From assembly GCA_030426545.1 (NCBI GenBank), contig JAUHYL010000042.1, forward strand, positions 1-34,863: 34,863 nucleotides of DNA. The letters run 5' to 3'. The notes below the pieces were generated by a model. It was given only the letters and a program-made list of their open reading frames with translations. It was not told the DNA's origin and ran no database searches. Position 1 is the stretch's first letter; every line of letters starts with the position of its first letter. Made by a program: the position numbers and the translations under genes. This stretch comes from Gammaproteobacteria bacterium. Its GTDB lineage: Bacteria; Pseudomonadota; Gammaproteobacteria; Pseudomonadales; Halieaceae. Of this stretch, positions 1-34,863 are shown one piece after another.

Positions 1-1274
1 GATGCGCCGAAGTCGAAGTCCCCGCCGGCGTTCTCCGGGCAATTGGCGCCGCCATTGAGACAGGCGGCATTCCAGGCATCGTCCGCGGTGGCCTGGAACT
101 TCCACACCAGTTCGCCACTGTCGATATCCAGCGCGACGATCGCGTCCGAGGTATCGGTAGTTGGATGCGACAAATTTTCCCCGGTACCCACGTACACCCG
201 GCCCCGTTTGGCATCCACCGTGGGCGTGCTCCAGACGCTGACGCCAGAGGGGCCATACAGGGGTGCGCCGTCGGCATTTTTTCCCTGCAAGCTGGCGTCC
301 GCGGTACCGTGCCAGGCCCACAGCTGCGAGCCATCCCGGGCATCCAGGGCGATCACACCGCCGTGGGATTTGCAGCAGACATGGGTTGGACTACCCGACA
401 CCGCCACTTCGTAGGAAGACACCGGCACGAACAGGCGACCGTCGTGATAGGTGATAGAGCCGGTGATGACCGAGGTATCGTAGAGCCGAGCCGCCTCCTG
501 CCAGACGATCTCAAGCGACCGGGGATCAACCGCGTAGATCGATGCCATGGAATCGGCAAAGACCAGGAGCTGTCGGCCGCTGTCCAGGGTCGCCAGCGTA
601 ATCGCAGAACGGATCCCGCTGAGCACTTCCCTGTGACGCTTTATACAGCCTGTGTACCGGTCAATGGCGTACAGCTTGCCGGTCTTGTCGCCAAAATACA
701 GCGTGTCACCGACCACCGCCGGCTGTGAGCGCATGTCGCTGACCTTGGGAAATGCGAGGCTCCACACCAGTTCCAGCCCAGCCACATTGTCCCGGGTAAC
801 ACCGGCCCTGGCATCCGGCAGATAGCGGCGGTTGTGCGTTCCCATGCCCCAGTTGGCGGCGTACACAGTCTCCCTCTGGGCACTCGCGTCATCTGCGCAC
901 TGGTTCTGCGCTACCCATTCGTCGGCGGGGGCGGAACCGGCGAGGTAGATCGCAATCAGCCCTTTCTCCTGTTTGCTGAGGTGAGCCGACATGGGCGCCA
1001 TCTTGCCGAACTCCAGCGCAACCATGACTGTCTCCTTGGAAAAGCCACCCAGCGCCTCCCGCGTGGGGGCGTGCATGGCCGGGTTGTCATGGCAACTCGC
1101 ACAGTGCCGGTCAAACAGCTTTTCGCCGACGTAGGCCAGCGGCAACTTGTCGGCGTGGCGCATGGCAAACGACTCCGCCGCCTTCAACGGGTTTTCGCTG
1201 AAGATAAAAAAGCCGCCCAGCAACACCGCGGGGATCGCCAACAGCGCGACCATGACCAACAGGAATTTTTTCAT
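1..1274 (-). CDS. Cytochrome c / PQQ beta-propeller dehydrogenase, polyvinyl-alcohol-dehydrogenase-like (3' end outside window)
   Basis: This gene reads leftwards and is still open at base 1, so about 424 codons are visible and the C-terminus is missing. The start ATG at 1274 follows a GAGGA that overlaps the stop of the gene before it. An N-terminal hydrophobic segment (about residues 4-26) looks like a signal peptide or anchor. A haem c site CASCH follows (Cys58, Cys61, His62). From about residue 110 come repeated propeller blades of the PQQ type, with segments such as VIALDARDGSQLWAW and IVALDIDSGELVWKF, and a vicinal Cys-Cys in the form THVCCKSHGG. Cytochrome domain first and quinoprotein propeller second is the layout of cytochrome-type polyvinyl alcohol dehydrogenases. 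The protein probably oxidises an alcohol in the periplasm and passes electrons to its own haem. The substrate cannot be told from sequence. It is the last visible gene of a three-gene operon. Confidence 0.85.
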   Translation of the reverse strand, partial: MKKFLLVMVALLAIPAVLLGGFFIFSENPLKAAESFAMRHADKLPLAYVGEKLFDRHCASCHDNPAMHAPTREALGGFSKETVMVALEFGKMAPMSAHLSKQEKGLIAIYLAGSAPADEWVAQNQCADDASAQRETVYAANWGMGTHNRRYLPDARAGVTRDNVAGLELVWSLAFPKVSDMRSQPAVVGDTLYFGDKTGKLYAIDRYTGCIKRHREVLSGIRSAITLATLDSGRQLLVFADSMASIYAVDPRSLEIVWQEAARLYDTSVITGSITYHDGRLFVPVSSYEVAVSGSPTHVCCKSHGGVIALDARDGSQLWAWHGTADASLQGKNADGAPLYGPSGVSVWSTPTVDAKRGRVYVGTGENLSHPTTDTSDAIVALDIDSGELVWKFQATADDAWNAACLNGGANCPENAGGDFDFGA

Positions 1275-1281
1275 CGCTTCC

Positions 1282-3198
1282 TCACCGCGGTAACGCGAAC
1301 GCGTACAGGTAATCACCGAATCCGCGCGCAAACATGTGATGCCCGCCGGCATTGATCACCACGTACTGGCGGCCGCGATACTCGTAAGTCATGGGGATTG
1401 CCGTGGCATCCACCGGCAACGTGTAGCGCCACAGCGTCGAACCGTCGCGAACATCGAAAGCGCGAATCTGTCGATCCATGGTCGAGCCGATAAAGAACAG
1501 GCCACCGGCAGTCGCGATACCGCCGCCCAGGTTGGGTGTACCCCATTCAATGTCGAACGGCGCGGTGACGGGCCCCATTTCGTGTACAGAACCCAGCGCC
1601 ACCTCCCAGAGAATGGTGCCCGCCTGTAAATCTACCGCGACCAGCTTGCCCCAGGGTGGCCGGTTGCAGGGAATACCCAGGAAAGACTGCAGGCTACCGA
1701 TTTCCACCATGTAGGGTGTCCCGTGCATGGTGACCTGCATGCGATGACCGGCTGCGGGATGATCGCGTTTCGTCTCCACATCACCCTCGTCCACCGCAAT
1801 GAGGCGTCCGGTGAACGGTATATTGTTTACGTTGGTAATCAGCACGGGACTGTCGGTGAGCAAAGCGCCACCGCCCCAGTTGGCGCCGCCCAGGCTGCCG
1901 GGAAACATCAGGGTCAGTTGCTCGCTGAGCGGCGAGAAAAGTCCGAGATTGTCCAGCCCCGCAAGCTGTCGGCGACAGTCTTCCCGGTCAATCGGCGTCA
2001 ACCCCCAGGCCTGTTCCGGCATAAGAAACGGGTCAAGCAGCTGCGGCGGCGCGATGGGCTTGGGTTGCGTCGGCGCTGTCACCTCGCCCGGAACCTTGGA
2101 CGGCGGTACCGGTTGTTCAGTGATCTCCCACAGCGATTCGCCGGTGAGGCGGTTAAGCACAAAGACGAAGCCCTGTTTCGTCAACTGCGCGAGCGCGGGA
2201 ATATCGGCGCCACCTTTGGTCCATTGAAACAAAATTGGCTGCGCCGGCGTGTCGTAATCCCACAGGTCGTGGCGCACATGCTGGAAGTGCCAGCGAACGT
2301 CGCCCGTGGCAATGTCCAGCGCGACAACGCTGTTGGCATACGTATTGTTTCCCGGACGAGAAACACCGTAGTAATCCGGTGAAGGCGCACTGGTAGGCAG
2401 ATAGACAAGTCCGAGTTCGCGGTCGACGGAGATGGGTGCCCAGACATTGGCACTGCCGCTATCACGGTGTCCCTGCAATGGGTCAAACTGCCAACGCGGC
2501 TTGCCACTGAGACTATCGAACGCACGCACTGTGCCGCGGGGTGTCTTGCTGCGCACAAAGTCAATCACGGTGGAGCCGGTAATCACCGTCCCATCGACGA
2601 CGACCGGCGGCGAGGAGTTGCTGACGTCGCCCGCGACGTGGCCCTCTTTACCGTACAGAGGCACGACACCATCCTCACCGAAACTGCGGCAGGGACGACC
2701 GCTGTGTGCATCGATGGCCCACAGCTTGCGATCGTGTGTGCTCATATACAGGCGGTGGCGGCAGTCACCTTGCGCGGCCGTTCGGACTTCTTCGTAGTAG
2801 GCGACGCCACGACAGCGGAATGGCCTGTCACCACCCCGGTCGATCTCGGGATCAAAGAACCAGCGTTCTTCGCCGCTCGCCGGATCCAGTGCGATCACTC
2901 GATTGAAAGGGGTGCAGTACACCAGCGATTCTCCCGCCTCGGGCGGCAGTAATATAGGCGTGCTCTGGGTCGAGGTTTGCACCATCTGGTCAGCGTGGCG
3001 CTCCGCATCACCGCTGCGATGCACCCAGGCCACGTCCAGCTGGGCGACATTGTCGCGATTGATCGCTTTCGCGTCTGAGAAATGGCGTCCGCCGGCGTCG
3101 CCACCGTAATACTGCCAGGTAGCATCGGCGCTCACCTGCAGTGCAATAAGACTCAGCCCCAGCAGACAGGCCCGTCGATACATGCCGCGCACTGCCAT
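1282..3198 (-). CDS. Soluble periplasmic PQQ-dependent dehydrogenase (glucose/quinate dehydrogenase family)
   Basis: The 638-residue protein has a short N-terminal signal peptide (about residues 1-24) and then an eight-bladed quinoprotein propeller. It lacks the five-helix membrane domain of E. coli Gcd, so it should be free in the periplasm. Family signatures are clear: NVWAPISVDRELGLVYLPT (251-269), the active-site stretch HDLWDYD with Asp314, and Lys341 27 residues later. That is the same spacing as the catalytic Asp466/Lys493 of Gcd. The C-terminal RGRQYVVINAGGHHMFARG is also typical. Known members oxidise sugars, cyclic polyols or alcohols with PQQ; the substrate here is unknown. The start lies only 3 bases after the stop of the upstream gene and has no good ribosome site, which suggests translational coupling; an internal ATG at 3183 is an alternative start. 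No PQQ synthesis genes are in the window. Confidence 0.9.
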   Translation of the reverse strand: MAVRGMYRRACLLGLSLIALQVSADATWQYYGGDAGGRHFSDAKAINRDNVAQLDVAWVHRSGDAERHADQMVQTSTQSTPILLPPEAGESLVYCTPFNRVIALDPASGEERWFFDPEIDRGGDRPFRCRGVAYYEEVRTAAQGDCRHRLYMSTHDRKLWAIDAHSGRPCRSFGEDGVVPLYGKEGHVAGDVSNSSPPVVVDGTVITGSTVIDFVRSKTPRGTVRAFDSLSGKPRWQFDPLQGHRDSGSANVWAPISVDRELGLVYLPTSAPSPDYYGVSRPGNNTYANSVVALDIATGDVRWHFQHVRHDLWDYDTPAQPILFQWTKGGADIPALAQLTKQGFVFVLNRLTGESLWEITEQPVPPSKVPGEVTAPTQPKPIAPPQLLDPFLMPEQAWGLTPIDREDCRRQLAGLDNLGLFSPLSEQLTLMFPGSLGGANWGGGALLTDSPVLITNVNNIPFTGRLIAVDEGDVETKRDHPAAGHRMQVTMHGTPYMVEIGSLQSFLGIPCNRPPWGKLVAVDLQAGTILWEVALGSVHEMGPVTAPFDIEWGTPNLGGGIATAGGLFFIGSTMDRQIRAFDVRDGSTLWRYTLPVDATAIPMTYEYRGRQYVVINAGGHHMFARGFGDYLYAFALPR

Positions 3199-3201
3199 CC
3201 G

Positions 3202-4962
3202 CTAGGGTTCCAGCGGCGTGATGCGCAGCAGCGTGGGGATGCCTCCCTCGGATTGCCAGGTCGGGAAATGCGAGTTCGTGGTATAGACCGCACCGTCTTC
3301 CTCAGACACCTCGATGTCCCGCGTGAAGAAGCGCTGGCGCGGCATGGGGTACACCTTCCACTTTTCGCTGTCGATATTGAAACTGAGAATGGTGTCCGAC
3401 TGGTTGCCGTTCACCCAGACAACACCGCGCTGCCGATCCACATTGAGTGCGTAAGGAATCTCGCTGACGACAGGTAGTTCGTAATGTTTGAATTTTTTCG
3501 TCGTTGGATCGTAGCTGACCAGCAGGGAATCCTGGAAGGCCACGATCCACACCTTGCCGTCGGCATCCACCCGCAAGCGGCGCGGGCCATTGTAGGGGAA
3601 CTCGATCATGGTGACTTCCAGCGTATCGCCATCGATATGCGCAATGTCATTTGCATAGAGGCGCGCCACCCAGACATCGCCATTCGGTGCAACGTCAATT
3701 CCATAGGGCATGGGCAAGCCGATAGACTCGTCAGTGGGTGCAGGCGTGGGGCGGTTCTCCGGATCGAAGCTGAACACAAGCGGCAGCGATTTCAGGATAA
3801 ACCACTCCTTGATAGAGCGAGCCGGCAGATCAATGATCTCGAACTCGCCGCTTGTGCGATCCAGCATACCAACCTGGGAAGACAGGGCCAGCGTGAACCA
3901 GACTCGATCCCTGTCATCGGTACGAATGGTGTGCGGGTAGTAGCCGCCCGGCAGCTTGTGGTCGATGAATGTCTTGCGGGTAACATCAAACTCCAGCAGC
4001 GATTGCTGCATGGAGGGCGTGATAAAAATGTTGCCGTCTTTCCCGGAATAGGCGAAAGAGTGGACGCCATAGTAGTTATACATTTTTGGAAATACCTGGA
4101 ACCGGTTGCCCAGTATTCCTCCCAGCCTTGTGCCCTCTTCATGCGGCACCTTGTAGACAGTGTACTCACCGCTGTCCGGATCAATTTCATAAATACGATC
4201 GAACAGATTGTCTCCCACGTAAATGAAGCCATTGGGGTGCAGCAGAAAATCGTGCATTTGGGAAAAGCCATCGCCAATAGGCCATTCCGTCATTTCAACG
4301 CTGGAGAGATGGCTTTCCCAGGCTCTGGGCACCGGCACACGCTCGGGATTCTCACGCAGTTCGCGGTACTCAGTCTGCAACAATTCACCCATGGTTTCGT
4401 GGTAATCGTGAGGGACCCGTGCGCCGTAGGTGTTCATGCGCTCAATCACGCTGACCCACTGGTCCACCGTACGCTCGTTGCGCATAAACGGTGAGGCCTG
4501 CTGGTGGCAGAACGCACAGTTCAGTAGAAAGCTCTTCCTGAGCTTGTCGTCGCCCCCGAATTCCAGTTGGGAAAGCCAGACGTTGGAAGGATAACTGGCG
4601 ACAAATTGCTCGGGACTCATGGCCTGCAGGGTGACGGATTCAGGCAGTGTGGTCAGATGTGCATCCACGTAGCCCTGGGCGCGCACACGGTAGGTGGCCG
4701 CCGCATTGAAATCGTCCAGTTCGACTACGCCAGCGGCATTGGTGAATCGGGTAATCACTGTCGCGGTGGTGTTGGTGACTCCGTGGGGAGCATAACCGTC
4801 ATCGCTCAAATCCGCGGTGGGCAGGTCCACGGGTGTACGGGTCAGCATCGCCTGCGCAATCGGCTCTCCATGCACATTGACCACTTTCAGCTCGGCGGCC
4901 CAGACGGGCGAGAGAAAAAGAAGGGCAGCCAGTGGGCCAACTCGCAATACGCGTCGTCTCAT
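3202..4962 (-). CDS. Secreted streptogramin-lyase-like beta-propeller with a CXXCH haem-binding site
   Basis: I chose the ATG at 4962 because it is preceded by GGAGA at good spacing and starts a clean signal peptide (MRRRVLRVGPLAALLFLSPVWA). The longer frame, open to 5037, adds an unlikely charged leader. The mature protein (586 residues in total) begins with a beta-sandwich resembling a carboxypeptidase regulatory-like domain (about 25-112). It then has CAFCH (Cys149, Cys152, His153), a possible haem c site, followed by a propeller (about 230-586) with repeats such as PYGIDVAPNGDVWVARLYAN and VWVNGNQSDTILSF. These resemble Vgb/NHL/SMP-30 proteins. Vgb itself is a cytoplasmic lyase that inactivates virginiamycin B, so antibiotic lysis is not implied for this secreted protein. 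As the first gene of the operon with two quinoproteins, it may bind the substrate or relay electrons. Function unproven. Confidence 0.8.
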   Translation of the reverse strand: MRRRVLRVGPLAALLFLSPVWAAELKVVNVHGEPIAQAMLTRTPVDLPTADLSDDGYAPHGVTNTTATVITRFTNAAGVVELDDFNAAATYRVRAQGYVDAHLTTLPESVTLQAMSPEQFVASYPSNVWLSQLEFGGDDKLRKSFLLNCAFCHQQASPFMRNERTVDQWVSVIERMNTYGARVPHDYHETMGELLQTEYRELRENPERVPVPRAWESHLSSVEMTEWPIGDGFSQMHDFLLHPNGFIYVGDNLFDRIYEIDPDSGEYTVYKVPHEEGTRLGGILGNRFQVFPKMYNYYGVHSFAYSGKDGNIFITPSMQQSLLEFDVTRKTFIDHKLPGGYYPHTIRTDDRDRVWFTLALSSQVGMLDRTSGEFEIIDLPARSIKEWFILKSLPLVFSFDPENRPTPAPTDESIGLPMPYGIDVAPNGDVWVARLYANDIAHIDGDTLEVTMIEFPYNGPRRLRVDADGKVWIVAFQDSLLVSYDPTTKKFKHYELPVVSEIPYALNVDRQRGVVWVNGNQSDTILSFNIDSEKWKVYPMPRQRFFTRDIEVSEEDGAVYTTNSHFPTWQSEGGIPTLLRITPLEP

Positions 4963-5110
4963 GCTTCGTCTCCGGGTGAATTGCCGCATATTCTGCCAGC
5001 TTATGGGCGAAAGATCATGGCCGCGCGACCGTTTCAACTATCGTACAGCCAGCGCCGGGAAAACGCGTGGATCGGACGCCGGGGGCAGCGCGTCCGCGGG
5101 GCATCCCATC

Positions 5111-6151
5111 CTAATGGCGGGCAGGCCCCGCGCGACGTGAGTGCGTCTGGATGTGGTTGGTTATCAGGGAAATTACACGGTCTGGTTCATCGACAAAGAG
5201 CCAGTGCCCCGCCGATAGCTCCACCTGGGTGTAGGGACCTGTCATGTAGTCCTGCTGCCACTCAACGCCGCTGCGTGCTACGGCGGGATCAGCGTTACCC
5301 CAGATGAACAGCGTTGGCGTAGCCACCTTCATGGCAGCATTGCTGTCCAACGCGTTCGCATTCATGGCACGGTAGTAATTGAACGTCGCTGTCATCGCGC
5401 CGGGCTCACGCAACACACGCAGATACTCCTCGGTCTGTTGCTCCGACATGCCGGTATACACCGCCTTGTACAGTGCCATATCCGCAAATGCGAAAATACC
5501 TTCTGCCAGCCAGGGGGTGCGGAACAACAGGAAGTAGCTGCTGCTGGCGCGCTGCTCTGCGTCCTCCTCCACCGCGCGGGCAAAGGCGGCCGGGTGCGGT
5601 ATGGACAACGCCGACCAGGTAATAATGCGTTCTGGAACGCGCATCACCACGCCCCAGCCGATCGCCGAGCCCCAGTCGTGTCCGACCAGGTGAAAACGGC
5701 GGAGACCAAAGGCATCAGCCAGCGCCAGAACATCGCTACTCAGGGTATGCAGGGCATAGTCCTGCACGGAATCGGGCCGCGCTCCCGGCGAATAACCGCG
5801 CTGGTCAGGCGCCAGCACACAATACCCGGCGCTCGCCAGCGGATCGATCAGTCGCAGCCACATGGCAGACGTCACCGGCCACCCGTGCAGGAGTATGACT
5901 GCCGGCTTGCTGGCCTGGTCTGCCTCGGGCTCGCAACCCGCCGTACGCACCCGAAACTCCCTGTCTGCAACGGCAACCCGGAGCAGGCCGTCTTGTGCAG
6001 GAGCGGGATACAACGGCAGCGCCCGGGTGGCGGCGGTATGCCGGTATTCGCTGTCCAATGCCCACTGGTACGAGATGACCAGCGCGATAGCCACAATGGC
6101 AAACACTGTGACACTGACAACGACGAACCATTTTATCGCTTTAAATATCAC
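5111..6151 (-). CDS. Membrane-anchored alpha/beta hydrolase, epoxide-hydrolase-like
   Basis: I place the start at GTG 6151, because GAGGTGA sits 8 bases upstream; a GTG four codons earlier (6163) has no ribosome site. The 346-residue product has one N-terminal transmembrane helix (about residues 6-28), so the catalytic domain is probably periplasmic. Visible motifs are the oxyanion-hole LLHGWP, the DQRGYSPG turn, and the nucleophile elbow GHDWGS. Asp at the nucleophile position is typical of epoxide hydrolases and haloalkane dehalogenases rather than serine esterases. The likely acid is Asp in WGNADPAV and the base is His in AGHWLFVDEP. Family knowledge points to hydrolysis of an epoxide or related C-X bond through an alkyl-enzyme ester. 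It lies 148 bases upstream of the propeller/quinoprotein operon on the same strand and may feed it alcohols or diols; this is inference. Confidence 0.82.
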   Translation of the reverse strand: MIFKAIKWFVVVSVTVFAIVAIALVISYQWALDSEYRHTAATRALPLYPAPAQDGLLRVAVADREFRVRTAGCEPEADQASKPAVILLHGWPVTSAMWLRLIDPLASAGYCVLAPDQRGYSPGARPDSVQDYALHTLSSDVLALADAFGLRRFHLVGHDWGSAIGWGVVMRVPERIITWSALSIPHPAAFARAVEEDAEQRASSSYFLLFRTPWLAEGIFAFADMALYKAVYTGMSEQQTEEYLRVLREPGAMTATFNYYRAMNANALDSNAAMKVATPTLFIWGNADPAVARSGVEWQQDYMTGPYTQVELSAGHWLFVDEPDRVISLITNHIQTHSRRAGPARH

Positions 6152-6373
6152 GCTGATCGTCACCTCACGTTGTTGAAGTCACCGCGTTTCGCCTCGCGGT
6201 TGTCGCTGATCTAAAGTACATGGATAAGGATAGATGAGCCAGCAGGGTTGGCCCAGGCCCGGCACGCCCCCGAAATGCCGATTGCGCTCGACTCTCGGCC
6301 AGGTTACCACCGTCAATGGCATTGGCACGCTGCTGCGCTACACTGACGGTTAAAATAAGAGGAGTCACCTGTC
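6152..6373. promoter_or_regulatory. Divergent intergenic region between hydrolase and DUF3604 gene
   Basis: About 220 bases separate the two divergent starts. On the plus strand a TACACT at 6339-6344 could be a -10 element, with ATGGCA (6316-6321) 17 bases upstream as a weak -35. An AGGAG ribosome site precedes the ATG at 6374. I see no clear promoter for the minus-strand gene. TACACT recurs before several genes in this window (see findings). Confidence 0.35.
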
Positions 6374-8308
6374 ATGCAATCACTTTATCGTTCGTTTGTG
6401 GCCACGCTGGCTGTCATGCTGTGGTGCACGCCGGGCGTCTGCAAGGCAGCGTCCGAGGAATATTCACCGCCGGTTCGCGACGAACACCCCCGCCAGGTAT
6501 TCTGGGGCGACACCCACCTGCACACCAACCAGTCGCCAGACGCATTCACCTTCGGCAATCGCGGCGTCACGCCGGATCAGGCCTACCGGTTTGCCCGCGG
6601 AGAAACGGTGGTTTCACAATCGGGCGTAAAGGCGAGGCTCGGGCGACCGCTGGACTTTCTGATGGTCTCCGATCACTCAGAGTTCATGGGCATATTTCCC
6701 AAAGTATTCAGCCAGGCGGCCGACATCATGGCCACACCGCTGGGCAAGCGCTGGTGGCAGCACGTGGAAGCGGGCAGGCCCGAACTGGTGCTGATGGAGT
6801 TCGGCCTTATCTCCATGGGCGCGCAGGATCATGACCCGCAGGCGCTGATGAGCCTGGACAGCTCCCTGACGCCGGAGTTTCTGGCCGGCCTGCAGGACGT
6901 ACGGGTACCAGACGAGATACGCCAGTCCGTCTGGAACAACGTCGGCCAGGTGGCAGATGCGTTCAACGAACCCGGCCGTTTTACCGCCTTCATCGGCTAC
7001 GAGTGGACCTCCATGCCCGGGGGCAACAACCTGCATCGCAACGTGCTGTTCCGCGATGGTGCCGATAAAACTTCCCAGATCGTGCCCTTCTCATCACTGG
7101 AGAGCGGCGACCCCGAGGATCTGTGGGCATTTCTGCAGGCGTATGAAGAACAAACCGGCGGCGCAGTGCTCGCTATCCCACACAACGGCAATGTGAGTAA
7201 CGGCCTGATGTTTGCCGAAACCACGCTGGCGGGAAAACCACTGAGCCAGGATTACGCCGCGCGGCGCAGCCGCTGGGAGCCCATTGTCGAGGTCACCCAG
7301 ATCAAGGGCGACGGCGAGACACACCCCTTCCTGTCGCCCAACGACGAGTTCGCCGACTACGAAACCTGGGACAAGGCCAACCTGTCCATGAACACCCGCA
7401 AGGAGCAGTGGCAGTTGGAGTTTGAATACGCGCGTTCTGCCCTGAAGCGCGGCCTGGCACTGGAGCAAAAACTGGGTGCCAACCCCTATGCCTTCGGCAT
7501 GATCGGCAGTACCGATTCGCACACCAGCCTGGCCACCGCAGAGGAGAACAACTTCTTCGGCAAGATGACCAGTGCCGAACCGGCACCCGGGCGCGCACAG
7601 GGTGACTACTTCCCCGTGGATGCGGGCCAGCAGGATATCACTCTGCAGCAGTGGGAATCACTGGCCGCCGGCTATGCCGCGGTCTGGGCCAGTGAAAATA
7701 CGCGCGAAGCGCTGTTCGACGCGCTGCGCGCACGCGAGACCTACGCTACGACGGGGCCACGCATGGTGGTGCGCTTCTTCGGCGGCTGGGCATTCGAAGA
7801 CGGTGATGATCTGCGCCCCGACTTCGCCAGCCTGGGCTACCGCGAGGGCGTACCCATGGGCAGCAGCCTGCCATCGGCACAGGGGAAAACACCCACGTTC
7901 ATCGTGGCCGCCGCGCGGGATCCCGATGGTGCCAATCTCGACCGCGTCCAGATCGTGAAGGGCTGGGTCGACAGCGCAGGCGCCACCCACGAAAAAGTCT
8001 ACAACGTGGCGGCTTCGGACAGTCGACGTATCCGTCGCAACAAACTGAAGCCAGTGGGCAATACGGTCGACATCGACAGCGCCACCTACCGCAACTCGAT
8101 CGGCGATCCAGAGCTCTCCGCCGTATGGACTGACCCTGATTTCGACCCCGCAGAGCGCGCCTTTTACTACGCACGCGTACTGGAGATACCCACCCCGCGC
8201 TGGACAACTATCGATGCAGCGCAATTCGGAGAGGCGCTACCAGAGGATGCGCCGGCGTACGGACAGGAGCGCGCATACACCTCGCCGATCTGGTACCAGC
8301 CTGAGTGA
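6374..8308 (+). CDS. Secreted DUF3604 protein (PHP-like metal-dependent fold)
   Basis: The 644-residue protein starts at an ATG with AGGAG upstream and has a signal peptide ending near residue 25 (VCKAAS). It is recognisable as a DUF3604 protein by WGDTHLHTNQSPDAF (about 45-59), where the Asp-x-His-x-His arrangement (Asp46, His48, His50) looks like a PHP-type metal site. Further possible metal ligands are Asp100/His101 in MVSDHSEFMG, His in IPHNGN, and GSTDSHTS. The family is widespread in marine bacteria but has no firmly assigned substrate; members resemble metal-dependent phosphoesterases or hydrolases. It seems to be a single-gene unit followed by a short GC-rich hairpin. Family assignment is secure; a specific reaction is not. 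Confidence 0.88.
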   Translation: MQSLYRSFVATLAVMLWCTPGVCKAASEEYSPPVRDEHPRQVFWGDTHLHTNQSPDAFTFGNRGVTPDQAYRFARGETVVSQSGVKARLGRPLDFLMVSDHSEFMGIFPKVFSQAADIMATPLGKRWWQHVEAGRPELVLMEFGLISMGAQDHDPQALMSLDSSLTPEFLAGLQDVRVPDEIRQSVWNNVGQVADAFNEPGRFTAFIGYEWTSMPGGNNLHRNVLFRDGADKTSQIVPFSSLESGDPEDLWAFLQAYEEQTGGAVLAIPHNGNVSNGLMFAETTLAGKPLSQDYAARRSRWEPIVEVTQIKGDGETHPFLSPNDEFADYETWDKANLSMNTRKEQWQLEFEYARSALKRGLALEQKLGANPYAFGMIGSTDSHTSLATAEENNFFGKMTSAEPAPGRAQGDYFPVDAGQQDITLQQWESLAAGYAAVWASENTREALFDALRARETYATTGPRMVVRFFGGWAFEDGDDLRPDFASLGYREGVPMGSSLPSAQGKTPTFIVAAARDPDGANLDRVQIVKGWVDSAGATHEKVYNVAASDSRRIRRNKLKPVGNTVDIDSATYRNSIGDPELSAVWTDPDFDPAERAFYYARVLEIPTPRWTTIDAAQFGEALPEDAPAYGQERAYTSPIWYQPE

Positions 8309-8367
8309 TGGGCGAATTGCAGACAGCGGGAAAGTGTCGCTGAAGTTGCGGCAACCCGGCAGCGCCA

Positions 8368-8385
8368 GGCGGGGAAGAACCCGCC
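8368..8385 (+). terminator. GC-rich hairpin after the DUF3604 gene
   Basis: GGCGGG and CCCGCC form a perfect 6-base stem with a GAAGAA loop, 60 bases after the stop codon. No T-run follows, so it is at best a weak or Rho-assisted terminator. It sits in the convergent gap before the minus-strand gene ending at 8418. Confidence 0.4.
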
Positions 8386-8417
8386 AATCGCCGCTACCGT
8401 AAGATCACAGTGGGCAC

Positions 8418-8885
8418 CTATCGCAACGGCCGGGAGATGTTGATCTCCACGCCGTCAACGGTTGTGCTCCCCTCCTCGGACTCCTCCAGCATCAGCCTTC
8501 CGGATATGTTCCTCGGTTGCGACTGCTTCTCTGAGTCAAAGAACTGGGGCAGTCGTTGTTGCTGCTCGGGCTCATCGAGCCTGCCGGGATCGTCGCCGGG
8601 AATCTCGGTGGGCAGACTCAAATCCAGCACAACGGGTGCAGCGGGCGCAGGTTCTGCTTCGCTGTGAGGTGAGTCGGACGTCGACGCAACAGCGTGCTGC
8701 GTGGCGGGCGCCTCACCCGGTGCTTCCGGCACAGGTGGCTCATCCCCCGCCTGATGTACTGGCGCAGCTGAGGGCGTGAACGGCACAACTTGTTGTTCCC
8801 TCGCCAGCGGAGATCGCAGGTACCAGACGCCGAATCCCGCCATCAGCAGGATAAGCACAAGGGTCAAATTGATATAGGTTCGCAT
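8418..8885 (-). CDS. Small single-pass membrane protein of unknown function
   Basis: I do not recognise this 155-residue protein. One transmembrane helix lies at residues 5-23 (LTLVLILLMAGFGVWYL), followed by a low-complexity region rich in Pro, Ala, Glu and Ser (about 35-95). A more ordered C-terminal part follows, with ISGRLMLEESEEGSTTVDG and a final VEINISRPLR. The layout suggests an inner-membrane anchor with a periplasmic tail, like small scaffold or secretion-accessory proteins, but no family can be named. The ATG at 8885 has no clear Shine-Dalgarno sequence. On the minus strand a perfect TATAAT lies at 8962-8957 and a TACACT at 8929-8924, either of which could drive it. Codon use and reading-frame length support a real gene. 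Confidence 0.65.
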   Translation of the reverse strand: MRTYINLTLVLILLMAGFGVWYLRSPLAREQQVVPFTPSAAPVHQAGDEPPVPEAPGEAPATQHAVASTSDSPHSEAEPAPAAPVVLDLSLPTEIPGDDPGRLDEPEQQQRLPQFFDSEKQSQPRNISGRLMLEESEEGSTTVDGVEINISRPLR

Positions 8886-8956
8886 AATACTGAAAGGGAG
8901 CAGGTCGCAACCCGCAGTTGGACAGTGTAACGGCGCAATAGTGCCAGGGCCGACAG

Positions 8957-8979
8957 ATTATAGCGCGTATGCGCCTGGC
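8957..8979 (-). promoter_or_regulatory. Putative sigma70 promoter for the small membrane protein gene
   Basis: A perfect TATAAT reads on the minus strand at 8962-8957. The best -35 candidate is a TTGGGC just beyond a 15-base spacer, which is short. GCCAGG (8943-8948) and CCTGGC (8974-8979) form an inverted repeat around the -10 and could be an operator. The leader to the ATG at 8885 would be about 65 bases. Confidence 0.4.
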
Positions 8980-9118
8980 CCAATACGCCCGTCAGCGCCA
9001 AACTTGCCTCGGCCAGACAGTCGCGCGCTCATCCCTCGCTTGCATCACCACAGGCCAACCGATATAACCGCAACTCCCCGGGATCATCCATGCGGCACAC
9101 CGCTGCGTAGAGCTATAC

Positions 9119-9964
9119 GTGCAAGAACTTCACTCAGACGTCGACAAACTCGCGGGTTTCCTGCAACGCCACCGCCGTCTCGCCGTGGTGACCGGGGCCG
9201 GTATCAGTGTGGATTCGGGCATTCCGGCCTATCGCGACGGCCAGGGGAACTGGCAATCCGCAACGCCGATACAGGCCGCGGATTTTCGGCAGCGCAGTGC
9301 GGCCAGGCAGCGCTACTGGACCCGCTCCTACTACGGCTGGCCCACGATTCGCGACGCCAGACCCAACGCGGCCCACCACGCGCTGGCCCTGCTGGAGCAT
9401 GCTGGTTATATCGAACTTCTCATCACACAGAACGTGGATGGGCTGCACCAGAAAGCCGGCAGTCAACGCTGCCTCGACCTGCATGGCAGGGTAGACCGGG
9501 TTGTCTGCATGCACTGTGCAACGGTGTTTCCACGCGAAACGATCCAGCGCTCCCTGGCGCTACAACACAGTTGGCCCGAGCCCTCCGGGCGCGAGACACG
9601 GCCGGACGGGGACAGTGAACAGGCAACAGAACCGGAACACTATTGCCCGGAGCCGCTTTGCCCCGAGTGCGGCGGCACGCTTACACCCGACGTGGTTTTT
9701 TTCGGGGGCAGCATTCCGCGCGAGCGGGTTGCAAGCTGCGAGCACGCCATCGAACAGGCCGAGGCGTTACTGGTGATCGGCAGTTCACTGCAAGTTTTTT
9801 CGGGGTACCGCCTCTGCCGCCAGGCCGCCAGCGCAGGCAAACCCATCGCACTGGTCAACCCTGGCGAAGGCCGGGCAGACGACCTGGCACAACTCAGGCT
9901 TCGCTCCCAGGCGGGGCCTTTGCTAAAAGCCCTGATCGAAAGAACACAGGCCGCCTCCCAGTAA
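9119..9964 (+). CDS. Sirtuin NAD-dependent protein deacylase (SIR2 family)
   Basis: The 281-residue protein starts at GTG 9119 with only a weak TAGAG upstream; no ATG fits before the first motif. NAD-binding signatures are complete: TGAGISVDSGIPAYRD (about 25-40), TQNVDGLHQKAG (103-114), and the catalytic His122 in LHGRV. A zinc ribbon has Cys130 and Cys133 (CMHC) and Cys181 and Cys184 (CPEC), separated by a longer than usual, polar insert (about 140-175) that holds an additional Cys176. DVVFFGGS (191-198) and GSSLQV further on match the family. It removes acyl groups from lysines using NAD and should be cytoplasmic. The NAD/zinc core makes the assignment firm, but I do not assign a specific subclass or substrates. 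It stands alone on its strand. Confidence 0.93.
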   Translation: MQELHSDVDKLAGFLQRHRRLAVVTGAGISVDSGIPAYRDGQGNWQSATPIQAADFRQRSAARQRYWTRSYYGWPTIRDARPNAAHHALALLEHAGYIELLITQNVDGLHQKAGSQRCLDLHGRVDRVVCMHCATVFPRETIQRSLALQHSWPEPSGRETRPDGDSEQATEPEHYCPEPLCPECGGTLTPDVVFFGGSIPRERVASCEHAIEQAEALLVIGSSLQVFSGYRLCRQAASAGKPIALVNPGEGRADDLAQLRLRSQAGPLLKALIERTQAASQ

Positions 9965-10076
9965 TGCCCGGATAGCCGTGATCAAGCACTACTAACGCCT
10001 GTTCTGCCACCAGGCTCACAGTTGATCGGAAACGCTCGCCAAACCGTATCTCCTTCTACACTACTGGAGGCAAACC

Positions 10077-10601
10077 ATGGCACGCGGACTATTTCTGATC
10101 ACCTTGTTGGCACTTGGGGGTTGCAGCAACGTACAGGTTACTGACTATCAAGACGCCACCCCCACCCTGGATGTTGAAACGTTTTTTGATGGCAAGCTCA
10201 CCGCGCACGGTGTTCTGCTCGACCGCAGCGGGCGCGTTACGCGCAGTTTCAACGCGGACATCAACGCCTACTGGCAGGACGGCACCGGCACGCTGGAGGA
10301 GGACTTTGTCTTCGACGACGGCGAGCTTCAGCGGCGTGTCTGGATTCTGCAGCGAGCCGGCACCGACCGCTACCTTGCCACCGCTAACGATGTCGTCGGC
10401 AACGGCGCGCTACATCAATCCGGCAACGCCGTCTTTCTTGATTACGTGCTGCGTATTCCGTGGCAGGACTCCACCCTTGACCTGAAAGTGGATGACCGTA
10501 TGTACCTCGTTTCTCCCAATGTCCTGATTAACCAGTCGCAGTTGTCAAAGTTCGGCGTCAGTGTCGGCGAGATCCTTCTCACCATCGTTCGCCACGAATA
10601 A
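10077..10601 (+). CDS. DUF3833 family lipoprotein
   Basis: The 174-residue protein begins at an ATG with a strong GGAGG 7 bases upstream. The signal peptide ends in a lipobox LALGGC with the lipidated Cys16. The remainder matches the DUF3833 family: LDVETFFDGKLTAHGVLLDRS, then WQDGTGTLEEDF, YLATANDVVGNG, and a C-terminal LSKFGVSVGEILLTI. The predicted fold is an all-beta, lipocalin-like barrel. Members occur in many gammaproteobacteria and are thought to be envelope lipoproteins, but no biochemical role is established. A TACACT at 10057-10062 lies just ahead of the ribosome site. The gene ends 33 bases before a convergent gene. Confidence 0.88.
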   Translation: MARGLFLITLLALGGCSNVQVTDYQDATPTLDVETFFDGKLTAHGVLLDRSGRVTRSFNADINAYWQDGTGTLEEDFVFDDGELQRRVWILQRAGTDRYLATANDVVGNGALHQSGNAVFLDYVLRIPWQDSTLDLKVDDRMYLVSPNVLINQSQLSKFGVSVGEILLTIVRHE

Positions 10602-10634
10602 TTTCCCATCGCTTCCGCCCCCCTCCGACGCCCG

Positions 10635-10859
10635 TCACTCGTTGCACTGGGCGGAGGTCTCCCGGTGGCTGTTGATATCCAGCACGTACCAAAGGTAACA
10701 GCGTGAAAAAACGCCGTTCATAATCAGCGCCACAGCAACAATCGTCACAAACACATCGATGCCATTGCTATAGGGGCTACTCAAAACCCAGGCCAACAGC
10801 GCTACACCCGCCATCAGCCTGACAATGCGTTCCAGGTTACTTAGATTGCGTTCAATCAT
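10635..10859 (-). CDS. DUF2892 small inner-membrane protein
   Basis: The ATG at 10859 is chosen because GGGAG precedes it and the DUF2892 family begins with this sequence; the frame extends to 10931 but adds a charged leader not seen in the family. The 74-residue product has two transmembrane helices (about 13-30 and 35-50), the opening RNLSNLERIVRLMAG, and the conserved Cys after the second helix in FSRCYLWYVLDIN. These proteins are common partners of rhodanese or redox proteins, but no function is proven. It follows the Ddn-like oxidoreductase by 75 bases on the same strand, so the two may be co-transcribed. Confidence 0.85.
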   Translation of the reverse strand: MIERNLSNLERIVRLMAGVALLAWVLSSPYSNGIDVFVTIVAVALIMNGVFSRCYLWYVLDINSHRETSAQCNE

Positions 10860-10934
10860 TTTCGTCTTACTCCCAGGTTGCCGTTTCAAAATTGAAGCCT
10901 GTATACGGCTCGGATGCTCATTTGGATCCACCGC

Positions 10935-11363
10935 TCAATCGTCCAACAACACAGCGAAGGTTGTCCCCTGCCTGCTTCGACGCCGGAGCAAGCTGACCAG
11001 TGCGCTCAACAGTGGAAATTCCTCGATATCGGTTGGGGTGACCAATTCACCGTCCGTAATCACCAACGCTTGTGCCGCACGCGGATTCCCGGAGATGAAG
11101 TAGTTAACACGGGGCTCATTGATCAGGTTTTTTACCCAGAAGGACCTGTCACCGCGCACCGTAGAGACTACCCTGTAAGGGCCGGCGGCCACGCTCAGCA
11201 GGGGTGTGCGCCGTTGCGCGCCCGATTTGAAACCGGTGGATTCGAGCACGATCAGTGCCGCGGGGGAGAGACCCGGCGATCCAACGCCGCGTCGCACTGC
11301 GGGCTCCACGACCTTGTTCAGGTTGCGGAAGAAGCGTTGTTCCAGTGTTGTCAGCGCATTCAC
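10935..11363 (-). CDS. Nitroreductase / deazaflavin (F420 or FMN)-dependent oxidoreductase, Ddn-like split barrel
   Basis: I prefer GTG 11363 as the start because GAGG sits 8 bases upstream; a GTG at 11414 would add 17 residues without a ribosome site. The 142-residue protein carries the family pattern LESTGFKSGAQRRTPL, followed by WVKNLINEPRVNYFISG. This is the cofactor-binding split-barrel signature of the Ddn/F420H2-dependent quinone-reductase family. In actinobacteria such proteins use F420, but gammaproteobacteria usually lack F420 and homologues there may bind FMN or another cofactor. No F420 synthesis gene is present in the window. The gene is divergent from the photolyase gene and followed by the DUF2892 gene. 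The family is fairly sure; cofactor and substrate are unknown. Confidence 0.8.
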   Translation of the reverse strand: MNALTTLEQRFFRNLNKVVEPAVRRGVGSPGLSPAALIVLESTGFKSGAQRRTPLLSVAAGPYRVVSTVRGDRSFWVKNLINEPRVNYFISGNPRAAQALVITDGELVTPTDIEEFPLLSALVSLLRRRSRQGTTFAVLLDD

Positions 11364-11488
11364 GTTTGTAGCCTCATTAATAGCAAACATCCAATGCATA
11401 CGTTTTTGGGCCACGCCCGGATCAAGTGAACCCGACCTCGAGCCCTGCCGGGCCTGATCCGCAAACCCACTGACCTCGTAAACTCAGT

Positions 11489-13015
11489 ATGACAAAACCC
11501 AGACTGATCCTGATTCTCGGCGACCAGCTCACAGCCGACAGGGGCGCGCTTGTCGACGCCGTGCCCGGCCGCGACCCCATCGTTATGGCCGAGGTGCACA
11601 GCGAAGCCACCTACGTTGCCCACAACAAGCACAAGATCGCGTTGATCTTCTCCGCGATGCGCCACTTTCGTGATGCACTGCGTGACCGTGGCTTCGGCGT
11701 CATTTATTTCGAGTACAGCGACGGACTGCCGTCGCTGGAAGCCGCGGTGCAGGAAGCACTCAAGCAATGCGATGTTGCCGCGGTGCGCTGTGTTGAGCCG
11801 GGAGAGCACCGCCTGCTGTCCAGCCTGCGCCAGTGGCAATTCGACGTGCCGCTTGAACTCATTGCGGACGATCGTTTCATGAGCACCCGCGAGGCGTTCA
11901 ACACCTGGGCAAGCGGCCGAAAACAACTGCGCATGGAGTATTTTTATCGCGTAATGCGCAAACAGCACCGACTGCTCATGGAAGCTGATGACACACCGGC
12001 GGGTGGCCAGTGGAATTTCGATGCAGAGAACCGGCGCGGCTGGAGAGCACAGGAGTCGATACCTGAGAGACCGCTACCAGACACCGACGCCATTACCCGC
12101 GAAGTACTGGCGTTGGTCGAGAGGGAATTCCCCGACAACCCGGGCGATCTGCAGCGATTCTATCTCGCAGTCACGGGGGAAGACGCCGCGGCGATGTTTG
12201 AGTGGTTCGTCGAGCATGCGCTGCCACACTTCGGCACCTACCAGGATGCGCTGGCCGAGGAATCCCCGTGGCTGTTTCACAGCCTTGTCTCCATGTACCT
12301 GAATATTGGCCTGCTGGATGCCGAGACGTGCTGCCGGCAGGTGGAGCAGGCGTGGCGCGACGGCCGGTGTGAGCTTGCCGCTGCGGAGGGCTTCATCCGA
12401 CAAATTCTCGGCTGGCGTGAATTCGTGCGGGGTGTTTACTGGCTCACTGCGCCGGAGTACGCGCAACAGAACACGCTTGCCGCGACGCGACCACTACCGC
12501 CGTGGTTCTGGGATGGCGACACCGACATGCGCTGTCTGCAGGCGGCGCTGGTGCAAACGCTGGATCTGGGGTATGCGCACCATATTCAACGGCTCATGGT
12601 CATTGGCAACTTCGCCCTGCTGGCAGGGCTGGATGTCAGCGCTGTCTGTGAGTGGTATCTGGCGGTGTACGTGGATGCCTTCGAGTGGGTTGAATTGCCC
12701 AATACGCTGGGTATGGCGCTGCACGCGGACGGCGGCCTGATGGCAAGCAAGCCCTACGCAGCCAGCGGCAAGTACATCCAGCGCCAGGGGAATCACTGTA
12801 AACAATGCCGCTATAATCCCCGTGAAACCACGGGGGCGCGGGCGTGCCCCTACAACAGCCTGTACTGGGCGTTTCTCGACAGGCATGAGGAACGCTTTGC
12901 GCGCAACCCGCGTATGCAGCTCGCACTGCGCAACTGGCAGCGCAAGCCTGATGACGAACGGGACGCGATCAGGCGATATGCCGGGCAATTGCTCGCGACC
13001 ATGGCACCGGAATGA
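11489..13015 (+). CDS. Iron-sulfur bacterial cryptochrome/photolyase (FeS-BCP, PhrB-type (6-4) photolyase)
   Basis: The 508-residue protein opens with LILILGDQLTADRGAL, the N-terminal antenna domain typical of photolyase-related proteins. Four cysteines at 349, 437, 440 and 453 match the [4Fe-4S] ligands of Agrobacterium PhrB (350, 438, 441, 454) with a shift of one. AHHIQRLMVIGN (363-374) carries the conserved His pair of the (6-4) photolyase active site, and WVELPNTLGMALHADGG belongs to the FAD-binding core. By family knowledge it repairs UV (6-4) photoproducts in light, using FAD and a lumazine-type antenna. The start ATG lacks a clear Shine-Dalgarno sequence. A blue-light DNA repair enzyme fits a surface-water organism. 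Confidence 0.93.
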   Translation: MTKPRLILILGDQLTADRGALVDAVPGRDPIVMAEVHSEATYVAHNKHKIALIFSAMRHFRDALRDRGFGVIYFEYSDGLPSLEAAVQEALKQCDVAAVRCVEPGEHRLLSSLRQWQFDVPLELIADDRFMSTREAFNTWASGRKQLRMEYFYRVMRKQHRLLMEADDTPAGGQWNFDAENRRGWRAQESIPERPLPDTDAITREVLALVEREFPDNPGDLQRFYLAVTGEDAAAMFEWFVEHALPHFGTYQDALAEESPWLFHSLVSMYLNIGLLDAETCCRQVEQAWRDGRCELAAAEGFIRQILGWREFVRGVYWLTAPEYAQQNTLAATRPLPPWFWDGDTDMRCLQAALVQTLDLGYAHHIQRLMVIGNFALLAGLDVSAVCEWYLAVYVDAFEWVELPNTLGMALHADGGLMASKPYAASGKYIQRQGNHCKQCRYNPRETTGARACPYNSLYWAFLDRHEERFARNPRMQLALRNWQRKPDDERDAIRRYAGQLLATMAPE

Positions 13016-13147
13016 TGACTCCGGCAATGTCGACATGCTCGCTGGTGGCCCGCTGCCGCTTTACACTGCTGCGCAACGCCGTCGACACAACACCCACGGC
13101 GACGCCGCTCGCGCCCCTCCCCCGAACCTGAATGGAGACCCTGCCCC

Positions 13148-13714
13148 ATGCAACTATCAACCCGACTTTTTTTGCTATGTGCCGCCTGCATGCTGACCGC
13201 CTGCAGTGCCAGTACGACCGAACGCCTCAACCTGCCGCCTCTGAAAACGGTAGAACAGGTAGATCTGCAGCGCTACATGGGCACGTGGTACGAGATCGCC
13301 AGCTATCCGCAGAGTTTTCAGCGCGGCTGTGCGGGGACCAGTGCGACCTACTCGTTGCGTAACGACGGTAAGGTGAAAGTCGTTAACCGTTGCTTTGATC
13401 AAAGCCTGGACGGCGAGGAAAGGGTGGCAACCGGACGCGCCCGTGTCGTCGACGACAGCAATGCGAAACTCGAGGTCAGCTTCTTTGGGCCCTTCTGGGG
13501 CGACTACTGGATCATCGAACTGGGAGCAGAGTACGACCATGCCGTTGTCGCAGCACCGGGCCGGGACTACCTGTGGATACTGAGTCGATCGCCACAGATG
13601 GAGCAGGATCTACTGGATTCGCTAATGAGCGATCTGAGCGAGGTCCATCAGTTTGATCTCGACCGACTGCAGTTTACTCAGCAACCTTCGGCGGCACCGG
13701 TGGAGCAGGATTAA
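13148..13714 (+). CDS. blc: Bacterial lipocalin (Blc-like outer-membrane lipoprotein)
   Basis: The 188-residue protein has a signal peptide with lipobox LTAC (Cys19) and the lipocalin signature MGTWYEIASYP (44-54). Also visible are CAGTSATYSL, and FFGPFWGDYWIIELG followed by YDHAVVAAPGRDYLWILSR. These are the standard landmarks of Blc proteins. Blc binds fatty acids or lysophospholipids at the outer membrane under stress. GGAGA precedes the ATG at good spacing. Its last 41 bases overlap the 3' end of the convergent MFS gene, so the C-terminal tail (after about residue 175) is encoded on both strands. Confidence 0.92.
   Translation: MQLSTRLFLLCAACMLTACSASTTERLNLPPLKTVEQVDLQRYMGTWYEIASYPQSFQRGCAGTSATYSLRNDGKVKVVNRCFDQSLDGEERVATGRARVVDDSNAKLEVSFFGPFWGDYWIIELGAEYDHAVVAAPGRDYLWILSRSPQMEQDLLDSLMSDLSEVHQFDLDRLQFTQQPSAAPVEQD
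13674..13714. other. Convergent 3' overlap of lipocalin and MFS genes
   Basis: The two coding regions share 41 bases in opposite directions. Both tails lie outside their conserved domains, so either protein could tolerate this. No terminator fits between the genes, so transcripts probably overlap. Confidence 0.85.
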
Positions 13715-14978
13715 TCGACCCCGCGTCGCCTGTCGGTTCGTCGGTGGCCTCGTGTGCAGGCTGGTGTGTACGTGGATCCAACTCAAACCCCACGGGCGCG
13801 GCTTCCGTGGCCGCAACCTCGAAGGGCGTTTGCTGGGCCAGCGTGACGATGCGAGGCGCCCGCATTTGCACCACAAAATAGACTGAAAAAACCACACAGG
13901 TGAAGGCAAACCCCCAAAACAGGGCCGTGGCGTTGAAGTAGGACATGAGCGGGCCCAGCAGTACCGGCGCGGAGACTGCTCCCAGCGCATTCAGCAACAG
14001 CACGGTGGAACCAATGGCGACAAACTCATGCCCTTCACAGACATCCGCCGCGGTAGCCAGAGACATCGCATAGAGCGGCATCGCGAAGGCACCGAACAGG
14101 CCAACTGCCGGCAGAAACCAGGGGCGCAGCGCACCGGTGGCCACGGCCACTGACGCAAGCAACGTGCCCAACGTCAACGCCAGCAGAATGCGTCGGCGGT
14201 CTACCCGGTCAGACAGCCAGCCAATGGGGTACTGCACCAGTGCTCCCCCGGCGATGGCCAGACTCATGAAGACGGTAACGCCCATCTGGCTATCCATGTA
14301 GCGCTGGGCGAACACCGCGCCCAGCGACCAGAAGCTGCCGACCACCAGCCCGGACAACAACGCACCGGCAAAGGCCGAACGCGACCGCTGGTACAACAGC
14401 GTAAAACTGGTTTTCGTGGATTCAACGGCTTGAGGTTCTGCACGGCGCGTCAGGCCCACCGGCAGGATTGCGAGCGCCAGACAAAGCGCTGCAACAATAA
14501 AGGGCACAGAACTGGTGACAGGCCCGACGTTGATTAAAAACTGTCCGGCCGTCATGGCGGTCAACACGACAAAGGTATAGATCGAGAGAATCTTGCCGCG
14601 ATTGCTTGCATCCGCGTGGCTGTTGAGCCAGCTCTCAATGACCGCGTACAGGCTGCAGATGCCCAGGCCGGTAAAAAACCTCAACAACAGCCAGGCCGGC
14701 CAGTAGGTGGTTAACTCCAGCGCCAGTATTGAACAGAGCATAACCGCGGTGAACACGGCAAATGTTCTGATATGCCCGATTCTGCCCATGAGCCGCGGAA
14801 CCAGCAGGCAGCCGACTACAAAGCCCACGAAATACAGGGATGCGCTGAGACCGATGGCAGTCGCCGAGACGCCCAGGGCCTCGGCGCGCATCGGCAGCAA
14901 GGTCAGCTGCATGCCATGACCGGTGAGCAACAGCGCGGTGGCCGTTAATAAAGAGGTGACGCCGAGGAGCGATTTCAC
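13674..14978 (-). CDS. Major facilitator superfamily transporter (YcaD-like)
   Basis: The 434-residue protein has twelve hydrophobic segments and the MFS motif-A-like loop [14 protein letters not shown] between helices 2 and 3. A second copy of this loop lies in the C-half ([15 protein letters not shown]). [23 protein letters not shown] resembles the YcaD/UMF1-type branch whose substrates are unknown. The C-terminal 60 or so residues are a soluble, Pro- and Thr-rich tail, the end of which overlaps the lipocalin gene. The start is a GTG at 14978 without a good ribosome site. It is divergent from cbpA. Export or import direction cannot be told. Confidence 0.87.
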
Positions 14979-14999
14979 AGCGCGTTCAATATCCCTGGA

Positions 15000-15027
15000 T
15001 TCGAAGCTTCAGGTTCGAGGCTTCAGG
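15000..15027. repeat. Tandem 14-base direct repeat upstream of cbpA
   Basis: TTCGAAGCTTCAGG (15000-15013) is followed at once by TTCGAGGCTTCAGG (15014-15027), one mismatch apart. The pair lies in the divergent region between the MFS gene and cbpA. It could be two adjacent operator half-sites; the first copy also holds the palindrome GAAGCTTC. No regulator can be named. Confidence 0.6.
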
Positions 15028-15123
15028 TTTGTGCGATGCAGGATTGCAGTACTACCACCGCGGCAAATTCTACACTACCATGGCCCGTTGCAGCAGGGAC
15101 AAATAGAGGTTGCGCGCAGCATA

Positions 15124-16056
15124 GTGGAATTCAAGGACTACTACAGCATCCTCGGCGTTGAAGCGGACGCCGACAAAAAAGACATCAAGACCGCTTACCG
15201 GCGACTCGCCCGCCGCTATCACCCGGATCTGAATGCGGAAGCAGACGCCGAGGATCGCTTCAAGGAGGTCGCCGAGGCCTGGGAAGTGCTGGGCGATGAC
15301 GAGCGTCGCGCGGAATACGACGAGCTGCGACAATTCGGTGGCAGGCGTCCCGAGGACTTTGAACCACCGCCGGGCTGGCAGTCGGCCGCCGGTGGCAGCC
15401 AACATCATTTCAGCGGGGACTTTTCCGACTTCTTCAACAGCGTCTTCGGCGCCGGGTTCGAACACGCGGCGCAGCCGCAGCCCCGGCGCGGCCACGACGT
15501 GGAGATCGAGATGCCCGTGTTTCTGGAGGAGACACTGGCGGAGAGTAAAAAGCCGGTCGCATACACGCTGCCCGTCCAGGATGGCGCCACTGTTTCGCAG
15601 CGCAAAAAAACACTGAATGTGACGATCCCGGCCGGTGTGTCCGACGGCGAGCGCCTGCGACTCAAAGGTCAGGGCGTCAGCGGCCCCGGAGGCGGTCCCG
15701 CCGGAGACCTGTATCTGCACATCCGGCTGGTGCCTCACCCCCTGTTTGATGTCGAGGGGCGCAACCTGTCGATTACCGTTCCGGTGGCGCCCTGGGAAGC
15801 GGCGCTCGGTGCAAAAGTCGAGGTGCCTACCCTGGACGGAAGAATCAACCTCACCATCGCGCCCAACAGTCAATCCGGACAGCGCCTGCGGGTGCGCGGC
15901 AAAGGCCTGGTGGGGCCCGGCGGCAGAGGTGACCTGTACGCGGTGCTCAAAGTCGTAATGCCGCCCGCGGCCAACGAAAAGGCCTCTGCCCTGTGGCGCG
16001 ATCTGGCGCAGCAAGCCGCCTTCGACCCACGCGAAAACTGGGGGGGCCCGACATGA
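15124..16056 (+). CDS. cbpA: Curved DNA-binding protein CbpA, DnaJ-type co-chaperone
   Basis: I start at GTG 15124 because the resulting [18 protein letters not shown] matches the start of E. coli CbpA; the frame is open further upstream but that part is intergenic. The 310-residue length fits CbpA (about 306). The J domain has the HPD triad at residues 33-35 that stimulates DnaK. A Gly/Phe-rich linker follows, with no zinc finger, and then the two beta-domains that bind client protein ([19 protein letters not shown] and similar). CbpA also binds curved DNA in the nucleoid. GAGG lies 14 bases upstream, which is long spacing. It overlaps cbpM by the ATGA junction. Confidence 0.95.
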
Positions 16057-16358
16057 GCAACACGATGTTGCGCGTGAGCGTCACGGAGTTTTGTGAGCGC
16101 GAGGAAGTCACGCACACGCTGGTGATCAAACTGGTGGAGCTGGATATCGCCAAACCCGTGGAAGGCGAACGTGCCGAAGAGTGGGTATTCGATACCACCG
16201 GTGCGCACTGGCTGGAAAAGGCGCTGCGGCTGCAACGCGAACTGGACGTGGAGTGGGAGTCGGTCAGCATGCTGATCGAGCTGATGCGCCAGCGCGAGGA
16301 CCTGCGACGCGAAAACGCCGCGCTACGCCAGCGCCTGGCACGATTCCTCGACGACTGA
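16053..16358 (+). CDS. cbpM: CbpM, modulator of CbpA
   Basis: The 101-residue protein starts at an ATG that overlaps the cbpA stop (ATGA), so the two are translationally coupled. It has the MerR-like helix-turn-helix start [23 protein letters not shown] and a C-terminal coiled coil ([20 protein letters not shown]). That is the known structure of CbpM. CbpM binds the J domain of CbpA and blocks both its co-chaperone and DNA-binding activity. Identity follows from sequence and position together. Confidence 0.93.
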
Positions 16359-16373
16359 CAGGCGATGTGAAAC

Positions 16374-16395
16374 GAGCCCGGGTGCAACCGGGCTC
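16374..16395 (+). terminator. Hairpin between cbpM and fumC, probably bidirectional terminator
   Basis: GAGCCCGG and CCGGGCTC form a perfect 8-base stem with a GTGCAA loop, 16 bases after the cbpM stop and in the convergent gap with fumC. On the plus strand no T-run follows. On the minus strand a short GTTTC follows, so it may work better for fumC. Confidence 0.55.
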
Positions 16396-16495
16396 CGTGG
16401 CAAGACGTTCAACAGATACCTGGCAACTTCTGCACCACAGTGCCATCACGTCGTATCGCGCACGTGACATTGTCTTTTCGCCGCGATTCATCCGC

Positions 16496-17875
16496 TTAAC
16501 GAGCCGAGTCCTGCCCGGTGAGGCGCAGCGGGTCCAACAACTGTTCGAGTTCGGCCCGTGCCATGCCGGTTACTTCCTCCGCCACGTCGATCACTGTCCG
16601 CTGCTCGCTGTAACAGCGCTTGGCGATGACCGCGGCCGCCTCGTAACCGATGCGCGTATTCAGCGCCGTCACCAGGATGGGATTGGCCGCCAGTGAACGC
16701 TCGATGCGCGACTGCTCAACACTGAACCCAGCCACCGTGCGCGCGCAGGCATCGCAGGCCCAGGTCAGCCCCGTACAACTGCTGTCCAGCTTGTCGGCAA
16801 TGAGGGGCAACATGACATTGAGCTGAAAATTTCCGGACGAGGCGGCCAGCGCCACGCTGGTGTCATTGCCCGCAACATCGGTACACACCATCAGCACCGC
16901 CTCCGGCAGCACGGGGTTCACCTTGCCCGGCATGATCGAGGAGCCGGGTTGCAGCGCCTGTAACGTGATCTCCCCCAGGCCGGAGAGCGGCCCTGAGGCC
17001 ATCCAGCGCAGATCGTTGCAGATCTTGGTGAGCACAACCGCGAGTCCGCGCAGTGCGGCGGAAATCTCCAGGGCAACATCCTGTCCCGCCATGCGCGAAA
17101 AGGGGTTGGCGCAGACCTGCAGCGAGAGCCCTGTCAGCTCGCCCAGGCGCTGCACGAACTGCGCCGTAAATCCGGGCGGAACATTGACGCCGGTACCCAC
17201 CGCCGAGCCGCCTATCGGAAGCTGGCGCAGGCGCGGCAGCGCCTGCTCGATACGTTGTAAGGCCTCGTCCAGCTGAAAAGACCAGGCGCCCAGCTCCTGC
17301 CCCAGCGTCAGGGGCATGGCGTCCATCAGGTGCGTGCGCCCGGTTTTTACCACGCCGGACAGGGCCTCTGCCCGGTCGCGCAGGATTTGCAGCAGCCGAT
17401 GCAATGCCGGCAGCAATGCTGTCTCGAGCGCGCCCAGCGTGCTGACCTGCAGACAGCTGGGAATGACATCGTTGCTGCTCTGGCTGCAATTGACCTGGTC
17501 ATTGGCGTGCACATCGCTTCCCAGCGCTGCACCGGCCAGGCTTGCCAACACCTCGTTCATGTTCATATTGGTACTGGTGCCGGAGCCGGTTTGGAACAGC
17601 GACAGCGGGAACTGCTCGGCATGTGCGCCCTCGGCTACCGCCTGCGCAGCATGTTCGATGGCGGCTGCCACCTCCGCATCCAGGGCGCCAACCGCACAGT
17701 TGGCGTGGGCCGCAGCGGCTTTGAGCCGAGCCAGTGTACGCAGAAATTCTGCGGGCATAGGTCGCCGTTCCAGCGCAAAGTTGTCCCGCGCACGCTGGGT
17801 CTGGGCGCCATACAGGGCGTCGACCGGCACCTTAACCTCGCCCATGCTGTCCTGTTCCGTGCGATACTCATCCAT
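16496..17875 (-). CDS. fumC: Class II fumarate hydratase
   Basis: The 459-residue protein begins at an ATG with AGGAG 6 bases upstream. Family signatures are GSGTSTNMNMNEVLA near residue 95, GRTHLMDAMPLTLGQE with the catalytic-site His, and GSSIMPGKVNPVLPEA, the fumarase/aspartase loop. Class II fumarases are iron-free homotetramers that hydrate fumarate to malate in the TCA cycle. Aspartase and argininosuccinate lyase share the fold, but the residues around GRTHLMDA fit fumarase. It is divergent from acnA, and the 147-base gap between them may carry promoters for both. Confidence 0.92.
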   Translation of the reverse strand: MDEYRTEQDSMGEVKVPVDALYGAQTQRARDNFALERRPMPAEFLRTLARLKAAAAHANCAVGALDAEVAAAIEHAAQAVAEGAHAEQFPLSLFQTGSGTSTNMNMNEVLASLAGAALGSDVHANDQVNCSQSSNDVIPSCLQVSTLGALETALLPALHRLLQILRDRAEALSGVVKTGRTHLMDAMPLTLGQELGAWSFQLDEALQRIEQALPRLRQLPIGGSAVGTGVNVPPGFTAQFVQRLGELTGLSLQVCANPFSRMAGQDVALEISAALRGLAVVLTKICNDLRWMASGPLSGLGEITLQALQPGSSIMPGKVNPVLPEAVLMVCTDVAGNDTSVALAASSGNFQLNVMLPLIADKLDSSCTGLTWACDACARTVAGFSVEQSRIERSLAANPILVTALNTRIGYEAAAVIAKRCYSEQRTVIDVAEEVTGMARAELEQLLDPLRLTGQDSAR

Positions 17876-18022
17876 CTGAGGCTCCTGCTATATTGTTGGA
17901 ACGCTGCGTCACCCAAAGATTGAGACATCACTGAGCGCATCACTAACCGATCACGCAACCTCTGCACAGCATAGCCGTTCGCCAGAGCACTGTAGAACAA
18001 CCGCAACCGGAGAATTTTCGCC

Positions 18023-20749
<2,727 letters not shown>

Positions 20750-20768
20750 CGCGAAGATCGCCTCAATT

Positions 20769-22361
20769 CTACCCGGGCTCCTGCAACAGCGGCGCGAGCA
20801 CCGTCAGCAGGGGCTGCAGCTGCACACGGTAGTTGTGCCAGCGATCCATTGATTGCGTGTGCACGTTCTGCCGCGCCTGGCGCACGCTCGCCGTGCGAAT
20901 TTCTCCCCCATTCCGGTCAGCTTCAAGACTGAAGCTGACCGCGTCCAGTTGCAGGCGTTGGCGCAACGTCTCCAGCGCCCTGTCGCCATCCGACACCAGC
21001 GCTTCATAATGCATATCGATAATGTCGCCGGGGTAGAGCGACTTCCAATAGGCGATGACATCGTTGTAGTGCAGGTAATACTCACCCAGTGATTGCAGGT
21101 TGGCCGCGTAGTCGTGACCGTGCAGGAAGTTCTGCTCGTAGATCGACAGACAGGTTGCGGCGGGGTGGCGAACGCTGTGGATTATCCGCGCGCGCGGCAG
21201 CATGGTGCGTATAAACCCGAGCAAGAACGTGTTGCCCGGATCTTTATCCACAAAGTAACGGCCCGCAGGCACCTGCGCACGCGCACGCTTGATGTACTCC
21301 TCACCAAGCTGGCGCCATAGCTCCCCTGGCAGCCGGGCGAGGGCTGCGTAATCATCCTGGTGCGCACCGACGGCCGCACAGGCTTCCTGCAACAGGCGCT
21401 GCACAATGGGCAGTTCGCCGCCGGCCGCCACCTGTTCATCCGTTGCCAGCACTCGCTCCAGCAAGGTGGTCCCTGCACGCGGCATTCCGACAACGAAAAT
21501 AGCGTCCTCCGCCATACAGCCGACAGTTTGATGGGATTGCACGAACTCGGGGCTGAACACGCTGGCCAGGGCTGCGTGCACTCGCACCTGTTGGCCCAGA
21601 TCGAAGTTAGCGGCGCCGCGACGTATTTCCTTGGCGCTCTCCAGTGACTGGAATGCGCGCGAATGGTCGCCGCGAACATCGAACAACTTGTGCAGCGCAT
21701 GCCAGGCGGCGGGGCTGCGCTGTGGTGAACGCCTGACCTCAGCGCGCAGGTCCCCGTCTTCGCCGAGCAATGCCAGGATCAGGTTCGCATCCTCCTCACT
21801 GTTTTCCAGATCGGCCGCGCGGCTCAACAACTCATGGTAGTGCGCTTCATCGGGCGCGTTCACTATAAGATTGCGCAGCAGCACCGAGGCGCGTTCGAAC
21901 TCACCCGCCGTCAGCAGCGCATTGGCGTAGGTGCGCTGCACTGCCGCCACGTCCGCCGTGTGCTCAAGTGCCTGAGCAAAGAAGGCATCCCCTTGATCTA
22001 CCTTTCCCTGCAGCAGGGCCAGCGAGCCGAGCACGATGCAGGGCGATACCAGCTTGGGATCGAGCGTCAACGCCTGCTGCGCATGCGCGCCGGCGCGCCG
22101 ATGATCGCCCTGTTCAAGGTACAACAGCCCGAGCCGTTCGTGGGCGAGCACGTTCCTGGGCGCGGCCTGCAGGAGTTTCTGGTAAATGATTTGCGCCTCG
22201 TCGAAGCGACGCAGGCGCTCCGCGATACGCGCGTACAACTCAATGGCGGGAACGTGATTGGGATGCTGCCGCAATGCGGCAAGACAGGTACTGGCAGCGC
22301 GCTGCAAATCCCCCGCCTCCAACAGCTTGCGCACGGCGCGCAAATCGGCATCGACGCTCAT
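20769..22361 (-). CDS. TPR-containing sulfotransferase
   Basis: I use ATG 22361 (530 residues) because AGGTG lies just upstream; a GTG at 22370 is possible. The N-terminal 280 residues are TPR-like helical repeats (for example AIELYARIAERLRRFDEAQ). From about residue 290 a sulfotransferase domain begins with the 5'-PAPS phosphosulfate loop VVGMPRAGTTLLERVLAT; the 3'-phosphate part is suggested by RIIHSVRHPAATCLSIYEQ. Such proteins transfer sulfate from PAPS to a peptide, lipid or glycan. The acceptor is unknown; TPRs often bind a protein partner. It follows the SDR gene by 37 bases on the same strand, so the two are probably co-transcribed. Confidence 0.88.
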   Translation of the reverse strand: MSVDADLRAVRKLLEAGDLQRAASTCLAALRQHPNHVPAIELYARIAERLRRFDEAQIIYQKLLQAAPRNVLAHERLGLLYLEQGDHRRAGAHAQQALTLDPKLVSPCIVLGSLALLQGKVDQGDAFFAQALEHTADVAAVQRTYANALLTAGEFERASVLLRNLIVNAPDEAHYHELLSRAADLENSEEDANLILALLGEDGDLRAEVRRSPQRSPAAWHALHKLFDVRGDHSRAFQSLESAKEIRRGAANFDLGQQVRVHAALASVFSPEFVQSHQTVGCMAEDAIFVVGMPRAGTTLLERVLATDEQVAAGGELPIVQRLLQEACAAVGAHQDDYAALARLPGELWRQLGEEYIKRARAQVPAGRYFVDKDPGNTFLLGFIRTMLPRARIIHSVRHPAATCLSIYEQNFLHGHDYAANLQSLGEYYLHYNDVIAYWKSLYPGDIIDMHYEALVSDGDRALETLRQRLQLDAVSFSLEADRNGGEIRTASVRQARQNVHTQSMDRWHNYRVQLQPLLTVLAPLLQEPG

Positions 22362-22398
22362 CGACAGCACCTAATGATGTCACCTACTGCGCCAGACA

Positions 22399-23175
22399 CT
22401 AGTTGCGACCCGGTGCCGTGATAAAGCGGCGCGTCCATACCGATTGAAAAACAGGATCCAGCCAGCGGTAGAGGCGGCCGGAGATACAGATTGGCCTGCC
22501 CTTCTCTACCGCCCTGATGCCATCGGCCACCACCACATCGGCGTCATACCAGAACCATTTGGGCAGCGAGTTTTTCATGTCCTGCAATCCGGCGGTTTCG
22601 TGAAAGTCCGTATGGGTGAACCCGGGACAAAGGGCACAGACATTTACCCCGGTACCTTTCAGCGTAACCGCCAAAGACTCGGACAGCGCCACCACATAGG
22701 CCTTACTCGCCGCGTAGTTGCAGCCGTCAGCCCGCGGCAGACGCGCGGCAACTGACGCCACGTTGATGACACGACCAAAGCCCCGCTCGCGCATGGGGGG
22801 TACGAAGAGGTGGCAAAGATGGGCTACGGAGGACATCATCAGCTGAAAAAACGCATCCTGGGCACCCCAGTCACGATCCTCGAGCAAATCCGGCCCCGCA
22901 ATGCCTGCATTGTTCACCAGGTAGTCCACCGTGAGGCCCAGGGCCGCCACGGATTCAAACAGTGCCTGCGGCGCATCGGGGTCCGCCAAATCGGCGCTGA
23001 GCACATGGCAATCGATGCCGTGGGCGGTGCGCAATTCCACCGCCAGAGCCTCCAATTTTTCCCTGCGACGGGCCACCAGTATGAGGTTGTGCGCTCGCGC
23101 CGCGAGTTGCCGGGCAAACTCCGCACCCAGTCCGGCCGAGGCCCCGGTGATCAGGGCAGTCGGTTTTTGCGTCAT
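22399..23175 (-). CDS. Short-chain dehydrogenase/reductase (classical SDR)
   Basis: The ATG at 23175 gives a 258-residue protein starting right at the Rossmann strand; the longer frame to 23493 has unrelated leader sequence. Motifs are TGASAGLG (10-17), NNAG (88-91), Ser141 and the Tyr154/Lys158 pair of YAASK. The position after the second strand carries Arg residues (ARRREK), which suggests NADP rather than NAD. The C-terminal RLYRWLDPVFQSVW is hydrophobic and may touch a membrane or bind a lipid-like substrate. The substrate cannot be predicted. It is first in a likely two-gene unit with the TPR-sulfotransferase. Confidence 0.9.
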   Translation of the reverse strand: MTQKPTALITGASAGLGAEFARQLAARAHNLILVARRREKLEALAVELRTAHGIDCHVLSADLADPDAPQALFESVAALGLTVDYLVNNAGIAGPDLLEDRDWGAQDAFFQLMMSSVAHLCHLFVPPMRERGFGRVINVASVAARLPRADGCNYAASKAYVVALSESLAVTLKGTGVNVCALCPGFTHTDFHETAGLQDMKNSLPKWFWYDADVVVADGIRAVEKGRPICISGRLYRWLDPVFQSVWTRRFITAPGRN

Positions 23176-23440
23176 CACTTCACCAGTAGAACGTAGAAGG
23201 AGCGCTATTCTATCGAATCTGAAGACAGGAAATAGCACTTTCCACGCATGGCGCAGGTTTGCCCCTCCCCCGATTGGCGCTTTGGACCACTTGCAAAGGG
23301 ACCACACTTTTCGTCTACACTGTGCACCTGCCGGCAGAACAAGCGCAACCGCGCCGTATATCAACGCCACGACTGCTCCGGTCATCCAGGCGCCGACACC
23401 GCCCGGGCGCCGATGGGTCATCAAGACAGGGAGAGTATTC

Positions 23441-24667
23441 ATGAGAAGATCGATACTGCAGGGCCCGGCCATTATTCTGGCAACGGCCGCCACCCTCGCG
23501 CCCTCAGCCGTGGCACAGAACGCGGCCTTTCAGGACTTTTTCTTCAGCGCCTGCAACAGCCCGACTGGAAGCCTGGCAGCACGCTGTGCCGAGACCCCCA
23601 ACGGAGAGGGAGACCTGTCCAGCAACAGCGAAACGTCTCTCAATCCCAACCAGACATTAAGCAGCAACCAGACGCCACTGGGCAACGCCCGCAACCAGAT
23701 TTCCCGTACCGAGGAGCGCCTGGCGGGCGTCGGTGGCTCAGCAGATGGCACCGCCATCAACATCGGCCCCTTCAGCCTGCTGGTCAACGGCGGCTACGCC
23801 ACGATCGAGCAGGATGATACAGACAGCGAGCGCGGCTTCGACGGTGATGTCTACAGCATCGAACTGGGGGTAGACAAGCGCCTCAACGATACAACGGTGA
23901 TAGGCGGCTTCATCGGCTACGAGACCACCGAGTTCGACTACGATCGCGAGGCGGAGGGCGTGAATTTCACGCCGCAAAGTAACTCCGGTACTACCGAGTC
24001 GACCGCTTATTCACTGGTGCTGTTCGGGGCTTTTGATATTGCGGACAATCTCTACGCGGAAGGGAGCGCTGGGCTCAGCCGATCCGAGTACGAGTTTCAG
24101 CGCAATGTGGTCTTCCAGGAATCTACGCGCAGCGTCGAGCAGACCAATGTACAGGTGCAGGGCGATCCGGATGGGGACGCCTACTGGTTCAGCGGCAGCC
24201 TTGGGTATCGCCTGGACAGCGGCGCCTGGAGCCACACGCCCTATGCACGCGCCACCTATGTGAAATCTGACATCGACGCCTATACAGAGTCCGACCTCAA
24301 CAATTCGGGTCTGGCCATGCGCGTTGACAGCAACGAGCGCGAGTCACTCACCACGACATTTGGCGTGCGCAGCAGTTATGCAATGAGCACTGACTGGGGT
24401 GTGATCGTGCCCAGCCTGCACCTGGCCTACGAACACGAGTTTGACCAGGATGCGCAGGTCGCAACCTCAAGCTTTGACCTGGATACGGCGCAGAATCAGT
24501 ACACCATTGAAGGCGATGACCCGGATCGCGACTATTTCATTGCCGGCGCTGGTGTTTCGGCAATATTCGCCGAAGGTTGGATGCTGTTTCTCAACTATGA
24601 CGGACTGGTTGGTCACGATGAGCGCGAACGCCATCAATTGACCGCCGGATTACGCCGCGAATTTTAG
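23441..24667 (+). CDS. Autotransporter-type outer-membrane beta-barrel protein with a very short passenger
   Basis: I start at ATG 23441, which has GGGAGA upstream and opens a signal peptide cleaved near SAVAQ (residue 25). The frame is open far upstream, but that part overlaps the SDR gene on the other strand. The 408-residue product has a short mature N-terminus (about 26-105) with two cysteines (38 and 49) and a run rich in Asn, Ser and Thr. A barrel follows with alternating amphipathic strands (YSIELGVDKRLNDTTVIGGF and similar) ending in a terminal Phe (LTAGLRREF). The domain resembles the autotransporter (type V secretion) translocator. With so little passenger it may act as a porin-like or adhesin barrel. 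Its end lies 10 bases from that of the caspase gene. Confidence 0.85.
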   Translation: MRRSILQGPAIILATAATLAPSAVAQNAAFQDFFFSACNSPTGSLAARCAETPNGEGDLSSNSETSLNPNQTLSSNQTPLGNARNQISRTEERLAGVGGSADGTAINIGPFSLLVNGGYATIEQDDTDSERGFDGDVYSIELGVDKRLNDTTVIGGFIGYETTEFDYDREAEGVNFTPQSNSGTTESTAYSLVLFGAFDIADNLYAEGSAGLSRSEYEFQRNVVFQESTRSVEQTNVQVQGDPDGDAYWFSGSLGYRLDSGAWSHTPYARATYVKSDIDAYTESDLNNSGLAMRVDSNERESLTTTFGVRSSYAMSTDWGVIVPSLHLAYEHEFDQDAQVATSSFDLDTAQNQYTIEGDDPDRDYFIAGAGVSAIFAEGWMLFLNYDGLVGHDERERHQLTAGLRREF

Positions 24668-24677
24668 CGCGCAAGGT

Positions 24678-26993
24678 CTACTGCCGGGCGGGCACGATAA
24701 AGAAGTCGCCCCCCTCATGCCCGGCGTATTGCAGCGGTGCGTACTCCGGCACCTGTTCATAGCGCATCTGCGAGGCGGCCAGAGCGACTCGCGCGGATAC
24801 TTCCTTGTACAGGTTCAGTCCGTCCATCAGGCCGCCATTGTGTTGCAGCACATCCAGGAAGGCGCGCGCAAACACTGAATGCTCGCCGCCGCCCTCATCC
24901 AGGGTGGGCGCCAGTCCGCCCGATGTCAGTACGGTACGCGATCTTTTCTTGACCATCGATTTGAGCCAGTTCAACCGCTCTTGCGCTGTGAGCGCGCCAT
25001 CCAGTTGAGACAGGGCGGAGCGCGTGAGGGAGCCTGAATAGCAGGAGTCCGCTACCACCATCAAGCTACGCGCGTTAATGATATTGAGCATGTCAGTCAC
25101 CGCGACATTGGATATCCAGTTGGCGGAATTGTCCGCTTCCGCATCGACCGGCAGCCAGTGGCCGCGCATGTTTACCCGGTCGAGCTCACCGTGACCCGCA
25201 TAATAAATGAGCAGGTTGTCGTCGCTGGTCAGCGACTCGCGCATCCCGTTCAGGGCCGACAGGATGTCGTATCGACTTGCGTTCAGCAGCCGGGTGACCT
25301 TGAAACCGTACTTCTCTCCCAGCAAGTCCGCCACCGCATTGGCATCGTTGACCGCCGTGCGCAGTCTGGGCAGCTTTTCATAGTCATTTATTCCGATTAC
25401 CAGCGCGTGATAGTTGCCGAATTCCAGCGCGGGTAGTGCCGTGGCCGACTCGTCGCCGGTGTCGATCGCCTGCAGCGCGGCCAACTCCTCGGAGCGCAGC
25501 ACGAATTCTCGCGTCTCTCGCTTACCCTGGTTATCGATGGCCACAATAGAAACCGGTACTTCCGCGCGATCAAGGGGCACGACCGCGCGGAAGATACCCT
25601 GGGGATTGGCGGCAAGCGGCTCGTCATTGACGGTGAGAGAGAGCAGGCCCGCCGGCGCCAACAGCCGCGCGATGATCTGCCGGGATGATTGTTGTCCGCG
25701 CACCTTGACCACCGGCGTGGTCGCTCGCGTCTGCGGCAGGAGTGGGTCGATCATGGTAATGGAGGGCCCTGCAACCGCCTGCGTCTTGATCGCCTCTTCG
25801 TAGGCTTGCAGCGCGCTCAGCTCACTCTCAATCTGCTCCGTGCGACCCTGCAGCTTGTCTCGCTCACCCTGCAACTGCGCAATGATGGCTTCCTGCTGCT
25901 GGCTGCGCTGCTCGCTTTGTTCATACAGTTGTTGCAGTCGGTCGAGTTCGGCGCGTTCATTACTCCCACTCTGTCGCGCCTTATCCAGCGCTGCCTGCGC
26001 AGCGGCAAGCTCAGCACGGTATTTTTCGCGACTGAGGCGCGCCTCTTCCAGCGCGGATTCTGCCTGCAGCAACTGCTGCGCAGACGCGCCCGTTTCCCGT
26101 TGCGCGAGCAGCACCTGTGACTCCCGCTCAGCCAGTTCGGCTTCCAGCGCCTTCAGTCGCACCTCCTGCTGCTGTAGTTCGGCCAGCGCTTTGCTGCGCC
26201 CGTTCTCCGCCTCCTGCGCGGCGGCACCGTTCCTCGCGCCCGCCTCGAGCTGATTCTCGAGCTGCTGCAGACTTTGCTGCGACTCCTGCAGCGCGCGCTC
26301 AGCGGCAACCAGGTCCGCGCGCAACGCCTGCGCTTCCGCGCGAGCGCGTTCCAACGCCTCGTGGGCCCGCTCCTGCGAGTGCAACTCACTGCCCTGGGCA
26401 ACGGGGGGCGCGACGAGACTACCGGGGTCCAGCACCAGGTCATCCTCAAGTCCCGACGCCTTGCGATAGAACGATAACGCCAGCTGAGGGTTCTGCGGCA
26501 CGCCCAGGCCCTTCTCATACAGTTGCGCGAGGTTGATATAGGCGCTGGAACTGCCCGCTGCTGCCGCGGCTTCAAACCAGTGCGCCGCGGCGCGGTAATC
26601 CGGTGCCAGGCCGATTCCCTTCTGGTAAATCTCGCCAACGTTTACCATCGCTGCCACATCGCCCGCCTGCGCGGCGGGCAACCATACCAGCAGGGCAGAA
26701 GCCTGGTTCGCCTGATCTGCGAGGACATACTCGCCGCCGCGCAGGGCGCACTCCGCGGCAGTCGTTTTCAGGGGACGACGCGCCGAGAGATAGGTGCGAT
26801 TGTTGCCCAGCTGCCGGATCTGGCCAGGGAGCAGACAGTCAACCACCGCCAGGTCTTTGCTTGAGGCTGCCGCGGCCATTATCCGGGGTGTGCTGATCAC
26901 GCAGAGAATGAAGATCGCCGCCAGAGCGGCAGGACAGCGCCACCGGCTGCGCCAGTCAGGAAAACAAACCCCCTCGAGCGTTGGCTTTTTCAT
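24678..26993 (-). CDS. Secreted caspase-like (C14) protein with Sel1 repeats and coiled coil
   Basis: The 771-residue protein has a long N-terminal signal sequence or anchor (hydrophobic 20-40). Two Sel1-type repeats lie at about 113-180 (AMVNVGEIYQKGIGLAPDY, AYINLAQLYEKGLGVPQNP). A long Gln/Glu/Ala-rich coiled coil covers about 205-405 and a beta-rich domain about 408-500. The caspase/metacaspase domain runs from about 528 and opens with ALVIGINDYEKLPRLRTAV. The catalytic dyad is present: His601 in YYAGHGE and Cys651 in VADSCYSGS. Being exported, it is unlikely to be a cytoplasmic death effector. It is divergent from the CsgG-like cluster, and I infer it may process or police envelope components of that system. 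Substrate unknown. The start lacks a strong ribosome site. Confidence 0.9.
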   Translation of the reverse strand: MKKPTLEGVCFPDWRSRWRCPAALAAIFILCVISTPRIMAAAASSKDLAVVDCLLPGQIRQLGNNRTYLSARRPLKTTAAECALRGGEYVLADQANQASALLVWLPAAQAGDVAAMVNVGEIYQKGIGLAPDYRAAAHWFEAAAAAGSSSAYINLAQLYEKGLGVPQNPQLALSFYRKASGLEDDLVLDPGSLVAPPVAQGSELHSQERAHEALERARAEAQALRADLVAAERALQESQQSLQQLENQLEAGARNGAAAQEAENGRSKALAELQQQEVRLKALEAELAERESQVLLAQRETGASAQQLLQAESALEEARLSREKYRAELAAAQAALDKARQSGSNERAELDRLQQLYEQSEQRSQQQEAIIAQLQGERDKLQGRTEQIESELSALQAYEEAIKTQAVAGPSITMIDPLLPQTRATTPVVKVRGQQSSRQIIARLLAPAGLLSLTVNDEPLAANPQGIFRAVVPLDRAEVPVSIVAIDNQGKRETREFVLRSEELAALQAIDTGDESATALPALEFGNYHALVIGINDYEKLPRLRTAVNDANAVADLLGEKYGFKVTRLLNASRYDILSALNGMRESLTSDDNLLIYYAGHGELDRVNMRGHWLPVDAEADNSANWISNVAVTDMLNIINARSLMVVADSCYSGSLTRSALSQLDGALTAQERLNWLKSMVKKRSRTVLTSGGLAPTLDEGGGEHSVFARAFLDVLQHNGGLMDGLNLYKEVSARVALAASQMRYEQVPEYAPLQYAGHEGGDFFIVPARQ

Positions 26994-27213
26994 CCCAATC
27001 TGACGTTCCTGGGTTGGGCACCGGGCCGGGCCTGGTTACGAATGTGTGCGCGTGAAGCAGTCACGGTATCACGAGTCCCCGGCTCGACCCATAGTGGCCG
27101 CTGACGACGCACTGAACAACGCGCAATTTACTACTCATCAGTAGCGTCCTGCCTGAACCAATAACGGACTGCACTAACCCCGCCTGTACAGCCCCGCAAA
27201 GGCCTGGGGCGGT

Positions 27214-27241
27214 TTGCCCTTTGATCGAGATCAGCTATTCT
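27214..27241 (+). promoter_or_regulatory. Putative sigma70 promoter of the CsgG-like cluster
   Basis: TTGCCC (27214-27219) and TATTCT (27236-27241) are separated by 16 bases. Transcription would start near 27248, giving a leader of about 65 bases before the ATG at 27315. Found by eye. Confidence 0.4.
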
Positions 27242-27251
27242 AGTGCTTGAG

Positions 27252-27265
27252 CTTGCGGCCGCAAG
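27252..27265. promoter_or_regulatory. Perfect 14-base palindrome, possible operator
   Basis: CTTGCGGCCGCAAG is its own reverse complement. It starts about 4 bases after the predicted transcription start, a usual place for a repressor site; alternatively it forms a hairpin at the 5' end of the mRNA. Confidence 0.5.
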
Positions 27266-27314
27266 GCCACTGTAAACCCAATACAATCTCCCGAGCGCGG
27301 GAGAGGAGCGCATC

Positions 27315-28265
27315 ATGCAAAAGTCCGGATTCATGGCAGTTTTGGGGGCAGTATCTCTGTGTACATTCATCAGTAGTGCGGCGATCGCACAAGACCGTGC
27401 TTCCGTGCGGGAAGGGGGGGTTAGGATCGGCGGATCAGTCGACCAGGATACGAGCGTGGTGGGCGGTGCAAGCGCGAACGCCGTGGGCGTGGGAGCCCTG
27501 TCCAAGACCAAGGTTGGTTCAGTAACGAGTACGGAAGTGTCCGGCAACCTGCAGCAAAGCACTAACGTCCTTGGCGCAGCGAATTCCACAACGCTGGGCG
27601 CCGGTGCGGCGGCGGCTACCCGGGTGGGCGACATCTCCGACTCGACCGTGGACGGCAATGTGGAACAGAACACCACGGTTGTGGGTGCCGCCACCAGTTT
27701 CACAGGGGGTGTGCTTTCGGGCGCAGCCACCAACGTCGGACGCGTCAACAACGCCGACGTGGATGGGAATCTGCAGCAGAACACCACCGTCCTGGGCGGC
27801 GTTTCCTCCACTGCGCTGATTGACGGCGCCGCCAGCCGCGCGTCCGTGGGAACGCTTGAAAACTCCGACATCGACGGCAACGTGCAGCAGGATACCTTCG
27901 TTGCCGGCGGCGTTACTGCGAATTCGGCGGCCGTGTTGGGCGTCTCGTCCTCGGAAGTCGGGGTGATCAAGAACAGTGATATCTCCGGGAATGTGCAGCA
28001 GGCAACAACCGTTTTAGGCGCCGTGAATTCCAACGCGGTGGGCGTGGGCACAGCAGCCGTCTCCGAGGTGGGAAAAATCAGTGATGTCGAAGCGTCTGGC
28101 AACGTGCAGCAGGATACCTTCGTCGGGGGCGCGGTGGTGACCTCTGCGGTGGGCGCCGCGTCTGTTGCCTGCACCAGCGTGGGCACCATCGGCCAGAGTG
28201 ATTGCGGGGTTGAGGGTGCCCTGGATACCGCGGATGACGTGCTGGATGACGTACTAACGGATTGA
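27315..28265 (+). CDS. Secreted protein of seven exact-length 37-residue repeats; candidate fibre subunit
   Basis: I do not recognise a named family. The 316-residue protein has GAGAGGAG before its ATG and a signal peptide (cleavage near IAQD, residue 26). After a 12-residue lead it is built of seven 37-residue repeats without a single insertion or deletion (residues 39-297), then an acidic tail ending in DDVLDDVLTD. The consensus is about [S/D]GN[V/L]QQxTxV, then x-G-[A/G], small residues, and VGxIxxS[D/T][V/I]. The alternation of polar and hydrophobic residues with Asn, Gln, Gly, Ser and Thr suggests a beta-solenoid or amyloid-like fold. It recalls curlin repeats in style but not in length. 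Two cysteines occur only in the last repeat, perhaps a disulfide cap. Position before a CsgG-like gene suggests it is the exported subunit. Confidence 0.9.
   Translation: MQKSGFMAVLGAVSLCTFISSAAIAQDRASVREGGVRIGGSVDQDTSVVGGASANAVGVGALSKTKVGSVTSTEVSGNLQQSTNVLGAANSTTLGAGAAAATRVGDISDSTVDGNVEQNTTVVGAATSFTGGVLSGAATNVGRVNNADVDGNLQQNTTVLGGVSSTALIDGAASRASVGTLENSDIDGNVQQDTFVAGGVTANSAAVLGVSSSEVGVIKNSDISGNVQQATTVLGAVNSNAVGVGTAAVSEVGKISDVEASGNVQQDTFVGGAVVTSAVGAASVACTSVGTIGQSDCGVEGALDTADDVLDDVLTD
27429..28205 (+). repeat. Seven in-frame tandem repeats of 111 bases
   Basis: Units begin at 27429, 27540, 27651, 27762, 27873, 27984 and 28095. DNA identity is lower than protein similarity in most pairs, so the array is old. 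Units five and seven share an identical 26-base stretch (27876-27901 and 28098-28123), which suggests a more recent duplication or gene conversion. Confidence 0.92.
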
Positions 28266-28279
28266 TACAACCCGTGCTG

Positions 28280-28314
28280 CAGGGGCCTGTAGATTCATTT
28301 TGAAACGGCCCCTG
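28280..28314 (+). terminator. Intercistronic hairpin after the repeat-protein gene (attenuator-like)
   Basis: CAGGGGCC (28280-28287) pairs with GGCCCCTG (28307-28314). The 19-base loop can itself form a small TTCA/TGAA stem. No T-run follows. It starts 15 bases after the stop of the repeat-protein gene and could either stop part of transcription or protect the upstream mRNA, giving more subunit than export machinery. Confidence 0.55.
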
Positions 28315-28351
28315 ACGGCACTGCCCCGAAACTTTGGCCAATGGTGACGGC

Positions 28352-28696
28352 ATGGTTATTACTCGGCTACCACTAGTTCTGCTGCTTATCGCGATGCTGG
28401 TCGGCGGGCCGGCCTTTGCCCGCGAATACAACAAGGTGCAGGGAATCGCGCCCGAACAACGCGTGAAGATTGACAAGACCATCGCCAAGTCCAAGAACAT
28501 CAAAAACCAGGTTGAAGCTGAAAGCGACAACCTGCTCAGCGATGGCGTCACAAATACCAACTGTGGCGAACTGTCCATCGGCAACGTCGAAGCACCGCAA
28601 AAGTATGGCTCCCGCGGTATTGAGGTTGACCGGGATATCATTATCACGGGCGACGTGATCAACCTGGCGACGGATTGCAAACGACGCCCGAATTAG
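28352..28696 (+). CDS. Small secreted two-cysteine protein of the CsgG-like cluster
   Basis: I start at ATG 28352 with GGTGA just upstream; a TTG six codons earlier (28334) has no ribosome site. The 114-residue product has a clear signal peptide (VLLLIAMLVGGPAFA, cleaved before REYNK). The mature part is a charged, helical-looking segment (KIDKTIAKSKNIKNQVEAE), then NCGELSIGNVEAP and a beta-like RDIIITGDVINLATDC. The two cysteines could form a disulfide. No family is recognised with confidence. Its place between a repeat subunit and a CsgG-like gene suggests a minor subunit, nucleator or export chaperone, in the way HfaA, CsgB or CsgE/F act in related systems; this is inference. Confidence 0.75.
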   Translation: MVITRLPLVLLLIAMLVGGPAFAREYNKVQGIAPEQRVKIDKTIAKSKNIKNQVEAESDNLLSDGVTNTNCGELSIGNVEAPQKYGSRGIEVDRDIIITGDVINLATDCKRRPN

Positions 28697-28780
28697 CCTG
28701 GTCGCGCGTGCAGTTTTTAGACGGGTTCGAAAGACTGTTGACCTGAATTTTCTGTTCCTATTCAAACGGGAGATGCCGTA

Positions 28781-30304
28781 TTGGCGATCCAGGCCAGATT
28801 CCTTTTCTTAGCACTCCTGCTCACGGCCGTTGCATCCTGCGCGGGTAAACAGTCCGCGGAACCGGTGATTGACGTGGTCCAGCCACAGGCTCGCCCGGTG
28901 CACAATCTCACCAGCTTTTCGCGCGCACTGGATTGCATGGATCAGCTGTTTATTGATCACGGTGTCAACAATGTGGTGATCACCAGCCAGGGCGTTCCGG
29001 ACGCCACCGGCGAAATTCGCAGCGGCACCAAAGAGATGATGATCTCGGCGATCTCGCGTATGTCGACACGCAGCGGTGCCTTCCGCTTTGTCGATTATGA
29101 CCAGCGCCAACTGGACATCAACGCGCTACACAACCTGGTGGGGTTTACAGCGGACTTCCTGATACCCAACTACTATATTCGCGGTGCGATCACCCAGTTC
29201 GATGAGCAGGTGGTTTCTGCGGGCAAGAGCGGTGGCGTTTCCTTCGGACAATTCGACGCCGGTGCCAGCGGCAATGTCACCACCTCCCTGGTGTCCATCG
29301 ATCTCAACATTGGCGACCTGATTACCCGGCAGATTTTATCGGGCACCTCGGCCAACAACACGATTGCCGTGAGCCGCGAACGCGACTCCAAGGACGCGAA
29401 CGGCTCTATCGACATGATCGAACTGGGTTTCAGCTTCAATATGAACATGAACCGCAGCGAGGGCATGCACCAGTCGGTGCGCACACTGCTGGAGTTGAGC
29501 CTGATTGAGTCGCTGGGCAAACTCACGCAGGTGCCTTACTGGCAGTGCCTTGGGTCGGGCAACACCAGCACCGCCATGCTCGCCCAGGCCCGAGGCTGGT
29601 ATGACAGCATGAGTGTTCGCGAGCAACGCGAATTCGTGCAGCAAGCCCTCTCCGGCAAGGGTCTGTACAGCGGCCCGGTCGACGGGGCCAGCGTCTCGCC
29701 GGAGTTGCGCGCAGCCATCGGCGCTTACCAGGCCGACAGAGCACTGCTGGCGGACGGGCAGATCAATTTCCAGCTGTACGCGGCACTGATTGACGACGAT
29801 CTGCAGTTGGGTCGACGGCCGGCACCACCACCGCGCTCGATCGCGCACCCGGAACAGGCGGGAAGCGACCCCGCGCTGACGCTGGCGCTGGGCCACAATC
29901 GAAGTGACGGCAGTCAATACGCTGTCGGGGAAGTGCTCTCAATCACGCTGCGCAGTAACCAGGACGCCTTCAGCTACTGCTACTACCAGGACAGCAGCAG
30001 GCGCGTGGTGCGACTGTTCCCGAATCGCTTTCAGCCCAATGCACTGCTGACGGCGGAAGCGCCCGTGACAGTGCCGGGGGTAAACGCCCGCTTTGAAATC
30101 GTGCTTGAACACCCCGGCGCAAAAGAGCAGATACTGTGCGTGGCCTCCCGGCAGGAGTTGGGGCTGGCGTTGCCTGAACGGCTAAAAGGTGAAGACCTCG
30201 TTGCGCTCCCCGTTGACTCACTGGACGCTGTCGAGTCGGCTTTCGCACAGTTGGATAAAACGCTCGTGTCACAGCGCGTGAATATTGATGTCAGCTTACC
30301 CTGA
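28781..30304 (+). CDS. CsgG-like outer-membrane lipoprotein fused to peptidoglycan-binding and DUF4384-like domains
   Basis: The start is TTG 28781, supported by GGGAG 8 bases upstream and by the lipoprotein signal with lipobox VASC (Cys20). Residues 40-257 resemble CsgG/HfaB pores: FRFVDYDQRQLDINAL, YYIRGAITQFDEQV, then SGGVSFGQFDAGASG, and VSIDLNIGDLITRQIL, parallel to the SGGV, transmembrane hairpin and TGEI regions of CsgG. Residues 265-337 look like a peptidoglycan-binding domain (GLYSGPVDGASVSPELRAAI). Residues 365-490 look like DUF4384, with SYCYYQDSSRRVVRLFPNRF. CsgG forms a nine-subunit channel for curlin export; family members here would be about 280 residues, so the C-terminal half is an extra fusion. 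It probably exports the repeat protein and holds the channel to the cell wall. Confidence 0.85.
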   Translation: MAIQARFLFLALLLTAVASCAGKQSAEPVIDVVQPQARPVHNLTSFSRALDCMDQLFIDHGVNNVVITSQGVPDATGEIRSGTKEMMISAISRMSTRSGAFRFVDYDQRQLDINALHNLVGFTADFLIPNYYIRGAITQFDEQVVSAGKSGGVSFGQFDAGASGNVTTSLVSIDLNIGDLITRQILSGTSANNTIAVSRERDSKDANGSIDMIELGFSFNMNMNRSEGMHQSVRTLLELSLIESLGKLTQVPYWQCLGSGNTSTAMLAQARGWYDSMSVREQREFVQQALSGKGLYSGPVDGASVSPELRAAIGAYQADRALLADGQINFQLYAALIDDDLQLGRRPAPPPRSIAHPEQAGSDPALTLALGHNRSDGSQYAVGEVLSITLRSNQDAFSYCYYQDSSRRVVRLFPNRFQPNALLTAEAPVTVPGVNARFEIVLEHPGAKEQILCVASRQELGLALPERLKGEDLVALPVDSLDAVESAFAQLDKTLVSQRVNIDVSLP

Positions 30305-30317
30305 CGGGGAGAACGAC

Positions 30318-30659
30318 ATGCTCAAGTTGTTTGCACAGCAAAAACGTTTATCGCCCGGCACCCCGGCAACCCTGACCTGTATCGCTCTGCTGGCTCTCGG
30401 GCCGCTGCCAGCGTCTGCAAACAGCGGCGCACCGGCGCCAAAATCGCCGCCGCTGCTGCGCCCCCAGGGTCCGCTGGAGCTGTCCTGCTGGCAGGACGGT
30501 GAGAAGATTATTCAGGAAACCGGATTGCGCGCGCTGTCCCTGAGCGGGGAGTTTAGCGAGAAAACGCTGTCCTTTACGCGGGACGAAGGCGCAGAACCGC
30601 GCTTGCTGGTGCTGAATATGGGGCGTTCCCTGTGCCTGGTAAAATCCAGTGAAAAGTAG
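30318..30659 (+). CDS. Small secreted protein of the CsgG-like cluster, unknown function
   Basis: The ATG at 30318 has GGGGAG 6 bases upstream and lies 13 bases after the CsgG-like gene, so the two are co-transcribed. The 113-residue product has an extended, positively charged signal peptide (about 1-35, ending PASANS) and a Pro-rich linker. A compact beta-rich domain follows with two cysteines (LELSCWQDGEKIIQE and MGRSLCLVKSSEK). Size and place recall the periplasmic accessory proteins CsgE and CsgF, but I see no sequence match to either. It could be a plug, chaperone or assembly factor. Confidence 0.72.
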   Translation: MLKLFAQQKRLSPGTPATLTCIALLALGPLPASANSGAPAPKSPPLLRPQGPLELSCWQDGEKIIQETGLRALSLSGEFSEKTLSFTRDEGAEPRLLVLNMGRSLCLVKSSEK

Positions 30660-30712
30660 TCCCCGCCCAGCCCCAACGTGAGCGCGAACCCAAACTGGAA
30701 AGGAAAGTCACA

Positions 30713-31339
30713 ATGAGAACCTGCAGCACCGGCAATGCAACCGCTCACGGCACCCTGGCCGCCCTGGCAACGACCGCCCTACTGTTGTGCGTGCCATCGC
30801 CCGGCGAGGCGGAAGACCTGTTCCTGATTCAGGAGGTCCCGGACCCTACTGCGCTGGGCGATTTGATGTACCCCGACGCCGACACCAGCACACAGCGTGA
30901 ACTCCGCGTGCGAGCCATCCGCTTCACCGATACCGAGCCTGAAAATCCGGCGTCCGCGGCACAGCCCGAAGCGGAGACGGCACCAGCGGCATCCACCGGC
31001 GCGGCCGTGGGGTTCAATATCCAGTTCGCGCTGAACTCGCCGCAGTTACTGCCGGAGGCGCTACCCTACCTCGATGCGGTAGGTGCAATGTTGATCCAGG
31101 AACGCACGGCGGATACGCGCTTGATGATCGCCGGCCATGCAGATGCGCTGGGCGACGCGGTGTATAACCAGCAACTGTCGGAAGCCCGTGCAATTTCAGT
31201 ATCCAGTTACCTGATGCAAAACTACGGCATCGGGGCCGACCGCCTGCTGACCAGGGGTTTTGGCGAAGAGAAACCGTTACCGGATACGGATCCCAATGAC
31301 GGCCTGAATCGGCGCGTGGAGTTTCACCCCCTCCCGTAA
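30713..31339 (+). CDS. OmpA-family peptidoglycan-binding protein
   Basis: The 208-residue protein has AAGGAAAG before its ATG and a signal peptide ending near GEAED. A variable N-terminal part (35-95) ends in an Ala/Glu/Pro-rich linker. The OmpA C-terminal domain covers about 98-208, with FNIQFALNSPQLLPEA, IAGHADALG, YNQQLSEARAISVSSYL and the final LNRRVEFHPLP. The Asp and Arg of these motifs bind diaminopimelate in peptidoglycan. No beta-barrel is present, so it is a periplasmic or lipid-free wall-binding protein. It lies 53 bases after the small secreted gene and gives the cluster a second wall anchor beside the domain in the CsgG-like protein. Confidence 0.88.
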   Translation: MRTCSTGNATAHGTLAALATTALLLCVPSPGEAEDLFLIQEVPDPTALGDLMYPDADTSTQRELRVRAIRFTDTEPENPASAAQPEAETAPAASTGAAVGFNIQFALNSPQLLPEALPYLDAVGAMLIQERTADTRLMIAGHADALGDAVYNQQLSEARAISVSSYLMQNYGIGADRLLTRGFGEEKPLPDTDPNDGLNRRVEFHPLP

Positions 31340-31386
31340 TTCCCGTCACTGCCCCACCCACCTTGCCCGGCTGATCCGTACAAGGC

Positions 31387-31433
31387 ACCTGCGATGCCCT
31401 CGCAGGTCCGCTGCGCCCCGTGTCCCGAGACAC
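31387..31433 (+). terminator. Two successive hairpins between the ompA-like gene and pldA
   Basis: ACCTGCGA/TCGCAGGT (31387-31394 with 31400-31407) is a perfect 8-base stem with a 5-base loop. GTGTC/GACAC (31420-31424 with 31429-31433) is a second, smaller stem. No T-run follows. They may end or weaken transcription of the upstream cluster, so pldA may have its own promoter within the 182-base gap. Confidence 0.45.
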
Positions 31434-31521
31434 CGCCGGAACAGTAAATTTCGTAAATGTTGCGCAGCAATCTTGCTATTCGACGGGGAAGGGCCGAGCA
31501 TCTGCGCCCGGAGGAAAACTC

Positions 31522-32739
31522 ATGCCACGTCAATTGCATCAAAACCGCCACCGCCAATCAGCCAGAGCGCCGCGCTACCTGACCGCTGCCGCTTGTTTTG
31601 TGGCGACGCTGCCCAGTCTCCCGGCGCTTGCCACCGACGAGGCCGCGGCCTTTCTGGAGGCGTTCGGCGAATGTCGCACCCTGAAAAACGAATTCTCCCG
31701 CCTGCGCTGCTACGACAGCTTGCAATCGGAGCGCGATGACGCCGAGATGGAACTGCGCGAGGAGGCCGTGGTTTCCAGGGAACGCGAAGAGGCGCTACAA
31801 CGCGAGCGACGCCTGGCGAGGCTGGAATTGCTGGCGCTCAATGAAGACCGCGGACGACTTAGCGCAGACGATCCGAATTATTTCGTCTATGCCTCACCGA
31901 TAGACGATAAACTGAACGACGACAATCACATCGAGTTTTACCTGTCCCTGAAGTACCCCCTGGTCGACAGCTGGTTCGACGAGGTGCAGGACCGCTATAA
32001 GGATGGCGAAACATTTGGCGCCCAGTTCCTCAACGGCATTACCCCGGACCGGTTCCTGCTGCACTACAACGGCCTTTTCGATTTCTACACCTTCGACAGT
32101 GACCGCTACGATTCTGCTCCCATCATTTCCCGCGCGCAAAATCCGGGCATGTCCTTTGAGTTCGACTTCTCCGGTGGGCGCAATGTACTGCGATTGGGTT
32201 GGTTCCACGAATCCAACGGACAACAACTGGAGGCAGACAACCTCACCCAGTTCGAATTCGACGAGCAGCGTAGAGGCCAGGATTTTGCGTTGGCCAAGGT
32301 AAGCCGCGGCTGGGACTACGGCCTCATTCGCTTTTCCAGCACAGACCTGTTCAACGAGGACCCGCTGGCCGAGAGCTGGTTCCGCTACCAGATCGAAACG
32401 CGTTTTTTCTGCAACTGCCAGGGCTTCGGGTTTATCGACGGTCGTGAAGACAATATCTGGTGGGACGAGAACGACGATTCCCGCATTACAGACTACGACG
32501 GCCTGCGCACCATGGTGCAGCAATCTTTCCCGTTCGAAGATTTCTCGCTGGATGCGCGCCTAGAACTGAAAACCGGCCTTGAGCACAGCTTCGGACAGTA
32601 CCTCAGCGGCCGTTTGAGCCTGGGCGCAAAGTGGGAGAACCTGCACCTGACGCTGTTCTATTTCAACGGCTACGGCCGCGACCCTTCAACCTACCATTTG
32701 CGCAGCGAATACATGGGTCTGGGATTGGTGCTTAAATAA
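31522..32739 (+). CDS. pldA: Outer-membrane phospholipase A (OMPLA family) with extended N-terminal region
   Basis: I start at ATG 31522 because GGAGG lies 8 bases before it and a signal sequence follows. The 405-residue protein is longer than E. coli PldA (289). Residues 40-110 form a charged helical region with CRTLKNEFSRLRCYD (Cys51, Cys63), a motif seen in several periplasmic proteins. The barrel follows from about 130. The active-site segment GWFHESNGQQ (227-236) matches the HxSNG of OMPLA, with His229 and Ser231. The catalytic Asn is not at the usual place: Gln243 stands 12 after the Ser, and Asn240 is nearest. The C-terminal YFNGYGRDPSTYHL fits the family. It hydrolyses phospholipids in the outer leaflet when the membrane is disturbed. 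Confidence 0.88.
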   Translation: MPRQLHQNRHRQSARAPRYLTAAACFVATLPSLPALATDEAAAFLEAFGECRTLKNEFSRLRCYDSLQSERDDAEMELREEAVVSREREEALQRERRLARLELLALNEDRGRLSADDPNYFVYASPIDDKLNDDNHIEFYLSLKYPLVDSWFDEVQDRYKDGETFGAQFLNGITPDRFLLHYNGLFDFYTFDSDRYDSAPIISRAQNPGMSFEFDFSGGRNVLRLGWFHESNGQQLEADNLTQFEFDEQRRGQDFALAKVSRGWDYGLIRFSSTDLFNEDPLAESWFRYQIETRFFCNCQGFGFIDGREDNIWWDENDDSRITDYDGLRTMVQQSFPFEDFSLDARLELKTGLEHSFGQYLSGRLSLGAKWENLHLTLFYFNGYGRDPSTYHLRSEYMGLGLVLK

Positions 32740-32819
32740 GGCAGCGCTCGCCGCTCCACCGCTGCTCGATACCCGCTTGATCGGGCGAAACGCCTGTACG
32801 CCAGCACGCAACCCCAGGG

Positions 32820-34208
32820 TCAGCGCTTTACCTGTAGCTCGAAGCAAGGCACATAGTCGGCGGGGTCTATTTTCATACGGCCATCGGCAACGAACTGCTC
32901 CAGCAAAGCGCCCATGCGGTTCATCAGCGCCTGCTCGCCCTGCAGCAGGAACGGGCCGCGCTCGGCGATTGCGCGTATACCAAAGTCCTTCACATTGCCG
33001 GCCACCAGTCCGGAAAACGCACGTCGCAGCGCGGCTGCAAGTTCGTGCGGTTGCTGGTCGCTGCTCAGATCCAGCTTGGCCATGGTCTCATGTGTCACAT
33101 GAAAGGGCTGCTGCAGTTCGTCGTCCACCTGCAAGCCCCAGTTGAAGCTGAACGATTCCTGCTGCTCAATGCGCCGCTTGCGCACGCCCTTGATCGCACG
33201 TTTCAGCTTGCGCGCCACACCGGCAGGGTCGCCGACAACGATCTCGTAGTGTTCACGCACCTGGTCGCCCAGCGTAGAACAGAGAAACTCGTCCAACTGG
33301 TGGAAGTAAGACGCACTGGATTCCGGCGCGGCCATAATGACAGGCAGGGGGATATCGGCGTTAGCCGGATGCATCTTCAGGCAGAGAAGATAGAGAATTT
33401 CCTCGGCGGTTCCAACGCCCCCGGGGAACACCACGATGCCATGGGCGAGCCGCACAAACGCCTCCAGCCGTTTCTCGATGTCCGGCATGATAACCAGCTC
33501 GTTTACGATGGGGTTGGGCGACTCGGCGGTGATAATCCCGGGCTCAGATATGCCGATATAGCGGCGCTCGGTGTTCAACTGCTTGGCATGGCCAATTGCC
33601 GCGCCCTTCATGGGGCCTTTCATCGCGCCGGGGCCGCAACCGGTGGCGATATCGAAATCTCGCAGGCCGAGCTCATAACCCACCTGTTTGGTGAAGTCGT
33701 ACTCTGCGCGGGAAATGGAATGGCCACCCCAACACACGACCAGTCGTGGCTTACCATCTGATTTCACGGCGTCGGCATTGCGGAGGATTCTGAAAACCGC
33801 ATCGCTGATTCCTTCGCGGGACTCCAGGTCAAAGCGCAGCTGCTGCACCAGCTTGTGGTGGATGTAAACGATGTCCCGTAGCGCCGCAAAAAGGTGTGCT
33901 CGAATGCCGGTGATCATGCGCCCGTCGACAAAGGCCTGGCTGGGCGCGTTTTCTATCTCCAGCTTCAGTCCCCGATACTCGGGCACGACGCGAATCTCAA
34001 AATCCTCATAACGAGAGAAGAGCTCGCTGGCATCGTCCGTATCATCGCCGGTGTTGAGCACCGCCAGGGCGCAGCGCCTGAACAGCTTGTGAATCTCCTG
34101 GTCTGTGGTTGCGAGACTGGTCATCTCACGCTGTGACAACAAATCCAGCGATTGCAGCGGGCGAATTACCGCGTAAGGCATTTTTTGATTTATTTTCTCG
34201 GCAGTCAC
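32820..34208 (-). CDS. ppnN: Pyrimidine/purine nucleotide 5'-monophosphate nucleosidase
   Basis: The 462-residue protein starts at GTG 34208, with GGAG 7 bases upstream. It aligns along its whole length with E. coli PpnN (YgdH): SLDLLSQREM near the start, RYEDFEIRVVPEYRGLKLE, and the Rossmann-like LOG core with GCGPGAMKGPMKGAA and the FPGGVGTAEEILYLL motif. PpnN splits nucleoside monophosphates into base and ribose 5-phosphate and is stimulated by (p)ppGpp. A minus-strand TATACT lies at 34264-34259 and could be its -10. It converges with pldA. Confidence 0.95.
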   Translation of the reverse strand: MTAEKINQKMPYAVIRPLQSLDLLSQREMTSLATTDQEIHKLFRRCALAVLNTGDDTDDASELFSRYEDFEIRVVPEYRGLKLEIENAPSQAFVDGRMITGIRAHLFAALRDIVYIHHKLVQQLRFDLESREGISDAVFRILRNADAVKSDGKPRLVVCWGGHSISRAEYDFTKQVGYELGLRDFDIATGCGPGAMKGPMKGAAIGHAKQLNTERRYIGISEPGIITAESPNPIVNELVIMPDIEKRLEAFVRLAHGIVVFPGGVGTAEEILYLLCLKMHPANADIPLPVIMAAPESSASYFHQLDEFLCSTLGDQVREHYEIVVGDPAGVARKLKRAIKGVRKRRIEQQESFSFNWGLQVDDELQQPFHVTHETMAKLDLSSDQQPHELAAALRRAFSGLVAGNVKDFGIRAIAERGPFLLQGEQALMNRMGALLEQFVADGRMKIDPADYVPCFELQVKR

Positions 34209-34329
34209 TGAACCACTCCGGTGGCAGAATCATCGGGCAGGCTGGGTCTTGTCGCCCCAGTATAACGTGCGCTGCGGCCAGCCAGCGTCATTTCCGGGAC
34301 ATTGATCATCCCTGCAGCGGCGTTGGGCA
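34209..34329 (-). promoter_or_regulatory. Putative ppnN promoter region
   Basis: A TATACT reads on the minus strand at 34264-34259, about 50 bases before the ppnN start. No good -35 is seen 16 to 18 bases upstream. Confidence 0.4.
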
Positions 34330-34863
34330 CTACAAACGCCAGAAGTCCGGCGGCTTGCCGCACACCTGCAAATACTCCAGGGCCTTGGGCACAACCCGCT
34401 CGCGGTAGATAGCCTCGGCAGGTTCATCCCAGGGCACCGGCTTGCTACCAAACGGGACGCGAAGGCGCAGCCTGCGCAACACCTCATCCTGCCGCTCGGG
34501 GGATTTGCTGGCGATCGCGTAACGCAACCGGGGGTTTTTCATCAACCAGCGCAGGAGGCGAGTGTCGTGTAGCTTTTCGCTTCCCACGTTCAATTGGACA
34601 GGATTCTGTGCGGGCAACTTCTCGGGATCAACGCCAATGTGTGCACAACAGGCCTGCGTGACGGCGTGGCTGTTCGCCTGGAAATCCTCGAGGAAAACGG
34701 GAAGTATCGCGTCATTGCCAAACTCGTGAATAAAACGCTGCAGCCTGTCCACATATACGGCGTTCTCAATCGCCCCTGGATGATTGGTTAGAAACTCGGT
34801 CAGGGCAAAGGGCGGTCGTACACCGAAGGTCGCGCCGCTGTGGTGCATTTCGCGATAATAGGA
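34330..34863 (-). CDS. Sulfotransferase family protein, C-terminal part (5' end outside window)
   Basis: The frame is open to the window edge, where the codons for SYYRE precede the first internal Met, so the N-terminus with the PAPS loop is missing. The 177 visible residues contain FLTNHPGAIENAVYVDRLQRF and LPVFLEDFQANSHAVTQAC, which match the region after the 3'-phosphate site of bacterial sulfotransferases. A C-terminal Tyr/Arg-rich tail follows. It should transfer sulfate from PAPS to an unknown acceptor. It lies 121 bases upstream of ppnN on the same strand. Confidence 0.72.
   Translation of the reverse strand, partial: SYYREMHHSGATFGVRPPFALTEFLTNHPGAIENAVYVDRLQRFIHEFGNDAILPVFLEDFQANSHAVTQACCAHIGVDPEKLPAQNPVQLNVGSEKLHDTRLLRWLMKNPRLRYAIASKSPERQDEVLRRLRLRVPFGSKPVPWDEPAEAIYRERVVPKALEYLQVCGKPPDFWRL

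What the first reader, a model, noticed from the sequence alone, without database searches (positions are those of the whole stretch)
27315..31339. Candidate undescribed curli-like export and assembly cluster
Five same-strand genes encode a repeat protein, a small secreted protein, a CsgG-like lipoprotein, another small secreted protein and an OmpA-type wall anchor. Curli (CsgA, B, E, F, G) and holdfast anchor (HfaA, B, D) systems share this logic, but the subunit repeat is of another length and no CsgE or CsgF sequence is evident. I infer a separate type VIII-like surface fibre system.
Basis: partly seen in the sequence, partly recalled or inferred. Interest (0 to 1): 0.88.

Follow-up and report, generated by a model that had tools for sequence, protein, structure and literature searches.

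The report
Undescribed curli-like export system with caspase
A gene cluster in this bacterium encodes a curli-like outer-membrane pore fused to a cell-wall-binding part, its probable repeat-protein cargo and a neighbouring caspase-like enzyme, and it looks like a separate and so far undescribed machine for building surface structures.

Summary
The five genes are there and the locus is real. Gene 3 (28781-30304) is a CsgG/HfaB-superfamily lipoprotein: profile matches of 99.0% to HfaB and 97.5% to CsgG, and the 25 best PDB matches of its AlphaFold2 model are all CsgG. It carries an added peptidoglycan-binding domain and DUF4384. Its family forms a clade apart from HfaB and CsgG, and the segment that holds CsgG's constriction residues has 13 residues instead of 25.

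Gene 1 is seven exact 37-residue repeats; gene 2 ends in a CGxxxIGN...GDVIN...C motif. Neither matches curlin, HfaA or HfaD. Of 80 loci fetched by gene 3 alone, 65 carry gene-1-type, 66 gene-2-type and 45 OmpA genes.

17 of 37 loci examined carry one against about 0.4 expected.

Best reading: a peptidoglycan-anchored type VIII-like exporter of a beta-solenoid surface protein, acquired horizontally here. Export, fibre formation and the caspase's role are inferred. My literature searches found no description.

The parts
24678..26993 (-). g0: secreted (by eye) Sel1 / coiled-coil / caspase-like (Peptidase_C14) protein, 771 aa; associated partner
   Evidence: Pfam Peptidase_C14 E 6.7e-24, Sel1 E 3.2e-17; only C14 match in the genome; His and Cys of the dyad present
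27315..28265 (+). g1: secreted repeat protein, seven exact 37-aa units and a two-cysteine C-terminal cap; proposed exported subunit
   Evidence: no Pfam or NCBIfam match up to E 10
28274..28321 (+). stem-loop between g1 and g2
   Evidence: -29.1 kcal/mol, z -4.53 against 200 shuffles
28352..28696 (+). g2: small secreted protein with C-terminal CGxxxIGN...GDVIN...C motif; proposed cap, nucleator or base
   Evidence: family alignment A8 of 49 sequences; in 66 of 80 loci; alternative TTG start at 28334
28781..30304 (+). g3: CsgG/HfaB-superfamily lipoprotein with PG_binding_1 and DUF4384; proposed wall-anchored pore
30318..30659 (+). g4: small secreted protein with two cysteines, role unknown
   Evidence: relatives in 18 of 80 loci
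30713..31339 (+). g5: secreted OmpA-domain protein, proposed peptidoglycan tether
   Evidence: Pfam OmpA E 1.3e-16; OmpA-type relatives in 45 of 80 loci

Best explanation
The locus encodes a separate branch of CsgG/HfaB-type (type VIII-like) export. g3 is an outer-membrane lipoprotein with a CsgG fold (shown by profile and model) that oligomerises into a barrel (inferred) and holds itself to peptidoglycan through its own PG-binding domain, helped by the OmpA protein g5 (inferred from domains). It exports the Sec-secreted repeat protein g1, and probably g2, to the surface (inferred), where the 37-aa repeats stack as a beta-solenoid and form a fibre or coat (inferred), with g2 as cap, nucleator or base. 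The stem-loop after g1 keeps the subunit in excess of the machinery (inferred). The nearby secreted caspase-like protein acts on export or maturation of these proteins (association shown, role inferred). The window's copy was acquired horizontally (supported by the tree and the genus search).
For: Profile match to HfaB 99.0% E 5.9e-18 and to CsgG 97.5% E 8.5e-12, unrelated profile 0.1%; model pLDDT 83.9 with two long strand pairs whose 25 best PDB matches are CsgG, best E 2.6e-10; PG_binding_1 in 56 and DUF4384 in 60 of 74 members; separate clade 100/99; g1-type in 65, g2 in 66, OmpA in 45 of 80 loci chosen by g3 alone; exact 37-aa repeats; stem-loop; C14 linkage 17 of 37 loci against about 0.4 expected, sole C14 match of the genome beside the locus.
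Against: No experiment. Single-sequence matches lie far under curated cut-offs (25 of 300 bits HfaB; 14.1 of 20.8 CsgG). The second strand pair of the model is partly under pLDDT 50 (206-225). 10 of 80 loci show neither g1 nor g2, some on short contigs. The caspase is absent from 27 of 47 well-flanked loci. g1 could not be folded. Nothing computed shows that g1 crosses the outer membrane or forms fibres.
Confidence: 0.68

Rival explanations
1. g3 is a periplasmic, peptidoglycan-bound ring or scaffold that uses the CsgG-like fold without a pore (as PelC and LpoB do, recalled); the repeat proteins stay in the envelope or leave another way.
For: PG_binding_1 in 56 of 74 members; Foldseek also lists PelC (5t0z, E 4.6e-3) and FlgT (3w1e, E 2.8e-3) far down; one member matches Pfam LpoB at E 0.0046.
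Against: The model has two long strand pairs (131-155/158-179, 191-208/217-225) and the membrane-bound CsgG conformations rank first; conserved secreted repeat proteins sit beside it.
Confidence: 0.15
2. It is simply the HfaABD holdfast anchor carried into other lineages and diverged: g2 = HfaA, g3 = HfaB, g1 = HfaD, anchoring a polysaccharide.
For: HfaB profile match; 53 of 74 members match NCBIfam HfaB at E up to 0.01; gene 2 lies before gene 3 as hfaA before hfaB; the weak g2-HfaA alignment falls on the IGN...VIV...IN segment.
Against: g2 against HfaA 7%, g1 against HfaD 0.3%; separate clade; Caulobacter vibrioides T5M6 has both loci; added wall-binding and DUF4384 domains; g1 lies upstream, not downstream.
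Confidence: 0.1
3. The unit is a caspase-centred stress or cell-death module in which the envelope proteins serve as sensor or target.
For: Strong caspase linkage; catalytic residues kept.
Against: g1 and g2 are each in 40 of 47 well-flanked loci, the caspase in 20 of the same 47: it is an accessory, not the core.
Confidence: 0.07

Closest known systems
HfaABD holdfast anchor of Caulobacter crescentus (PMC6707917; abstract and passages seen)
   Same: HfaB-type outer-membrane lipoprotein next to a small and a repeat-bearing secreted protein; in Caulobacter HfaB is needed to place HfaA and HfaD on the surface
   Different: g1 and g2 do not match HfaD and HfaA; g3 has wall-binding and DUF4384 domains and a shorter constriction segment; OmpA and caspase neighbours; both systems occur in one Caulobacter genome
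Curli, type VIII secretion (CsgA, B, E, F, G)
   Same: CsgG fold; secreted tandem-repeat protein
   Different: 37-aa repeat, no curlin match, no CsgE or CsgF in the genome; CsgG eyelet segment 25 aa against 13
Prokaryotic metacaspase operons with OmpA (PMC3501461; passages seen)
   Same: That survey reports OmpA in 14 metacaspase operons and 16 operons with surface functions
   Different: The passages seen name no CsgG/HfaB-type gene or repeat protein; 'curli' does not occur in its text

Membership tests
CsgG/HfaB superfamily | Profile similarity to HfaB and CsgG | tested here: met
   99.0% and 97.5% by hhalign; control 0.1%
CsgG/HfaB superfamily | CsgG fold with two long strand pairs per subunit | tested here: met
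   AlphaFold2 and Foldseek; 206-225 of low confidence
CsgG/HfaB superfamily | Curated family score reached (Pfam CsgG, NCBIfam HfaB) | tested here: not met
   14.1 of 20.8 bits; 25.2 of 300 bits
CsgG/HfaB superfamily | Lipoprotein signal | tested here: met
   Window by eye (VASC); lipobox-like pattern in 55 of 74 rows
CsgG/HfaB superfamily | Oligomeric outer-membrane pore | not testable with these tools
   no multimer prediction or experiment at hand
Curli (type VIII) | Curlin-repeat subunit | tested here: not met
   no Pfam match for g1; PF07012 absent from the genome, E. coli control rings
Curli (type VIII) | CsgF and CsgE | tested here: not met
   PF10614 and PF10627 absent from the genome, E. 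coli control rings
Curli (type VIII) | Constriction loop with Tyr66, Asn70, Phe71 (PMC7304575, passage) | tested here: not met
   13-residue segment in the window and 61 of 74 rows, 25 in the 6 of 13 CsgG rows matched
HfaABD holdfast anchor | HfaA | tested here: not met
   g2 no NCBIfam HfaA match up to E 10; hhalign 7.2%
HfaABD holdfast anchor | HfaD | tested here: not met
   g1 no NCBIfam HfaD match up to E 10; hhalign 0.3%
HfaABD holdfast anchor | Anchors a polysaccharide holdfast | not testable with these tools
   needs mutants
Caspase-like peptidases (Peptidase_C14), for g0 | Family domain over cut-off | tested here: met
   85.3 of 21.4 bits
Caspase-like peptidases (Peptidase_C14), for g0 | Catalytic His-Cys pair | tested here: met
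   His in 29 of 29 and Cys in 27 of 29 aligned domains, the other two ORFs cut short; the window has both

The most novel reading that the evidence does not exclude
A third branch of CsgG-type secretion in which the pore anchors itself to the cell wall, lacks the narrow eyelet that makes CsgG pass unfolded chains, and so passes larger or partly folded beta-solenoid subunits, with a dedicated periplasmic caspase-like protease that matures or proofreads them: a defined job for a bacterial caspase homologue in building a surface structure.
Probability: 0.25. Interest if true: 0.87.

Novelty: new variant of a known kind. Interest (0 to 1): 0.72.

Why it matters
It adds to curli and the Hfa anchor a third lineage of CsgG-type export, found in records of cultured genera such as Skermanella, Magnetospirillum, Rhodocyclus, Propionivibrio and Acidovorax and in Candidatus Accumulibacter, where the makers of surface matrix are of practical interest. 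The wall-binding fusion and the shortened constriction segment make direct tests of how CsgG-type pores gate their cargo. The caspase link offers a concrete setting for bacterial caspase homologues, among whose operons a 2012 survey had already seen OmpA (PMC3501461, passages).

Tried and rejected
Curli proper was rejected for lack of curlin, CsgF and CsgE. HfaABD proper was rejected by the HfaA and HfaD profile tests. g2 as one unit of the g1 repeat: the g1 HMM hit the window's g2 at E 9e-4, but profile comparison aligned only the signal peptides, so it is not claimed. The downstream barrel gene (31522-32739) was dropped: phmmer found only itself in the loci. Mis-binning of the contig was considered because g3 looks alphaproteobacterial: the neighbouring gene 32820-34208 has matches of 53-68% in 12 of 17 other same-genus genomes (two more have weak matches, three none), and in the three examined (G012, G007, G016) no other window gene lies beside it. 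So the contig fits the genus and the locus is accessory.

Limits. The HMMs behind the synteny counts were trained on the same loci. In one search the hits in G000, G210 and G325 are by construction, since their sequences are in A8; the informative part is the absence of other hits in 366 genomes. For one search I gave 37 of 80 loci; the rate there (17 of 37) exceeds the overall one (23 of 80) and is near that of well-flanked loci (20 of 47). The expectation of 0.38 is for 36 windows, one per genome; G844 holds two loci, which brings it to about 0.39. Three loci dropped as repeats (L123, L132, L143 repeat L010, L011, L012) and five as partial or split (L013, L055, L069, L095, L116) were left out of the g3 reference list; A5 takes 70 of its 78 plus P0003 and three distant rows. 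My regex matched 6 of 13 CsgG and 10 of 14 HfaB rows; notebook entry 4 wrongly says 7 of 13. The repeat alignment A9 is loose. No fold of g1 was obtained.

Full report
What is there. g1 (316 aa) is a signal peptide (by eye) followed by seven units of exactly 37 residues, residues 40-298; BLOSUM62 autocorrelation peaks at lags 37, 74 and 111 (1.85, 1.85, 1.55), the best of 500 shuffles being 0.38. Six relatives examined have periods of 35, 36 or 37 aa; three of them also show weaker peaks at multiples of 18. The mature protein is rich in V, G, A, S and T and acidic (pI 4.05), with 3 aromatic residues and 2 cysteines in a C-terminal CTSVGTIGQSDC cap; a C...[IVL]G...C pattern of this kind lies in the last 35 residues of 51 of 123 g1-type ORFs. 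g2 is a small secreted protein ending in CGELSIGN...GDVINLATDC. g4 is a small secreted protein with two cysteines after the signal peptide. g5 is an OmpA-domain protein.

The pore protein. Single-sequence matches are weak: NCBIfam HfaB E 8.2e-6 but 25 of 300 bits, Pfam CsgG 14.1 of 20.8 bits. With 74 rows (A5) the profile matches an HfaB alignment at 99.0% (E 5.9e-18) and a CsgG alignment at 97.5% (E 8.5e-12). For comparison, HfaB against CsgG gives 99.7% and g3 against HfaD, an unrelated profile, 0.1%. AlphaFold2 gives pLDDT 83.9 and pTM 0.65, with long paired strands 131-155/158-179 and 191-208/217-225, then helices at the wall-binding domain and a beta-rich C-terminal part; 206-225 is below pLDDT 50. 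The first 25 Foldseek hits in the PDB are all CsgG (best E 2.6e-10, probability 1.00); the TM-score on the target is 0.51-0.72 for the first twelve and 0.37-0.43 for the pre-pore chains of 4uv2, with rmsd of 4.3-12.3 A, so the fold agrees but the arrangement does not superpose closely. PG_binding_1 is in 56 and DUF4384 in 60 of 74 members; Pfam CsgG matches 11 and NCBIfam HfaB 53 at E up to 0.01.

A separate branch. In a maximum-likelihood tree of 86 rows the 74 family rows are split from 7 HfaB and 5 CsgG rows with 100/99 support; the tool warns that long branches meet there. Three of the 74 (L056-L058) sit on a long branch of their own. The D-x-T-G...M segment that in CsgG holds the eyelet residues (Tyr66, Asn70, Phe71; PMC7304575, passages) has 25 residues in the 6 of 13 CsgG rows that my pattern matched, 21-22 in the 10 of 14 HfaB rows matched, and 13 in 61 of 74 family rows (15-16 in 10, 20 in the three distant rows). 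I infer that a CsgG-type eyelet is missing and the channel, if it is one, is wider.

Conservation of the gene set. A scan of genome contigs with the g3 domain found 91 relatives, of which 80 are kept: Alpha-, Beta- and Gammaproteobacteria, a Desulfuromonadales bin (L121) and a bin labelled Deltaproteobacteria (L094) whose g3 lies among betaproteobacterial rows. In these 80 loci, chosen by g3 alone, g1-type genes occur in 65, g2 in 66, OmpA in 45 and g4 in 18; 10 have neither g1 nor g2, some on short contigs. Of 71 with more than 1.5 kb upstream, 40 have g2 immediately before g3 on the same strand and 35 have both g1 and g2 there; many of the Rhodocyclaceae-type loci have g1-g2-OmpA as a separate nearby block. 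In 369 genomes of the class the g2 profile hits three, the same three that have window-type g3 among the eight genomes hit by the g3 domain. Four of the other five have the distant g3 type with different small secreted proteins around it, and G151 is a weak hit with other neighbours.

Caspase partner. The window's genome has one Peptidase_C14 match in 4.35 Mb, 322 bp from g1. With a C14 profile, 23 of 80 loci carry one, and 20 of the 47 with both flanks over 5.5 kb. In 36 genomes (37 of the 80 loci) Pfam finds 110 C14 matches in about 165 Mb; 17 of the 37 loci hold one, against about 0.4 expected from each genome's own rate (Poisson about 1e-22). Seven of these genomes have exactly one C14 match, and in five of them it is at this locus (G851, G857, G836, G864, G871; coordinates). 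Among 29 aligned domains all keep the His and the 27 that reach it keep the Cys. The nearest relatives of the window protein stand at L058 (47% over 429 aa) and L117 (40% over 615 aa). A 2012 survey gives 0.03 metacaspases per 1000 proteins in Gammaproteobacteria and notes OmpA in 14 metacaspase operons (PMC3501461, passages).

Not curli and not Hfa by membership. The genome lacks curlin repeats, CsgF and CsgE by Pfam, each search ringing in E. coli as control. g1 and g2 match neither HfaD nor HfaA. Caulobacter vibrioides T5M6 carries this locus (L119) and elsewhere a canonical HfaB at 424.7 bits, the only match at E up to 0.001 in that genome, so the two systems coexist. [quoted passage not shown] the same job for g3 is my inference.

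Origin. None of 17 other same-genus genomes and 1 of 42 same-family genomes in the search has g3. The window's g3 groups with L070 and L071 (L071 Geminicoccaceae, Alphaproteobacteria) at 99/91; the best identity is 65%, to a contig of an alphaproteobacterial bin (L069). The flanking gene 32820-34208 matches at 53-68% in 12 same-genus genomes, without the locus beside it in the three examined. Horizontal acquisition is the likeliest reading.

Expression. Between g1 and g2 lies a strong stem-loop (-29.1 kcal/mol, z -4.53). Of 40 g1-g2 gaps examined (window included, three rows repeating others) 15 have a perfect stem of at least 8 pairs, 10 a shorter one and 15 none. Where present it fits more subunit than machinery, an inference.

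In print. Searches (open-licence PubMed Central only) list no paper that I could recognise as describing this family; I saw listings and abstract starts, and passages of three papers. A curli-diversity survey (PMC3521004) has no occurrence of HfaB or holdfast.

Noticed in passing
L084-L108 (for example L091:5680-6570, L105:9895-10794): 18 loci, mostly Rhodocyclaceae-type, carry a secreted protein of about 300 aa with an HExxH-like motif (HELAHGEYYTN, HEISHAEYYTN; by eye), in most of them between g3 and the g1-g2-OmpA block: a possible second protease.
   Followed up: partly
L121:2894-5920, L124:8034-10901, L125:8179-11211, L139:6273-8828, L141:8349-10460, L145:7995-10160: Giant proteins of 703-1010 aa right after g3 with g1-like repeats at the C-terminal end; g3 is shorter in L121, L124, L125 and L139.
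   Followed up: partly
L056, L057, L058, L059: A distant g3 type, also with the wall-binding/DUF4384-like tail by eye, with its own small repeat proteins; caspase-like relatives of the window's g0 beside it in L057 and L058.
   Followed up: partly
L012:1569-7333 (minus strand): A filamentous-haemagglutinin-like protein and a transporter that looks like its two-partner secretion pore (by eye) follow g3.
   Followed up: no
L055:6349-7936: The g3 gene of G325 is split over two overlapping frames, perhaps a frameshift or assembly error; left as it is.
   Followed up: no
L132 (CAMAPQ010000009.1): The record is titled a Klebsiella pneumoniae MAG, but its gene content at this locus is that of G091, placed in the window's order and not its family; the label looks wrong.
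   Followed up: no
G000:C91:11535-12065 (L001, L014): The genome's only Pfam CsgG match is another lipoprotein, in a cluster of small lipoproteins, without repeat proteins nearby.
   Followed up: partly
window 22931-24667 and 31522-32739: An autotransporter-like barrel beside the caspase gene (by eye; similar ones in L058 and L011), and a phospholipase-A1-like barrel after g5, just under its Pfam cut-off (25.1 of 27 bits).
   Followed up: no
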